Assembly (NCBI RefSeq): GCF_005047655.1
Contig: NZ_SUKF01000005.1
Coordinates: forward strand, 1 to 64,000
Reading direction: 5' to 3'
Length of the DNA: 64,000 bases
Origin: Sinimarinibacterium arenosum
Lineage (GTDB): Bacteria; Pseudomonadota; Gammaproteobacteria; Nevskiales; Nevskiaceae
In this document: one piece after another, positions 1-64,000 of the stretch
How the letters are laid out: every line of letters begins with the position of its first letter
How positions within the stretch are numbered: the first letter of the stretch is position 1
Translations under genes and position numbers: made by a program
Notes under the pieces: model-generated
Database searches by the model: none
Told to the model about the DNA's origin: nothing
What the model saw: the letters and a program-made list of their open reading frames with translations, nothing else

Positions 1-88
1 TTACATCGAGGTCTTCTACAATCGAACCCGACGTCACAGCCATCTCGGCGGCGTCAGTCCCGAGGCCTTTGAACAGGCTGCTTTGTGA
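1..88 (+). CDS. IS3-family transposase OrfB, C-terminal end (partial)
   Basis: Only the last 28 codons are in the window, read from base 2 to the TGA at 86-88. They encode a tail containing YNRTRRHSHLGG and SPEAFEQAAL, the typical end of the OrfB (DDE integrase) protein of IS3-family elements. The 35 bases after the stop lead into a terminal inverted repeat, which fits the layout of these elements. The rest of the transposase lies to the left of the window, so subgroup and intactness cannot be judged. Confidence 0.85.
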   Translation, partial: YIEVFYNRTRRHSHLGGVSPEAFEQAAL

Positions 89-123
89 GGCGCCGGATTG
101 TCTACTGCTCTGGGGGAAGTCCA
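1..123 (+). mobile_element. Right end of an IS3-family insertion sequence
   Basis: The transposase end is followed by GGGGGAAGTCCA at 112-123. Read inward this is TGGACTTCCCCC, a typical IS3-family terminus with a short T-G start and a C-rich block. Immediately outside it, from base 124, the tnsB reading frame begins on the opposite strand, so the element boundary is at 123/124. The target duplication would start at 124 (TCC...), but the other flank is outside the window. Confidence 0.75.
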
Positions 124-1255
124 TCCCGATCGCGGTAAGAAATGCGCTTTTGTCCGTCAGTGCATTGCAGATGGCAAGGCGCGCGGTATCCCAACTCGGC
201 CCTTCCAAGGCTACGTGCAGACCAACGATGTATCTCGACCAGGTGTCGCAGATCAGATAGACCACAGGCCTTCCAATGAGCTTAGTCCGATCGAACTTGC
301 TCACCAACCAGATGTTGGCCACCGTTGCGTCGATCTCGAAGCGGTCTGTCGGCCCGTAGATTCCATGCCGAGCAGACGACTTTAGCGCCCTGAGCTTTAG
401 ATCCCAGTGCTTTCCCGCCAGAGCGCGCTGAACGTCCAGTCGCCGTCTGAAGCGAGCGTAGTAGTAGTGGAACTGACCGCTTGAGATGATCCGGTTGACG
501 GGCCGAGGGCTCTTGTTGATCTGCCCGTCCCGACCGATTTCGATATCTACAAGGACATCGTCCTTCAAGTGCTCATATGCGCGCTGAATAGTCCATCCAG
601 ACTGGATGATCTTGGTCCTAGATACGTCCTCGATCAGTCGAATGTCTTCCGGCGTAGCATTCACGCCTATCAGTTCGGTGTCGTGGCCGGTTGCAACCGA
701 AATCTTCGGCCGTCCTCGCTTCACCTCGCCGGCCTCCCGAGCTTTACCCGGCGCACCACATCGATCCTGCAGCCCCAGGAGGCCTCTCTTCCCGCCGAAG
801 TGCCAGTACCGCGCAAGAAGGCGCCTCAAAGCGCGTGGCTGCATTTCGAGAGCCTCTGCTCGAACCGCTATCGCCCTCTGCCGCATCTCCGCATCGGAGA
901 CCAGCGCGGGGTACTGGGATTTCGAAACCAGCGGTTCGATCAACGCCCAGGACGAGTCGCGAGTGTCCTTAGCCGACTTCGGGATGCTCGACTCCGGCAT
1001 GGTCATTACGAAGGGGAGAGCAACGTCGACCGGGCTTATATACCCCGCCTTGAGGCCCGCAATGACGCTTGAGTACGACGTGCGGACTGGAACACCCGAC
1101 GCTGGCGGAGACATGAGATTGTCTGTGTCCAGCTTGAACAGGAATAAAGCATTCTTTGCGACTAGGGCATGCACAACGCGGAAATGCCCGTGCGGCAGGT
1201 CTTCGTCTCCAGAGATCTCTAGAACATCCCATCTACGAACAACGTAGCTGGTCAC
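124..1255 (-). pseudogene. tnsB: Tn7-like transposase TnsB, interrupted by the IS3-family element
   Basis: The frame starts at GTG 1255, or at the in-frame GTG 1261 overlapping the tnsA stop, and runs without a stop for about 377 codons until it meets the IS terminus at 124. An N-terminal helical DNA-binding region is followed by the start of the integrase core: FEIDAT holds the first catalytic Asp (about residue 309), and ICDTWSRYIVG (about 335-345) is the conserved strand after it. TnsB proteins are near 700 residues, and the second Asp and the Glu of the DDE triad come later, so the remaining 5' part cannot catalyse strand transfer. The missing 3' part may lie beyond the IS, outside the window. 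The gene is translationally coupled to tnsA, as in Tn7. Confidence 0.85.
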
Positions 1256-1257
1256 CC

Positions 1258-2040
1258 TCACCAGAAGTTCTCAGCCAAAGCCGGGTGCGGGTCCTTGAGC
1301 GCGAGCGACGCCGACAGATCGACTCGCACCCTGCGGGTGCAAACCAGAAACTTGAATAGATTGACCGCCTCCTCGTATGGGAGGCCACATGCTTTTCCCG
1401 CCCCAACGATCACCGCCCTCAGCGGCTCTGTAAGCTGCCGCGTGGATAAAGCGTCGATAAACGCAGCGGCTACTTTCTCATCGCAGGTGTAATCAGGGAA
1501 GTCCTTGAACACCTTGAATAGCCATCGCCCCCTCGATCGGACTTCGGAATTGGCAAGTGATTCCGTGACCAGCTTCCACGGAATGCCGCGGGATCGACAT
1601 GCCGCACACTCCAGCGCCAATCTCGCCTGCACGTCGGGCTTCTCAAGCTCCGCCGATGGCTTAACGCTTCTTGCTACGTAGAGAACCCCACCATTTTGAT
1701 CGTCGACGGAAAGCATCAAGTCGATCGTTACTTCGAATGGCTCCGATCCCCGATACGGGTGCCGGACCTTCAGCGCCTTGGCGATCTTGAGCGTTTCCTT
1801 GACTGGAATGATGGGGTACTGCTCCCTAATGTCCAAGACGCGAGGGGCCAATTCGGCGACGTAGTGATACGCAACCTCTCCACGCGACAGGTAATGATGT
1901 GTACGCCCGGTCAGTCTGCTTCGAACCCGATGTCTCTCACCTACAGAGTTTGTCTCGAACACATCGATGAAGGGCTCGTACTGAGCGTCAGTTTTGAGGC
2001 CCCAAGGGTCTCGCTCCGCGTGTATTTTTTTTGACGACAA
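1258..2040 (-). CDS. tnsA: Tn7-like transposon endonuclease TnsA
   Basis: This 260-residue protein matches TnsA (about 270 residues), the restriction-enzyme-like subunit that cuts the 5' ends of Tn7-type transposons together with TnsB. The N-terminal signature TGRTHHYLSRGE is followed by the nuclease residues E73 (DIREQYP), D107 (TIDLML) and K127 (SVKPS), then the PWKLVTE segment leading into the C-terminal TnsC-contact domain. The start at 2040 is a TTG with a weak ribosome site; no better in-frame start is visible upstream. It is followed at once by tnsB. Both genes point away from glmS, the orientation seen at attTn7, but about 10 kb of other genes lie between. Confidence 0.88.
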   Translation of the reverse strand: MSSKKIHAERDPWGLKTDAQYEPFIDVFETNSVGERHRVRSRLTGRTHHYLSRGEVAYHYVAELAPRVLDIREQYPIIPVKETLKIAKALKVRHPYRGSEPFEVTIDLMLSVDDQNGGVLYVARSVKPSAELEKPDVQARLALECAACRSRGIPWKLVTESLANSEVRSRGRWLFKVFKDFPDYTCDEKVAAAFIDALSTRQLTEPLRAVIVGAGKACGLPYEEAVNLFKFLVCTRRVRVDLSASLALKDPHPALAENFW

Positions 2041-2070
2041 AGATTCGTCATGTCACTAGAAATCTAGTGG
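2034..2070. repeat. Candidate Tn7-type transposon end next to tnsA
   Basis: On the + strand GACAAAG (2036-2042) is followed after 21 bases by CTAGTG (2064-2069). The same two blocks, 22 bases apart, occur beside glmS (11984-11990 and 12013-12018). CACTAGA-AA-TCTAGTG at 2053-2069 is also a palindrome. Tn7 ends carry repeated TnsB sites with a GACAAA core and sit just outside tnsA, so this could be the right end of the tnsA element. It is short and overlaps the proposed tnsA start, so the call is tentative. Confidence 0.35.
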
Positions 2071-2138
2071 CCTGCCCTCGGTAAACACTGGACTCAAATA
2101 GGTGGTCGGAGCTTGATGTGGTGAGCTGCAATCGGAGC

Positions 2139-3149
2139 CTAACTTGTACTCTCGCCCGAGGGATCAAATCCCCATACTGCCGGCCCGCATTTGATCCACC
2201 CCTGATCATATTGAACGCCGGGTACTCGGTCGGTCACGCATCGGAGCACGAGATCCAGATCTACGTAACGGCATATTTGACCGATGACGAAACCAGGCGC
2301 AGCTGCCAGTGATGTTCCGAGCATGCAACCGACCATCAAATCAAATCCCATTCCCCTAGCTTCGTGCGCTAGTTGCAGTCCGCGAGTCAGGCCACCACAT
2401 TTGTCGAGCTTGATGTTGATTGCCTGCACGCGTCCCCTTAGACGCTCCAAGTCTTCAATGTCGCAAACAGATTCGTCGGCGACGATAGGAATCGGGCTAC
2501 GAATCAGCGAGAGGCCTTCCTCATGGCCGACTGGGAACGGCTGCTCAATCAGCTCCACGCGGGACGACACCAGCACTGGAATCAGAGCATCTAAGCTGTC
2601 TGGCGTGAACCCTTGGTTGGCATCGACCACCAACGCCACCTCGGGTCGCGCATTGCCAACTGCACGTACGCGCTCCGAATCCTCCGGGTCGCCGGTTAGC
2701 TTGAGCTTGATGATTCTCGCGGGGCCGAAGTCCAGCGCCATCTTTGCCATTTCGCTCGGCGTATCTGCGCTCAGCGTGTACATCGTCTGAAGCGGCCGAG
2801 TTCCATTCAGGCCAACGAGTGATGCAACAGGAACTCGCTTCAGCTTTGATTCGAGCTCCCATAGCGCGCAGTCCAATGCGTTTCTAGCGCCGCCTGCTGG
2901 CAGAATTCGAATGAGGTCTTCCCGACTCGCACCGCTGCACAGTTCCGATGAGACTGCCTCCACCTGACTCAATAGGTCGGCTGCCGTCTCCCCTTTAAAG
3001 TAGACGCCCCAAGCTTCTCCTCGTCCCGTTACGCTGCCTTCCTCAATCTCAACGCTCAGCAGTTCGTACGTGTCGAACGAATGGCCCGTAATTCGCAGTG
3101 GCGTTTTCAGGGGCCTGCTTTCGATTTTAGCTTTAAGTCTTCTTTTCAT
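2139..3149 (-). CDS. Dipeptide epimerase (enolase superfamily)
   Basis: A 336-residue member of the muconate-lactonizing/L-Ala-D/L-Glu epimerase branch of the enolase superfamily. Visible catalytic elements are KLK (K148 and K150), the Mg ligands D176 (VDANQG), E202 (IEQPFP) and D225 (VADESV), and the second-side lysine in NIKLDKCGG (about 247-250). Lysines on both faces of the barrel are the mark of epimerases acting on an amino-acid alpha carbon. I chose ATG 3149, which overlaps the transporter gene by 17 bases; the frame also stays open further upstream. It is the last gene of the leftward operon. In this setting it may invert a residue of an imported dipeptide; the true substrate is unknown. 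Confidence 0.8.
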   Translation of the reverse strand: MKRRLKAKIESRPLKTPLRITGHSFDTYELLSVEIEEGSVTGRGEAWGVYFKGETAADLLSQVEAVSSELCSGASREDLIRILPAGGARNALDCALWELESKLKRVPVASLVGLNGTRPLQTMYTLSADTPSEMAKMALDFGPARIIKLKLTGDPEDSERVRAVGNARPEVALVVDANQGFTPDSLDALIPVLVSSRVELIEQPFPVGHEEGLSLIRSPIPIVADESVCDIEDLERLRGRVQAINIKLDKCGGLTRGLQLAHEARGMGFDLMVGCMLGTSLAAAPGFVIGQICRYVDLDLVLRCVTDRVPGVQYDQGWIKCGPAVWGFDPSGESTS

Positions 3150-4515
3150 TGTGCTGTTCAGCTTGGGCAAGTTGGCGGCTGATCTCTTCCTGCCGTGCGC
3201 GGGTGATCGGAAATCGGAGAAGAAGTGGAACAACTGATATCGTGATGATTGCGGGCAGATAGCAGTACGCAGCCTTTAGCCCGAACACGCCTGACGTGCT
3301 CTGGATATCTGCCGTTGCGTCAAAGCCCAAGACCTCGGCGAGGATCATCCCGCTCGCCATGCCTGCTCCGGTTACAGACTTCTGAATGAAGGTGTAGAAC
3401 GAGTAGTACAGACCAGCATGGTCTTGCCCGAACCTGACTCGTCCGTAGTCCACGACGTCTCCGAGCATGGACGGCATCGCGACGGGTGCAGCAGCGTCAA
3501 AGAAGAAGTTGAGTGTCATCAGGATGGCCAGCGTCGCGAAAGCTGCTTCGCCCGGGCTGACGAAGCCCATCAGGCCTGTTGCGATGGCTCCGCCGAAGGC
3601 CCCAAGCGCCCAAGCCCGATGGCGCTCCATGCGATTGCAGATCCACCCCCATGCGGGGGCGGCCAGAATCGCCATGGGCACGGTGACCACGAGAAGCGGG
3701 GCGATCTGTTCTCCCAAGCCCAGATAGACGTCCAGAAACAGGAAGGTCACCCCCTTGGTCATACCTGAGGCAAAGCTATAGAGCAGAAATACGCCAGCCA
3801 CGTACAGCAGCGGCCTGTTTCCGAGGATCGCCGCTACCATCTCGCTGCGCCGAAGTTTTTTCCTGGATTCCTCGGCATATCCCGTCGGGGCCAGCCGGAG
3901 AGCTGGCCAGGTCAGGATTGGAGCGCCTAGAACGACGATCAACGCGAACACAGCGAGCGTTCCCGGCGTGAACTCCTTCGTCGGCGCGAATCCAAGTGTT
4001 GGACCCACAAAAGGGACAACGAAGACCAAGAGGGCGCCGAGAAGCGACGTAACCAGAAGGATTACGGCGATCCGCGTACGGGCTCGATAGTCACTTGTCA
4101 GCTCGATGCTCCAGGCCTTGTATGGGATCTCGGTAACGGTCCACCCGGTGTAAAGAACTAGGTACCAGAGCGTGAAGTAGAAAACGCTCACACCCTCTGG
4201 CGGCATGAACAAGCAGTAGAGCGCGACCGTCATTACGATCGTCCCGACAGCGATCCAAGGCTTTCTCGATACTCCTCGCCGACGGAGGCTATCGGACCAC
4301 GCCCCAATCAGTGGATCGGTAACGGCATCGAAGATCTTCGAGATGAGAACTGCCGAACCCAGCGCGGCCAGAGACAGCCCGAGATACTTGGCATATATGC
4401 CCGTCAGAACCTGCGACGCCGCAGTGTGCGTAAACCCCTGAAGGAGGGCCGGCAGCGCGAACACAGCAAGGATCCACCGCCCTGGGACTGAGGATGAAGA
4501 GTTGGAGGTGGCCAT
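3133..4515 (-). CDS. GPH-family / MFS cation symporter
   Basis: A 460-residue polytopic membrane protein with about 12 hydrophobic segments. The N-terminal FDAVTDPLIGAWSD motif (about residues 62-75) and the following basic loop are typical of the glycoside-pentoside-hexuronide:cation (MelB-like) symporters of the major facilitator superfamily. It lies 11 bp after the TonB-dependent receptor gene and overlaps the epimerase gene, so it is the likely inner-membrane step for the ligand brought in by the receptor. GPH members carry sugars, but related ones beside peptidase genes probably move peptides or other small acids, so the substrate stays open. Confidence 0.85.
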   Translation of the reverse strand: MATSNSSSSVPGRWILAVFALPALLQGFTHTAASQVLTGIYAKYLGLSLAALGSAVLISKIFDAVTDPLIGAWSDSLRRRGVSRKPWIAVGTIVMTVALYCLFMPPEGVSVFYFTLWYLVLYTGWTVTEIPYKAWSIELTSDYRARTRIAVILLVTSLLGALLVFVVPFVGPTLGFAPTKEFTPGTLAVFALIVVLGAPILTWPALRLAPTGYAEESRKKLRRSEMVAAILGNRPLLYVAGVFLLYSFASGMTKGVTFLFLDVYLGLGEQIAPLLVVTVPMAILAAPAWGWICNRMERHRAWALGAFGGAIATGLMGFVSPGEAAFATLAILMTLNFFFDAAAPVAMPSMLGDVVDYGRVRFGQDHAGLYYSFYTFIQKSVTGAGMASGMILAEVLGFDATADIQSTSGVFGLKAAYCYLPAIITISVVPLLLRFPITRARQEEISRQLAQAEQHNEKKT

Positions 4516-4526
4516 CGCGTGGGGAC

Positions 4527-6833
4527 TCAGAAGGTGATCTTCGCTTCGATCCCGTAGCTGGGGGGACGAGCTCTCGACTGCCTCTCAGGCTGATTCGCGT
4601 CGAGCGCACCCTCGTTGTCGAGAAGATTTCTACCGTACAACGCGAACTGCACGGCCTCCAGCTCGACACTCAATCTTCCGTTGAGCATGTTTACGGGGTC
4701 AGAGTAGTAGTCGTACGACCCGTCCCGCTGGTATCGGGCAACGTCAGAGTAGCTATAGTCCAGCCGGAAAGCGCCGAGGTATCCGGAAGGCCAGTTGAAA
4801 CCGATGGAAAACCCAGCAGAGCCCGTGAACGGCGATACGAAATCGACAGGATCGCCCTTTTTCTTCGAGTCGGCGTCTGTGACGAACGATGTGTCGATTA
4901 GCCCTCCCGCAAGGTACAGACTGATTCGTGGCGCTGGCTTGTAGATCAGATTCCAATCGATGCCTCTGCCCTCGACGTCCCCCTGGTTCGATATCGCAGT
5001 GAAGTTGCCCGTCCCACCCTCGGGTACAACCACTACTTGCACGTCAGTCCATTGGTTTAGGTACACGGCCATTTCAGCGACGAGTACCCCTCCCCACATC
5101 TCGAACTTTCCTCCTACCTCGAATGACTTCAGATGGTCTGGGTCGTAGGTGGGAGGAATCTCGGGGCTTGCTTGAATGTTTGCTCCTCCAGACCGGAATC
5201 CTTCTGCATAGGTTGCGTACAGCATCGCGCGATCGAGGAACTCGAAGACGTTGTCTGGTGCGCGCATCGAAAGCGCGAATCGCTTCGTCACCGCGCTGTA
5301 CGACAGAGAATCAGAGCTCGCTGCATCAAACGTAACGGCACGTCCACTACTATCAGCCTGCAGATCTTCCTTGTAGTAGCGAACGCCGGCGGCGGTGTTC
5401 AGCCAGCTCGTCCAGTCATACTCGAGCTGTCCAAATAGCGACTTCGCTGTCGACTTGCTATCTGTCGTCACATCGATCAACGGAATAGACGGCAACCCAG
5501 GGGGGCCACCGACTATTGGCAGCTGGACGTCTGCCGCCAGATTTATCTTGGCGTTGAGGTTGAGCGATTGGTCAAACCGGCGGGCGTAGGCGCCCACCGT
5601 CCAGTTCAAGGCACTCCCGCCGATCGAATTTAGTCGAAGTTCGGCAGATTCTGACTCGCTTGCAACATCGTATCCGCCAGGCGACCCACGGATTATCTCC
5701 TCTGCAAAACCCTGCAAGAGCTCATCGATGGATTCGATCGCCCCCACAATTGGGATTGCGCCGGTCGTAAGCTCTGCTGTAATCGAGTCGCGGGCATCGA
5801 AGATGACGGTGTTCTCCCGGCTAAAGCGCGACGCTGTCAACAGAACGTCCGCCCAATCTGGCGTCCAATTGATATCGACGCTTGCAATGTTTCCGTCGTC
5901 CCAGATGCCGATTTCGTTTCCGTCAAAGCGTTGGTAGTTCTCATCTGCCGCGTTGACGCTGCCTGCTTCAATCGACTGCGTCAGCCCAGTGAGGCCTATG
6001 GTCCATCGCTCTCCAGGCTCCCACTGGAAGCGAGCTCGCGCATTCTTTTTCTGCGCCTCGTTATAGTTGTCCTGGCCGAGCTCGACCTGATCAATGTACC
6101 CCCCCAGGTCTGCCACGCCGCCTACTATTCTCAATGCGGCGCTATCCCATAGGGGCACATTGACTGCCGCATTCGCCTCAAGCCCCGGATCGGCACCGTC
6201 GGTGATGAATCCATCCGACTTTGCAACAAACTCCCACTCTCCGATTCGGGGCTTCTGGGTAATCAGCTTAACGGTCCCACCCATGGACCCTTCGCCATAG
6301 AGGGTGCCCTGCGGGCCACGAAGAATTTCTACCGAAGCCAGATCAAACGTTGCAGCGTCAGGCTGGGCCAGCGAGAACGTCGATAGCGATACGTTGTCCA
6401 ACTGGTAGCCAACTGTTGCCTGACCGTGTGCCGACGAGATGCCGCGAATCTGCAGATGTTGGATGCCAGGACCTGACTCCATAACCGAGAAGGAGGGCGT
6501 TGCGGCAGCGATGTCGCGAAGGTTGTCCATGCCCATCTTTTCCAACGCATCCCCGGAAAGAGCAGTGATGGACATGGGGACGTCATAGATGTACTGCTCG
6601 CGCTTCTGGGCAGTGACGACAATCTCTTCGAGGCGCTGTGACCCAGACTCATCGAGTGTCTCGGGCTTCTCGCGCGCTTTTACGGGCTCTACTGGGATCG
6701 TTTCGTAGTCCTGTTCCTCGCTCACGTCGGATCCATCTGCTTCCTCAATCAGATCATCAATCTGAGCGTTGGCGGCATTAGCGGCAAGACACATCACGGT
6801 GGCGGCGATCACGCCGATGGATTTTGTATACAT
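4527..6833 (-). CDS. TonB-dependent outer-membrane receptor
   Basis: A 768-residue precursor with a clear signal peptide (residues 1-23, ending ANAANA before Q24). An acidic linker is followed by a TonB-box-like EEIVVTAQKRE (about 68-78), the plug domain (LRDIAAATPSFSV, LQIRGISSAHGQ) and a long beta-barrel ending in the aromatic residue of EAKITF, as outer-membrane proteins do. This CirA/FecA-like class of receptor takes up siderophores or, in catabolic clusters, oligomers. Genes for a transporter, hydrolases and an epimerase surround it, and no siderophore genes are present, so a nutrient role is more likely. It lies 16 bp downstream of the serine hydrolase gene. Confidence 0.92.
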   Translation of the reverse strand: MYTKSIGVIAATVMCLAANAANAQIDDLIEEADGSDVSEEQDYETIPVEPVKAREKPETLDESGSQRLEEIVVTAQKREQYIYDVPMSITALSGDALEKMGMDNLRDIAAATPSFSVMESGPGIQHLQIRGISSAHGQATVGYQLDNVSLSTFSLAQPDAATFDLASVEILRGPQGTLYGEGSMGGTVKLITQKPRIGEWEFVAKSDGFITDGADPGLEANAAVNVPLWDSAALRIVGGVADLGGYIDQVELGQDNYNEAQKKNARARFQWEPGERWTIGLTGLTQSIEAGSVNAADENYQRFDGNEIGIWDDGNIASVDINWTPDWADVLLTASRFSRENTVIFDARDSITAELTTGAIPIVGAIESIDELLQGFAEEIIRGSPGGYDVASESESAELRLNSIGGSALNWTVGAYARRFDQSLNLNAKINLAADVQLPIVGGPPGLPSIPLIDVTTDSKSTAKSLFGQLEYDWTSWLNTAAGVRYYKEDLQADSSGRAVTFDAASSDSLSYSAVTKRFALSMRAPDNVFEFLDRAMLYATYAEGFRSGGANIQASPEIPPTYDPDHLKSFEVGGKFEMWGGVLVAEMAVYLNQWTDVQVVVVPEGGTGNFTAISNQGDVEGRGIDWNLIYKPAPRISLYLAGGLIDTSFVTDADSKKKGDPVDFVSPFTGSAGFSIGFNWPSGYLGAFRLDYSYSDVARYQRDGSYDYYSDPVNMLNGRLSVELEAVQFALYGRNLLDNEGALDANQPERQSRARPPSYGIEAKITF

Positions 6834-6849
6834 ATCTCTCTCAGATTTC

Positions 6850-8247
6850 TCAGACGTTGTCCTGTCCCACTCGACGAGCTAGTCGAACGCCTAGTCGTAC
6901 GTAACGAGCTGCGCCTGCTTCAGCACCAATGAATCCAATACGCCCGCGCAAAGCAGGATCTTCTGATTCAATCTGAAAGCAGTCCGCAGAAATGGCGGAT
7001 AGCTCGGCGTGCCTCCGTACTGCGGACTCATCTCGGCGAGATGTGATGCTGATCGACAGCCCAGAGTCCTTGAGGCCGATGTGAACTCGCGTAGCGACGT
7101 TCTCATACGTGCCCACATAGTCCGAAAGCTCGGCCCGGCCTGGATTTGCACCTTGATCGGAGGGAACTGGCCTTTGCGCGATCTCGCTGAAGAAGTAGTC
7201 GCGCACTGCTTCGGATAGAGGAGTGCTTGGACTATTTGTTAGGAGGACAAACGCCTGTTTGGCGTTTGGAATGCACTGCATGTACGCCCATTGACCGGCA
7301 GTCGCGCCGTCGTGGCCGATAACCTTTCCGAATTCATCATCGGCCAGAAACCACGAAAGGCCCATCGCCGTGAATCCGATTCGACTATGCGGATACAGGG
7401 GCATCTGAGCTTTCTGCATCTGATCCACCATATGCGCGGATAGAATGCGAGCGCCTTTCTCGGATTCGCCCCCTCGCATATGCATGCTCGCGAAGAGAAG
7501 TAAATCTCGCGCCGACATGCTGAGCACCGATCCCGCAGGTGCGATGTTCAGCGGAAGATGGGTTATCGGTGAATGCCTTGTTCTAGCGCGACCATGCGCA
7601 TCGGCGACATGCCCCATGGCGCACAGATGTCGTAGAGCTTCACGTGGGTCGGCGAACGCGTTTTGCATGCCCAGCGGCTCGCAGATGTACTTCATGACCG
7701 CGCGATGCCACGGCATTCGTCTCATGACTTCGACGATGCGTCCCGCCACTACGTAACCGCTATTGCAATAGCTGATCGCGGCCCCTAGAGGGTGAAGCTG
7801 TGGAAGAAGAGCAAGCTTATGAACGTAGCTCTCAACCGACGCGCACCATGCGTCGTCTGGCGGATAGAAGTCTCCATCCATTCCACTCGTATGAGTCAAT
7901 AGATGCCTTACCGTTACACGCTTTCTCACATCTTTGTCGGCGATATGAAAGTCCGGCAGATAGCTCAGGACAGGCGCGTCTAGATCTAGGACTTCTTCGT
8001 CGACAAGCTGTGCAATGAGCGTGGCGGTAAAGACCTTCCCGATGGATCCGATTTGGAATACAGAGTCCTCGCGAACACTGACGTCTGTTTCTATGTTCAG
8101 GACGCCACTTGCCGCCTGTAGCGTGGTGCCTCGATCAAGGACAGCGACACTTGCACCCACAACTGAGTGGCGAACGAGTTGTTCATTGAGAAACTGCTGA
8201 AGGCGGCGGCGTGCCTCAGCGTTTCCCTCAGGTGCTGCCCGGCTCAT
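6850..8247 (-). CDS. Beta-lactamase-fold serine hydrolase
   Basis: A 465-residue protein of the class C beta-lactamase/penicillin-binding-protein family. It has the nucleophile motif S68-I-G-K71, the tyrosine motif Y160-C-N162 and H312-D-G replacing the KTG box, as in EstB, D-aminopeptidase and NylB-type hydrolases. No signal peptide is visible, which argues for a cytoplasmic peptidase, amidase or esterase rather than a resistance enzyme. The start is ATG 8247, inside an ATGA overlap with the upstream TetR gene; the frame is open further upstream but that part lies inside the regulator. A C-terminal lipocalin-like beta region (about 370-465) is suggested by DYVGTYE. Confidence 0.85.
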   Translation of the reverse strand: MSRAAPEGNAEARRRLQQFLNEQLVRHSVVGASVAVLDRGTTLQAASGVLNIETDVSVREDSVFQIGSIGKVFTATLIAQLVDEEVLDLDAPVLSYLPDFHIADKDVRKRVTVRHLLTHTSGMDGDFYPPDDAWCASVESYVHKLALLPQLHPLGAAISYCNSGYVVAGRIVEVMRRMPWHRAVMKYICEPLGMQNAFADPREALRHLCAMGHVADAHGRARTRHSPITHLPLNIAPAGSVLSMSARDLLLFASMHMRGGESEKGARILSAHMVDQMQKAQMPLYPHSRIGFTAMGLSWFLADDEFGKVIGHDGATAGQWAYMQCIPNAKQAFVLLTNSPSTPLSEAVRDYFFSEIAQRPVPSDQGANPGRAELSDYVGTYENVATRVHIGLKDSGLSISITSRRDESAVRRHAELSAISADCFQIESEDPALRGRIGFIGAEAGAARYVRLGVRLARRVGQDNV

Positions 8248-8954
8248 TGCTTCTGCCCTTTGCGAGCCCCCGGCTCCGGCTTTGACAGCTCGGGCATCAT
8301 GCGATCGATCGTGGTCTCGACTCCCTTCCGAAAGGCCTCTTGCTGCGACCCCTTGAACATGTCCGACTGCCGAAGGGCGACGATCATGTCTATCTCCCCA
8401 GGAGCCATTGTCTTTACCCAAGCCCTACGCGCCTTGACGGAAAGTCCCTTCTCGGAACCTCGAAGCGCGATCGCTTGGTTGTAAGCGAAACCGCGCAGGA
8501 GCGACACACACAGAGCCGCGACCTCAATCGATACGCCTGCGTCTACAAGTGTCCGAAGCGTCGAGTTAATGAGGAGAACTCGAGACCGTTCGGCCGTTGG
8601 CCCTGATACAGATTCGAGATTCGGGTGCTGTAGAACGACCTTGTGGTACGAAACGGCCATGTCGACTAACTGCTCACGCAGCGGCACGTTTCGCGTTGGT
8701 TCCGGGGCACGCACGCTGGACATCAGATGGCTGACGATTGCATCCTCGACGTCCATCAGTGACTTGAAGTAGTTGTAGATGGTCGCCGGACCAGTTCCGA
8801 GCTTCCGAGCGATTGCCCGAAGGCTCAGCGCCTCGTGTCCCTCTTCGTCGAGGATCGAGAGCGCGGCTGACACGATCTCGGCCCGATCAAATAGCCGCGC
8901 CTTTCCGCCTCTCGGTTTCTCGATCGGGTTGCGCTCTGTTTCGATTGTGTTCAA
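8244..8954 (-). CDS. TetR-family transcriptional repressor of the island operon
   Basis: A 236-residue regulator with an N-terminal helix-turn-helix (about 25-70; LSLRAIARKLGTGPATIYNYF) and a helical ligand-binding domain. The start is TTG 8954 with AGGAG seven bases upstream, next to the stop of the preceding hydrolase gene; the end overlaps the serine hydrolase by 4 bp. It therefore sits in the middle of the operon it probably controls. Two palindromes of the form ACGAAC-N3-GTTCGT in the divergent promoter region (10213-10253) are the likely binding sites. The inducer is presumably the pathway substrate or a product. Confidence 0.85.
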   Translation of the reverse strand: MNTIETERNPIEKPRGGKARLFDRAEIVSAALSILDEEGHEALSLRAIARKLGTGPATIYNYFKSLMDVEDAIVSHLMSSVRAPEPTRNVPLREQLVDMAVSYHKVVLQHPNLESVSGPTAERSRVLLINSTLRTLVDAGVSIEVAALCVSLLRGFAYNQAIALRGSEKGLSVKARRAWVKTMAPGEIDMIVALRQSDMFKGSQQEAFRKGVETTIDRMMPELSKPEPGARKGQKQ

Positions 8955-8963
8955 GAACTGCTC

Positions 8964-10181
8964 CTAATGAGCCACGAGATTTGGCACGTGTGGTTTGAAC
9001 GCCTTTGCGGTGCTCTGCGGCATCTCGAAGTGACGCTGGCAGAGAGCCCCTTGTAAGAAGGCGAGAACGATGGCAGAGAGGTCCTTCGCCATTGCCGGAC
9101 CTTGAGGGGCGCGTAGACCCAGCAGTGACCTGATCGCTGGCCGGCCGACAAGGGTTAGGTCGGTGAAATCCAAGTGACCTGCGCCTACAGCCCAGTAGCG
9201 CGCGAGCGGCTGGATTCTTTGCTTGTCCGGACGCTCATAAAAGAAGTCGTTCCAAGCTCGCCCTTTTGGCAATTGAGCTGCTTCGGACTGCAGCAGCAAC
9301 AACGGCGTGCGCGATTCACGCTCAAACAGGTCGGCGCAGAACTGCCCCCCATCGAGATTGGCGACGGCGTGGATCCGTTCGTCGCATTCGCCAGCCACGG
9401 CGCTGGCCGCGCCTCCGAAGGACATCCCTATCGCCGCAACTTTTCTGAGATCGATATAGGGGCCGAGCCGAGGGTCCTTCAACACGGCCGATATAGCGGC
9501 AGTTATGTGGCCCGCCCAGCGATGACATTCACTCGCCAGCGGCTCGATCATTGCGTGTTTCAGACTGGCGACACGCAGATCGCTAGGTGACCTCGCGTGA
9601 CGGACAGTACGGGCCGATTTGATTGCGTCTGGATTTAGAAGCAGTTTCCGGCGTTGTTCCGAGCTCAGTACTTCGACCTTACCGCCGGGCCAGGCGATAG
9701 CAGCAGCGCCGCCGGGATGAGCAATCGAGACAACTAGGAAGCCATGGCTCGAGAGCTCTTCTGCGAGGACTGTGTTCTGCGCCACATGACCGCCAAGCCC
9801 ATGCGAGAAAATGACTAGCGGACAGCTCGGATTGATGCCTTCCGGCGCGTTGTCTTCGAACGCGCTGGTCTTTGTCCGCCCAAAATGCTCGAGAACCGCA
9901 GTCGGGAGAATCGATTGTCCGGCTCGAATCGCACGCACATCCGCTTCTGAGTACAGCATTGCGCGATTGCCGCCCGGCTCTGCTCTCGGGTACCACACTC
10001 GAGCTGCCAGACGTGGTGTCGATTCGAGTACGAGGTCGCACCTCCCAACAGGGTAAGGTCCGCTGGGCTTTGGCCAAGGGGCCATCGATAACGCCCGCGC
10101 AGGCGACACCCGTATCAAAACTCCCGCAATCGCGAGAATCGCGCGGAGCAAGGAAACGATGGCAGGAAGAAGTAAGCGCAT
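8964..10181 (-). CDS. Exported PAF-acetylhydrolase-like alpha/beta hydrolase
   Basis: A 405-residue serine hydrolase. The chosen ATG 10181 has AAGG eight bases upstream and opens a hydrophobic signal segment (MRLLLPAIVSLLRAILAIAG). The oxyanion-hole motif HGLGG (about 127), the nucleophile elbow GMSFGG (Ser about 254), the acid in NLDGG and a late His in AGHLDF match the platelet-activating-factor acetylhydrolase/dienelactone hydrolase group, which cleaves short acyl esters or lactones. It is the first gene of the leftward operon. An alternative ATG at 10211 would begin next to the operator and has no ribosome site. Periplasmic location is inferred. Confidence 0.8.
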   Translation of the reverse strand: MRLLLPAIVSLLRAILAIAGVLIRVSPARALSMAPWPKPSGPYPVGRCDLVLESTPRLAARVWYPRAEPGGNRAMLYSEADVRAIRAGQSILPTAVLEHFGRTKTSAFEDNAPEGINPSCPLVIFSHGLGGHVAQNTVLAEELSSHGFLVVSIAHPGGAAAIAWPGGKVEVLSSEQRRKLLLNPDAIKSARTVRHARSPSDLRVASLKHAMIEPLASECHRWAGHITAAISAVLKDPRLGPYIDLRKVAAIGMSFGGAASAVAGECDERIHAVANLDGGQFCADLFERESRTPLLLLQSEAAQLPKGRAWNDFFYERPDKQRIQPLARYWAVGAGHLDFTDLTLVGRPAIRSLLGLRAPQGPAMAKDLSAIVLAFLQGALCQRHFEMPQSTAKAFKPHVPNLVAH

Positions 10182-10210
10182 TTGTTGCCTTGTCGGCGTG
10201 GCCACACTCA

Positions 10211-10264
10211 TTACGAACGATGTTCGTGTTAATCTATAAGAACAGTGTTCGTATTCAGAGTCAA
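10211..10264. promoter_or_regulatory. Divergent promoter with two TetR-type operators
   Basis: ACGAAC-GAT-GTTCGT (10213-10227) is a perfect inverted repeat. AAGAAC-AGT-GTTCGT (10239-10252, core GAAC-N3-GTTC) is a second copy with its centre 25 bp away. For the amidase, TTACGA (10211-10216) and TATAAG (10235-10240), 18 bp apart, are plausible -35 and -10 boxes. For the leftward operon, TTGACT reads from 10264 to 10259. Both operators overlap these promoters, so binding there would silence both directions. The operon's own TetR protein is the obvious candidate. Confidence 0.75.
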
Positions 10265-10278
10265 GTGAGGCGATCAAG

Positions 10279-11715
10279 ATGAAGGTGTACGAGTATTCTC
10301 GGCATGATGCGGTGGGCCTCGCTCAGATCCTCCGGCGTGGCGATGTCACGGCCGACGAACTGCAGAGCTGTGCACTCAAAGCTATAGAGGCCATGAACCC
10401 GACACTCAACTTCATGTCGGGCGCTCCTGTGCCGATGCCGATCAATGCCGTCACCGGGCCATTTTCAGGAGTTCCGATCCTGCTGAAGGAGGGTCACGCA
10501 TGCGCGGGACTTCCTTTGGCTCAAGGATCGAGGTTGACGGCAGGTTTGAAGGCACCGCAGGACAGCGAGTTCGTCAGGAGATTGAAGGCGACTGGTGTCA
10601 GGATTCTCGGCTCAACGACCGCTCCGGAGTTCGGGATCTACAACGTCACAGAGTCCAAGCTACATGGAGCTACCCGAAACCCATGGAACTTGGACCACTC
10701 GCCCGGTGGGTCGAGCGGCGGCTCGAGCGTAGCCGTCTCGGCCGGTGTTGTGCCCGTGGCCTCGTCGAGTGACGGGGGAGGGTCGATCAGAGGGCCAGCA
10801 CATTGCACCGGGACATTTGGACTGAAGCCCTCGCGCGGGCGAAATCCCACCTCCAACGGAGACGGGGGGCTCTTCCCCTTCGCCCATTTTCACGTGACAA
10901 GTCGAAGCGTTCGCGACTCGGCTGCCTTCTTGGACTCGCTGCATGGACCAGTCCTCGGCTCGCGCTATAGCGTTCCGCCACCTGCTCGACCATTCCTTGA
11001 GGAGGTCGGCGCACCAACAGGGAAGCTTCGCATTGCAGTCACGGTCACGTCCCCGTCGCCGACAGCCCTCTCCCCCGAGTGCCTCAAAGGAATTTCAGAC
11101 GCCGCGAAGCTCTGCGAGCAACTGGGGCATCACGTTGAAGAGGGAGCCCCAATCGTCGACTGGTCAAAGGTCATGGGCGCATTTATCCCGTCGTGGATTT
11201 GCGTCCTCCCATCTGCGCTGGAAACCCTGAGCAAGTTGACCGGACGTCCTCTAAGTCCGGATACGCTCGAGATCAAAACCCTCGAGGCCTACGAGCTGGC
11301 CAAGCAACTGAAGCCAGAGGATCTTTTCCGCGCAGATGCTTGTTTCCAGGAGGTCAGGCGTTCGGTAGATGTGTTTTTTCAGAAGTACGACGCTTGGATA
11401 ATGCCAAGTGGCGTGTCACAAGCACCACTCATTGGGCAATTCGACCCTAGTGCGCCTGGGACTGAGAGCAATCTTGACTATGGGTGGCGCTCTCTCAATG
11501 ACTATTCTGCGTTCACACCACTGCAGAACATCACCGGGCATCCAGCGGCATCCGTGCCACTGATTCAGGGTAGCAACGGACTACCGGTAGGCATCCAGGT
11601 AGTGACTCGGATGGGCGACGAAGCGACCCTGCTAAGGCTTGCCTCCCAGCTGGAGATGGCCCATCCGTGGAGTGGGAGAATTCCACCGAACAGCGCGCTC
11701 CACTTGCGCCAGTAA
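10279..11715 (+). CDS. Amidase-signature family amidase
   Basis: A 478-residue amidase-signature enzyme with the Ser-cisSer-Lys triad: K70 in PILLKEG, cis-Ser S145 in SPGGSSGGSS and nucleophile S169 in DGGGSIRGPA. General layout and length resemble the NylA branch (6-aminohexanoate cyclic dimer hydrolase), which also uses a K/S/S triad with 24 residues between the serines. ATG 10279 is preceded by GAGG. No signal peptide is seen, so it acts in the cytoplasm. It is transcribed alone, divergent from the leftward operon, and shares its operators. It probably opens an amide bond of the imported compound; the actual substrate cannot be read from sequence. Confidence 0.88.
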   Translation: MKVYEYSRHDAVGLAQILRRGDVTADELQSCALKAIEAMNPTLNFMSGAPVPMPINAVTGPFSGVPILLKEGHACAGLPLAQGSRLTAGLKAPQDSEFVRRLKATGVRILGSTTAPEFGIYNVTESKLHGATRNPWNLDHSPGGSSGGSSVAVSAGVVPVASSSDGGGSIRGPAHCTGTFGLKPSRGRNPTSNGDGGLFPFAHFHVTSRSVRDSAAFLDSLHGPVLGSRYSVPPPARPFLEEVGAPTGKLRIAVTVTSPSPTALSPECLKGISDAAKLCEQLGHHVEEGAPIVDWSKVMGAFIPSWICVLPSALETLSKLTGRPLSPDTLEIKTLEAYELAKQLKPEDLFRADACFQEVRRSVDVFFQKYDAWIMPSGVSQAPLIGQFDPSAPGTESNLDYGWRSLNDYSAFTPLQNITGHPAASVPLIQGSNGLPVGIQVVTRMGDEATLLRLASQLEMAHPWSGRIPPNSALHLRQ

Positions 11716-11753
11716 CAAAAGACGCGATCTGCCAAGCAGGCAAATATCGCGTC
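11715..11753 (-). terminator. Terminator facing the amidase gene from the glmS side
   Basis: GACGCGAT (11721-11728) pairs with ATCGCGTC (11746-11753), with an inner GCC/GGC pair. On the minus strand the stem is followed by TTTTGTT (11720 to 11714). It therefore terminates leftward transcription, such as readthrough from glmS, just before the 3' end of the amidase gene. On the + strand there is no T-run. Confidence 0.6.
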
Positions 11754-12064
11754 CCGATCGTCACCTAGTGCTCCAGTGCCGGCGGCTTCGTCCTCACAGA
11801 CTGAGCGCAATTCTAGAGTTTCGAACGAAATGAGCATCACTGCCCTTGGTTCGAACGAATGGTTGTGGGCCTCTGCAGTGTGCCATACCTGTCGACACGC
11901 TGGAATTGGTCCAAACGATCACTGGTGGCGTCACCCAGCTTGGGCGCCTCCCAAGGGACAAAGTTTATTCCTTGACTGAAGCGGACAAAGAATTCCTTTT
12001 TAATCAATGTGACTAGTGACAGGCTATTTTCAATCTAACACCTCACTTGGCACCTTCTAAAGTG
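11754..12064. repeat. Candidate Tn7-type right end and attTn7 flank beside glmS
   Basis: This gene-free stretch holds two sets of direct repeats. TTCGAACGA occurs at 11820 and 11850 and as TCCAAACGA at 11910, giving spacings of 30 and 60 bases. GGACAAAG occurs at 11956-11963 and 11983-11990, each followed by a TTCC block. The last copy leads to ACTAGTGACA ending at 12021, a plausible ACA-3' terminus as in Tn7-type elements. The following 43 bases to the glmS stop would be chromosomal attTn7 flank. Arrays of TnsB sites with GACAAA cores are normal in Tn7 ends, so the repeats support an end here. The exact boundary is inferred. Confidence 0.5.
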
Positions 12065-13900
12065 CTACTCGACTGTGACCGACTTGGCGAGGTTGCGCGG
12101 CTGATCCACATCGGTGCCACGCAGCACAGCGACGTGATACGCGAGCAGCTGCAACGGAATGGTGTACAGCAGCGGCGACTGCAGCGGCTCGATGTGGTCC
12201 GGCATGGTCATGATCTCGATGCCGTCACCGGGCTCGAAGCCGGTGTTGGGATCGGCGAACACGAACAGGCGTGCGCCGCGGGCGCGGACTTCCTGCAGAT
12301 TTGATTTGAGCTTTTCCAGCAGGCGGTCGTTCGGAGCGACGGCGATCACCGGCATGTCGTCGTCGACCAGCGCCAGCGGACCGTGCTTGAGTTCGCCGGC
12401 CGGATAGGCTTCGGCGTGGATGTACGAGATTTCCTTGAGCTTGAGCGCGCCCTCGAGTGCGATCGGGTAGCTCGGGCCGCGGCCGAGGAACAGTGCGTGA
12501 TGCTTGTCCGCGAACTGTTCGGCCCAGACTTTGATCTGCGCATCGAGCTTGAGCGTGTGCTCGACCATTTCTGGCAGGCTGCGGATCTGCCGCGCGTACA
12601 GCGCGGTGATACGGCGATCGATGCCGCGACGCTGCGCCACAGCCAGACCGAGCAGTGACAAAGCGGCGAGCTGCGTGGTGAAGGCCTTGGTACTGGCAAC
12701 ACCGACTTCCGGACCGGCGCGGGTCATCAGCGACAGATCGGCTTCGCGCACCAGCGAGGATTCGGGCACGTTGCAGATTGCAGCGGTGGCGACGTAGCCG
12801 AGCTTTTTCGCTTCACGCAGCGCGGCCAGCGTGTCCGCGGTTTCGCCGGACTGGGAGATTGCCAGGAACAGGGTGTTGGGACTGACCACCGGATTGCGGT
12901 AACGATACTCGCTGGCAACTTCGACCGTGCAGGGAATGCGTGCACCCTGCTCCAGGTAATACCGTGCAACCAGACCGGCGTGATAGCTGGTCCCGCAGGC
13001 GACGATATGCACCTGCATGACCTGCGGCAGGATGGTTGCGGCCTTGGGGCCGAACGCCGCTTCGAGCACGTGATCACCGACGATGCGCTCGGACAGGGTG
13101 TCCGCGATCGCGCGCGGTTGCTCGTAGATTTCCTTGAGCATGTAGTGCGCGTATTCGCCGCGCTCGACCGCATCGGCGGACAGGCTCGATACATGCTCCG
13201 GCCGCGTCACGGCCTCGCCCTGCTGATTGAAGATCTCGACGGTGTCGCGGCGGATATCGGCGACGTCACCTTCTTCGAGGAAAATGAAGCGGCGCGTTTC
13301 CGGCAACAGTGCCTGCACGTCGGACGCGACGAAGTTCTCGCCCTCGCCCAGGCCGATCACCAAGGGGCTGGCGATGCGCGCAACGACGATGCGGTCAGGC
13401 ACCTGCGCGTCGAACACGACAATGGCGTAGGCACCCGTCAGGCGCGCCACGGCCTGCTGTACCGCGCGGGTCAGATCGCCGGCCGTCTTGGCACAGTCGT
13501 GGATCAGATGCGCGATGACTTCTGTATCGGTCTCGGATTGGAACACATAGCCGCGTTCGAGCAGTTCGGCCCGCAGGGGCTCGTAGTTCTCGATGATGCC
13601 GTTGTGGATCACCGCAATGCGGCCACCGGACACATGCGGATGGGCGTTGGCTTCGGTCACGCCGCCATGCGTGGCCCAGCGCGAATGCGCGATGCCGATC
13701 GCGCCGGAGCACGGCGCCGCCGTCAGCTTCTCTTCCAGACGCGCGACCTTGCCCACCGCGCGCCGCAGCGCCAGTTGGCCGTTGCCATCGACCAGCGCAA
13801 CGCCGGTCGAATCGTAGCCGCGGTACTCGAGGCGCCGCAGTCCTTCGATCAGGATGGGGGTGACGTCACGGGGCGCGATGGCGCCGACAATTCCGCACAT
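12065..13900 (-). CDS. glmS: Glutamine-fructose-6-phosphate aminotransferase (isomerizing)
   Basis: The 611-residue GlmS makes glucosamine-6-phosphate from fructose-6-phosphate and glutamine, the first step of UDP-GlcNAc synthesis. The N-terminal glutaminase domain begins MCGIVGAIA, so Cys2 becomes the N-terminal nucleophile after Met removal. Two SIS sugar-binding domains follow ([39 protein letters not shown]), and the end NLAKSVTVE is the conserved C-terminal loop. Length is normal. The last codons are the recognised attTn7 target of TnsD in other bacteria, and here the 3' end faces a Tn7-like island. It is downstream of glmU in the same direction with a 302-base gap. Confidence 0.98.
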
Positions 13901-14202
13901 GGTCCGCTGTCTGATGTTGCTGTATTAACGGGCATTCTAAGCGTTGCGCGGCGACGATACCCAAAATCGGGCCATCCGGCTGGACAGACAGCTCGGCATC
14001 AATGAATCCGTCGGCTGCGCATTACAGCGAGTTGCTCCGTCGAAATTCACTGACGCAAGCTGCGCTGGGGGAGCAGACCATCCGCCTCGCGTCGCGTGCA
14101 CAGTACTCGGGCAGATGCTCGGAGAAATGCCGCGCGAGGGATTGATTTGGATTCACAGCCAGATCTCACATGATCGGGCGGTGACGCCCTAACAACACCG
14201 CC
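13901..14202 (-). promoter_or_regulatory. glmU-glmS intergenic region with a likely glmS promoter
   Basis: This stretch has no convincing gene. On the minus strand TAGAAT (13939-13934) lies about 34 bases upstream of the glmS ATG and is a good -10 box; the best -35 candidate, TTGGGT, is at a poor spacing of 19. A leader of about 25 nt would result. No glmS ribozyme core was recognised and none is expected in this group. GlmZ-like sRNA control cannot be judged by eye. Confidence 0.4.
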
Positions 14203-14203
14203 C
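14176..14203 (-). terminator. Hairpin at the end of glmU
   Basis: GGGCGGTG (14176-14183) pairs with CACCGCCC (14196-14203) around a 12-base loop, and the second arm touches the glmU stop codon. No T-run follows on the minus strand. It may be a weak terminator or an RNA-processing site between glmU and glmS, as glmUS transcripts are cleaved near the glmU stop in E. coli. Confidence 0.4.
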
Positions 14204-15600
14204 TACTTCTTCTTTCCTTTCTTCTGCGGGCGCTGCCAGCTGGGATAGGTCTTCTGCTCGCGCGCGCGGCACAGGGTCAGGCCGCCTGCCGGCACGTCCT
14301 TGGTAATGGTCGATCCCGCCGCAATGGTCGCGCCTCGACCCACCGTCACCGGTGCCACCAACTGGGTATCCGAGCCAATGAAGGCGTCGTCCTCGATCGT
14401 GGTCTGATGTTTGTTGGCGCCGTCGTAGTTGCAGAAAATCGTGCCCGCACCGATGTTGACGCCGCGCCCGACGCTACCGTCACCCAGATACGCCAGATGA
14501 TTGGCCTTGCTGCCGTGGCCGATCCGGGTGTTCTTGACCTCGACGAAGTTGCCGACGTGAACTTCATCCGCCAGCTGCGCGCCAGGACGCAGGCGCGCAA
14601 ATGGACCGATGCGCACGTCGGCACCGGCACTGCAGTCTTCCAGCACGGAATGGGCATCGACACGCGTACCGGCGCCGAGGCGGACATTGCGCAATACGCA
14701 GTGCGGTCCGATCTGCACACCGTTGCCCAGTTCGACGCGGCCTTCGAAGACACAGCCGACATCGATGGCAACATCGGCACCGCAGACGAGTTCGCCGCGC
14801 AGATCGAAGCGCGCCGGATCGGCCAGAGTCACCCCGGCTCGCATCAGCGCATCGGCGTGGCGACGCTGCAGTTCGCGCTCCAGCCCCGCCAGCTGGATCT
14901 TGTCGTTGACTCCGGCCACATCGGCAGCACAGGCGGCGGATACGGCCGTGACCTTGAGCTTGTCGCGCACGGCCAGGGCGACGATATCGGTCAGATAGAA
15001 CTCGCCGCTGGCATTGTCGTTGCCGATCTTGCTGAGCCAACGCCGCAAGCGCTTGGCTGGCATCGCCATCAGACCGGTATTGACCTCGCGGATGCGCTGC
15101 TGCGCCGGCTTCGCATCCTTGTGTTCGACGATGCCCTTCACCTGCCGTGCACGATCACGCAGGATGCGACCGTAGCCGCTGGGATCGTCAAGCTCGACGG
15201 TCAGCAGCGCCAGGCCGCGCCGGCCGGCCTGCACCAGGCTTGTCAGGGTTTCCGGTGGCGTCAGCGGTACGTCGCCATACAGCACCAGCACGACCGCATC
15301 ATCCGGCACTGCCGGCATCGCCTGCTGGACCGCGTGCGCCGTGCCTTGCTGCTGCGCCTGCAATACCCAGCTCAGCGGCGCACCGGCAAAAGCATGCTGG
15401 GCCCACTGCTGGACACGCTCGGCGCCGTGACCGTAGACAACATGGATCGCGGCGGGCGCAAGCTTCGACGCCGACTGCAGCACATGAGCCAACAGCGGTT
15501 GCCCCGCCAGCGGCTGCAGCACTTTGGGCAGATCGCTTTTCATACGCGTGCCCTTGCCAGCCGCCAGCACGATGCAATGCAGGGGTGCAGTCTTGCTCAA
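14203..15600 (-). CDS. glmU: Bifunctional N-acetylglucosamine-1-P uridyltransferase / glucosamine-1-P acetyltransferase
   Basis: GlmU carries out the last two steps of UDP-GlcNAc synthesis. The N-terminal pyrophosphorylase domain shows [17 protein letters not shown]; the C-terminal half is a left-handed beta-helix of hexapeptide repeats ([37 protein letters not shown]). I prefer TTG 15600, giving [14 protein letters not shown] with GAGGA seven bases upstream. An in-frame ATG at 15633 lies inside the ATP-operon terminator hairpin and would add an unusual N-terminal extension. The gene follows the atp operon in the same direction, as in many gammaproteobacteria. Length is about 465 residues, normal for the family. 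Confidence 0.96.
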
Positions 15601-15614
15601 TCCGGAGTCCTCAC

Positions 15615-15671
15615 AAACGAAAATCCCGCCCATGCTGCCCGAAATCGCTTCAGGGCGTCATGTGCGGGATT
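15615..15671 (-). terminator. Rho-independent terminator of the atp operon
   Basis: AATCCCGC plus CATG (15622-15634) pair with CATG plus GCGGGATT (15659-15671), with an inner GCCC/GGGC stem. On the minus strand the stem is followed by TTTCGTTTG. It lies 35 bases after the atpC stop and just before the glmU ribosome site at 15607-15611. Confidence 0.75.
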
Positions 15672-15706
15672 GTCTTCGTGCCGAGCCGCAGCCCGGCATG
15701 CGTAGC

Positions 15707-16126
15707 CTAGCGGCCGATCTTCTTCAGGTTCTGGACGAACTGCAGCCGCGCCGCGGCCTCGATCAGCTCGGCCTGCGCACGGGCCAGATCGATATCCGAA
15801 TTGGCGCCGGCGAGCTTCTCCTCGGCCTGCTGCTTGGCAGCCAGTGCAGCAGCTTCGTCAGCATCCTTGGCGCGCAGTGCTGTATCAGCCAGCACAGTGA
15901 CCAGATACGGCTGCACTTCGAGAATGCCGCCGCCGACGAAGAACGGCAGTATCTCGCCGTCCGGCGTCTGCACGCGCACGGTGCCCGGCTTCATCCGGGT
16001 CAGCAGCGGTGCGTGGCGCGGCGCGATACCGACTTCACCCATCTCCGCCGGCGCGAACACCATCTGGGCTTCGCCCGAATGGATGTGCCCTTCGGCGGAA
16101 ACGATGTCTACGTGGATATTGGCCAT
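15707..16126 (-). CDS. atpC: ATP synthase F1 epsilon subunit
   Basis: The 139-residue epsilon subunit belongs to the central stalk of F1 and can inhibit ATP hydrolysis. The N-terminal beta-sandwich (VDIVSAEGHIHSGEAQMV, GIAPRHAPLLTRMKPG) and the C-terminal pair of helices rich in Ala, Glu and Lys (about 90-139) are both present. It is the last gene of the atp operon, 27 bp after atpD, and is followed by a strong terminator. Confidence 0.97.
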   Translation of the reverse strand: MANIHVDIVSAEGHIHSGEAQMVFAPAEMGEVGIAPRHAPLLTRMKPGTVRVQTPDGEILPFFVGGGILEVQPYLVTVLADTALRAKDADEAAALAAKQQAEEKLAGANSDIDLARAQAELIEAAARLQFVQNLKKIGR

Positions 16127-16153
16127 CAGGTTCCTCTCTGGCGATTCAGTCGA

Positions 16154-17563
<1,410 letters not shown>

Positions 17564-17642
17564 CTAGTGAATCCGGTTTCCGTATCCGTGTGAGGCGATC
17601 CGGCGGGCATCCGCCGCGAGTCGCCGCCGACTCGATACGTGT

Positions 17643-18506
17643 TTATCCGACCGCGGCCGCGCCGCCCACGATTTCTGCCAGTTCTTTGGTGATGTTGGCC
17701 TGACGCGCCTTGTTATAGGCGAGTTCAAGCTGGCCGATGATCTTGCCCGCGTTGTCGCTCGCAGACTTCATCGCGACCATGCGCGCGGACTGCTCGCAGG
17801 CTGCGTTCTCGATCACGGCCTGATACACCTGCGACTCGATGTAGCGCATCAGCACCGAGTCCATCAGCTCGTTGGACGCCGGCTCGTAGATGTAGTCCCA
17901 ATGCTCAAGCAGGCCTTCGCTCTTGACCGGCTCCAGCGGCAGCAACTGCATCGGCGTTGCCTTCTGGGTCATCGTGTTGACGAACTGGTTCGACACGATC
18001 AAGACGCGGTCAACGCTGCCGTCACGATAGGCGTCGGTCATGACCTTGATCACACCGAGCAGCTGCTCCAGATGCGGCCGGTCGCCCAGCTGCGAACTGG
18101 TCGCCAGAACCTTGCCGCCCATGCGCCGGAAGAACGAAATCGCCTTGCCGCCAATCAGCGCAAAGTCGACTTCCACACCCTTCGCGCGCCATTCACGCAC
18201 TTCGCGCACCGTGGTGCGGAAGGCGTTCATGTTCAGACCGCCGCAGAGGCCGCGATCAGACGACACGATCAGGTAGACCACGCGCTTGACCTCGCGCTCT
18301 ACCGTGAACGGATGCTTGTATTCCAGATTCGCCTGCGCCAGATGACCCAGCGTACGGCGGATCTTCTCAGCGTAGGGACGAGCCGCCGACATGCGATCCT
18401 GCGCCTTGCGCATTTTCGACATGGCGACCTTTTCCATCGCCCGCGTGATCTTCTGCGTGTTCTTAACGCTTTTGATCTTGGTGCGAATTTCCTTGGCGCC
18501 AGCCAC
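17643..18506 (-). CDS. atpG: ATP synthase F1 gamma subunit
   Basis: The 287-residue rotor shaft of F1. The conserved N-terminal helix begins [27 protein letters not shown] as two overlapping blocks ([13 protein letters not shown] and [12 protein letters not shown]), and the C-terminal helix contains [28 protein letters not shown] in the Rossmann-like middle domain is conserved. It is encoded between atpA and atpD with short gaps. Confidence 0.97.
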
Positions 18507-18538
18507 GTGCTTGCCTCGCTAAATAGTGTGGGAGCGGA

Positions 18539-20077
<1,539 letters not shown>

Positions 20078-20161
20078 ACGAACCGTGTCCTGAAAATTTC
20101 GCCTGGATGAAGCGACGCTTCAGCAGCCAGACCAATGAAAGTGGCTGACCGAAGCCATGAA

Positions 20162-20698
20162 TTAGCGCAACAGCGTGGTCTGGAGACGCTCCAGCTCACC
20201 CTGCACCGAACCATCAATGACCATATCGCCCGCGCGGATCACCGCTCCGGCGATCAACGCCGCATCGGTTTTCCACTCGATGGCAACCTGACGTGCAAGC
20301 CGCTGGCTGATCGCTGACGCCAGTCGCGTCTGCTGTGCCGGATCGACTGCGACTGCCGATGTGATTTCCACATCGACACGCGACTCAGCCTCGGACCGCA
20401 AAGTCTCGTACTGCGCTGCAATCGCCGGAGCCGCAATCAGGCGCCCGTTGTCGACCAGCAGTCGCGCGAAGGCGACCGCTTCGGCCGACGCCTGACCCGA
20501 CAGCGCCCCGGCGATCACATCCGCCAGCTGCGTGCGGGTCAGCGACGGATGCGTGATCAGCGCTGCGACCTGAGGATCGGCCACCAGGCCCGCGATCGCG
20601 TCCAGCGCGTCGCCCCAAGACTTGAATGCGTCCTGCTCACGCGCCAGCTTGAACACCGCTTTGGCGTAAGGACGCGCAATCGTGCTGAAGTCGGCCAT
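20162..20698 (-). CDS. atpH: ATP synthase F1 delta subunit
   Basis: The 178-residue stator subunit that joins F1 to the b-subunit dimer. The family N-terminus MADFSTIARPYAKAVF and the C-terminal region with DPAQQTRLASAISQRL and VIDGSVQGELERL are recognisable. It lies 8 bp after atpF and before atpA. Confidence 0.96.
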   Translation of the reverse strand: MADFSTIARPYAKAVFKLAREQDAFKSWGDALDAIAGLVADPQVAALITHPSLTRTQLADVIAGALSGQASAEAVAFARLLVDNGRLIAAPAIAAQYETLRSEAESRVDVEITSAVAVDPAQQTRLASAISQRLARQVAIEWKTDAALIAGAVIRAGDMVIDGSVQGELERLQTTLLR

Positions 20699-20706
20699 AT
20701 CGATCG

Positions 20707-21177
20707 TCAGACCCTGGCTGCCAGCTCGTCGAGCACGTCGGCATGCGCCTTCGCGTCGATTTCGCGCTTGAGGATCTTGGCAGCACCGATGACGGCAAGC
20801 TCGCCGACCTGCTTGCGCAGCTCCTGACGTGCACGCTCGACCTCGTTGGAAACCTCTTCATGCGCCTTGGCGATGATGCGGTCACCCTCTTGCTGGGCAT
20901 GCGTCTTGGCCTGCTCGACCATCTGGGTCGCCTGCTTGTTCGCGGCAGCCAGGATGTCCTGGGCCTGAACGCGGGCTTCCTTGAGCGCTTCTTCGCTCTT
21001 GGCCGATGCGTCCTGCAACGAACGGGCGCCCTTTTCAGCGGCAGCCAGTCCGTCAGCGATGCGCAACTGGCGTTCGTTCATGGCCTTGAGAATCGGCGGC
21101 CAGACGTACTTCCAGGTGAACGCAACGAACAGCAGGAACGCGATGCTCTGGAACAGCAGAGTTGCGTTTATGTTCAT
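20707..21177 (-). CDS. atpF: ATP synthase Fo b subunit
   Basis: The 156-residue peripheral stalk subunit. One N-terminal membrane helix ([20 protein letters not shown]) is followed by a long charged helix that dimerises in the stator. The [12 protein letters not shown] segment after the membrane is typical. It sits between atpE and atpH. Confidence 0.96.
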
Positions 21178-21226
21178 CGTTCAAATCCCTTGCGGGTTAT
21201 CCGTCAAAAACTGCGCGCAGCGAACC

Positions 21227-21559
<333 letters not shown>

Positions 21560-21572
21560 TCAGTGATCGTGA

Positions 21573-22439
<867 letters not shown>

Positions 22440-22826
22440 TCAGTTTTTGTCATCGAACCCGACCCGCGCCAATGCTGCCCAATAGGCCAGCAGACAGGCT
22501 GCGTAGGTCGCCAAAAGAGCGAGAAATTGTGGTGCGAACAGTGCCACGCCCAACCAGAAGAGCACGGCCGTCAACGCCAACTTACCAATCTCACCCCGAA
22601 ACGCTGCGCCGACCACTTCTTCAGGCGCTGCTTGAGGGCGGCGCGCAAACAAGCGAATGGCGAAATAAACCGTGGGCAGTACCGCCGTCAAACCACCGAA
22701 CAGCGCTGCAACCGCGTACTGCCGTCCCCAAACCAAGCCAATCATCAGCGCCATGGCGCCGGCGATGCCAAGCTGCACCAGGCACACTGTCCGCGCCATC
22801 GATGTGCTGCTGGATTGTTTATGCAT
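22440..22826 (-). CDS. atpI: ATP synthase assembly protein AtpI
   Basis: A 128-residue protein with four predicted membrane segments in the position of atpI, the first gene of the operon. AtpI-type proteins help to assemble the c-ring and have low sequence conservation. Visible features are GLTAVLPTVYFAIRLF and the C-terminal ALARVGFDDKN. Identification rests on position, size and membrane layout. Confidence 0.88.
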   Translation of the reverse strand: MHKQSSSTSMARTVCLVQLGIAGAMALMIGLVWGRQYAVAALFGGLTAVLPTVYFAIRLFARRPQAAPEEVVGAAFRGEIGKLALTAVLFWLGVALFAPQFLALLATYAACLLAYWAALARVGFDDKN

Positions 22827-22884
22827 CGCGACATGCTGTGACGACAGAACTCGTCACGCCTGCGGGCTCGTTCAACGGGGCGCG

Positions 22885-22913
22885 ATTCTAAGGGCTGCGC
22901 CGGGGCAGGTCAA
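22885..22913 (-). promoter_or_regulatory. Sigma-70 promoter of the atp operon
   Basis: On the minus strand TTGACC (22913-22908) and TAGAAT (22890-22885) are separated by exactly 17 bases. Transcription would start near 22878, giving a leader of about 50 nt before the atpI ATG at 22826. This is among the best promoter matches in the window. Confidence 0.75.
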
Positions 22914-22986
22914 TCAGACTTTCGCCTAAAGTTGTGCATCGCAGCAACCAAACTGGTGCAACACCACGCCAGGGCGCTGAACCGCC

Positions 22987-23823
22987 TTATTCGAAGCGGC
23001 TGAGCAAGCGCTTCAGCTCGTCCTCGTTGCGGAACGATACGGTCAGACGCCCCTTGCCGGCCTCGGTCTGCTGCACCCGCACCGGCAAGCCAATGCGTTC
23101 GCTCAGGGTCTTGTCCAGCGCCGGCGCGGCCGATGCCGGCGCACGCCGTGGCGTCACATCCGCCTGGACCAGTGCCTCGGTCTGACGGACCGACAACTGT
23201 CGCTCCACGACCATCTTCGCCAGTGCCGACTGTCGCGGTCCGCTGACACCGAGCAGCACCTTGGCGTGGCCCAGGCTCAGGTGACCGTTGCGCACCAGTT
23301 GCTGTACGTCGTCATTGAGTTCGATCAGACGCAGCAGATTGCTGACGTGGGCACGTGAACGGCCAATGGCTTCAGCGGTCTTTTCATGCGTCAGGCCGCA
23401 ATCCTTGATCAGCTTGTGCAGCGCTTCCGCCTCTTCCAGCGGATTCAGGTCGGCGCGCTGGATGTTTTCGACCAGCGCCACCGCCATCGCGCCACGCTCG
23501 TCCAGCGTCTTGATCACGACCGGGACGGTCTTGAGGCCGGCGGCGCGTGCCGCGCGCCAGCGACGCTCGCCGGCAACGATTTCATACCGGTCGCCACCCG
23601 CGGCGCGCACGATGATCGGCTGCACCACGCCCTGGGCACGGATCGATTCGGTCAGCGACTCCAGCGCGGCCGCTTCGAAATGGCGGCGCGGCTGGTGCTT
23701 GCCCGGCTGCAGGGCGTCAATGGCCAGCTCGCGCAGCGCATCCCCTGCCTCTTCGTTGACCGTGGAGGCGCTGCTGAGCAGCACATCCAGACCACGACCC
23801 AAGCCTCTTTTTTTTGTACTCAT
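22987..23823 (-). CDS. parB: Chromosome partitioning protein ParB
   Basis: The 278-residue ParB is a CTP-dependent DNA clamp that loads at parS and partners with ParA in origin segregation. The N-terminal CTP-binding domain contains IVAGERRWRAARAAGL (GERR box), the central helix-turn-helix has HEKTAEAIGRSRAHVSNLLRL, and a short C-terminal dimerisation region ends LKRLLSRFE. It lies between parA and the atp operon, the usual place near oriC in this group. No consensus parS was seen in the window. Confidence 0.96.
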   Translation of the reverse strand: MSTKKRGLGRGLDVLLSSASTVNEEAGDALRELAIDALQPGKHQPRRHFEAAALESLTESIRAQGVVQPIIVRAAGGDRYEIVAGERRWRAARAAGLKTVPVVIKTLDERGAMAVALVENIQRADLNPLEEAEALHKLIKDCGLTHEKTAEAIGRSRAHVSNLLRLIELNDDVQQLVRNGHLSLGHAKVLLGVSGPRQSALAKMVVERQLSVRQTEALVQADVTPRRAPASAAPALDKTLSERIGLPVRVQQTEAGKGRLTVSFRNEDELKRLLSRFE

Positions 23824-23911
23824 CGGAACGCAGTTTCCGGTTTCCTGTTGCCCGCTTCCATTAAAAGCACAGTCAGCCCAGTGCGTGCTTCAGACTGGAA
23901 ACTGTTTCTGT

Positions 23912-24700
23912 TCATGCCGGCAGACGCATCTGCCCGCCATCGTGGCGGCGCAGCATCTCACCGGCCAAAGCCAGATAGGCCTTGGCGCCCGACGAGGTCG
24001 GGTCGTAGACCATCGCCGGCAGGCCATGGCTTGGCGCCTCCGCCAGACGCACATTGCGCGGCACCAGGGTCCGATAGACCTTGTCGCCGAAATGCTGGAG
24101 CAGCTGATTGGAGACGTCGTTGGCGAGATTGTTGCGCGGATCGAACATGGTCCGCAGCAGGCCTTCGACTTCCAGCCGCGGATTGATCACCCGGCGGATT
24201 TTCTGGATCGTATCCATCAGGGCGCTCAGACCTTCGAGCGCGTAATACTCGCACTGCATCGGAATCAGCACGCCGTCGGCCGCGACCAGCGCGTTGACGG
24301 TCAGCTTGGACAGTGCCGGAGGGCAGTCCAGCACCACATAGTCAAAATCTTCGGAGACATCCGCCAGTGCCGTCTTCAGCGCGAAGTCACCGACCGCAAC
24401 GTCACGCAGCTTGATCTCGGCCTCGGTCATGTCGGCGTTGGCCGGCAGCACCGAAAAGCCCAGATTGTCCAGATCGACGATCACCTCGCCGATCGGCGCC
24501 TGTTCCAGCAGCACGTCACGCGTGGTCAGCCTCAGCGCGCTCTTGTCGACGCCGACCCCCATGGTCGCGTTGCCCTGGGCATCCAGATCCACCAGCAGCA
24601 CGCGCCGCTTGGTCGCTGCCAGCGACGCGGCAAGATTGATCGACGTGGTGGTCTTACCCACTCCGCCCTTCTGATTGGCAACTGCGATGACGTAGCTCAT
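23912..24700 (-). CDS. parA: Chromosome partitioning ATPase ParA (Soj)
   Basis: A 262-residue deviant-Walker ATPase with KGGVGKTTTSINLA near the N-terminus and DCPPALSKLTVNAL as the switch region. It drives movement of ParB-bound origins. ATG 24700 gives MSYVIAVANQKGG and overlaps the rsmG stop by 4 bp; longer in-frame extensions lie inside rsmG. parB follows after 88 bp. Confidence 0.96.
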   Translation of the reverse strand: MSYVIAVANQKGGVGKTTTSINLAASLAATKRRVLLVDLDAQGNATMGVGVDKSALRLTTRDVLLEQAPIGEVIVDLDNLGFSVLPANADMTEAEIKLRDVAVGDFALKTALADVSEDFDYVVLDCPPALSKLTVNALVAADGVLIPMQCEYYALEGLSALMDTIQKIRRVINPRLEVEGLLRTMFDPRNNLANDVSNQLLQHFGDKVYRTLVPRNVRLAEAPSHGLPAMVYDPTSSGAKAYLALAGEMLRRHDGGQMRLPA

Positions 24701-25359
24701 GGCTTCAACTGTGCGATGACGACGTGCCGGTCCTCGTCGAGGCCGGGCACATTCAGGCGGCAGGTCTGCCGGATCTCGGCTCGCCCTTCCGCGGGCGCCA
24801 GCTCCAAGCGGTCTAGTTTGCCTTTCATGGCCACCCATTGACCACCCGGCGCCAGCAGATGGGCGGTCATATCAAAGAATTCGGTCAGCGAGGCAAATGC
24901 CCGGCTGATCACGGTGTCAAAACCTGCGTCAGGCTCCGGCGACGGCAAGGCCTCGACCCGGGACTCCGCCACCGTGACGTTGCCGAGCTTCAGGACCCGC
25001 ACGACATGGCGCATGAAGCGGGTCTTCTTGCCGTTGCTGTCCAGCACCGTCACCGTCAGATCAGGCTGAGCGATCGCCAGAATGATCCCGGGAATGCCGG
25101 CGCCGGCGCCGACATCGAGCACGCGGCCGCGGACATACGGCAGCACCGCCAGCGAATCGAGCAGATGGCGTACCACCATATCGCGCGGATCGCGGATCGC
25201 GGTCAGGTTATACGCGCTGTTCCACTTCTCCAGCTCGGCAAGGTAGGCCATCAGCTGTTCGGCCGCGCCCGGCGGCAACTGCAGACCCAGCGCGCGCACG
25301 CCATCCGCCAGCAGATTCTCTGGCGACGCCTGTGCCTGTGCGTGATTGACCTGCTGCAA
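24697..25359 (-). CDS. rsmG: 16S rRNA (guanine-527-N7) methyltransferase RsmG
   Basis: A 220-residue S-adenosylmethionine-dependent methyltransferase (GidB). The SAM motif LDVGAGAGIPGIILA, the NLTAIRDPRDMVVRHLLDSL block and DTVISRAFASL are family signatures. The start is probably TTG 25359, preceded by a G-rich ribosome site, as the 86 codons open further upstream have no family resemblance. mnmG, the usual upstream neighbour, is not here; a lipoprotein hydrolase gene takes its place. Confidence 0.94.
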   Translation of the reverse strand: MQQVNHAQAQASPENLLADGVRALGLQLPPGAAEQLMAYLAELEKWNSAYNLTAIRDPRDMVVRHLLDSLAVLPYVRGRVLDVGAGAGIPGIILAIAQPDLTVTVLDSNGKKTRFMRHVVRVLKLGNVTVAESRVEALPSPEPDAGFDTVISRAFASLTEFFDMTAHLLAPGGQWVAMKGKLDRLELAPAEGRAEIRQTCRLNVPGLDEDRHVVIAQLKP

Positions 25360-25442
25360 CGCCCTGCCCCCAACCGTATGGACCCCTGCCCGCGGCCGCG
25401 CAGTATACGCCGCGTGATCCGCGACGCCGGAGGGGAAACGCC

Positions 25443-26600
25443 TCAGCGGTGCGGGTGATCGCGCAGGAATTCGAAGAACTGCGAGGTCTGTCCGTACGGC
25501 CAGCGCAGATGATTGGCCAGGCCCAGGCTGTAGCCGGGCAGGTCCTGCAGATAGCCGGACGGATCGTCGAGACCGCCGTAATACGCCAGCGGATCGGTGC
25601 CGCAGATATCGAGGCACTGATCAACCGGCTGCAGCAGCGTGTCGACGATGACATCGTCGATCGTGGTCGCGCCGCCGTCGATCAGGCTCTGCCGCAGATA
25701 CTGACCGTTCGGGCACAGGCCGGCGATATCGCAGTCGTTGTGATAGTGGAAGATCGGCACCTGCGGATTCGTCAGCTGCAGCTGGGTGTCATTCAGGGCT
25801 TTGGTCGTCACTGGCTGCTGCACGCAGGGGTCGTTGAAGGCCTCGAACGGATCCGGCGCCGAATACACCGCGGCCGCGGCGATGCGCGGGCGGTTCAAGG
25901 CGTACAGCATCGCCATCGCCGAACCGTTGGACCAGCCCATCAGGTAGATCCGCTTCTCGTCGACGATGCCGCGGGCAATCACTTCATCCAGGTAGTGGTC
26001 GATCGTGGCGGCCTCGACGTTGGCCGGAAACGACTCGCCGTTGACCGTGCGCGCCTGCCCGTTTGGCGCCATCTGCCGGTACCAGTTGTCCCAGCCCGGC
26101 GACGCGTTATCGTCCGGAAACGGGTAGTAGCGCGCGGTCACGCGGCCATAGGGCGCCAGCAGGATGAACCCCGGCCGCTCCGGATCCCCCGTCAGATCCT
26201 CGGTATCCAGCGTCGAACGCAGGAAGTTCGCCGCCAGCGTCAGATCGCTGCCGACCAGCGACGGATGCAGATAGATCACCAGCGGCAGCTTGTGCTCGGG
26301 CGATGCCGCATCCGGGGTGTACAGACAGGCATCCCGTAGCGTGCCTTCGCTGTCGGCCCAGCGTTCGAGCTTCTCGCCGCCCGGCACACAGCTCGGGTTG
26401 AGCACGCTGTCGAGTGGCGCCAGCAGCGGGCGCGGCGGCGCCCCGAACGGCGTGCAGGCCTCGCGTGTCACCGGAATTGTTGTGCTGCTCGCGGCGACGC
26501 TGCCCCCGCCACTGCCGGAGTCCGAGCCACTGCCGCAGGCCGCCAGCAGCAGCGCCATCACCAGTCCGCCCAGGCCGACTAACTCCCGTCCGGTCTTCAT
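25443..26600 (-). CDS. Lipoprotein alpha/beta hydrolase, polyhydroxyalkanoate-depolymerase/esterase-like
   Basis: A 385-residue precursor with a lipobox (LLLAACGS, Cys22) followed by a Gly/Ser-rich spacer, so it is probably anchored in a membrane. The hydrolase domain has PLVIYLHPS at the oxyanion side and the nucleophile elbow GWSNGSA (G-x-S-x-G). Several cysteines in the C-terminal half (NDCDIAGLC, DQCLDICG) may form disulfides. The arrangement resembles LpqC/feruloyl-esterase-like proteins, but the substrate is unknown. It is a single gene between rsmG and the YjgR-type ATPase gene. Confidence 0.75.
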   Translation of the reverse strand: MKTGRELVGLGGLVMALLLAACGSGSDSGSGGGSVAASSTTIPVTREACTPFGAPPRPLLAPLDSVLNPSCVPGGEKLERWADSEGTLRDACLYTPDAASPEHKLPLVIYLHPSLVGSDLTLAANFLRSTLDTEDLTGDPERPGFILLAPYGRVTARYYPFPDDNASPGWDNWYRQMAPNGQARTVNGESFPANVEAATIDHYLDEVIARGIVDEKRIYLMGWSNGSAMAMLYALNRPRIAAAAVYSAPDPFEAFNDPCVQQPVTTKALNDTQLQLTNPQVPIFHYHNDCDIAGLCPNGQYLRQSLIDGGATTIDDVIVDTLLQPVDQCLDICGTDPLAYYGGLDDPSGYLQDLPGYSLGLANHLRWPYGQTSQFFEFLRDHPHR

Positions 26601-26653
26601 TCGCGTCTCCTCCGACGTCGGTCGTTATGCGCCGGATGATACGCCGCGAAAAC

Positions 26654-28186
26654 TCAGCGGCGTGTCAGCGATCCGAGGATTCCGCGCAGCAACTGACGGC
26701 CGATTTCCCGCCCCACCGAAGACGCTGCGCTACGCGTGGCGGACTTGATCGCCGCCTCGACCACGGTATCGCCACGACGTCCGCTGGCCGGACGCGTCTG
26801 CCGCACCGACGGCGCGCGGGTTTGCGGTGCGTCGGCGCCCCGTTCCCACCAGCCGGTGTCGCCGGACGGCGGCGCTGCTGCCGGCGGCGAATTCGCTGCC
26901 TCAGCGGTCTGGGCGGAGCGGGCCGCCAGCTTTTCGTAAGCCGACTCGCGATCAACCATGGCGTCGTAGCGGCCCGACACCGGACTGCGCGACATCGTGG
27001 TCTTGCGCTCCTCCGGCGTGATCGTGCCCATGCGCGATTTCGGTGGCCGGATCCTGGTGCGCTCGACCACACTGGGAACGCCCTTGTCCTGCAGCGTCGA
27101 CACCAGCGCCTCGCCGACGCCAAGCTCGGTGATGGCCTGTTCGACGCTGAATGCGGGATTGGCGCGGAAAGTCTCGGCCGCGGCACGCACGGCTTTCTGG
27201 TCCCGCGGCGTGAACGCACGCAGCGCATGCTGCACCCGGTTGCCCAGCTGGCCCAGCACGGCATCGGGCAGATCCAGCGGATTCTGCGTGACGAAATAAA
27301 CGCCGACGCCCTTGGAGCGGATCAGCCGCACCACCTGCTCGACTTTCTCGACCAGCGCCTTGGGCGCGTCGCGGAACAGCAGATGCGCCTCGTCGAAGAA
27401 GAACACCAGGCGCGGGCGATCGGCGTCACCCTGCTCCGGCAGGTTCTCGAACAACTCCGACAGCAGCCACAACAGGAAGGTCGCATAGACGCGCGGACGC
27501 AGGTACAGCTGATCGGCGGCGAGCACATTGACGATGCCGCGCCCGGTCAGATCGGTCCGCATGAAGTCGTTGAGGTCCAGCGCCGGCTCGCCGAAGAAGG
27601 CCTCGGCGCCTTCCTGCTCCAGCTGGATCAGCGAACGCTGGATCGCCCCGACCGAGGCCTTGCTGACCAGTCCATATTCGGAACCCAGAGCCTTCGCGTT
27701 GTCGGCAACATGATTCAAGGTCGAGCGCAGGTCCTTCAGATCCAGCAGCAGCAGACCCTGATCGTCGGCGTACCTGAACACCAGCGACAACACCGCTTCC
27801 TGCACGTCGGACAGGTCGAGCAACCGCGACAACAGCACCGGCCCCATATCGGATACGGTCGCACGCACCGGATGACCTGAAACGCCAAAGACATCCCAGA
27901 ACACCGTCGGACACGCCGCGGGCGCATAGCCCTCGACGCCGACCGCGGCAGCGCGCTCGGCCAGCTTCGGCTTGAATTCGCCCGGCTGTGAAATCCCCGC
28001 CAGATCACCCTTGATGTCCGCCGCGAACACCGGCACGCCCATCTCGGAAAAGCCTTCGGCTAGGATCTGCAGCGTGATCGTCTTGCCGGTACCGGTGGCG
28101 CCGGCCACCAGGCCATGTCGGTTGGCGTAGCGGCCCAGCAACAGCTGCGGCGTTTCGCCCTTGCCCAGCAATATCGACGGATCCAT
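26654..28186 (-). CDS. HerA/YjgR-family ATPase (DUF853)
   Basis: A 510-residue P-loop ATPase of the HerA-FtsK superfamily, close in size to E. coli YjgR. The Walker A motif GATGTGKT is at 29-36 and a Walker B segment [12 protein letters not shown] lies in the middle. The C-terminus has a low-complexity Pro/Ala segment and a basic end. ATG 28186 gives [11 protein letters not shown], matching the family start; the frame is open further upstream without similarity. The cellular role of YjgR is not established. Confidence 0.88.
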
Positions 28187-28296
28187 CGCGTGCTCCCTGA
28201 AATGCGCGGCCATCATCGTCACGCGCGCGACGTCGGGCAAGTCCGCAGCACCGCAACGCCCGGAAACTGCGACACCGGTCACGCGGCCATTAGGGC

Positions 28297-28336
28297 TTAG
28301 CAAGAATTTAGCAATCGGCTAGCGATGTTTTAGCAA
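28297..28336. promoter_or_regulatory. Four heptamers at an exact 11-bp period
   Basis: TTAGCAA begins at 28297, 28308 and 28330, and the variant CTAGCGA at 28319, each separated by four bases. Direct heptamers with an 11-bp repeat are the way OmpR/PhoB-family response regulators bind as head-to-tail dimers. The array ends 61 bp before the ATG of the cytochrome c gene at 28398, in the place of an activator site. No response-regulator gene is in the window. Confidence 0.6.
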
Positions 28337-28397
28337 CCGGCACAACGGGGGCGCCCTATCGTGGCGGCGAATCGAACTTCCCCTTCCGGAGACTGCA

Positions 28398-28916
28398 ATG
28401 AAAACCCCCATCCGCACCCTGTTCGGCATACTCGGCCTCGCGGCATCCGCGCTCGCCACCGGCGCGCACGCCGCACCGCAGCACACCGACGCCGAACGCC
28501 TTGCACGCGGCCGCTATCTGATCGTCGCCGCCGGCTGCAACGACTGCCATACCCCGGGCTACGCGCCCAGCGGCGGCCAGGTGCCGGATCAGCAATGGCT
28601 CACCGGCGACGTCGTCGGCTTCCAGGGTCCCTGGGGCACCAGCTATCCGAGCAACCTGCGCCTGAGCCTGTCGCGGCTCGACGAGCAGCAATGGTTGAGC
28701 CGCGCACGGTCACCGATGCTGCCGCCGATGCCGGCCCCGAGCCTGAAGGCGATGACCGATGACGATCTGCTGGCGATCTACGCATTCATCCGCTCGCTGG
28801 GCGCAAGCGGCGAGCCGGCACCGACCGCCGCGGCGCCGGGCGTGCAGGTCACCACGCCGTACATCGAGTTCACCCCGAAGAACCTGCCGCAGCAGCAGGC
28901 CGCGCTGACGCATTAA
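28398..28916 (+). CDS. Periplasmic mono-haem c-type cytochrome
   Basis: A 172-residue precursor with a signal peptide (about 1-26, ending AHA). The haem motif C47-N-D-C50-H51 lies early in the mature protein, and the Met-rich RSPMLPPMPAPSL region (about 109-121) may supply the distal ligand. It has the layout of small class I cytochromes that carry electrons for dehydrogenases. It is monocistronic, and phased repeats upstream suggest control by a response regulator. Confidence 0.85.
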   Translation: MKTPIRTLFGILGLAASALATGAHAAPQHTDAERLARGRYLIVAAGCNDCHTPGYAPSGGQVPDQQWLTGDVVGFQGPWGTSYPSNLRLSLSRLDEQQWLSRARSPMLPPMPAPSLKAMTDDDLLAIYAFIRSLGASGEPAPTAAAPGVQVTTPYIEFTPKNLPQQQAALTH

Positions 28917-28984
28917 GTGGAACGGCCCGGTGGGCGTCGCCGTTCTGGCGGCGCCCGCCAGGCTGAAACTCCAGGGCTGAGGCT

Positions 28985-29893
28985 CTAGGCGTACGGCGCC
29001 AGCGTTGCGATCACCTGCTCGCGCAACCAGCGGCTCGCGGGTTCCTTGTCGACACTGGCGTGCCAGTACAGATAGACGTCGAGCGACGGCATTTCCATCG
29101 GAAACGGCAGCACCACATTGCCGAATTGCTGATTGGCCAGCTCAGCGTAGTGCGCCGGCATCGTCAACAGCAGGTCGGTCTGGCTGACGACGCGGCAGGC
29201 GGCGAAGTAGTGCTGACAGCGCAGGCGGATGCGTCGCTTCAGTCCGTGGCGGCTCAGCTCGATATCTTCCAGCGTCGGCCCGCTGCGCCGCGAGCTGACC
29301 AGCACGTGATGCTGGCGCAGATAGGCCGCCAGGTCGAAGGCCTCCTGCAGCAGCGGATGATCACGGCGCAACACCACCACCTGATGATCGCTGGACACCC
29401 GCTGATGACGGATGTCGTCCGACAAGGGCAGCAGCACGTCCAGCGCCGCATCCAGGGTTCCCGCCGCCAGTTCGGTTTCGAGGGTGCGGCGGTCGGCGCG
29501 GATCGCGCTGATGTCGATCGACGGCGCCGCCGCGGCGACGCGCGCCAGCAGCGGCGGCAGCACGGTCGCCTCCAGCACATCGCGCACGGCGACGCTGAAA
29601 TGGCGCTGGGTGCTGGCCGCGTCGAACTGCTGCACCTCGTTCAAGGTGACCTCCAGCGCGCGCAAGGTGCGCCGGATCGGTTGTTCCAGCGACCGCGCCA
29701 GCGGCGTCGGCACCATCGCGCGGCCTTCCCGCACGAACAGCGGGTCATCGAACAGGTCGCGCAGGCGTGCCAGCGCATGGCTGATCGCCGGCTGCGTCAG
29801 GTGCAGCTTGTCGCCGGCCTTGGTGATGCCGCCTTCAGAGAAGATGGCATCCAGCACCACCAGCAGGTTCAGATCGATCCGGTGCAGATGCAT
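28985..29893 (-). CDS. LysR-family transcriptional regulator
   Basis: A 302-residue LysR regulator. The N-terminal winged helix (about 5-64) contains LLVVLDAIFSEGGITKAGDKLHLTQ-type sequence, visible as AGDKLHLTQPAISHALARLR, followed by the periplasmic-binding-protein-like effector domain. It is divergent from the dehydrogenase operon starting at 30022 and probably controls it. Two 12-base direct repeats lie in the shared upstream region. Confidence 0.92.
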   Translation of the reverse strand: MHLHRIDLNLLVVLDAIFSEGGITKAGDKLHLTQPAISHALARLRDLFDDPLFVREGRAMVPTPLARSLEQPIRRTLRALEVTLNEVQQFDAASTQRHFSVAVRDVLEATVLPPLLARVAAAAPSIDISAIRADRRTLETELAAGTLDAALDVLLPLSDDIRHQRVSSDHQVVVLRRDHPLLQEAFDLAAYLRQHHVLVSSRRSGPTLEDIELSRHGLKRRIRLRCQHYFAACRVVSQTDLLLTMPAHYAELANQQFGNVVLPFPMEMPSLDVYLYWHASVDKEPASRWLREQVIATLAPYA

Positions 29894-29909
29894 TGATCTA
29901 TGCGCCTGG

Positions 29910-29940
29910 ATAATTCATCGGGATTCACATTATTCATTGG
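29910..29940. promoter_or_regulatory. Direct repeats in the LysR/dehydrogenase intergenic region
   Basis: ATAATTCATCGG (29910-29921) and ATTATTCATTGG (29929-29940) match at 10 of 12 bases and start 19 bp apart, about two helical turns. They lie between the divergent LysR gene and the dehydrogenase operon. They may be part of a LysR-type binding region, although a clear T-N11-A palindrome was not seen. Confidence 0.4.
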
Positions 29941-30021
29941 ACTGATCCTAGTGGCCCACCTAGGCTGCGGCAAGCCTGCTGTCTGACAGGCATTCCACCC
30001 AATGTGCGATCGGAGACCCCA

Positions 30022-30804
30022 GTGAGCGCCAGCCTATCCCCCCAAGCCTTGTTCGACCTCAGCGGCAAGATCGCACTGGTCACCGGGGCCAGTCGTGGCA
30101 TCGGCGAGTCGATCGCCAAGACGCTGGCCGCCGCCGGCGCCAGCGTGATCGTCTCCAGCCGCAAGATCGACGGCTGCGAGCGCGTCGCCGCTGAAATCCG
30201 CGCCGCCGGCGGCAAGGCCGAGGCCTTTGCCTGCCATATCGGCGAGATGGAGCAGATCGACACGGTGTTCGCGCACATCGAGCAGACCTACGGCCGGCTC
30301 GACATCCTGGTCAACAACGCCGCGGCCAACCCGTACTTCGGCCCGATCGCCGACACCGATCTCGGCGCGTTCCAGAAAACGCTGGACGTGAACATCCGCG
30401 GCTATTTCTTCATGTCCGCGCGCGGCGTCAAGCTGATGCTCAAGAATGGCGGCGGCGCCATCGTCAACACCGCTTCGGTCAACGGCGTGATCCCCGGCCC
30501 CTACCAGGGCATCTACTCGATTACGAAAGCCGCGGTGATCTCGATGACGCAGGCCTTCGCCAAGGAACACGCGAAGGACGGCATCCGCGTCAACGCGCTG
30601 CTGCCGGGCATCACCGACACCAAATTCGCCTCGGCGCTGGTGCACAACCCGCAGATGATGAAGCTGATGGGCAGCCACGTGCCGATGGACCGCGTCGCGC
30701 ATCCGAACGAGATGGCCGGCGCCGTGCTGTATCTGGTGTCGCCGGCAGCGAGCTACACCACCGGCGTCAGTCTGAACGTCGACGGCGGCTACCTGACGGC
30801 CTGA
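30022..30804 (+). CDS. Short-chain dehydrogenase/reductase (SDR), first of operon
   Basis: A 260-residue classical SDR. The cofactor motif TGASRGIG, the NNAA box and the Y-x3-K catalytic pair in YSITK with an upstream Ser (NTASVNG) are all present. I prefer GTG 30022 with GGAG upstream over ATG 30004. It starts an operon of six codirectional genes and ends 3 bp before the next SDR gene. It probably oxidises or reduces a hydroxyacyl intermediate; NAD or NADP use is not determined here. Confidence 0.88.
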   Translation: MSASLSPQALFDLSGKIALVTGASRGIGESIAKTLAAAGASVIVSSRKIDGCERVAAEIRAAGGKAEAFACHIGEMEQIDTVFAHIEQTYGRLDILVNNAAANPYFGPIADTDLGAFQKTLDVNIRGYFFMSARGVKLMLKNGGGAIVNTASVNGVIPGPYQGIYSITKAAVISMTQAFAKEHAKDGIRVNALLPGITDTKFASALVHNPQMMKLMGSHVPMDRVAHPNEMAGAVLYLVSPAASYTTGVSLNVDGGYLTA

Positions 30805-30807
30805 GCG

Positions 30808-31638
30808 ATGAAGGATCTCAACAACAAAGTCGCCGTCATCACCGGCGCCGGCAGCGGCTTCGGCCGCGAACTGGCAATTCTCTGCGCCGCCGAAGGCATG
30901 CGTCTGGTGCTGGCGGACATCGACGCCGCCGGCCTCGACGCCACGCAGGCCCTGCTGCCCGAAACCACCGAGGTGCTGAAGCAGCACTGTGACGTCTCCA
31001 AGGCCGGCGACGTCGCGGCACTGGCCGATGCGACTTACGAACGCTACGGCGCCGCACACCTGCTGTTCAACAACGCCGGCGTCGCCGTCGCCGGGCCGAC
31101 CTGGACCACGACGGTGCAGGACTGGCAGTGGGTGCTCGGCGTGAACCTGATGGGCGTCGTGCACGGCGTGCAGTCCTTCGTGCCGCGCATGCTCGAACAG
31201 GGCGACGCGTGTCACGTCGTCAACACCGCCTCGGTCGCCGGCCTGCTGTCGGTGCCGGCATCGAGCGTCTACTGCGTCAGCAAGCACGGCGTCGTCACGC
31301 TGTCCGAGTGTTTGCACCACGAGCTGCAGGTCGCCGGCGGCAAGGTCGGCGTCTCGGTGCTGTGCCCGGCGTTCGTCAACACCGGCATTGCCGATGCGGC
31401 GCGCCATCGTCCGAGCGAACTGGCCGACGCCAATCCGCTCGCGGCGCCGTTCGAGGCGCGCGTGAAGAAAGCGGTGCAGTCCGGAAAGATCAGCGCGACC
31501 GAAGTCGCACAGATGACGATGGACGCAGTCAAGGCCGGCCGCTTCTACATCCTGACGCACAGCAACATCAAACCGGCGATCGAGACGCGGATGCGCGACA
31601 TCCTCGAAGAACGCCAGCCCACCAACCCGATGCCGTGA
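30808..31638 (+). CDS. Short-chain dehydrogenase/reductase (SDR), second of operon
   Basis: A 276-residue SDR with TGAGSGFGREL, NNAGV, an active-site Ser in NTASVAG and the YCVSK catalytic pair. The acidic residue at the end of strand 2 (LADID) suggests NAD. It is distinct from the preceding SDR, so the operon has two alcohol/ketone steps. The quinone-oxidoreductase-like gene follows after about 127 bases. Confidence 0.88.
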   Translation: MKDLNNKVAVITGAGSGFGRELAILCAAEGMRLVLADIDAAGLDATQALLPETTEVLKQHCDVSKAGDVAALADATYERYGAAHLLFNNAGVAVAGPTWTTTVQDWQWVLGVNLMGVVHGVQSFVPRMLEQGDACHVVNTASVAGLLSVPASSVYCVSKHGVVTLSECLHHELQVAGGKVGVSVLCPAFVNTGIADAARHRPSELADANPLAAPFEARVKKAVQSGKISATEVAQMTMDAVKAGRFYILTHSNIKPAIETRMRDILEERQPTNPMP

Positions 31639-31765
31639 CAACGGACTTCACATCGGACATCACATCCCGCTCATGTCGAGTAGCGCCGCATGGCGGCGCG
31701 TATCGAGACACTGCAGCCTCAATCCCGAGTCCCCGGGACAAACGGCACATGGAGAAGAGTTCGCA

Positions 31766-32746
31766 ATGAAAGCCCTGCTCTGCAAGACCTTCGGCCCGCC
31801 GGAAACACTGGTCGTCGACACCGTGCCCGACCTCGTGCCCGGCGATCAGCAAGCGCTGGTGCGCGTACACGCCGCCGGTGTGAATTTTCCGGACACGCTG
31901 ATCATCCAGAACAAGTACCAGTTCAAGCCCGAGCTGCCGTTCGCGGCGGGCGGCGAATGTTCCGGCGTGGTCGAAGCGGTCGGCGCACAGGTCAAGCACG
32001 TCAAGCCCGGTGACAAGGTCATCGCCTTCACCGGCTGGGGCGCCTTCGCCGAGCAAGTGCTGGCCGATGCGCGCGCGCTGATCCCGATGCCGGACGATCT
32101 GGACTTCGTCACCGCGGCCTCGTTCGTGATGACCTACGCCACCTCCTACCACGCGCTGAAGGATCGCGCCGCGCTGAAGGCCGGCGAGACCCTGCTGGTG
32201 CTCGGCGCGTCCGGCGGTGTGGGTCTGGCGGCGATCGAGATCGGCAAGGCGCTGGGCGCCAAAGTCATCGCCGCGGCGTCGACCGCCGAGAAGCTGGCGG
32301 TGTGCAAGGAGCACGGCGCCGACGAACTGATCAACTACGACAGCGAAGACCTCAAGGCACGCCTGAAGGAACTCACTGGCGGCAAGGGCGTGGACGTGGT
32401 CTACGACCCGGTCGGCGGCGGCTACAGCGAACCGGCGCTGCGCAGCATGGCCTGGCGCGGCCGCTTCCTGGTGATCGGCTTCGCCAACGGCGAGATTCCG
32501 AAGATTCCGCTGAACCTGACCCTGCTGAAGGGCTGCTCGATCGTCGGCGTGTTCTGGGGCGACTACGCCAAGCGCGAACCGATGAACAACCTGATGGACC
32601 TGCGCACGCTGGTCGGCTGGCTCAAGGACGGCAAGCTCAAGCCGCACATCGCCGGCACCTATCCGCTGGAACGCGGTGCCGAGGCCATCCGCCTGCTGAT
32701 GGACCGCAAGGTCTCCGGCAAGGTCGTCATCACGCCGACGGTTTGA
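31766..32746 (+). CDS. Zinc-free NADPH:quinone oxidoreductase-like MDR enzyme
   Basis: A 326-residue medium-chain reductase. The cofactor motif GASGGVGLAAIEIGKALG is at about 145-162, and the zinc-binding residues of alcohol dehydrogenases are absent. Relatives reduce quinones or alpha,beta-unsaturated carbonyls, including enoyl thioesters. ATG 31766 gives MKALLCKTFGPPE, the family start; the frame also extends upstream without similarity. It precedes the kinase-like gene by 10 bp. Confidence 0.88.
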   Translation: MKALLCKTFGPPETLVVDTVPDLVPGDQQALVRVHAAGVNFPDTLIIQNKYQFKPELPFAAGGECSGVVEAVGAQVKHVKPGDKVIAFTGWGAFAEQVLADARALIPMPDDLDFVTAASFVMTYATSYHALKDRAALKAGETLLVLGASGGVGLAAIEIGKALGAKVIAAASTAEKLAVCKEHGADELINYDSEDLKARLKELTGGKGVDVVYDPVGGGYSEPALRSMAWRGRFLVIGFANGEIPKIPLNLTLLKGCSIVGVFWGDYAKREPMNNLMDLRTLVGWLKDGKLKPHIAGTYPLERGAEAIRLLMDRKVSGKVVITPTV

Positions 32747-32756
32747 GGAAGACACC

Positions 32757-33824
32757 ATGAGTCAGGCCTTCAATGGCACCACCGAGGTTCGCGACAAGCA
32801 TCGCTTCGATGTCGACGCGCTGCAGCGCTACATGCAGCAGCACGTCGAGGGTTTTTCCGGCACGCTCGACGTCAGCCAGTTCAAGGGCGGCCAGTCCAAC
32901 CCGACGTACAAGCTCACCGCCGGCGGCAAGTCCTACGTACTGCGGCGCAAGCCGCCCGGCAAGCTGCTGGCCTCGGCGCACGCGGTCGACCGCGAGTACC
33001 AGGTCATCACCGCGCTGGCACAGACCGATGTGCCGGTGGCGAAGACTTACTGCCTGTGCGAGGACGACTCGGTCATCGGCACCGCGTTCTACATCATGGA
33101 CTGCGTCGAAGGCCGCATCCTGTGGGACCCGACGCTGCCGGAAGTCGACACCGCCACGCGCCGCGCGATGTTCGAGGAGATGAACCACGTCATCGCCGCG
33201 CTGCATCAGGTCGACTACGCGGCGATCGGGCTCGCCGACTACGGCAAGCCCGGCAACTACTTCGCGCGCCAGATCGGCCGCTGGTCCAAGCAGTACCGCG
33301 CCTCGGAAACGCAGAGCATCGACGCGATGGACCGCCTGATCGCGTGGCTGCCGGAGCACATCCCGCCGGGCGACGAAACCAGCATCGTCCACGGCGACTA
33401 TCGCCTCGACAACGTGATCTTCCACCCCAGCGAACCGCGCATCCTCGCGGTGCTGGACTGGGAGCTGTCGACGCTGGGGCATCCGCTGGCGGACTTCGCC
33501 TACCACTGCATGACCTGGCACATCCCGCAGGGCGTGTTCCGTGGGCTGGGCGGCGCCAAGCTCAAGGACCTCAACATTCCCGAAGAGCCGGAGTACGTGC
33601 GCATGTACTGCGAACGCACCGGGCGCGACGGCATCGACCCCGATCACTGGGATTTCTACATGGCCTACAACCTGTTCCGGCTCGCGGCGATCCTGCAAGG
33701 CATCGCCGGACGCGTGAAAGACGGCACTGCCGCCAGCGCGCAGGCACAGCAGATGGGCCAGGCGGCGCGACCCTTGGCCGACCTTGCATGGACGCAGGTC
33801 GAAAAAATCCTCAAGCGGCGCTGA
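32757..33824 (+). CDS. Aminoglycoside-phosphotransferase-fold kinase, LvaA / ACAD10-11 kinase-like
   Basis: A 355-residue protein of the APH/choline kinase fold. The N-lobe has QSNPTYKL and LRRKPPGKLL (ATP lysine region). The Brenner motif HGDYRLDN is at 212-219 and the metal Asp lies in VLDWE (D234). It is followed directly by an acyl-CoA dehydrogenase gene. The same pair is fused in vertebrate ACAD10/11 and separate as LvaA and LvaC in Pseudomonas levulinate catabolism, where the kinase phosphorylates 4-hydroxyacyl-CoA. That role is inferred here; antibiotic resistance is unlikely. Confidence 0.85.
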   Translation: MSQAFNGTTEVRDKHRFDVDALQRYMQQHVEGFSGTLDVSQFKGGQSNPTYKLTAGGKSYVLRRKPPGKLLASAHAVDREYQVITALAQTDVPVAKTYCLCEDDSVIGTAFYIMDCVEGRILWDPTLPEVDTATRRAMFEEMNHVIAALHQVDYAAIGLADYGKPGNYFARQIGRWSKQYRASETQSIDAMDRLIAWLPEHIPPGDETSIVHGDYRLDNVIFHPSEPRILAVLDWELSTLGHPLADFAYHCMTWHIPQGVFRGLGGAKLKDLNIPEEPEYVRMYCERTGRDGIDPDHWDFYMAYNLFRLAAILQGIAGRVKDGTAASAQAQQMGQAARPLADLAWTQVEKILKRR

Positions 33825-33857
33825 GCACGCGCGCCGTCACCTACCGGACGAACCCCC

Positions 33858-35114
33858 ATGAGCTTCGAATACTCGCAAAAGACCCTCGACCTGATGGCGC
33901 GCCTGAACGCGTTCATGGACGAGCACATCTATCCCAACGAAGGCCGCTTCCTCGCCGAGGTGGCCGAGGGCGACCGCTGGCAGCCGACGCAGATCATCGA
34001 GACGATGAAGGACAAGGCCAAGGCCGCCGGCTTGTGGAATCTGTTTCTGCCGGAGTCCGAACACGGCGCCGGCCTGACCAATCTGGAATACGCGCCGCTG
34101 TGCGAGATCATGGGCCGCGTGCTGTGGGCGCCGGAAGTGTTCAACTGCTCCGCACCGGACACCGGCAACATGGAAGTGCTGGCGCGCTACGGCACCGAGG
34201 CGCAGAAGGAGAAATGGCTCAAGCCGCTGCTCAACGGCGAGATCCGTTCGTGCTTCGCGATGACCGAACCGGAGGTCGCCTCGTCCGACGCCACCAACAT
34301 CGCCAGCTCGATCGTGCGCGACGGTGACGAGTACGTCATCAACGGCCGCAAATGGTGGTCGTCCGGCGCCAACGATCCGCGCTGCAAGATCTTCATCTTC
34401 ATGGGCAAGACCGACCCGGACAATCCGAGCCGGCACAGCCAGCAGTCGATGATCCTGGTCCCGCGCGACACCCCCGGAGTGACAGTGCTGCGCCACTTGC
34501 CGGTGTTCGGCTACGACGACGCACCACACGGCCACGCCGAGATCGTGTTCGACAACGCCCGCGTGCCGGTGACCAACATGCTGCTCGGCGAAGGCCGCGG
34601 CTTCGAGATCGCGCAGGGCCGCCTCGGCCCCGGCCGCATCCATCACTGCATGCGCCTGATCGGCCTCGCCGAACGCGCGCTGGAAAAGATGTGCAAGCGG
34701 ACGCTGTCGCGCGTCGCCTTCGGCAAGCCGGTCGCCGCGCAGACGGTCACGCTGGAGCGCATCGCCGAATCGCGCATCCTGATCGACCAGGCGCGCCTGC
34801 TGACCCTGAAGGCCGCGTTCATGATGGACACCGTCGGCAACAAGATCGCCGCCAAGGAAATCGCGATGATCAAGGTCGCCGCGCCGAACATGGCCTGCCA
34901 GGTCATCGACTGGGCGATCCAGGCCCACGGCGGCGGCGGCGTCACCGACGACTTCGGCCTGTCCTACGCCTACGCCCAGGCGCGCACCCTGCGCCTCGCC
35001 GACGGCCCGGACGAAGTGCATCGCAACGCCATCGGCAAGATGGAACTGTCCAAGTACGTCGCCCGCGATCAGCTGCAGGCCTACGTCGCCAGCAGCCGCG
35101 TCTCACGCTCATAA
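33858..35114 (+). CDS. Acyl-CoA dehydrogenase, ACAD10/11- and LvaC-like
   Basis: A 418-residue flavin-dependent acyl-CoA dehydrogenase. The FAD-binding segment [16 protein letters not shown] and the C-terminal [10 protein letters not shown] (D382-H388) are typical of the ACAD10/11 branch rather than of ordinary chain-length dehydrogenases. With the kinase-like gene 33 bp upstream it probably handles 4-phospho- or 4-hydroxyacyl-CoA. An LvaB-like small partner is not present in the operon. The CurA-like reductase gene follows after 9 bp. Confidence 0.9.
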
Positions 35115-35123
35115 GGAACCGCC

Positions 35124-36125
35124 ATGACTTCCAGCAATCGACAGTTCCAGCTCGCCCGCCGCCCGGTCGGCATGGTCTCGCGCGAGGATTTCCGCTACGT
35201 CGAAGCGCCGGTGCCGACACCGGGCGACGGCGAGTTTCTGGTGCGCAACGAGTACCTGTCGCTGGACCCGGCGATGCGCGGCTGGATGAACGAAGGCAAG
35301 TCCTATGTGCCGCCGGTCGGCATCGACGAGGTCATGCGCGCCGGCGCGGTCGGTGAGGTCATCGCCTCCAATCATCCGAAGTTCGCCGTCGGCCAGAAGG
35401 TCGTCGGCATGTTCGGCGTGCAGGACTACGCCGTGTCTGACGGCAAGGGCGCCCACGCAGTCGATCCCAAGCTCGCGCCGCTGCCGGTCTACCTCGGCAC
35501 CCTGGGCATGCCCGGCATGACCGCCTACTTCGGCCTGCTGGAAGTCGGCAAGCCGCAGCCCGGCGATACCGTCGTCGTCTCCGGCGCCGCCGGTGCGGTC
35601 GGCCAGATCGTCGGCCAGATCGCCAAGCTCAAGGGCTGTCGTGTGGTCGGCATCGCCGGCGGTGCGGACAAGTGCCGCTACGTGGTCGAAGAACTCGGCT
35701 TCGACGCCTGCATCGACTACAAGCAGGACGACCTCAAGAAGGCGCTGAAGCAGCACTGCCCGAAAGGCGTCAACGTCTACTTCGACAACGTCGGCGGCGA
35801 CATCCTCGACGCGGTGCTGACGCAACTGGCGATGCACGCGCGCATCGTCATCTGCGGCGCCATCTCGCAGTACAACAACACCACGCCAGTCAAAGGACCA
35901 AGCAACTACCTGTCACTGCTGGTCAACCGCGCGACGATGCAAGGCATGGTCGTGTTCGATTGGGCCGACCGCTATGGCGAAGCCATGCGCGAGATGGGCG
36001 GCTGGCTCGCAAGCGGCAAGCTGAAGACGCGCGAGGACATCGCCGAAGGGCTGGAGCATTTTCCTGAAACCCTGCAGCGGCTGTTCAAGGGTGAGAACAC
36101 CGGCAAGCTCGTGCTCAAGATCTGA
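35124..36125 (+). CDS. CurA/YncB-type NADP-dependent alkenal or enone reductase
   Basis: A 333-residue medium-chain reductase of the prostaglandin-reductase/CurA type. The N-terminus has the family block YLSLDPAMRGWM, the cofactor site is GAAGAVGQIVGQIAKLKG (about 153-170), and no zinc ligands are visible. Such enzymes saturate the C=C bond of enones. It is the last gene of the operon and is followed by a hairpin at 36174. Confidence 0.9.
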   Translation: MTSSNRQFQLARRPVGMVSREDFRYVEAPVPTPGDGEFLVRNEYLSLDPAMRGWMNEGKSYVPPVGIDEVMRAGAVGEVIASNHPKFAVGQKVVGMFGVQDYAVSDGKGAHAVDPKLAPLPVYLGTLGMPGMTAYFGLLEVGKPQPGDTVVVSGAAGAVGQIVGQIAKLKGCRVVGIAGGADKCRYVVEELGFDACIDYKQDDLKKALKQHCPKGVNVYFDNVGGDILDAVLTQLAMHARIVICGAISQYNNTTPVKGPSNYLSLLVNRATMQGMVVFDWADRYGEAMREMGGWLASGKLKTREDIAEGLEHFPETLQRLFKGENTGKLVLKI

Positions 36126-36173
36126 GCAACGCACACGCCGGCATTCCAGTCGGCGCCATGCCATACGGACAAC

Positions 36174-36207
36174 ATCAGGCCCCGACTCTGGCGAGTCCGG
36201 GCCTGAT
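36174..36207 (+). terminator. Hairpin after the dehydrogenase operon
   Basis: ATCAGGCCC and GACTC (36174-36188) pair with GAGTC and GGGCCTGAT (36193-36207) around a TGGC loop. The T-tract after it is weak (CGTATTTGG). It probably ends the six-gene operon. Confidence 0.6.
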
Positions 36208-36309
36208 CGTATTTGGCATCATGTAGAACCGTCGCAACGCTTGACTCGAACTACGACTGACAAAGAAGTGCCAGTTCCAGTCAGTGGCGAATGTCTGCAA
36301 TCGGGCGTC

Positions 36310-36891
36310 TCAAGTGACCTGTAATGCACTGCCCGTCGGTGCCGGTGCAGTCCATTCGCGGCAGATGCGCACCGTCTGATCCTTTGCCAGCGGTTCTCCT
36401 GTGAGGCCACAGCGCGAGCCACGTGCTTCGGAGAGAAAGTGCGTGCACTGCCGGCAAATTCCGAAGGCTCGCTGGTTGTTCTGCCGCTGCAGCGTCGTCA
36501 GCAACTTGCACAAGGCGGCATCGAGAGCGTTCCGATCGACACTCTCGAATGACGGGAAAGCTGCCTCCAGACGCCGCGTCCAGCTATCCCTCAGGATCGC
36601 GCGTCCGGCCGCTGTCAGCCGCAAATGCACCCGCTTCCCGTGGCGTGCGTCTGGCTCCTTGATCAACAACCCGTTGCGCTCAAGCAGGGCAAGGGTCTGC
36701 GAAACCGTGCCCCGTGTGATGCCGAAGTACTCCGACACCGCGATTGGAATATCGCTGTATCGGTTCGCCTGAGACAAGTACTCCAAGACCTGGATGTGAA
36801 TGGGCAGCAGGCCGTGGCGAGCTGCGTCCTCGCGCAGGCTTTGATGAACCAGCGCGCCCAGACGCTCAAGTAGAAAGGGGGTCGAGCTCAT
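36310..36891 (-). CDS. MarR-family regulator with a C-terminal four-cysteine motif
   Basis: A 193-residue regulator. The winged-helix MarR domain covers about 1-135 (ITRGTVSQTLALLERNGLL, then a basic wing). Unusually, a tail follows with C146-x2-C149-x11-C161-x15-C177 and His151, including CGLTGEPLAK. The spacing suggests a metal or iron-sulfur site or a redox switch. The gene is divergent from a thioredoxin-like/cytochrome P460/redoxin operon, and a perfect palindrome lies at that operon's promoter. A redox-responsive repressor is the best inference; the cofactor is unknown. Confidence 0.85.
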   Translation of the reverse strand: MSSTPFLLERLGALVHQSLREDAARHGLLPIHIQVLEYLSQANRYSDIPIAVSEYFGITRGTVSQTLALLERNGLLIKEPDARHGKRVHLRLTAAGRAILRDSWTRRLEAAFPSFESVDRNALDAALCKLLTTLQRQNNQRAFGICRQCTHFLSEARGSRCGLTGEPLAKDQTVRICREWTAPAPTGSALQVT

Positions 36892-36920
36892 ATCGTCAAT
36901 GTATCGTCACGAAGCATGTC

Positions 36921-36973
36921 TTGACAACCGGCGATCCGGCCCGGATAGTGTCATTGTGTATCGAGTCGATACA
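36921..36973 (+). promoter_or_regulatory. Promoter and MarR-type operator of the redox operon
   Basis: TTGACA (36921-36926) and GATAGT (36944-36949) are 17 bases apart, giving a start near 36956. Directly after it TGTATCGA-G-TCGATACA (36957-36973) is a perfect 8-1-8 palindrome. A half site TGTATCG at 36899-36905 lies next to the start of the divergent MarR gene, suggesting autoregulation as well. Confidence 0.8.
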
Positions 36974-36993
36974 TATAGACACAGGAGCAAGCG

Positions 36994-37227
36994 ATGACCA
37001 AAGCCATCTTTTTCCACGCGGGATGTCCCGTGTGCGTCTCCGCCGAACAGCAGTTTGCCAAGGCACTCGACCCGTCCCGCTATGACGTCGAGATCGTTCA
37101 CCTGGGCGAGCAGCGCTCGCGCCTGGCCGAAGCCGAGGCCGCCGGTGTGAAGTCCGTACCCGCGATGGTCATCGCCGGCGCGACGTTTCACATCAACTTC
37201 GGCGCCGCGCTGGCTGATCTGAAGTAA
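36994..37227 (+). CDS. Small thioredoxin/glutaredoxin-like protein
   Basis: A 77-residue one-domain thioredoxin-fold protein with the active site C11-P-V-C14 and the cis-proline region VKSVPAMVIAG. AGGAG precedes the ATG. No signal peptide is seen, so it acts in the cytoplasm. It opens the operon with cytochrome P460 and a redoxin under the MarR-type operator. It may reduce the regulator's cysteines or an operon product; this is an inference. Confidence 0.82.
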   Translation: MTKAIFFHAGCPVCVSAEQQFAKALDPSRYDVEIVHLGEQRSRLAEAEAAGVKSVPAMVIAGATFHINFGAALADLK

Positions 37228-37297
37228 GGAATCGGACGGGCGTGGCGGCCGCTACGCACGACCCGGACAACTCAGGCTATCCCTAGGAGATGTTTTC

Positions 37298-37771
37298 ATG
37301 AGACTTCTTCTCGCTGCAGTATTTCTCACATCCGCCGCTCCGACGCTGGCTGGCGATGCTGCCGTTCCCTACCCGGACAATTACCGTAACTGGCACCACG
37401 TGAAGAGCATGGTGATCGAAGAGGGACATCCGCTTTTCGGCGCGTTCGGCGGAATTCATCACATCTACGCGAACCCGAAGGCGCTGGAGGGGTACAAGAC
37501 GGGCAAGTTTGGCGACGGCTCGGTCATTGTCTTCGACCTCCTGGAAGCCAACCGTAGCGATAACGCTCTCAACGAGGGCGCTCGCAAGGTTGCGGGCGTG
37601 ATGCACAAGGACGCCAAGAAGTACGCGGCGACCGGCGGTTGGGGTTTTGAGGGGTTCGGCGCCGGCGCGCGGGACAAGCGCGTCGTCGGGTCCGATGCAG
37701 CGACCGCATGTTTCGGCTGCCATGCGCCGCAGAAGGACAGTGATTTTGTATTCAGCAGTCTGCGGGATTAG
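37298..37771 (+). CDS. Cytochrome P460 / cytochrome c'-beta family protein
   Basis: A 157-residue precursor with a signal peptide (about 1-19, ending LAG). The family block HHIYANPKALEGYKTGKF is followed by GDGSVIVFDLLEA, and the haem motif is C138-F-G-C141-H142 near the C-terminus. P460 proteins oxidise hydroxylamine with a Lys-haem crosslink, while c'-beta proteins bind nitric oxide. K67 and K70 lie in the right region, so a crosslink is possible but unproven. A role in nitrosative stress is a reasonable inference. Confidence 0.85.
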   Translation: MRLLLAAVFLTSAAPTLAGDAAVPYPDNYRNWHHVKSMVIEEGHPLFGAFGGIHHIYANPKALEGYKTGKFGDGSVIVFDLLEANRSDNALNEGARKVAGVMHKDAKKYAATGGWGFEGFGAGARDKRVVGSDAATACFGCHAPQKDSDFVFSSLRD

Positions 37772-37777
37772 GACGCA

Positions 37778-38353
37778 ATGGCAACGGATTTTCCTCTGGC
37801 TCCTGCCTGGCAGGTGGACCAGTGGTTGAACTCGAACCGTCCCCTCGACCTGGCCGCCTTGCGCGGCCGGGTCGTGGTCCTGCACGCGTTTCAAATGCTG
37901 TGCCCGGGCTGCGTCTCACATGGCGTTCCGCAGGCCGAGCGCGTGCATCGCCTATTTGCCGCTGACGGCGTAGCGGTGGTTGGTCTGCACGCGGTTTTCG
38001 AGCACCACGCCGCGATGACGCCGCTCTCGCTCGCCGCCTTCCTCTACGAGTATCGAATCACACATCCGATCGGCGTGGATATGCATGAGGCGAGCGACCC
38101 AGTTCCGCTCACCATGCGTGCCTATGCCCTTCAGGGCACGCCGTCGATCATGCTGATCGATCGCCAGGGTCGGCTACGCCTGCGGGAGTTTGGGCGGATC
38201 GACGACCTCACTCTTGGGCGCAAAGTGATGCGACTGGCAGCTGAGGTCGCGCCATCACTGGCTCTTTCCAAATCTGATTCTCCGAGCCAAGGGGAGTGCA
38301 GCGAAGACAGATGCGAAGTGGCGGGGGATTCGCTGGCAGATCCCTCGACATAG
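37778..38353 (+). CDS. Redoxin / TlpA-like thiol oxidoreductase
   Basis: A 191-residue thioredoxin-fold protein with the active site C42-P-G-C45 and the cis-Pro region LQGTPSIMLIDRQGRLR typical of the AhpC/TlpA-redoxin family. No signal peptide is visible. The last 30 residues are polar and contain two more cysteines (GECSEDRC). It starts 6 bp after the P460 stop, so the two are co-translated. It may reduce a haem protein or a peroxide; the partner is unknown. Confidence 0.8.
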   Translation: MATDFPLAPAWQVDQWLNSNRPLDLAALRGRVVVLHAFQMLCPGCVSHGVPQAERVHRLFAADGVAVVGLHAVFEHHAAMTPLSLAAFLYEYRITHPIGVDMHEASDPVPLTMRAYALQGTPSIMLIDRQGRLRLREFGRIDDLTLGRKVMRLAAEVAPSLALSKSDSPSQGECSEDRCEVAGDSLADPST

Positions 38354-38506
38354 GACCTTGCCGATCTGGACGCCGTTCGCAAGCGACCGACGCGCGTGAT
38401 CGGGCGCCCCGATTAGCCGTACGTAAGCCTGCTTCGGGCTGCCAGTCATCAGTGGGCCGATCCTCCCGCGAAAGTCACGCCACCCCGACCCTTGGGGCCC
38501 CTCTCA

Positions 38507-39142
38507 TCATTTCGACTTGAAGCCGAAGCGACAGACCCGCCCGCCGCGAAGCATGCACTCCCGATGTTCCACTGCCCGGCCCACCGTTGCTTCCAGGAAC
38601 GCTAGGTCGAACTGGCACACTGCTGGATATTTCGCAGCGAGTTCATGGAACACGCAGTTGCGCGCGACGATCTCTTCGCCACGCTTGTCGCTCACGCTCA
38701 AGCTGGCCTCGTAACCCAGATCCTTCATCGCGGCCGCAGTCTGGCTCACGGATGCTTTCGGGCTCCTAGCCGGCACAAGCCGCCGACCGGCTTCGGTGCC
38801 CATCCCGTGCATGACCTTGTCCAGCGCACCGTAGCCAAGGGTGCGTTCGACTGCGGCGATCAGGCTCTCGGCGATTTCGCGATAGCGCCGTGGAAAGGTT
38901 TCGCGTCCTGCCGAGGTGAGGACGAAGAGATGCTCGGGTCGTCCGCCCGTACGTTGCTGCCCCAGGCGCTTGACCGCTCCATCGCGCTGCAGGGCGATCA
39001 GGTGCGTGCGCACCGCGTTGTGGGTGATGCCGAGTTCGCGGGTCAGATGCTCGACCGATACGCCGCCCGGCGTGTGCAGCAGAACCTCCAGCAAGCGGCG
39101 CTGGGTTGGTCCGTATCGCTCCAGACGCGAGGCCTCGTACAT
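38507..39142 (-). CDS. SufR/DeoR-like regulator with an iron-sulfur cysteine set
   Basis: A 211-residue regulator with an N-terminal winged helix (about 10-65; LTRELGITHNAVRTHLIAL) and four C-terminal cysteines: C163-x12-C176-x19-C196-x7-C204, including NCVFHELAAKYPAVC. This pattern is shared with SufR-type regulators that hold an Fe-S cluster. It is the last gene of the ferritin-like/cytochrome c/FolE2 operon and starts 5 bp after folE2. It probably senses iron-sulfur state, oxygen or NO and controls this operon or others. Confidence 0.82.
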   Translation of the reverse strand: MYEASRLERYGPTQRRLLEVLLHTPGGVSVEHLTRELGITHNAVRTHLIALQRDGAVKRLGQQRTGGRPEHLFVLTSAGRETFPRRYREIAESLIAAVERTLGYGALDKVMHGMGTEAGRRLVPARSPKASVSQTAAAMKDLGYEASLSVSDKRGEEIVARNCVFHELAAKYPAVCQFDLAFLEATVGRAVEHRECMLRGGRVCRFGFKSK

Positions 39143-39147
39143 GGCAG

Positions 39148-39963
39148 CTATGTCGATCCGGTGATCAGCGCGTACGCCGCATGATTGTGGATGGATTCGT
39201 GGTTCTCTGTCTCCACGTGCAGCATCGTAGGCTGCAGTTCCCTTGAGATCGCTGCATGCAGGTCGCGCACGAGATCCTCAGCGAACTTGGGATTCTCGTA
39301 CGCAGTTTCGGTGACATACCGCTCGTCCTCCCGCTTGAGCACCGCATAGACCGGGCACGACGCCGCACGCTCCGCCAGCGCGACCAATTCGTTGATGCCG
39401 ATCGGGCGACGGCTCCGGAGCATGACCGAGACCGTCGATCGCTGATTGTGTGCGCCGTATCGCGAGATGGCCTTGGAGCACGGGCACAGTGTCGTGACCG
39501 GGATCCGCACGGACATCTGCCGCGACGGCCGGCGCTCCCACGGTTCGAGTTGGATGTCGTACGAAACCTCGAGATCGAGCAGCGAGCCGTAGCCGGAGAC
39601 GGGCGCCTTCTTCTCGACGAACCACGGAAAGCGAAGGGCGAGCGTTCCGCCGCGCGCATCCAGGCGCTTGAGGATCGCCTTGAGGCTGGATTCCAGATCG
39701 GCCGTGCGAATCCGCGGCGCCAGTTCGTGCGCGCACTGCACGAGTCGCGACATATGCGTGCCGCGCTGCGAAGCCACCACGCGCACGCCCAGATCGAAGG
39801 TACAGACGCTGTCATGGCTGGATTCATCGACGTCCGTGATTGTGCATGGCAGCCGCAGGCCGCGGATGCCGGCGCGGGTAACCGCTAGGCCACGCCGATC
39901 GCGGGCGGATTGCGTGTCCGGGAGTGCGGGCTCGATCGCGTGCGCCCGTTCCATTATGTCCAT
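39148..39963 (-). CDS. folE2: GTP cyclohydrolase FolE2 (type IB)
   Basis: A 271-residue GTP cyclohydrolase of the FolE2 family, which makes dihydroneopterin triphosphate for folate and does not depend strictly on zinc. The catalytic cysteine region TLCPCSKAIS (C160) and the family blocks KAPVSGYGSLLD and TETAYENPKFAEDLVRDL are present. ATG 39963 is chosen, with ATG 39954 as an alternative; the long open frame upstream overlaps the cytochrome c gene. A Zur box was not seen. Its operon partners are redox proteins, an odd setting. Confidence 0.92.
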   Translation of the reverse strand: MDIMERAHAIEPALPDTQSARDRRGLAVTRAGIRGLRLPCTITDVDESSHDSVCTFDLGVRVVASQRGTHMSRLVQCAHELAPRIRTADLESSLKAILKRLDARGGTLALRFPWFVEKKAPVSGYGSLLDLEVSYDIQLEPWERRPSRQMSVRIPVTTLCPCSKAISRYGAHNQRSTVSVMLRSRRPIGINELVALAERAASCPVYAVLKREDERYVTETAYENPKFAEDLVRDLHAAISRELQPTMLHVETENHESIHNHAAYALITGST

Positions 39964-39989
39964 ATCTTTGATGTCCTCTTCGATTCTAC

Positions 39990-40391
39990 CTACGGCGTCG
40001 GCGCATTGGATCGCCGGCAAGTGCGCGGTCCCTGCGCCGCCGTTCTCAGGAAGGCGATCAGATCGACGCGTTCCGTCGCGAGCGGCGCCAACTGGACGAC
40101 CATCGCATTTCCGGGAACCAGCGCGTTGGGGTCGGCCAGCCAGCGGTCGAGCATCGCGTCGTTCCAGACAATCCCGGAAACCCTCAGTGCCTCGGAGTAG
40201 GCGTATCCCGGTTGCGTTCCGGCCCGGCATCCGAAGAGCCCCTGATGACGAGGGCCAGGCCCGTTCTCGGCGATGGTGTGGCAGCCCCCGCAGCGCGCGT
40301 CGTACAGCGCTTTGCCGCGCGCGGGATCTGCGCCGGGGGCCGCCGTGACGCACGCAAGAGCGATCACGGCGGCCAGCAACGACAACCGCAT
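39990..40391 (-). CDS. Class I c-type cytochrome
   Basis: A 133-residue precursor with a signal peptide (about 1-20, ending APG or GAD). The haem motif is C34-G-G-C37-H38 and a distal Met lies in VPGNAMVVQ (about 94-96). It resembles cytochrome c2/c552 electron carriers (GPRHQGLFG). It is the second gene of the leftward operon, 4 bp after the ferritin-like gene and 26 bp before folE2. Confidence 0.88.
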   Translation of the reverse strand: MRLSLLAAVIALACVTAAPGADPARGKALYDARCGGCHTIAENGPGPRHQGLFGCRAGTQPGYAYSEALRVSGIVWNDAMLDRWLADPNALVPGNAMVVQLAPLATERVDLIAFLRTAAQGPRTCRRSNAPTP

Positions 40392-40395
40392 GGGC

Positions 40396-41004
40396 TCAGG
40401 CTCCGAAGCTCAGCGTGTTCTGCGGCAGTGGTTGCCCGAGCGACTGCGACAGCACCGTGTAGTGCAGCGTCTCGTCGGCGATCAGGCGACCCGCCACCTT
40501 GGATAGCGAGCGATCGGCGAAGCTCGGCATCACGCCCAGGTAGGCATTGATGGCGCCGAGCTCCAGTCGCTGTGCGAGCCGCAGGATATCCTCGGCGGTG
40601 GCGATGGATCCGATGTCCAGCTTCGAGCTGGCCTTGTACTCGGCGAGGCTCCGGGGCTGGACCGGCGTGCCACCCAGCTTTTCGATTGCGCCGGCGAGTA
40701 CCTCGCGGTGGCCCTCGTGATGGCCCTTGAACAGCACCGCCACCGAGAGCAGTGGCTTGCTCAGCAGACCGGTTCCGGCGCCGATCTCGTACGCAGCGAT
40801 GCCCTCGTGCTCGAGGCCGAGCGCAACGTTGAGGATGGCGACATCGCTGCCGGTCTGCTCGTCGCGCGGCGTCGCCGCAAGGCTGCGCAGCGAGACGCCA
40901 CTCAGTAGCGCCATTGCCGTCGTGGACAGCATCGCCGTGCGCGCGAGCAGCGCGCGCCGCTGAGGGCTCGCAATCAGCGCGTGATCAGTGTTTGCTTCTG
41001 TCAT
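40396..41004 (-). CDS. Exported ferritin-like domain protein
   Basis: A 202-residue protein of the ferritin-like (PF13668-type) family. The N-terminus has SPQRRALLARTAMLSTTAMALLSG, which looks like a Tat-type signal, so export in folded form is likely. The mature part is a four-helix bundle with Glu and His residues (GLEHEGIAAYE, FKGHHEGHREVL, LELGAINAYL, ADETLHYTVL) suited to a di-iron site. It is the first gene of the operon with cytochrome c, folE2 and the SufR-like regulator. Confidence 0.82.
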   Translation of the reverse strand: MTEANTDHALIASPQRRALLARTAMLSTTAMALLSGVSLRSLAATPRDEQTGSDVAILNVALGLEHEGIAAYEIGAGTGLLSKPLLSVAVLFKGHHEGHREVLAGAIEKLGGTPVQPRSLAEYKASSKLDIGSIATAEDILRLAQRLELGAINAYLGVMPSFADRSLSKVAGRLIADETLHYTVLSQSLGQPLPQNTLSFGA

Positions 41005-41552
41005 TGCAGTCTCCGTCTGTGGGAATGCCCAAAGCTGTTAGGCACTTGCAGGTTAGAAACCGCTTATCACCGTCACAACTGTGTAAAGTGTGTTAAGTCA
41101 CTTCTGGCACGAGAGACCCGTGAGCAACAGCCGCGCGCTGTCGTTGGGCCGGCGGCCAACATCCGCTTCGTGGCAACTAGGAGGGTGGATTCACCGTCAC
41201 CTTCGGGCTGATCGCGGCCGTTCGCAGTGGCTACAAAAGACACTTTGGATCGTGCCTTGCAGTTTCTCCCCAACCACCCGCTTGGCTTAAAAATCAAACC
41301 ACTGCCCGCCTGATCTCGCACCACCTGCGTCAATCCATTGCAACCATTTGATGGTGCAGCCCTGCGAATCCTGCCGCTATTTGGCACCGACACATTCGGC
41401 ACATCCCCCTGCGCTGACGCATAGCCGCCGGCAATCAGCTCCCATCCGATACCGAAGCCCACCGCCCCTGAGTACAACACTCCTGCGTACAATCCGGACA
41501 TAACCAGCGGACACACCTGTGGGTGCGTCACGCCATACGAGGAGAAAGGCGC
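41005..41552. other. Intergenic region without a supported gene
   Basis: These 548 bases lie between the divergent ferritin-like operon and the MFS transporter gene. A long minus-strand frame enters from the transporter gene, but its product has no recognisable family, uses unusual composition and mostly mirrors the transporter. Near 41090 the minus strand has TTAACACACTTTACACAG and a possible promoter for the ferritin-like operon. The base composition around 41230-41360 is lower in G+C than the flanks, so degraded mobile DNA is possible. Confidence 0.4.
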
Positions 41553-42881
41553 ATGCTGCAGAACAGCCGGACACCGGCGTCGCTGGCGTACCCATGGTTC
41601 GTGGTTGTGATCCTGATGATCACCTACGTCATTTCGTTCGTGGATCGCCAGATTCTCAATCTGCTGGTCGGGCCGATCCGCCGCGACCTCGGCATCAGCG
41701 ACACGCAGATGAGCCTGCTGATGGGCTTTTCGTTTGCGCTGTTCTACACGATCCTCGGCATTCCGCTGGCGCGCATCGCGGACAGCAAGAGCCGCCGCGG
41801 CCTGATCGTCGCGGGCATTCTGGTCTGGAGCGCGATGACGGCGATGTGCGGCATCGCGCGGCACTACTGGCAGTTGCTGATGTTCCGCATCGGTGTCGGC
41901 GTCGGCGAGGCCGCGCTGTCACCGGCCGCGTATTCGATGATCGCGGACTACTTCCCGCCGGAACGCCGGTCGAGCGCGATGAGCGTGTACTCAATGGGTA
42001 TCTTCCTGGGCTCGGGCATCGCCTTTCTGGTCGGCGGGCTGGTCGTGCAGTACGCGGCCGCGCAGGGCGCCGTGAGCGTGCCGGTGATTGGCGACGTGCA
42101 TCCGTGGCAGCTCGTATTCCTGATCCTCGGCGCGACCGGCATCGTCTTCAGTCTTGCGTTCTTCCTTGTCCGCGAGCCGGCGCGCCACGGCACGGTCGCG
42201 GGTCAGGACAGCCTGCCGCTGTCGGAAGTCGCCGGCTATCTGTGGGCCAACCGCCGCGCCGTGCTCAATCACAACATCGGCTTCGCGCTGCTGGCGATGT
42301 GCTCCTACGGCACCACCGCGTGGATACCGACCTACTTTGTGCGCACGCATGGCTGGACGGCGCCGCAGATCGGCATCGTCTTCGGCCTGATCGTGATGGT
42401 GTTCGCCTCGGCCGGCATCATCCTCGGCGGGCGTCTGGCGGACCGCTGGATTCGCCAGGGCAAGACCGACGCGGCGCTGCGCATCGGCGTGCTGGCCGCC
42501 GTCGTGTCCATCGGCGGCGGCGCGCTGTATCTGATCGCGCCCACCGGTACATTGGCCGCCATTGCACTGGTGCCGCCGGTGTTCGCGCTGGCAATGCCCT
42601 TCGGCGCGGCGCCGGCGGCGCTGCAGGAGATCGTCCCCAACCGCATGCGCGGACAGACCACGGCGGTCTACCTGTTCATGACCAACATGATCGGGCTGGG
42701 GCTCGGCCCGACCGCCATCGCGCTGTTTACCGACTACCTGTTCGCGGACGATTACGCGCTGCGCTGGTCGATGCTGATCGTCGGCAGCCTGGCGAGCCTC
42801 GCCTCGCTCCTGTTCCTGACCGCCGGCATGAAGCCCTACAGCCAGATGCTGGAACGCCTGCGCGCGGCGCCCGCCGTCTGA
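41553..42881 (+). CDS. Major facilitator superfamily transporter
   Basis: A 442-residue protein with about 12 membrane segments. The loop 2-3 signature GIPLARIADSKSRRG matches the MFS consensus, and the segment ISFVDRQILNLLVGPI is typical of the ACS/spinster-like branch often found in sphingomonads and Nevskiales. ATG 41553 has AGGAGA upstream and is preferred over ATG 41523. It is alone, so the substrate is not indicated by context. Confidence 0.88.
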   Translation: MLQNSRTPASLAYPWFVVVILMITYVISFVDRQILNLLVGPIRRDLGISDTQMSLLMGFSFALFYTILGIPLARIADSKSRRGLIVAGILVWSAMTAMCGIARHYWQLLMFRIGVGVGEAALSPAAYSMIADYFPPERRSSAMSVYSMGIFLGSGIAFLVGGLVVQYAAAQGAVSVPVIGDVHPWQLVFLILGATGIVFSLAFFLVREPARHGTVAGQDSLPLSEVAGYLWANRRAVLNHNIGFALLAMCSYGTTAWIPTYFVRTHGWTAPQIGIVFGLIVMVFASAGIILGGRLADRWIRQGKTDAALRIGVLAAVVSIGGGALYLIAPTGTLAAIALVPPVFALAMPFGAAPAALQEIVPNRMRGQTTAVYLFMTNMIGLGLGPTAIALFTDYLFADDYALRWSMLIVGSLASLASLLFLTAGMKPYSQMLERLRAAPAV

Positions 42882-42972
42882 TACTCAAACCTGGGCTTGG
42901 GTAGCTTCCCGCTTTCAAGCTAGGGGCAGCCTGTGTAGCCTGCTGCTCCCATCGAACGCATCCGGAGCCGCC

Positions 42973-44658
42973 ATGCGCCCTCTCCTCGTCGCCGCACTCG
43001 CCACGTCCGCCCTGGCGTTGAGCGCATGCAACTCCCGCGACAAGGCCGACTCCAATGCGCAGACGGCCCAGCCGCCCGCGACGGAAGCGACCCCGGCTGC
43101 GGCGCCGAACTATGCGCAGCAGCATGCCGGCGACTACGCCACCGTACAGCTCACCGCGAAGCTCGACGGTCTCAGCGACAACCAACGCAAGATGCTGCCG
43201 TTGCTGATCCAAGCGGCGCAGACGATGGACGAGATCTTCTGGCTGCAGGCCTGGGGTGAGCGCGATGCGCTGCTGGGCACGATCAAGGACCCTGCGCTGC
43301 GCGAACTGGCCGACATCAACTACGGCCCCTGGGACCGCCTGAACGAGGATCACCCGTTCATCGACGGCGTCGGCCCGCGCCCGCCCGCGGCGCAGCTGTA
43401 TCCGCAGGACATGAGCAAGGCCGAGTTCGAAGCCGCCGATCTGGCGGACAAGACCGGGCTGTACACGCTGCTGCGGCGTGACGCCGACGGCAAGCTGATC
43501 ACCGTGCCGTACCACGAGGCCTACGCCGCACCGATCAAGCAGGCGGCCGATCTGCTGCGGCAGGCCGCGGCGCTGGCTGAGGACGCCGGCTTCAAGCGCT
43601 ATCTGGAACTGCGCGCCGACGCGTTGCTGTCGGACGACTATCGCCCCAGCGACATGGCGTGGATGGACATGAAGACCAATCGCCTGGATCTGGTGATCGG
43701 CCCGATCGAAACCTACGAGGACCAGCTCTACGGCTACAAGGCCGCGTACGAAGCCTATGTGCTGGTCAAGGACGTGGCCTGGAGCGAGCGCCTGGCCCGC
43801 TTTGCGCAGTACCTGCCGGAACTGCAGCGCGGCTTGCCGGTGCCGGACGCCTACAAGCAGGAAACGCCGGGCAGCGACGCCGATCTGAATGCCTACGAAG
43901 CGGTCTACTACGCCGGCGATGCCAACGTCGGCGCCAAGACCATCGCCATCAATCTGCCGAACGACGAAGTGGTGCAGCTCGAAAAGGGCTCGCGCCGGCT
44001 GCAGCTGGAAAACGTGATGCAGGCCAAGTTCGACCGCATCCTGATGCCGATCGCGCGCGAACTGATCGCCGACGATCAGCTCAAGCATCTGAGCTTCGAC
44101 GCCTTCTTCCAGAACACGATGTTCCACGAAGTCGCGCATGGTCTGGGCATCAAGAACACGCTCAACGACCGCGGCACCGTGCGCGAGGCGCTGAAGGAAT
44201 ACGCGTCCAGCTTCGAGGAAGGCAAGGCCGACATTCTCGGCTTGTACATGGTGACCAAGCTCGCGCAGAAGGGCGAACTGGACGCCGACAAGCTGATGGA
44301 CAACTACGTCACCTTCATGGCCGGCATCTTCCGCTCGGTGCGCTTCGGCGCCAGCGACGCCCACGGCAAGGCCAACATGCTGCGCTTCAACTTCTTCCGC
44401 GAGCATGGCGCCTTCGAGCGCGATGCCGAGACCGGCCGCTACCGTGTCAACTTCGAGAAGATGCAGCTGGCGATGAAGGATCTGTCCGCCAGGCTGCTGA
44501 CGATCCAGGGCGACGGCGACTTCGACGCCGCCAAGCAGATGACCGACACGCTCGGCATCGTGGATGACTCACTGGCCGGCGATCTGAAGCGCCTCAGTCA
44601 GGCGAAGATTCCGGTCGACATCCGCTTCGAGCAGGGCGCGTCCGTTCTCGGACTGTAG
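42973..44658 (+). CDS. Lipoprotein metallopeptidase of family M49 (dipeptidyl-peptidase III-like)
   Basis: A 561-residue precursor with a lipobox (ALSACNS, Cys19) and an Ala/Pro-rich linker. The zinc motif is HEVAH at 385-389, the short five-residue form, and the second motif EEGKAD is at 415-420. These are the M49 hallmarks; most dipeptidyl-peptidases III have the longer HExxGH. It probably trims oligopeptides at the cell envelope. A strong terminator follows. Confidence 0.88.
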   Translation: MRPLLVAALATSALALSACNSRDKADSNAQTAQPPATEATPAAAPNYAQQHAGDYATVQLTAKLDGLSDNQRKMLPLLIQAAQTMDEIFWLQAWGERDALLGTIKDPALRELADINYGPWDRLNEDHPFIDGVGPRPPAAQLYPQDMSKAEFEAADLADKTGLYTLLRRDADGKLITVPYHEAYAAPIKQAADLLRQAAALAEDAGFKRYLELRADALLSDDYRPSDMAWMDMKTNRLDLVIGPIETYEDQLYGYKAAYEAYVLVKDVAWSERLARFAQYLPELQRGLPVPDAYKQETPGSDADLNAYEAVYYAGDANVGAKTIAINLPNDEVVQLEKGSRRLQLENVMQAKFDRILMPIARELIADDQLKHLSFDAFFQNTMFHEVAHGLGIKNTLNDRGTVREALKEYASSFEEGKADILGLYMVTKLAQKGELDADKLMDNYVTFMAGIFRSVRFGASDAHGKANMLRFNFFREHGAFERDAETGRYRVNFEKMQLAMKDLSARLLTIQGDGDFDAAKQMTDTLGIVDDSLAGDLKRLSQAKIPVDIRFEQGASVLGL

Positions 44659-44680
44659 AACGCCCCACCGCGCATGAATC

Positions 44681-44717
44681 AACGGGCGGGACTTACGCGA
44701 GTCCCGCCCGTTTTCGT
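44681..44717 (+). terminator. Rho-independent terminator of the M49 peptidase gene
   Basis: AACGGGCGGGACT (44681-44693) and AGTCCCGCCCGTT (44700-44712) form a perfect 13-bp stem with a six-base loop, followed by TTCGTTT. It separates the M49 gene from the convergent small lipoprotein gene. Confidence 0.85.
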
Positions 44718-44718
44718 T

Positions 44719-45093
44719 TCAACCGCCGCTCGAAGGACGACCCGGCACCATGCAGGCGGCAAATGGTTCATGCCCGCACTGGCAAACCGGTGTCGCGCTA
44801 CCGGGGCAACTGACTGCGTGCGAACGACCGGCGCAGTCGATGCTGCAGCTGCTGCCTGCAGACTGCGGAGCGCCCGCGCCGCCATAGCCGCCAAAGCCCT
44901 GGTAGACCCCGCCCGGCCCGACTGACTGCTGTGGGCCGGAACTGCCGACGCCCTGCTTGACCCCGCCGGGGCCGACACTCTGATGAAACGGACCTGCATG
45001 CTGCTCGACACCATACGGACCCACGCTCTGCGAAACGCCTGCACAACCTGCGATCATGACCAGCGCTGTTAGCGCCAGGATTGTTGATTTCAT
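44719..45093 (-). CDS. Small cysteine-rich lipoprotein with QSVGP repeats
   Basis: A 124-residue precursor with a lipobox (MIAGCAG, Cys17). Three repeats of QSVGPxGV (QSVGPYGVEQ, QSVGPGGVKQ, QSVGPGGVYQ) form a Gly-rich spacer. The C-terminal part has six cysteines with spacing C-x3-C-x8-C-x7-C-x-C-x7-C, including PVCQC. The lipoprotein at 56863-57102 has exactly the same pattern, so the two share a domain of unknown function, probably disulfide-bonded. GGGGAGG upstream of ATG 45093 is a strong ribosome site. Confidence 0.75.
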   Translation of the reverse strand: MKSTILALTALVMIAGCAGVSQSVGPYGVEQHAGPFHQSVGPGGVKQGVGSSGPQQSVGPGGVYQGFGGYGGAGAPQSAGSSCSIDCAGRSHAVSCPGSATPVCQCGHEPFAACMVPGRPSSGG

Positions 45094-45448
45094 CGTTTGA
45101 CCTCCCCTGTTGTCACCAAATCGTGCCGTTGGCGCATCCGCCGTGCAAGACCCAGCCTTGGAAGGGCATGGCGTCGAGCGCGTGGCATCCGCACGCCGTC
45201 AGGCTGGGGGTTGCCCCGGTACCCGCCCCCCGTTTCTCCGTGTAGGCTCGGGACAGCCGCCAGACTTTCGGGACCCGCGTGAGCGAAGTTCATCCTGGGC
45301 GGTGGCACATGGCTCTGGAGCGGAGATGCCGCGACGGGCCCACAGACCTACCCATGACTTCAGCCTTGCGATGACCGACCCGAAAACGAATCTGCCCGCC
45401 GACGGCGCGCAGCCGGCGTCAGCGCGCGGTGCCTCACCGGAAGACCCC
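45094..45448. other. Intergenic region upstream of the M3 peptidase
   Basis: This 355-base stretch lies between the divergent small lipoprotein gene and the peptidase gene. The peptidase frame stays open through much of it but without signal peptide or similarity. No RNA gene, clear promoter or repeat was recognised. Confidence 0.5.
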
Positions 45449-47593
45449 ATGCACACCTCTCTGAAGATGGCCGTTGCCGGCAGCGTTCTGCTCAGCGCCT
45501 GCGCTCAGCTCCCAAGCCAGACCGGCAACAGCGCTGGCGACAATCCGTTCTTCGAAGCCAGCACGCTGCCGTATCAGCTGCCGCCGTTCGACCGCATTCA
45601 GGACGCGCACTACGCACCAGCGTTCGAGGCCGGCATGGCCGAACAGCTGCGCGAGATTGATGCCATCGCCGCCAGTCCGGACGCGCCGAGCTTCGACAAT
45701 ACGATCCTCGCGATGGAACGATCGGGCCGCCTGCTGGAGCGCGTGCAACTGGTGTTCTTCAATCTGTCCTCGTCGCACACCAATCCGCAGATCCAGGCGC
45801 TGGAAGCGGAGCTGGCGCCGAAGCTGTCCGCGCATTCGGACACGATCTATCTGAACGCGGCGCTGTATGCGCGCGTAACCAAACTGTACGAGGCCCGCGA
45901 CACCCTGGGGCTGGATGCCGAATCGCTGCGCCTGCTCGAGCGCTATCACCGCGACTTCGTGCGCGCCGGCGCCCAGCTCGGCGAGGATGACAAGACCCGC
46001 CTGCGCGCGATCAACGAAAAGCTGTCGTCGCTGACCACGCAGTTCGAACAGAACCTGCTGAAGGAAACCAACGCCAAGGCCGTGATCGTCAAGGACAAGG
46101 CGGAACTGGCCGGACTGTCGGACGACGACATTGCCGCCGCCGCTGCCGCCGCCAAGGCCCGCGATCTCGAAGGCCAGTATGTGCTGCCGCTGCAGAACAC
46201 CACCGGTCAGCCGCCGCTGACCAACCTGCAGAACCGCGCGCTGCGCGAGCGCATCTTCAAGACCTCGATCGGCCGCGGCAACAGCGGCGGCGAGTTCGAC
46301 AATCGCGAGATCACCACCGAGATCGCGCGTCTGCGTGCAGAACGGGCGCAGCTGCTCGGCTACCCGACCCATGCGGCGTATCGTCTGGAGACGCAGACCG
46401 CCAAGACGCCGGAAGCCGCGGTGGCGATGCTTGAGAAGCTGGCACCCGCCGCCGTTGCCAATGCGCACGTCGAAGCCGCTGACATGCAGAAGCTGATCGA
46501 TCAGGAGAAAGGCGGATTCAAGCTGCAGCCCTGGGACTGGGCGTACTACGCGGAGAAGGTTCGCAAAGCGCGCTACGAATTCGACGAGTCGCAGATGCGC
46601 CCCTATCTGGAACTCAACCATGTACTGCAGGACGGCGTGTTCTATGCCGCGAACCGGCTGTACGGTCTGACGTTCAAGGAGCGTCACGATCTGCCGGTCT
46701 ATCAGGCCGACGTGCGCGTGTTCGAGGTGTTCAATGCCGATGGCTCGCCGCTGGGCCTGTTCCTGACCGACGTCTACGCGCGCGACAGCAAGCGCGGCGG
46801 CGCCTGGATGAACGAGTTCGTGCCGCAGTCCGGTCTGTTCGGCGCGGTGCCGGTTGTCGTCAACAACCTCAACATCCCGAAGCCGCCGGAAGGCGAGCCA
46901 ACACTGATGACCTTCGATGAGGTCACGACGATGTTCCACGAGTTCGGCCATGCACTGCACGGGCTGTTCTCGAACGTGAAGTACCCGACCTTCGCCGGCA
47001 CCAACGTGCCGCGTGACTTCGTCGAATATCCGTCCCAGGTCAACGAGATGTGGGCGACCTGGCCGGAAGTGCTGAAGAACTACGCACGCCACTACCAGAC
47101 CGGCGAGGCCATGCCGCAGGAACTGGTCGACAAGGTGCTGGCCACGCAGAAGTTCAACCAGGGCTTCGCGACCACCGAATATCTCGCCGCCGCGCTGCTC
47201 GACATGGCCTGGCATCGCATCACGCCGGAGCAGGCGCCCGCCGCCGCCAAGGTCATGGACTTTGAAGCCGCCGCGCTGAAGAAGGCCGGCGTCGACTTCG
47301 CGCCGGTGCCGCCGCGCTATCGCAGCACCTACTTCGCCCACGTGTTCTCCGGCGGCTACTCGGCCGGCTACTACGCCTACATCTGGAGCGAAGTGCTCGA
47401 CGCCGACACGGTCGAATGGTTCAAGCTGCATGGCGGTCTGGAGCGCGCCAACGGCGACTGGTTCCGTGCCAAGCTGCTGTCACGCGGCGAAAGCGTGGAC
47501 CCGATGGAACTGTTCCGCGACTTCCGTGGCGCCGAACCGTCGATCGAACCCCTGCTCGAACGCCGCGGCCTGAAACTCGACAGCACGCATTGA
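45449..47593 (+). CDS. dcp: Lipoprotein M3-family peptidyl-dipeptidase (Dcp-like)
   Basis: A 714-residue zinc peptidase close to Dcp, which removes C-terminal dipeptides. ATG 45449 opens a lipoprotein signal (MAVAGSVLLSACAQ). The zinc motif HEFGH is at 497-501 and the third ligand lies in FVEYPSQVNEMW. The C-terminal YFAHVFSGGYSAGYYAY block forms the substrate-binding tyrosines of the family. E. coli Dcp is 681 residues, so the length fits with the added signal. Envelope location is inferred from the lipobox. Confidence 0.92.
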   Translation: MHTSLKMAVAGSVLLSACAQLPSQTGNSAGDNPFFEASTLPYQLPPFDRIQDAHYAPAFEAGMAEQLREIDAIAASPDAPSFDNTILAMERSGRLLERVQLVFFNLSSSHTNPQIQALEAELAPKLSAHSDTIYLNAALYARVTKLYEARDTLGLDAESLRLLERYHRDFVRAGAQLGEDDKTRLRAINEKLSSLTTQFEQNLLKETNAKAVIVKDKAELAGLSDDDIAAAAAAAKARDLEGQYVLPLQNTTGQPPLTNLQNRALRERIFKTSIGRGNSGGEFDNREITTEIARLRAERAQLLGYPTHAAYRLETQTAKTPEAAVAMLEKLAPAAVANAHVEAADMQKLIDQEKGGFKLQPWDWAYYAEKVRKARYEFDESQMRPYLELNHVLQDGVFYAANRLYGLTFKERHDLPVYQADVRVFEVFNADGSPLGLFLTDVYARDSKRGGAWMNEFVPQSGLFGAVPVVVNNLNIPKPPEGEPTLMTFDEVTTMFHEFGHALHGLFSNVKYPTFAGTNVPRDFVEYPSQVNEMWATWPEVLKNYARHYQTGEAMPQELVDKVLATQKFNQGFATTEYLAAALLDMAWHRITPEQAPAAAKVMDFEAAALKKAGVDFAPVPPRYRSTYFAHVFSGGYSAGYYAYIWSEVLDADTVEWFKLHGGLERANGDWFRAKLLSRGESVDPMELFRDFRGAEPSIEPLLERRGLKLDSTH

Positions 47594-47656
47594 TGTCCAC
47601 CCGGCACCGGCGGTGCTGCGAATGCCTCCGGTGTCTGGCTCACAGGGAGCACTGAA

Positions 47657-48142
47657 ATGCATCCGAACGCACAGCTGATCGACACGTTCTATCGGGCCTT
47701 CGTGCGTCTGGACGCCGATGCGATGGCCGCCTGCTACGCGGAAAACGCGTGCTTCGACGACCCCGTGTTCACACTCGACGGAAGCAACGAGATCTCCGGC
47801 ATGTGGCACATGCTGTGCGATGCCATCACCGCCAACGGCCGCGATGTCTGGCAGCTGCAGTTCCGTGACGTCAGCGCCGACGACCGCGGCGGCCGCGCGC
47901 ACTGGGAGGCGCATTACCGCTTCAGCGCGACCGGTCGCATGGTGCACAACATCATCGACGCCGAATTCCGCTTCACCGACGGCCTGATCGTCGAGCACCA
48001 CGATCGCTTCGGTCTGTGGCGCTGGTCGCGCCAGGCACTCGGCCCGGCCGGTGTATTGCTCGGCTGGACCCCGATGCTGCGCGGCAAGGTCCGCGCGCAG
48101 GCACGCAGCAATCTGGATCGCTACCTGCTGACCAGCCGCTGA
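47657..48142 (+). CDS. SnoaL/NTF2-like fold protein
   Basis: A 161-residue single-domain protein with the alpha+beta cone of the SnoaL family: an N-terminal helix (LIDTFYRAFVRLDADAMAACYAE), then FDDPVFTLDG and later GLIVEHHDRFGLWRW. Members are ketosteroid-isomerase-like enzymes or binding proteins. No partner gene suggests a substrate. It has no signal peptide. Confidence 0.8.
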   Translation: MHPNAQLIDTFYRAFVRLDADAMAACYAENACFDDPVFTLDGSNEISGMWHMLCDAITANGRDVWQLQFRDVSADDRGGRAHWEAHYRFSATGRMVHNIIDAEFRFTDGLIVEHHDRFGLWRWSRQALGPAGVLLGWTPMLRGKVRAQARSNLDRYLLTSR

Positions 48143-48322
48143 GGGCCTGCACCGTCGTGGCCTTTGGTCGCGCGCCATTCATGTTGGGGGTCGGGCCAAG
48201 CGGTGCTACCGTGCGCACTGCGCGCCGGGAGATTCTGGCGCTTTTCGATATCCGATACTCCACGACAGGCGCTCAATCCGACGTCTGCGCGGGGCCTCAC
48301 CCTTACTCGCATAGGACGTTCC

Positions 48323-48841
48323 GTGACCCTGGCCACCGTGATTACCGCCGCCGACTTCGGTGCCCTGGTAGAAGCCGCGTTTCACCCGGAGGTCCCCGTG
48401 GTCGCGGCGTCCGAGTCCGAACTCGGGGAGCCGCTGGAACACTTCACCACGCCGGCAGAGGTTCGCGCCAAGGCCGCGGCCTGCGCCAAGGCGGGTGTAC
48501 ACAACTATTCGTTTGGCCTGTGGTATCCCTCGATGAAGGGTCACATCTTCGAACGCAAGGTGGCGATTGATCCTCCGCGCGACGGCAAGTCGTTCCGCTA
48601 CTCACTGAGCGGCTGGGGCATCATTCGCCTGCATCAATATTTCACCTGGCCCAACACGTTGCAGTGCCGGGTGGTCGTCAACTCCGAAGCGCGCGCCCGC
48701 TCGCGCGAAGCACGTTATCCCGAGCTTGGCGCCGTATCCGACTGGGACTGGCGCGTGGTCGAGACCTATGCGTTCCGGCTGTCGCGCAGACTCGCTTCGA
48801 TGGGACACACCGCACCCGTTGTCCAGCAGCTGGAGACCTGA
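48323..48841 (+). CDS. Hypothetical protein
   Basis: A 172-residue soluble protein that I do not recognise. The likely start is GTG 48323 with AGGA eight bases upstream; the frame is open further upstream but with low coding character. It contains NYSFGLWYPSMKGHIFERK and a Trp/Tyr-rich middle (YFTWPNTLQCRVVVNSEARARS). Codon use is like that of its neighbours. No signal peptide or membrane segment is present. Confidence 0.6.
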   Translation: MTLATVITAADFGALVEAAFHPEVPVVAASESELGEPLEHFTTPAEVRAKAAACAKAGVHNYSFGLWYPSMKGHIFERKVAIDPPRDGKSFRYSLSGWGIIRLHQYFTWPNTLQCRVVVNSEARARSREARYPELGAVSDWDWRVVETYAFRLSRRLASMGHTAPVVQQLET

Positions 48842-48994
48842 GTCCGAACCGCGCGCGGTGATACGAACCGCGACCGGCTTCAGGTTCGGGTACGCAGGAT
48901 CACAACCACCGGGACATCACGGTCCGCGGCGGTCGAACTCGACGTTGCGCTGCTTCACAGCGACTCAGTGCGTCACCCGCAGTGGACGGCTCCC

Positions 48995-50365
48995 TCAGCG
49001 TACGATGCGATAGCACGGTACGTACTGGGTGCCCGGCAGCTTCATCCGCTGCTGCGCAACGAAGGCGGTCAGCAAGGCGTCCAGCGGATCCAGGATGTCG
49101 GCATCGCCGTCGAGTTCGAACGGGCCCTTGGCTTCAACTTCGCGAATGCCGTCGGCCTTGACGTTGCCGGCGACGATACCGGAGAACGCGCGGCGCAGAT
49201 GACCTGCGAGTTCATGCGGCGCCTGATCACGATGCAGGTCGAGCGCTCGCATGGCGTCGTGGGTCGGCACGAACGGGCGTTGGAACGCTGGCGCAATCTT
49301 CAACAGCCAGTTGAAGTAGAACGCGTCATCGTGCTCCGCGCGGAAGTCGCGCACGCGCTGGATCCCGGCGTGCATCTCGCGAGCCACACGCGCCGGATCA
49401 TCGACGATGATCTGGTACAGCTGGCGCGCAGGCTCGCCCAGCGTCGCGCCAATGAAGGCGTCGATCTGGCGGAAATACTCGGCCGCAGAGGCCGGACCGG
49501 TGAAGATCAGCGGAAACGGCAGGCCGGCGTTGTCCGGATGCAGCAGGATGCCGAGCAGATACAGGATTTCCTCGGCCGTCCCCGCGCCCCCCGGCAGTAC
49601 GACGATGCCGTGCGCGGTGCGCACAAAGGCCTCAAGCCGCTTCTCGATATCGGGCAGGATCACCAGCGAATTGACGATGGGGTTCGGCGCTTCGGCGGCG
49701 ATGATGCCGGGCTCGGTGATGCCCAGATACTGGCCACCGACGATGCGCTGCTTGGCGTGCGCCACGGCCGCGCCCTTCATCGGGCCTTTCATTGCCCCCG
49801 GGCCGCAACCCGTGCCGATATCGATTCCCCGCAGGCCAAGCTGATAGCCCACGACCTTGCTGTAGTCATACTCGTGGCGCGAGATCGAATGCCCGCCCCA
49901 GCACACCACCAGTCGCGGTTCCAGGTTCTGGCGCAATACTCCGGCGTTGCGCAGGATGTGGAATACGGCGTCGGTGGTGCCATCGGCGCTGTCGAGGTCG
50001 AAATTCGGGTTGTTCAGCACGTCGTTGCCGACGAACAGCAGATCCCGCAGGACCGAAAACAGATGTTCGCTGATGCCGCGGATCATCTTGCCGTCGACGA
50101 AGGCTTCGGCTGGCGCACTGCGCAGCGCCAGCTTGATGCCGCGCTCTTCCGGCACCACGCGAATCTCAAAATCCGGATAGCGCTGCAGCAGCTCGCGGCC
50201 GTCGTCGATCGGGCTGCCGCAGTTGAGGACTGCGAGCGCGCACTGCCGGAACAGGTGATACAGCCCGCCATGACTGGCATCCAGCAATTTGGCGGCTTCG
50301 CTGCGCGACAGCACGGCAAGGCTGCCTTCCGGCGAAATCACCGCATCGACGACTTGATAGCTCAT
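48995..50365 (-). CDS. ppnN: Nucleotide 5'-monophosphate nucleosidase PpnN (YgdH)
   Basis: A 456-residue LOG-family enzyme that splits purine and pyrimidine monophosphates into base and ribose-5-phosphate and binds (p)ppGpp in E. coli. The Rossmann core shows CWGGHSISRHEYDY and GCGPGAMKGPMKGA, and the active-site motif is LPGGAGTAEEILYLL. N- and C-terminal extensions match YgdH (454 residues). It is monocistronic. Confidence 0.93.
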   Translation of the reverse strand: MSYQVVDAVISPEGSLAVLSRSEAAKLLDASHGGLYHLFRQCALAVLNCGSPIDDGRELLQRYPDFEIRVVPEERGIKLALRSAPAEAFVDGKMIRGISEHLFSVLRDLLFVGNDVLNNPNFDLDSADGTTDAVFHILRNAGVLRQNLEPRLVVCWGGHSISRHEYDYSKVVGYQLGLRGIDIGTGCGPGAMKGPMKGAAVAHAKQRIVGGQYLGITEPGIIAAEAPNPIVNSLVILPDIEKRLEAFVRTAHGIVVLPGGAGTAEEILYLLGILLHPDNAGLPFPLIFTGPASAAEYFRQIDAFIGATLGEPARQLYQIIVDDPARVAREMHAGIQRVRDFRAEHDDAFYFNWLLKIAPAFQRPFVPTHDAMRALDLHRDQAPHELAGHLRRAFSGIVAGNVKADGIREVEAKGPFELDGDADILDPLDALLTAFVAQQRMKLPGTQYVPCYRIVR

Positions 50366-50510
50366 GGCTTCCGATAGTTCGCGCTCTGCGCAGAGCGCCA
50401 GATGATACGGCGACTGGAGCGATCACGGGCACGCTGACGGTGATCAGTTCGGGCGCACGCAGATGGTGCTAGTCTGCGCACCCCTCAATGCCATGGATGC
50501 GACGATTGCC

Positions 50511-50762
50511 ATGAATGACCTGCAAGAAACCATTGCCGAACTGGTCGGTGAAGGCGCCGCCATCCGCGTGGCCGTTGCCGCCCTGATCCGCACTTCACCC
50601 CATGCCGAGCAGATCGCCGATCTGTTCGAGATGTTCGACGCGCAGACCGTTGAAGTCCTGAAACAGGTTGCGGTCAAGAATCCTGACTTCGGCAAGATCG
50701 TGATGGAAGCCTATACCGAAGTGTTGACCGATCTGGCCGCGCAGATGGGGCCGCTGGAATAG
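50511..50762 (+). CDS. Small hypothetical protein
   Basis: A soluble helical protein of about 83 residues, beginning MNDLQETIAELVGEGAAI, if ATG 50511 is used; ATG 50493 and ATG 50463 are in-frame alternatives. No known family was recognised. It is acidic, has no cysteine and no signal peptide. It stands alone between ppnN and the convergent Yip1-like gene. Confidence 0.55.
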   Translation: MNDLQETIAELVGEGAAIRVAVAALIRTSPHAEQIADLFEMFDAQTVEVLKQVAVKNPDFGKIVMEAYTEVLTDLAAQMGPLE

Positions 50763-50789
50763 TCCGTTCCGCACTGAATCGCTCCCGGC

Positions 50790-52043
50790 TCAGCCGGGAG
50801 CGACGCCCTGTGTCTTCAGCGCTTCCAGCGCATCCAGATCCAGCGCACCGGCATAGCGCTTGAGTGCGTCCATTCCGATATCCTGACCCTCGAGCACCAC
50901 GGTGAACCGTTCGCCCAGCAGCAGGCTGTAGGTGCCGGACCGGGTATCGGCGTGCCACTGCTCGCGCACTGAACGCTCGCCCTCGCGATAGACGCGTTCG
51001 TAACCGGTATCCGATTCGCTGTCGATGGCCTGGATCGCCCAGCCCGCCAGTGCCGCCAGCGCCTTGGCGCCCCCGGTATCGGTGATCTGCAGATCCAGTG
51101 AGCGCTTGGCGTCGGCATCGGCGTAGCGCGCTTCGGCCGTCGCAGTCTGCACGCCGAGCACCACGCTGCGCTTGACCGAATAGCTGATCCGCTTCAAGTC
51201 ACCCAGCGTCTCCGGCACAAACGGCTTGAGCTGTTCCGTGCTCAGCGCTTCGACTGCCTGCCCACCCAGCAGCGCGGTCATCATCTCCCCCGTCGCTTTC
51301 TGCCGCGCGGCGCTGTCGCCGCTTTCTTGCGCAGCCTCGAGCTGCTTGCCCGCCGCTTCGACTTTCTTCGACCAGGCATCGATACGGTCGGCATCGATCT
51401 TCAGGGTCTTGCCGCCGGCACTGATCTCGACATTGCCACCGCGATGATGTGCGGGCATGTGGATGCCACTGAGTCGAGCCACAACCGAACCCAGAACCAG
51501 CGACAGGATCACCGCGCACAGCACCGTCACCGCGGTATACGGCAGCGCCCGTTCGGGGGCGCAGCCCATCACCTTCGGCAGTCCGAGATACAGCAGATAG
51601 ATCGCATACAGACCGCCGCAGAGCGCCAGCAATGCGCCCAGCCAGGGCACCAGCACCAGCGCACCGCCGATCCAGCTGGCCGTCGATGCATAGGCGGTGG
51701 TCTTCAGCGCCTGGGTCATGTCCTTCTGCGCACCGAAGCTGGGTGCCAGCGCATTCACCAGCAAGGCCAGCAGGTAAACCACGACCAGGCCGACGCCGTA
51801 CTGCAGTACCGCATTGATCAGCCCGGAACCAAAGCCGATGCGTACCGAGCCGAACATCGGCATGCCGATGCCGAACACGCTGATCTTCAGGAAGCCGGCA
51901 ATCGCCGGCAATGCGGCGAGCCACAGGATGTAGCGCCGGTACAGTCCGGCGACGGTATCGGGCTCGGCTGCAATCACCGACCATTCGGCCGCAGGATTCA
52001 GCAGTACTTCGCGCACACGCGCCAGGACTCGATCACGTTCCAT
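50790..52043 (-). CDS. Yip1-family membrane protein with a C-terminal soluble domain
   Basis: A 417-residue protein. The N-terminal half (about 20-200) has five hydrophobic segments and the YIP1 start RVREVLLNPAAEWSVIAAEP. The C-terminal half is soluble and charged, with a helical segment SKKVEAAGKQLEAAQESGD and a beta-rich region. ATG 52043 gives MERDRVLAR. Function in bacteria is unknown. Confidence 0.8.
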   Translation of the reverse strand: MERDRVLARVREVLLNPAAEWSVIAAEPDTVAGLYRRYILWLAALPAIAGFLKISVFGIGMPMFGSVRIGFGSGLINAVLQYGVGLVVVYLLALLVNALAPSFGAQKDMTQALKTTAYASTASWIGGALVLVPWLGALLALCGGLYAIYLLYLGLPKVMGCAPERALPYTAVTVLCAVILSLVLGSVVARLSGIHMPAHHRGGNVEISAGGKTLKIDADRIDAWSKKVEAAGKQLEAAQESGDSAARQKATGEMMTALLGGQAVEALSTEQLKPFVPETLGDLKRISYSVKRSVVLGVQTATAEARYADADAKRSLDLQITDTGGAKALAALAGWAIQAIDSESDTGYERVYREGERSVREQWHADTRSGTYSLLLGERFTVVLEGQDIGMDALKRYAGALDLDALEALKTQGVAPG

Positions 52044-52169
52044 CGTTCGGCTCCAGAACCTGCAGGACTCCACCCGCTGAGCGACGCACAGCAACAGACT
52101 GTGTCGTCAGCGGACCGCCGTCCCCAGCTTAGTCGTGCCGCGTGTCGCGCTCAATGCAGTCCGTCACAT

Positions 52170-53306
52170 TCAGGCGGCGAGGTGCTGCCCGAAGCGATCG
52201 AGGTGAAAATCGGCGTCGCCGAACAGCATCGAGATCATCGTCAGGCGCTTGAAGTAGTGACTGACCGCGAGTTCGTCGGTGACCCCGATGCCGCCGTGCA
52301 ACTGCACCGCCTGCTGTCCGACAAAGTGTGCGCTCTGCGACACCAGCACCTTGGCCGCCGAAACCGCCTGCCGTCGCTCGCCGGAGGGCGCTTCCAGCTT
52401 GGCTGCGGCCAGATAGGCCATCGAGCGCGCCTGTTCAGCATGCAGGTACATGTCGACGGCACGATGCTGCAGCGCCTGGAAGGTGCCGATCGGCACGCCG
52501 AACTGCTTGCGCGTCTTCAGATAGCCGACAGTCGCTTCGATCGTCGCCGTCATGTTGCCGACCGCCTCGGCACACAGTGCAGCAATGCCGCGATCCAGTG
52601 CCTTCTCGATCACCGCCAGCGCTTCATGTTCCGTGCCGATGAGTGCATCCGCGCCGACGCGAACGTTGTTGAAGCGGATGCTGGCGGCGCGCAGGCCGTC
52701 CTGGGTCGGATAGCCGAAACGCTCGACGCCCGGCGCTGTCGCATCCACCAGAAACAGCGAGATGCCCTGCGCATCGCGAACGTCGCCCGCGGTTCGTGCC
52801 GACACGATCAGCTGGTCCGCCTCGGCGCCATGCAGCACCACAGACTTCTGCCCATCGATACGATAACCGCCGTCGACCGCCTGCGCCGTAGTCGCAATCG
52901 TCGACGATGCATAACGCTGGCCGGGCTCGTCATGTGCCAGTGCCAGCAGTCGTTCGCCAGCGGCCACCGCCGGCAGCACTGCCTGGCGTTGCGCCGCACT
53001 GCCCGCGTCGATCAGCACGCCAGCCCCGAGCACGACCGTCGCCAGATAAGGCTCGACCACCATGCCGCGTCCCAGTGCTTCCATCACCAGCAAGGTATCG
53101 AAGCCGCCACCGCCAAAACCGTCGTAAGCCTCGGGCAGTGCCAGCGCCATCACGCCCATCTCCGCCAGCTGCTGCCACACCTCGCGACTCCATCCGGCGT
53201 CGCTGGCGATGATCGCGCGGCGTCGCTCGAAATCGTAGTCCTTGCGCACGAAACGCTGCAGGCTGTCCTGGAACTGGTGCTGCTCTTCGGTAAATGTGAA
53301 ATCCAT
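52170..53306 (-). CDS. Acyl-CoA dehydrogenase, small subunit type (PimD-like)
   Basis: A 378-residue acyl-CoA dehydrogenase beginning MDFTFTEEQHQFQDSLQRF. Helical N-domain, middle beta-domain (SSTIATTAQAVDGGYRIDGQKSVVLHGA) and C-domain with QLHGGIGVTDE are present. With the neighbouring gene it forms a large/small pair as in PimC/PimD of pimeloyl-CoA degradation, where two different chains make the enzyme. The gene follows its partner by 14 bp. Confidence 0.88.
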   Translation of the reverse strand: MDFTFTEEQHQFQDSLQRFVRKDYDFERRRAIIASDAGWSREVWQQLAEMGVMALALPEAYDGFGGGGFDTLLVMEALGRGMVVEPYLATVVLGAGVLIDAGSAAQRQAVLPAVAAGERLLALAHDEPGQRYASSTIATTAQAVDGGYRIDGQKSVVLHGAEADQLIVSARTAGDVRDAQGISLFLVDATAPGVERFGYPTQDGLRAASIRFNNVRVGADALIGTEHEALAVIEKALDRGIAALCAEAVGNMTATIEATVGYLKTRKQFGVPIGTFQALQHRAVDMYLHAEQARSMAYLAAAKLEAPSGERRQAVSAAKVLVSQSAHFVGQQAVQLHGGIGVTDELAVSHYFKRLTMISMLFGDADFHLDRFGQHLAA

Positions 53307-53320
53307 GAAGGGTCTGCTCC

Positions 53321-54520
53321 TCAGAATCCGAGAATCATCTTGGAGATGATGTTCTTCTGGATCTCGTTGGATCCGCCGTAAATCGTCGTTTTCCGCGTGT
53401 TGAAATACTGGCCGGCCAGCGGCGCGGCGTAGTCCGGACCGGCCAGCGGTCCGTCGTAGCCGGCATCAAGTGCGGCCTCCTGATACGGCAGCGCATCGCT
53501 ACCCAGCGCCAGCATCAGCAGCTCGCTCAGCGTCTGCTGAATTTCCGAGCCGCGAATCTTCAGCAGCGAGGCCTCCGGTCCGGGCGCTTTCTTCTCCATC
53601 TCGGCCGCGATCACGCGCAGATTGGTGATCTCCAGCGCCATCAACTCGATCTCGACCTGCGCAATGCGATCGCGGAAGCGCAGATCCTCGATCAGCGGGC
53701 GGCCGTCGGTTCCGCATTGGCGCGCGGCGATATCCTTCAGGCGTTTGAGCCGGCGCTTGGAGCGCCCGACTTCGGCGATGCCGGTGCGCTCGTGCCCAAG
53801 CAGGAACTTGGCGTAGGTCCAGCCCTTGTTCTCTTCGCCAACAAGGTTCTGCACCGGCACTTCAACATTGTCGAACCAGACTTCGTTCACCTCGTGCTCG
53901 CCGTCGAGCATGATGATCGGCCGCACCTGGATGCCGGGCGTCTTCATGTCGATCAGCAGGAACGAAATGCCTTCCTGCTTGCGCGCATCCACCGAGGTGC
54001 GGACCAGGCAGAAAATCCAGTCGGCGTATTGTCCCAGCGTGGTCCAGGTCTTCTGGCCATTGACAATGTATTTGTCGCCGACGCGCTCGGCGCGCGTCTT
54101 CAGCGATGCCAGATCCGAACCCGAGCCCGGCTCCGAGTAGCCCTGACACCACCAGTCCTCACCGGACAGGATGCGCGGCAGGAAGTACTCCTGCTGCGCG
54201 CGATTGCCGAATGCCATGATCACCGGTGCGACCATCACCAGACCGAACGGCATCAGCCCCGGCGCACCCGCATCGGCAGCCTCTTCGCTGAAGATGTGCT
54301 GCTGCACCGCGGTCCAGCCGGTGCCGCCAAATTCCACCGGCCAGTTCGCGGCAACCCAGCCCTGGCGGTACAGGATCTTGTGCCAGGTCAGGAAATCATC
54401 CTTACTCAGTCGCTTGCCGTTCAGTACCTTGTCGCGAATCGCCGTGGGCAGGTTCGCGTCGATGAATGCACGGACATCGGCGCGAAAGCGCTGTTCGTCC
54501 GGCGTGAAATTCAGATCCAT
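53321..54520 (-). CDS. Acyl-CoA dehydrogenase, large subunit type (PimC-like)
   Basis: A 399-residue acyl-CoA dehydrogenase beginning MDLNFTPDEQRFRADVRAF. The FAD/substrate block QGYSEPGSGSDLASLKTRAE and the C-terminal TIYGGSNEIQKNIIS with the usual Gly-Gly motif are clear. It resembles PimC and many side-chain dehydrogenases for bulky or dicarboxylic acyl-CoAs. It is divergent from a PimF-like bifunctional gene, which supports a shared beta-oxidation route. ATG 54520 is chosen because the upstream open frame has no similarity. Confidence 0.9.
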   Translation of the reverse strand: MDLNFTPDEQRFRADVRAFIDANLPTAIRDKVLNGKRLSKDDFLTWHKILYRQGWVAANWPVEFGGTGWTAVQQHIFSEEAADAGAPGLMPFGLVMVAPVIMAFGNRAQQEYFLPRILSGEDWWCQGYSEPGSGSDLASLKTRAERVGDKYIVNGQKTWTTLGQYADWIFCLVRTSVDARKQEGISFLLIDMKTPGIQVRPIIMLDGEHEVNEVWFDNVEVPVQNLVGEENKGWTYAKFLLGHERTGIAEVGRSKRRLKRLKDIAARQCGTDGRPLIEDLRFRDRIAQVEIELMALEITNLRVIAAEMEKKAPGPEASLLKIRGSEIQQTLSELLMLALGSDALPYQEAALDAGYDGPLAGPDYAAPLAGQYFNTRKTTIYGGSNEIQKNIISKMILGF

Positions 54521-54755
54521 ACCGCACTCCGCATAGGGCGTGGCCATAGCCACCATCTGGGCGTCGAGCTTAGGGGCCTCGGACGCCGTCGACAAATGCA
54601 GCTGCCGCATCGGCAGACATTTGCCGCCCTCATGCGTTGCGGTTATTCAAATTACCGAATCGAATGCAGCGAAATGCGCCGATTTCATTTGCCTCCCGCG
54701 TCGCTACCGCACTAGGCTCGCAGCCCTTCGACCCGCTTCCAGAGGATGTGCCGAC

Positions 54756-56846
54756 ATGCGCGTGAGCCGCTACGACGTTCAGAACCGTACCGCCGTGATC
54801 ACGATGAACAATCCCCCGGTCAACGGTCTGGGCCAGGATCTGCGCAGCGATCTGATCGAAGGGATCAACCGCGCCATGGCCGACACCGCCATCGACGCGG
54901 TGGTATTGATCGGCACACCCCAGGCGTTCTCAGGCGGCGCCGACATCCGCGAGTTCGGCACGCCGAAAATGCTGGCCGAGCCGAACCTGCACACGGTGAT
55001 CGCCACGATCGAGCGCGCACCCAAACCGGTCGTCGCCGCAATTTCGGGCGCGTGCATGGGCGGCGGCCTCGAACTGGCACTGGGCTGCCATGGCCGCGTT
55101 GCGCTCGGCAACGCCATGATTGCGCTGCCCGAGGTGCGTCTGGGACTGTTGCCGGGCGCAGGCGGCACGCAGCGATTGCCGCGTGTCGTCAAAATCGAAA
55201 CTGCCTTGAACATGATTGTGACCGGCGCCATCGTGCCGGCCCAGCGGATGGCCGGAGGCGCGCTGTTCGATGCGGTCGTCGACAGCGATCTGCTGCAGCA
55301 TGCACTGACTCGGGCCGCGCAGCTGGCCGCCGGCCCGCGGCCACTGCCCCGGGTTCGCGATCGCGCGGTTGACGATCCGAAAGCGATGGAAAAAATCGAA
55401 GCCGCGCGCGCGCAGGTCTTCAACAATGCCAGCCCGCTCCCGGCGCCGATGAAATGCATCGATGCGATTGCCGCCGCGGTGTCGATGCCGTTCGACAAGG
55501 GACTCGCCGTCGAACTTTCCGCCTTCGCGGCGCTGGTGCGGACACCGGAATCGCGCGCACTGCGTCACGCGTTTTTCGGCGAACGCACGGCGACCAAGAT
55601 CGCCGACGTCCCGGCCGACACGCCACTGCGCGAAATCCGCTCGGCAGCGGTGATCGGCGCCGGCACCATGGGCGGTGGAATCGCGATGAACTTCGCCAAC
55701 GCCGGCATTCCGGTCAAGATTCTGGAGCTGCAGCAGGACGCTCTGGAGCGCGGGCTCGCGGTCATTCGCAAGAACTACGAGCGTGCACTGACTCGCGGCA
55801 AGCTGACGCAGGACAAGCTCGACGCACGCATGGCGCTGATCCAGCCCACGCTCGACTATGCCGAGATCGGCGACGCCGACATCGTGATCGAAGCGGTGTT
55901 CGAGGACATGGACGTGAAGAAGACCGTGTTCGAGGCGCTGGACCGGGTCATGAAACCCGGCGCGATCCTCGCCACCAATACCTCGACGCTGGACGTCAAC
56001 CGGATCGCCGCATTCACCCGTCGCCCGCAGGATGTGATCGGCACGCATTTCTTCTCGCCGGCCAATGTCATGCGTCTGCTCGAAGTCGTACGCGGCGAGA
56101 AAACCGCCAAGGACGTGCTGGCGACGGTGATGCAATTGGCGACGCGCATCCGCAAGCTGCCCGTGGTCGCCGGTGTCTGCGACGGCTTCATTGGCAACCG
56201 CATGATTCACCGGTACAGCGCGCAGGCGCTGCAACTGCTGGCCGAGGGCGCGTTACCGCAGCAGGTCGACGTCGCGCTGGAACGCTGGGGCATGGCGATG
56301 GGACCGTTCCGCATGAGCGATCTGGCCGGCAACGATGTCAGCTGGTACGTGCGCAAGCGCCACTACGCAGAACATCCGGAGATGCCGCGCTCGGTGATTG
56401 CCGACCGTCTGTGCGAAGCCGGCCGTTACGGTCAGAAGACCGGCAAGGGCTGGTACCGCTACGAGTCTGGCGACCGCAAGGCGCATCCGGACGCAGAGGT
56501 CGAGCAGCTGATCGTCGAGTACCGCAAGGAGGCCGGCATTACGCCGCGCGCGATCTCCGACAACGAAATCGTCGAGCGCCTGATCTACGCGCTCGTCAAC
56601 GAAGGTGCGCGCATCCTCGAAGAAGGCATTGCGCAACGCGCCTCCGACATCGACATGGTCTATCTGAACGGATACGGCTTTCCGTCGCATCGCGGTGGCC
56701 CGATGCTGTACGCGGACATGATGAGACTGCCCAAAGTGGCTCAGCGCATGCTTGAATTCGCCGCGATGCCGGGTGCTGATGCCGCGTTCTGGACGCCGGC
56801 GCCGCTGCTGCAGCGCCTGGCCGACGAGGGACGCAACTTCAACTAA
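54756..56846 (+). CDS. Bifunctional enoyl-CoA hydratase / 3-hydroxyacyl-CoA dehydrogenase (FadB/PimF-like)
   Basis: A 696-residue protein with an N-terminal crotonase domain (about 1-190: AFSGGADIREF, ISGACMGGGLELALGC, LPEVRLGLLPGAGGTQRLP with the catalytic Glu) and a C-terminal NAD-binding dehydrogenase domain (GAGTMGGGIA at about 301, THFFSPANVMRLLEV with the catalytic His). It performs hydration and oxidation in beta-oxidation. No fadA thiolase gene is adjacent, unlike in the fadBA operon, and the divergent PimC/PimD-like pair suggests a special acyl-CoA. Confidence 0.92.
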   Translation: MRVSRYDVQNRTAVITMNNPPVNGLGQDLRSDLIEGINRAMADTAIDAVVLIGTPQAFSGGADIREFGTPKMLAEPNLHTVIATIERAPKPVVAAISGACMGGGLELALGCHGRVALGNAMIALPEVRLGLLPGAGGTQRLPRVVKIETALNMIVTGAIVPAQRMAGGALFDAVVDSDLLQHALTRAAQLAAGPRPLPRVRDRAVDDPKAMEKIEAARAQVFNNASPLPAPMKCIDAIAAAVSMPFDKGLAVELSAFAALVRTPESRALRHAFFGERTATKIADVPADTPLREIRSAAVIGAGTMGGGIAMNFANAGIPVKILELQQDALERGLAVIRKNYERALTRGKLTQDKLDARMALIQPTLDYAEIGDADIVIEAVFEDMDVKKTVFEALDRVMKPGAILATNTSTLDVNRIAAFTRRPQDVIGTHFFSPANVMRLLEVVRGEKTAKDVLATVMQLATRIRKLPVVAGVCDGFIGNRMIHRYSAQALQLLAEGALPQQVDVALERWGMAMGPFRMSDLAGNDVSWYVRKRHYAEHPEMPRSVIADRLCEAGRYGQKTGKGWYRYESGDRKAHPDAEVEQLIVEYRKEAGITPRAISDNEIVERLIYALVNEGARILEEGIAQRASDIDMVYLNGYGFPSHRGGPMLYADMMRLPKVAQRMLEFAAMPGADAAFWTPAPLLQRLADEGRNFN

Positions 56847-56862
56847 GCGTGGATAGCGCCGC

Positions 56863-57102
56863 TCACTGCGGCGCGTCGACCAGCATGCAGTAGGCGTAAG
56901 GCTTCGATTCGCACTGGCACACGGGCGCGGCATTGCGCGGGCACCGTGCGGAGTAGTCGCGGTCGTCGCAGTGAATGCTGCATGCGGTGCCACGTGCGCC
57001 GCTGGGCGCCTCCTGCGCCAGACGCGGCGGCTCCGGCGGTGGCGCGCCGGCGCAGGCGCACAGCAGCAGCGCTGCGACGCTGGTCATCCATCGTTGTTTC
57101 AT
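56863..57102 (-). CDS. Small six-cysteine lipoprotein
   Basis: A 79-residue precursor with a lipobox (LLLCACAG). The mature part has C-x3-C-x8-C-x7-C-x-C-x7-C, with CSIHC and APVCQCESKPYAYC. This is the same pattern as the lipoprotein at 44719-45093, which adds Gly-rich repeats. ATG 57102 has GGGGA six bases upstream. The protein is likely envelope-bound with three disulfides or a bound metal; the function is unknown. Confidence 0.72.
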   Translation of the reverse strand: MKQRWMTSVAALLLCACAGAPPPEPPRLAQEAPSGARGTACSIHCDDRDYSARCPRNAAPVCQCESKPYAYCMLVDAPQ

Positions 57103-57197
57103 GGTCATCCCCGTGATACCCGAGACTCGCGCTCGGGTTGAATCGATGGTCGCCCGCACTGCCGGCCAGTGCAAGCTGCAGACCACAGGAACAAGAA

Positions 57198-57224
57198 CGG
57201 GCCGGACGCTGAGCGTCCGGCCCG
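57198..57224 (-). terminator. Terminator of the fadE operon
   Basis: CGGGCCGGACGC (57198-57209) and GCGTCCGGCCCG (57213-57224) form a perfect 12-bp stem with a TGA loop. On the minus strand it is followed by TTCTTGTT. It lies 23 bases after the fadE stop codon. Confidence 0.8.
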
Positions 57225-57246
57225 CAGTCATCGCATCGGCGCCGCC

Positions 57247-59724
57247 TCAGGCGACGCGAGCACGTGCCGCAGACATTTCGATCACTTCGGCGCGCTCAGC
57301 TGCGTAGTTGCCGGCGATGTACTCCTGACTGAAGTCGTCGGTCAGAATCACGTCGTAACGCACCCGATCGTATTCGTCGGCTTGATCGGCCTCCGAGCGC
57401 GTCATCAGATTGCGGTTCACCGCATCCGACAGACGCTCGGCGATACTGTCGCCCGCCAACTCGCCCTTGGACGCCAGTTTGTAGAACTTGAGATAGCCGG
57501 CCTCGCAGTCCTGCGACACCTGCCAGGCCTGTTCCATGCGCCCGATCGGGTCATGCACGCCGCCATTCTTGAACACCAGCCACGACACCCGTTCGCGCAC
57601 GTCGCTGGGTTCCAGAATCATGTCGGCCACCGCTGCGTTGTCGCGATCGCTGACCGCACGGAAGCGATTGCCCAGCGGGAACACCACAGCACGCATCGCA
57701 ACGCGTGCCCAGGCCACCGGGAAGTTGCGCAGGAACTCATCGAAGGCCTTGCTGATTTCGTACAGGCAGTTGTCCAGCGCCCAGCGCGCATGCGCCAGTT
57801 CCTCGGGCGATTTCGAACCTTCCAGGTAGAACTTGGCGACCGTCGAGGCGATGTACAGCTGTGACAGCGCATCCCCCAGCCGCGCCGACAGCCGCTCCAT
57901 GAATTTGAGCTTGCCACCCAGCACGCCCATGGTCAGATCGGAGCAGAACGCCAGCGCCGCGGAGAAGCGCTCCATGTTGCGGAAATACGGCGCCAGCTCG
58001 CCCGCCACCGGAGCCCGTGCCAGACGGGCGCCGGTCAGGCCCAGCGTGAACGCGCGCACCGCACGGTTGATTGAAAAGCCGATGTGGCCGAACAGCAGCT
58101 TGTCGAAGGCTTTCAGGTCGTTTTCGCGCGCTGCTTCCATCTCCGGGAACACGTATTCGTGGCAACGGATCGCACCCTGGCCAAAGATCATCAGGTTGCG
58201 TGTCAGGATGTTCGCGCCTTCGACAGTAATCGCCACCGGCGTGGCTTTGTAGGCCGTGGCCATGAAGTTGCGCGGACCCTGCTGGATCGCCTTGCCCGCC
58301 ATCACGTCCATGCTGTCGGTGACGATCTTCCGCATCAGCTCGGTCATGTGGTACTTGGCGATTGCCGTCACCACCGACGGCGCGCAGTGATCGACCGCCG
58401 AGGCCGTCATCACGCGCATCGCTTCGAGTGTGTACGCATACCCCGCGATGCGACCAGTGGCTTCCTGCACGCCTTCGAACTTGCCGATCGACACCTTGAA
58501 CTGGCGACGGAAGCGACCGTAGACGCTGGTCATGCGATACGCGGTCTGGCCGGCCGCGGTCGCCAGCGCCGGCAACGAGATGCCGCGCCCCGCCGACAGA
58601 CATTCGACCAGCATGCGCCAGCCCTTGCCGGCCATGGCCGGCCCTCCGATGATCCAGTCGACCGGGATGAACACATCGCGACCGTGGATCGTGCCGTTCA
58701 TGAACGCGGCGCCCGGATAGTGGCGACGGCCGATCGACACGCCCCGATGCTTCGCCGGGATCAGCGCACAGGTGATGCCGTATTCGGATTTGCTCTTGTC
58801 ACCGAGCAGTCCGTCCGGATCGCGCAGCTTGAACGCGAGACCCACGACGGTCGCCACCGGGGCGAGCGTGATGTAGCGCTTGGAGAAATTCAGCTTGATG
58901 CCGAGCACCTTCTTGCCGTCGTGCTCGCCGTAGCAGACGACGCCCAGATCCGGCATCGCAGTCGCGTCCGAGCCCACCTCGGGACCGGTCAGGCCAAAGC
59001 AGGGAATCTCCTTGCCCGACACCAGCCCCGGCAGCCATTGGTCCTGCTGGCCCTTGGTGCCGTAGTGCATCAGCAGTTCGCCCGGGCCCAGCGAGTTGGG
59101 CACCATCACCGTGACTGCCATCGCGATCGACTTCGTCGCGAGTTTGGTGACGACGGCCGACTGCGCGTTGGCCGAGAAGCCGAGACCGCCGAATTCCTTC
59201 TTGATCAGCATCGCGAGGAACTTGTGCTCGCGGATGTAGGCCCAGACTTCCTCCGGCAGATCCTTGTGCTCGAACTCGATCTTCCAGTCGTCGCAGAGCT
59301 TGCACAGTTCCTCGCATTCGTTGTCGAGGAAGGACTGTTCCTCGGCCGTCAGCTCGGTGTACTTGAAGTCCAGCAACTTGTTCCAGTCGGGCCGGCCGCG
59401 AAACATCTCGGCCTCCCACCAGGTGTCGCCGGCCTCCAGCGCTTCGCGCTCGGTCGAGGACATCTCCGGCAATACCGCCTTGAACGCGCCAAAGATGGGT
59501 TTGGTCACCACCGCGCGACGCAGCGGCCGCAGGTTCAGCAACAGCGCCAGCGGCACATAGATCACAGCAGCGACACCGAGGCCGATGCTGCCGATCAAAC
59601 CCGCGGCATACACCGAGAGCAACACTGCGCCGACGGCGGCGGTCCAGATCAGCAACGGCGCGCCAACAAACGCCAGCGCCCACGCCGCAGCGAGAGTCAG
59701 CAGAGTCAGGGTCAGTCCTGTCAT
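57247..59724 (-). CDS. fadE: Acyl-CoA dehydrogenase FadE
   Basis: An 825-residue acyl-CoA dehydrogenase of the long FadE type (E. coli 814). Two N-terminal hydrophobic segments (about 1-65) suggest membrane attachment. The dehydrogenase core has CFGLTGPEVGSDATAMPD for FAD/substrate binding, and a long C-terminal extension is typical of the family. It starts 36 bp after a TetR gene and is likely co-transcribed with it. It performs the first oxidation of fatty-acid beta-oxidation. Confidence 0.95.
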   Translation of the reverse strand: MTGLTLTLLTLAAAWALAFVGAPLLIWTAAVGAVLLSVYAAGLIGSIGLGVAAVIYVPLALLLNLRPLRRAVVTKPIFGAFKAVLPEMSSTEREALEAGDTWWEAEMFRGRPDWNKLLDFKYTELTAEEQSFLDNECEELCKLCDDWKIEFEHKDLPEEVWAYIREHKFLAMLIKKEFGGLGFSANAQSAVVTKLATKSIAMAVTVMVPNSLGPGELLMHYGTKGQQDQWLPGLVSGKEIPCFGLTGPEVGSDATAMPDLGVVCYGEHDGKKVLGIKLNFSKRYITLAPVATVVGLAFKLRDPDGLLGDKSKSEYGITCALIPAKHRGVSIGRRHYPGAAFMNGTIHGRDVFIPVDWIIGGPAMAGKGWRMLVECLSAGRGISLPALATAAGQTAYRMTSVYGRFRRQFKVSIGKFEGVQEATGRIAGYAYTLEAMRVMTASAVDHCAPSVVTAIAKYHMTELMRKIVTDSMDVMAGKAIQQGPRNFMATAYKATPVAITVEGANILTRNLMIFGQGAIRCHEYVFPEMEAARENDLKAFDKLLFGHIGFSINRAVRAFTLGLTGARLARAPVAGELAPYFRNMERFSAALAFCSDLTMGVLGGKLKFMERLSARLGDALSQLYIASTVAKFYLEGSKSPEELAHARWALDNCLYEISKAFDEFLRNFPVAWARVAMRAVVFPLGNRFRAVSDRDNAAVADMILEPSDVRERVSWLVFKNGGVHDPIGRMEQAWQVSQDCEAGYLKFYKLASKGELAGDSIAERLSDAVNRNLMTRSEADQADEYDRVRYDVILTDDFSQEYIAGNYAAERAEVIEMSAARARVA

Positions 59725-59760
59725 TGGAATCTCCGGGAGGTTTGAATGTGTGAATGGAAA

Positions 59761-60411
59761 CTAGCGACCGTCCGCGCCATGCAGGGGCACGACGTGGGGG
59801 TGGTCGTCCGCGCTCGTCGCCGCCACCTCCCGCGGGATGAGCGTCTTGATCATCAATTTCAGGTATTCGTTGAACGCGGCATCGGTCGGCATCAGATCCG
59901 GTGTATCGCGGCGAATCTGCAGATTGCCCATGAAGGTGGCGTAAGCGAACCGCGCCCAGTGCTGCGCGCGGGCCGGTGTGAAGCCGAGCGCTTCGTAGCA
60001 CTCGACCAGATAGCCCATGCGCCGCTCGGACACCCGCCGCACGAATTCGTTGACGACCGGGTGATCCTCGGCCGCCGCAATCGCCAGATACAGACGTCCC
60101 GAGCGATAGCCGGCGTTGGCCTCCTTGAACACCTTGACGATGCGCGCATAGGGATCTGCCTCGTCGCCGACACGCGCCATCACTTCTTCGGTCTCACGGC
60201 GTTCCCACAGCTCCAGCGCTGCGCGCAGCAGCGCCTCGCGATTGGCGAAATGCCAGTAGAAACTGCCCTTGGTCACGCCGAGCTGCCGAGCCAGGGGCTC
60301 GACCGCAATGGCTTCGATGCCACCGTTGGCGATGGCATCCAGCGCCGCACGCGCCCAGTCCTCGGCGGTCAGATTCTGTTTCGTTTCGGCAGCGGATCCG
60401 GCAGTTTTCAT
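59761..60411 (-). CDS. TetR-family regulator upstream of fadE
   Basis: A 216-residue TetR regulator with the helix-turn-helix VEPLARQLGVTKGSFYWHFANREALL (about 35-60, given as two blocks VEPLARQLGVTKGS and FYWHFANREALL). ATG 60411 gives MKTAGSAAETKQN. It leads the operon with fadE. Two ATACG-N4-CGTAT palindromes at 60449-60499 are likely its own operators. An acyl-CoA or fatty-acid ligand would fit, but is not shown. Confidence 0.88.
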   Translation of the reverse strand: MKTAGSAAETKQNLTAEDWARAALDAIANGGIEAIAVEPLARQLGVTKGSFYWHFANREALLRAALELWERRETEEVMARVGDEADPYARIVKVFKEANAGYRSGRLYLAIAAAEDHPVVNEFVRRVSERRMGYLVECYEALGFTPARAQHWARFAYATFMGNLQIRRDTPDLMPTDAAFNEYLKLMIKTLIPREVAATSADDHPHVVPLHGADGR

Positions 60412-60448
60412 GGCGCAGCGGGCAGCCCATCGTGGTGTCGGTCGGAAC

Positions 60449-60499
60449 AATACGGAAGCGTATTGACGCGCTGCAGTGTATCCATACGCTTGCGTATGG
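60449..60499. promoter_or_regulatory. Two TetR-type operators before the TetR-fadE operon
   Basis: AATACG-GAAG-CGTATT (60449-60464) and CCATACGC-TT-GCGTATGG (60482-60499) share the core ATACG-N4-CGTAT and have their centres 34 bp apart. They lie 38 to 88 bases upstream of the TetR ATG, where a repressor would block the promoter. Confidence 0.7.
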
Positions 60500-60613
60500 C
60501 GCAAGAGTAAACAGACGTTCACCAATGTCGCTACGGCCAATCGACCCGGAACGGTGAGTCAGTGCAGGCGTTTTGGAAGTGCGGACTCGGACCGCCGCTC
60601 GGTCGCGCGGCGC

Positions 60614-62413
60614 TTAGCCGGGCAGCAGCTTGTCGCGTTGTGCCGCCAATTGCTCGATCGCGTGGCGATAGCCGCGCTCGACGACCTCGTCGAGTCGCTT
60701 CCAGTCGAACATGCCGATACCGTTGACCGGCATGCGCACATAGACATCGGCGCGTGCTGCACGCTGCGCGGTGCCGCTTTCGCTGGTCAGCGTTGCGGTG
60801 CGGAAGATGATCGAGAACAGCCGCGGACGCTCGGCATCACCCTTGAGCTGGAACAAGCCTTCGGGATCCGGGCCTTCGATGCCGGGCGCCCCCAGTCCGC
60901 CTTCATTGCTGACATCCGAGGCCACGATCGGCCCACGCTCCTGCGCCTGCATCACGTCGGTCGGCAGATTGTTGATGACGCCGCCGTCGGACAGCAGTTC
61001 GCCGCGATACACCACCGGTGGCGCAACCCCGGGCACCGCCATGCTGGCCGCGACCCACATGAACAGTGGACCGCGGTCATGCACCATCTGCCGGCCCCGC
61101 GTCAGATTGGTCGAGACGCAGAAGAACGGCTTGCGCAGGCCTTCAATCACGCGCTCGTCGAAGATCGAGTGCAGGCGTTTCACGAACTTGCGCCCACGGA
61201 TCAGCGCAATGGTCGGAAACAGATAGTCGTTCAGGTAATTGTTGTTGACGTAGGTCTCGCGCGCGATGTGCAGCATCTCATGGTGGTCATAGCCGCATGC
61301 CGCCAGCGCCGCGAAGAACGCTCCCATGCTGGAGCCGCCAGTGGCGTCGACCGGAATACCGAGCTCGCGCATCGCCCGCAACAGACCGATATGGGCGAAG
61401 CCGCGCGCGCCGCCACCCCCTAGCACGAGGCCGATGCCGCGGCCGATCAGCTGCCGCGTCAGACTGGCGAAATCATCGGCGCTGTCCCGGCGCACGAAAT
61501 AGTGCGCGCGTGCACCGGCAAACTCCATCCAGTTCAGCACCGGCCCCGGACCGCTGCCCTCGGGCCGGATCACGACCAGATCCACCGGCGCACGCGTACC
61601 GCTGCGGCGCAGCTCGTCGATCATTGCGGTGACATAAGCCGGCGTCTTTGCATCAACCACCAGCAGAATGCGATCCGCCTGACGCATGCAGCGCCGTGCC
61701 CACGCGTCCGGATTGGGATTTGCGAGATACAGCAGGTGATCGTTCTGCAGCTCGGCACGATTCAGATACTCAACCAGCCGGGTGTTCGCTGCCCCGCCGT
61801 CGATACGCGTGTCCGACGTGCCGCCACCCAGTGCGGAATCAACTGTAGCCGCATCCATCAACAGCGTATTGCAGTTTGCCGACAAGGTCTGCGCGAGCTC
61901 ATGTGCAACCATGACCGCATCGGCGTCCGGTAACGCGGGGATCACCGCAAAGTTGCGGGTCCGGCGCTGGGCATCCAGCCGCTGCACGCGCTGATTGGCT
62001 CGCAACCGATGAATCACCACTCGCGTGATTTCGATCAGCGCGCCCGGAAACTGCCCGACCACTGCATACAGATGCTGGCTGGGTATGCGGACCAGAACGC
62101 TGTCGCGCACCGCATGAACGCTGGCGCTGCGGGCTTCCTCGACCAGCGCACCGATTTCACCGATCGGTTCCAGCGGGCTGATCCAGCCGGCGATGGTGCC
62201 GTCCTGCAGCACGGCACACAGGCGTCCGGTTGCGACGATGTAGATGTTGTCGGAGGGTCCGCCCGCCGAAAACAGTGCGCGGCCGCTGGGGATCTCGATC
62301 AGCTCCGCCTGCTCCGCGAGTGCATCGAGCGCTGCCGCGTTGAGCCGTGCGAACAACGGGCACTCGGCCAGCACGGCGCGCGGGGTCAGGGTCGACGTCG
62401 ATGCGGTGGACAT
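60614..62413 (-). CDS. Patatin-like phospholipase with N-terminal cyclic-nucleotide-binding domain
   Basis: A 599-residue protein of the neuropathy-target-esterase type. Residues about 14-130 form a cNMP-binding beta-roll (CPLFARLNAAALDALAEQ, LFSAGGPSDNIYIV). After a middle region comes the patatin domain: oxyanion GGGGARGFAHIG (about 330-341), nucleophile GSSMG (about 358-362) and the Asp of SDGGVINNLP (about 472). No signal peptide is seen. It is probably a membrane-associated lysophospholipase; classic cAMP-phosphate contacts are not obvious, so ligand binding is uncertain. Confidence 0.9.
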   Translation of the reverse strand: MSTASTSTLTPRAVLAECPLFARLNAAALDALAEQAELIEIPSGRALFSAGGPSDNIYIVATGRLCAVLQDGTIAGWISPLEPIGEIGALVEEARSASVHAVRDSVLVRIPSQHLYAVVGQFPGALIEITRVVIHRLRANQRVQRLDAQRRTRNFAVIPALPDADAVMVAHELAQTLSANCNTLLMDAATVDSALGGGTSDTRIDGGAANTRLVEYLNRAELQNDHLLYLANPNPDAWARRCMRQADRILLVVDAKTPAYVTAMIDELRRSGTRAPVDLVVIRPEGSGPGPVLNWMEFAGARAHYFVRRDSADDFASLTRQLIGRGIGLVLGGGGARGFAHIGLLRAMRELGIPVDATGGSSMGAFFAALAACGYDHHEMLHIARETYVNNNYLNDYLFPTIALIRGRKFVKRLHSIFDERVIEGLRKPFFCVSTNLTRGRQMVHDRGPLFMWVAASMAVPGVAPPVVYRGELLSDGGVINNLPTDVMQAQERGPIVASDVSNEGGLGAPGIEGPDPEGLFQLKGDAERPRLFSIIFRTATLTSESGTAQRAARADVYVRMPVNGIGMFDWKRLDEVVERGYRHAIEQLAAQRDKLLPG

Positions 62414-62464
62414 TGGCGTCAGTCTTGCGCCGGACCGGTGGCGGCGGCAAGTGTCGGATGATCG

Positions 62465-64000
62465 TCAGCCGGACGCGCGTGCGGCATTGGCTTCCACCAC
62501 CGTCAGTGCCGCCACATTGACGATGCGGCGCACCGTCGCCGACGGCGTCAGGATATTCGTTGCGGCAGCACATCCGAGCAGGATCGGCCCGATCGCGACA
62601 TTGTTGCCGGCCGCGGTCTTCAGCAGGTTGTAGGCGATATTCGCTGCGTCGATGTTCGGGCACACCAGCAGATTGGCGGCGCCCTGCAGTCGGCTGTCCG
62701 GGAGAATGGCCTTGCGCAAGGTCTCGTCGAGCGCACAGTCGCCATGCATTTCGCCGTCGACTTCGAGCTCCGGCGCCTGTTCGGCCAGCAGCGCCAACGC
62801 GTCACGCATCTTCTGCGCCGAGGCCGAATCGCTGCTGCCGAAGTTCGAATGCGACAACAGGGCCGCGCGCGGCTCGATGCCGAAGCGGCGGATTTCCTCT
62901 GCGGCCATGCGCGTGATCTCGGCGATCTCCGCGGCATTGGGGTCGACATTGACATGGGTATCGACAATGAACACCTGGCGCCCCGGCAGAATCAGGCCGT
63001 TCATCGCGGCGTAGACCTTGCACCCGGGGCGCTTGCCAATGATGCGATCGATGTAACGCAGATGGCGGTCGGTCGTGCTGACGGTCCCGCAGATCATGCC
63101 GTCGCCCTCGCCCTTGGCCAGCAGCATCGCGGCGATCAGGGTCGTGCGCCGCCGCAGCTCCAGCCGCGCGAACTGTGCGGTCACGCCACGGCGTGCCATC
63201 AGCCGGTGATAGTCCTGCCAGTACTCGCGATAGCGCGGATCGTCCTCGACATTGACGATGCGATAGTCGACATCCTCGCGCAGGCGCAGGCCCGCCTGGT
63301 GAATGCGCTTCTGGATCACCGCCGGACGCCCGACCAGAATCGGATTGGCGATGCGCTCGTCGACCAGCACCTGCACCGCGCGCAGCACGCGCTCCTCCTC
63401 GCCCTCGGCGAAAATGATGCGCTTGCGCTCAGGCTCGACCTTGCGCGCCGCAGCGATGATCGGCTTCATCATCGTGCCGCTGTGATGCACGAACTGCTGC
63501 AGGCGCTCGCGGTAAGCGTCGAAGTCTGTAATCGGACGCGTCGCCACGCCGCAGTCCATCGCCGCGCGCGCCACCGCTGGCGCGATCTGCACGATCAGAC
63601 GTGGATCGAATGGTTTCGGAATCAGGTATTCAGGACCGAACGTCAGATCCTGTACGCCGTAAGCGGTCGCCACCACGTCGCTCTGCTCCTGTCGCGCCAG
63701 ATCCGCAATGGCATCGACGACGGCAATCTCCATCTCACGCGTGATCGTCGTCGCGCCGGCATCGAGCGCACCGCGAAAGATGAACGGGAAGCACAGCACG
63801 TTGTTGACCTGATTCGGATAGTCCGTGCGCCCGGTCGCGATGACCGCATCGTCGCGCACGCTGCGCACCTCGTCCGGCGTGATCTCCGGCGTCGGATTCG
63901 CCAGCGCCAGAATCAGCGGCCGCGGCGCCATCTTCGCCACCATATCCGGCTTCAGAACCCCGCCCGCCGAAAGACCGAGAAAGATATCGGCGTCGCCGAT
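62465..64000 (-). CDS. maeB: NADP-dependent malic enzyme MaeB with C-terminal phosphotransacetylase domain (partial)
   Basis: The 3' part of a MaeB-type gene; the frame is open to the window edge, so the N-terminal malic domain is missing. Visible are the end of the malic enzyme NAD(P)-binding domain (DADIFLGLSAGGVLKPDMV, LALANPTPEITPDEV) and the complete phosphate acetyltransferase-like domain (GEEERVLRAVQVLVDERI, ANLLVCPNIDAANIAYNLLK). MaeB converts malate to pyruvate with NADPH; its PTA-like part is regulatory and not an active transacetylase in E. coli. The downstream patatin gene is in the same direction, 51 bp away. Confidence 0.95.
   Translation of the reverse strand: MGDADIFLGLSAGGVLKPDMVAKMAPRPLILALANPTPEITPDEVRSVRDDAVIATGRTDYPNQVNNVLCFPFIFRGALDAGATTITREMEIAVVDAIADLARQEQSDVVATAYGVQDLTFGPEYLIPKPFDPRLIVQIAPAVARAAMDCGVATRPITDFDAYRERLQQFVHHSGTMMKPIIAAARKVEPERKRIIFAEGEEERVLRAVQVLVDERIANPILVGRPAVIQKRIHQAGLRLREDVDYRIVNVEDDPRYREYWQDYHRLMARRGVTAQFARLELRRRTTLIAAMLLAKGEGDGMICGTVSTTDRHLRYIDRIIGKRPGCKVYAAMNGLILPGRQVFIVDTHVNVDPNAAEIAEITRMAAEEIRRFGIEPRAALLSHSNFGSSDSASAQKMRDALALLAEQAPELEVDGEMHGDCALDETLRKAILPDSRLQGAANLLVCPNIDAANIAYNLLKTAAGNNVAIGPILLGCAAATNILTPSATVRRIVNVAALTVVEANAARASG

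Follow-up and report, generated by a model that had tools for sequence, protein, structure and literature searches.

What does a MarR-type regulator with a four-cysteine tail control, and what would the tail allow it to sense? The question is raised by a gene in the 64,000-nt stretch of Sinimarinibacterium arenosum DNA analysed here (the window), which an earlier note had described as encoding an ordinary MarR domain followed by C146-x2-C149-x11-C161-x15-C177. The only cysteines of the product are at positions 128, 146, 149, 161 and 177, and the spacing is therefore exact. The domain before the tail is also as described: the Pfam MarR_2 score (42 bits, cut-off 27) places the protein by sequence among the MarR winged-helix proteins, and the predicted model matched solved MarR structures over approximately residues 1-141, with the tail outside the matches (best MarR-fold Z = 13.6, over residues 1-135). 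The model (57 aligned rows) had a mean pLDDT of 94.3, with values of 95-97 for the blocks spanning residues 141-180. The protein shares with the MarR family (MarR_2; SlyA, MepR, OhrR and others) the winged-helix domain, which is the fold of residues 1-141, as well as a divergent target and a palindromic candidate operator; unlike the family at large, it carries the extra Cys4 tail. Thiol-switch MarR proteins of the OhrR/MgrA type have their reactive cysteine in the N-terminal part. Such a residue is absent here, since no cysteine precedes residue 128. No NCBIfam equivalog cut-off was reached, and at an E-value of 0.1 there was no match to the SufR model (TIGR02702) or to the Pfam Rrf2 domain of NsrR and IscR. 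We favour, with moderate confidence, a reading in which the protein acts as a local autorepressor and detects nitrosative or thiol stress through a metal (Fe-S or Zn) bound by its Cys4 tail. The features concerned are collected in Table 1.

Table 1. Features of the regulator gene, the divergent redox operon and the region between them, in window positions.
Feature	Position	Strand	Basis or remark
MarR-family regulator with Cys4 tail, 193 aa	36310..36891	-	ORF, Pfam, predicted model
C-terminal four-cysteine module, residues 143-181	36349..36465	-	homologue rows and alignment
marR promoter-like site TTGTCA, 18, TACATT	36898..36927	-	-35 overlaps divergent -35
Proximal operator (putative), imperfect	36900..36916	.	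overlaps predicted marR -10; centre 57 bp from that of the distal operator
Redox-operon promoter-like site TTGACA, 17, GATAGT	36921..36949	+	
Distal operator (putative), perfect palindrome	36957..36973	.	starts 8 nt past predicted target -10
Thioredoxin/glutaredoxin-like protein, CPVC, 77 aa	36994..37227	+	Pfam, PDB match 2k8s
Cytochrome c'-beta, exported, CxxCH and Phe cap, 157 aa	37298..37771	+	Pfam, PDB, alignment
Redoxin, CPGC, 191 aa	37778..38353	+	Pfam; closest solved relative 3eyt, named SPOA0173

Relatives of the regulator were taken from plasmid records, from related genomes and from a scan of genome contigs with peptide patterns of the MarR HTH region (best 80 of 577 relatives). The four tail cysteines were kept in all 95 homologue rows inspected, a set that is biased to tail carriers because the rows were picked by whole-protein similarity, and that includes the window gene itself in three rows. 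The last gap was 15 residues in 95/95 rows, and the middle gap was 11 in 76 and 12 in 14. In the 57 aligned rows, F143, C146, C149, C161, T164, L168 and C177 were invariant and Cys128 was not conserved, which bears out the view of the tail as a conserved, dedicated module. Going by record titles, tail-bearing MarR proteins, many of them from metagenome-assembled genomes, occurred in Pseudomonadota, Nitrospirota, Nitrospinota, Planctomycetota, Myxococcota, Acidobacteriota, Deinococcota and Bacteroidota. Their distribution is sporadic: 4 of 61 close genomes (own included) carry one, as does a single one of 10 further representatives of the genus, and a search for the tail in 398 Pseudomonadota genomes gave 18 matches in 16 genomes. 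Among the 17 tail loci besides the window, 14 were MarR frames with the full motif; one further MarR frame (L121) has three tail cysteines, lacks the fourth and has an altered end, which counts against the favoured reading. Occurrence of the tail outside MarR proteins could be rejected for the 15 non-window loci inspected, all of which were MarR frames (the 14 with the full motif and L121). Judged from these sequences, the tail is the mark of a broad MarR subfamily, and we found no curated family for it.

The intergenic region contains a perfect palindrome, TGTATCGA-G-TCGATACA, at the divergent promoter, as had been claimed. No other exact match to GYATCGANTCGATRC occurs in the 4.54-Mb host genome; 12 more sites have one mismatch, versus 2 for a reversed control pattern. 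When the best match was determined in 78 non-redundant upstream regions (from 85 before the redundancy filter), it had 0, 1 and 2 mismatches in 29, 19 and 9 regions, respectively. This amounts to 57 of 78 regions with at most 2 mismatches versus 0.2 in shuffles, and points to a conserved operator-like site. Its centre lies 55-94 nt before the marR start in 53 of the 57 regions and 18-24 nt before it in 4. The palindrome was absent from 21/78 regions, an observation that counts against the favoured reading. The proximal site was found with at most 2 mismatches in 50 of the 78 regions (shuffles, about 1.0), at one identical distance in 32, and both sites were present in 42. The window contains an outward promoter-like pair with overlapping -35 boxes (0.3 expected). 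A match to the target promoter pattern is present in 42 of 86 regions, and in 25 of the 28 regions that also have the strict palindrome, the latter starts 6-8 nt past the target -10 (raw counts). The two sites thus look like a putative operator pair, one at the expected target start and one over the marR -10, both of them conserved. Dimers bound at these two positions would bring about repression of the operon together with autorepression. A wider regulon in the host was considered and set aside: besides the single exact operator, three of the 12 one-mismatch sites were inspected, and two of them are located within long frames. The third (L125, 954-968) sits where one frame ends, 55 nt before the next start, and may from its position be a further target.

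The gene was also correctly described as divergent from a redox operon, whose products are a thioredoxin-like protein with CPVC, a cytochrome c'-beta and a redoxin with CPGC. The first of these scored 23.4 bits with Thioredoxin_3, just below the cut-off of 24.8, and its closest solved relative is 2k8s (E 2.6e-34). The heme protein belongs to Pfam Cytochrome_P460; its best PDB match was 6hih (E 8e-55), the best P460 entry reaching E 3e-11. In the portion of the structural paper available to us, 6HIH is the M. capsulatus cytochrome c'-beta, which has no lysine-heme bond and is capped by Phe32 and Phe61, the latter in place of the cross-link residue (PMC6427953). Among 27 aligned neighbour cytochromes (window included), 26 have Phe32, and all 27 have Phe61, CxxCH and the seven further residues listed as fully conserved. 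A canonical cytochrome P460, with its heme-lysine cross-link, was ruled out because the cross-link position is Phe in 27/27. The combination of P460 fold, CxxCH and Phe instead of the cross-link lysine identifies the operon protein, at the level of its sequence, as cytochrome c'-beta, an NO-binding, Phe-capped relative of P460. The consulted part of a recent review states that the physiological roles of cytochromes c' are yet to be determined, and that NO-related roles have been proposed, none of them settled (PMC11928373).

Other genes of the neighbourhood deserve mention. Beside the redox island, on the minus strand, are a gene for a SufR-like regulator (38507-39142; TIGR02702 65.5 bits, cut-off 178.8) and genes for a FolE2-type GTP cyclohydrolase, a cytochrome c and a ferritin-like protein (39148-41004). 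The host has a second cytochrome c'-beta (L122 4833-5318, with 5424-5771), which is 62% identical to the first, overlaps a redoxin frame and is divergent from an HxlR-family regulator: a like operon with a different regulator. About 1.4 kb from this second operon lies a relative of the SufR-like gene (L122 2756-3397; 41% identical), and both c'-beta loci of the host therefore have a SufR-like regulator nearby.

The linkage between regulator and cytochrome was assessed from both sides. Starting from the cytochrome, 274 Gammaproteobacteria genomes contained 18 c'-beta copies (in 17 genomes), whose flanks were examined to about 1.5 kb on either side, contig ends permitting. A MarR of the window family was present within about 1.5 kb of 12 of the 18 copies (11 of 17 without the window copy). 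The Cys4 tail was found on all 12 linked regulators, those of L157 and L158 being distant members, and 9 of the 12 stretches had the operator with at most 2 mismatches. One cut-off stretch (L160) had the operator, again with at most 2 mismatches, as well as the thioredoxin-like and DUF2024 genes and no MarR. Five of the 18 copies had neither MarR nor operator, which counts against the favoured reading; among them is the second copy of the host, with its redoxin and HxlR-regulator neighbours. No operator with fewer than 3 mismatches was found in 3.4 kb around the Methylococcus c'-beta gene, though that genome has the regulator, and no MarR is annotated within 3 kb of the c'-beta gene of a Pseudomonas plasmid. 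Side-by-side MarR and cytochrome c'-beta genes were seen in Thermus thermophilus HB27, and in the two Thermus plasmids inspected the cytochrome gene directly precedes that of MarR. Our searches of the open-access literature did not yield a paper that connects MarR with P460 or c'-beta; the single paper with both P460 and MarR treats them apart in the text accessible to us.

Starting from the regulator, we surveyed 76 loci, leaving out four of the 80 for want of a start anchor; 71 of the 76 had at least 1.5 kb of upstream DNA. Neighbour families were obtained for 95 of 141 upstream frames and none of 100 downstream frames, and 25 of the 59 families were listed. Redox marker genes were present in 47 of the 71 loci: cytochrome c'-beta in 22, the thioredoxin-like protein in 19, DUF2024 in 10, redoxin in 8, a 250-aa protein without Pfam match in 3 and MOSC in 2. 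The other 24 loci had no marker gene, and this counts against the favoured reading; 18 of them are labelled in their records as Methylococcales, where the regulator may serve other genes. In L046 the cytochrome is on the opposite side of MarR, in a Corallococcus locus (L092) MarR faces a CMD-family protein, and the Ruegeria locus has the heme protein HTHP in addition. Plasmids of Pseudomonas, Enterobacter and Citrobacter have the thioredoxin-like gene as the divergent gene and no annotated cytochrome in the stretch. We also observed that in Pseudomonas (L006 3027-3858) and Enterobacter (L009 2945-3864) this gene is followed by genes for DUF2024 and a ROF-type Rho-binding antiterminator, and that in Ruegeria and Vibrio (L007 3126-3887, L008 3131-3883) a 250-253-aa protein without Pfam match replaces the cytochrome; relatives of the genes for this protein recur in other loci. 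We take the L006 protein to be PA0942. In what could be consulted of the sources, PA0942 appears in two Pseudomonas expression lists on topics other than NO, one of which counts it with the 'oxidative response genes' whose expression fell.

In the 398 Pseudomonadota genomes the thioredoxin-like gene occurred in 12 and the tail in 16, with both in 9 (P 4e-12, or 7e-11 when the own genome is left out), and in 9/9 of the shared genomes the two were at most 0.9 kb apart. Cytochrome c'-beta was found in 3 of the 398 genomes, 2 of which carry the tail. Only 2 of the 16 tail-bearing genomes thus had c'-beta at E 1e-15, a count that goes against the favoured reading and that leaves most tail carriers of this sample without the cytochrome. 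The spread of the regulator is broader than that of cytochrome c'-beta. On a tree of 85 rows the c'-beta label needs 9 changes, at least 6 of them forced by well-supported branches, and is nevertheless clustered (0 of 500 shuffles equally low). The window MarR probably controls the adjacent redox genes, cytochrome c'-beta included.

The nature of the tail was approached by comparison with known families. A profile of 40 tails gave no sequence match in the PDB better than E 0.8, and none of the 40 matched a Pfam family at cut-off wherever a cut-off is given. As neither a curated family (above its cut-off) nor a solved structure was matched, the tail appears from these searches to be undescribed. 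Modelled alone, it gave a poor model (pLDDT 67), and fold searches had no usable match, which does not amount to evidence of a new fold. We infer that it is a metal site and rate Fe-S marginally above Zn.

A narrower form of the favoured reading, possible though on balance doubtful, is that the four cysteines hold a [4Fe-4S] cubane that is nitrosylated by NO, releasing the repressor. The linked cytochrome belongs to a class that binds NO, and the tail resembles HiPIP segments in having a CxxC followed by two single cysteines at similar spacing (C-x2-C-x11 to 14-C-x13-C in nine segments, versus x15 before the last cysteine in the window). Yet the profile match is not significant: hhalign gave a probability of 13% over 22 columns with the nine segments and 4 of 150 column-shuffled decoys did equally well, so that a HiPIP-like cluster is a lead and not a finding. 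Pfam HIPIP (PF01355) was absent from the 21 families listed for the 40 tails at E 10, a listing from which the HMMER filters remove most matches above E 0.1. The existence of tail-bearing members without c'-beta also speaks against an NO-sensing cluster. SufR, NsrR and other Fe-S regulators, which belong to domain families other than MarR, sense through a cysteine-bound cluster, and the window protein would be like them only if its tail holds one. A closer precedent, in the part of the paper that we could consult, is ArnR of corynebacteria, which combines a winged helix reminiscent of MarR/ArsR with C-terminal cysteines and an NO-sensitive [4Fe-4S] cluster, loses DNA binding with NO and targets nar and hmp (PMC12343034). 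The likeness is one of description, as the same text gives ArnR three conserved cysteines (179, 193 and 223) versus four in the window protein. From what was available of another report, CioR of Chromobacterium violaceum is a MarR-type repressor of an operon protecting against NO and other stresses, and is released from DNA by Zn and Fe; it differs from the window protein in being of the GbsR type, with one cysteine named (C52), and in its link to cytochrome bd instead of c'-beta (PMC11837568).

We regard as somewhat unlikely a Zn(Cys)4 redox switch, in which oxidants or electrophiles would free zinc from the four thiolates and unfold the tail. The linked genes do encode thiol-disulfide proteins, and the weak Pfam matches of the 40 tails were mostly to zinc domains (DZR_2 in 10 of them; 19.8 bits for the window tail, cut-off 27). 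In zinc ribbons, however, the second ligand pair is a CxxC knuckle, whereas in the tail it is 15 residues apart, and the absence of any match at cut-off weighs in the same direction. A purely structural zinc is unlikely. The tail would then only stabilise the dimer, and the ordinary MarR pocket would receive the signal in the form of a small molecule; according to the accessible part of a survey (PMC12506092), small ligands are common among MarR proteins, and the tail is predicted with confidence to pack as a unit. The genes linked in 47/71 loci, however, have redox and not catabolic or efflux functions. A metal-free switch, in which disulfides between tail cysteines alter DNA binding and CxxC partner proteins could reset them, is very improbable, as four cysteines invariant in 57/57 rows are more than a two-cysteine switch requires.

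In the reading that we favour, with a Cys4 metal centre of either kind, the window MarR would be a local repressor and the added C-terminal module its sensor. The expected transcription start of the trx - cytochrome c'-beta - redoxin operon would be occupied by one dimer, bound at the distal palindrome, and the marR -10 by another, bound at the proximal site, which would make marR self-repressing. Nitrosative or thiol-oxidising stress would damage or modify the Cys4 centre, through the action of NO or related species on an Fe-S cluster or of oxidants on a Zn-thiolate. The altered centre would cause the dimer to leave the DNA and both promoters to open. Cytochrome c'-beta would then bind NO outside the cytoplasm, while the two CxxC proteins would repair thiols.

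A tentative proposal, which we consider rather doubtful in its full form, is that a [4Fe-4S] cluster in the Cys4 tail serves a widespread MarR subfamily as NO sensor and that, in Gammaproteobacteria, this subfamily provides the main local control of c'-beta. If true, cytochrome c'-beta and the two CxxC proteins would constitute a response to NO and thiol stress. A c'-beta-linked regulator with a defined operator and its own sensor module would provide a handle on when and why cells make this cytochrome, and the Cys4 tail would be a new sensor module for the MarR family.
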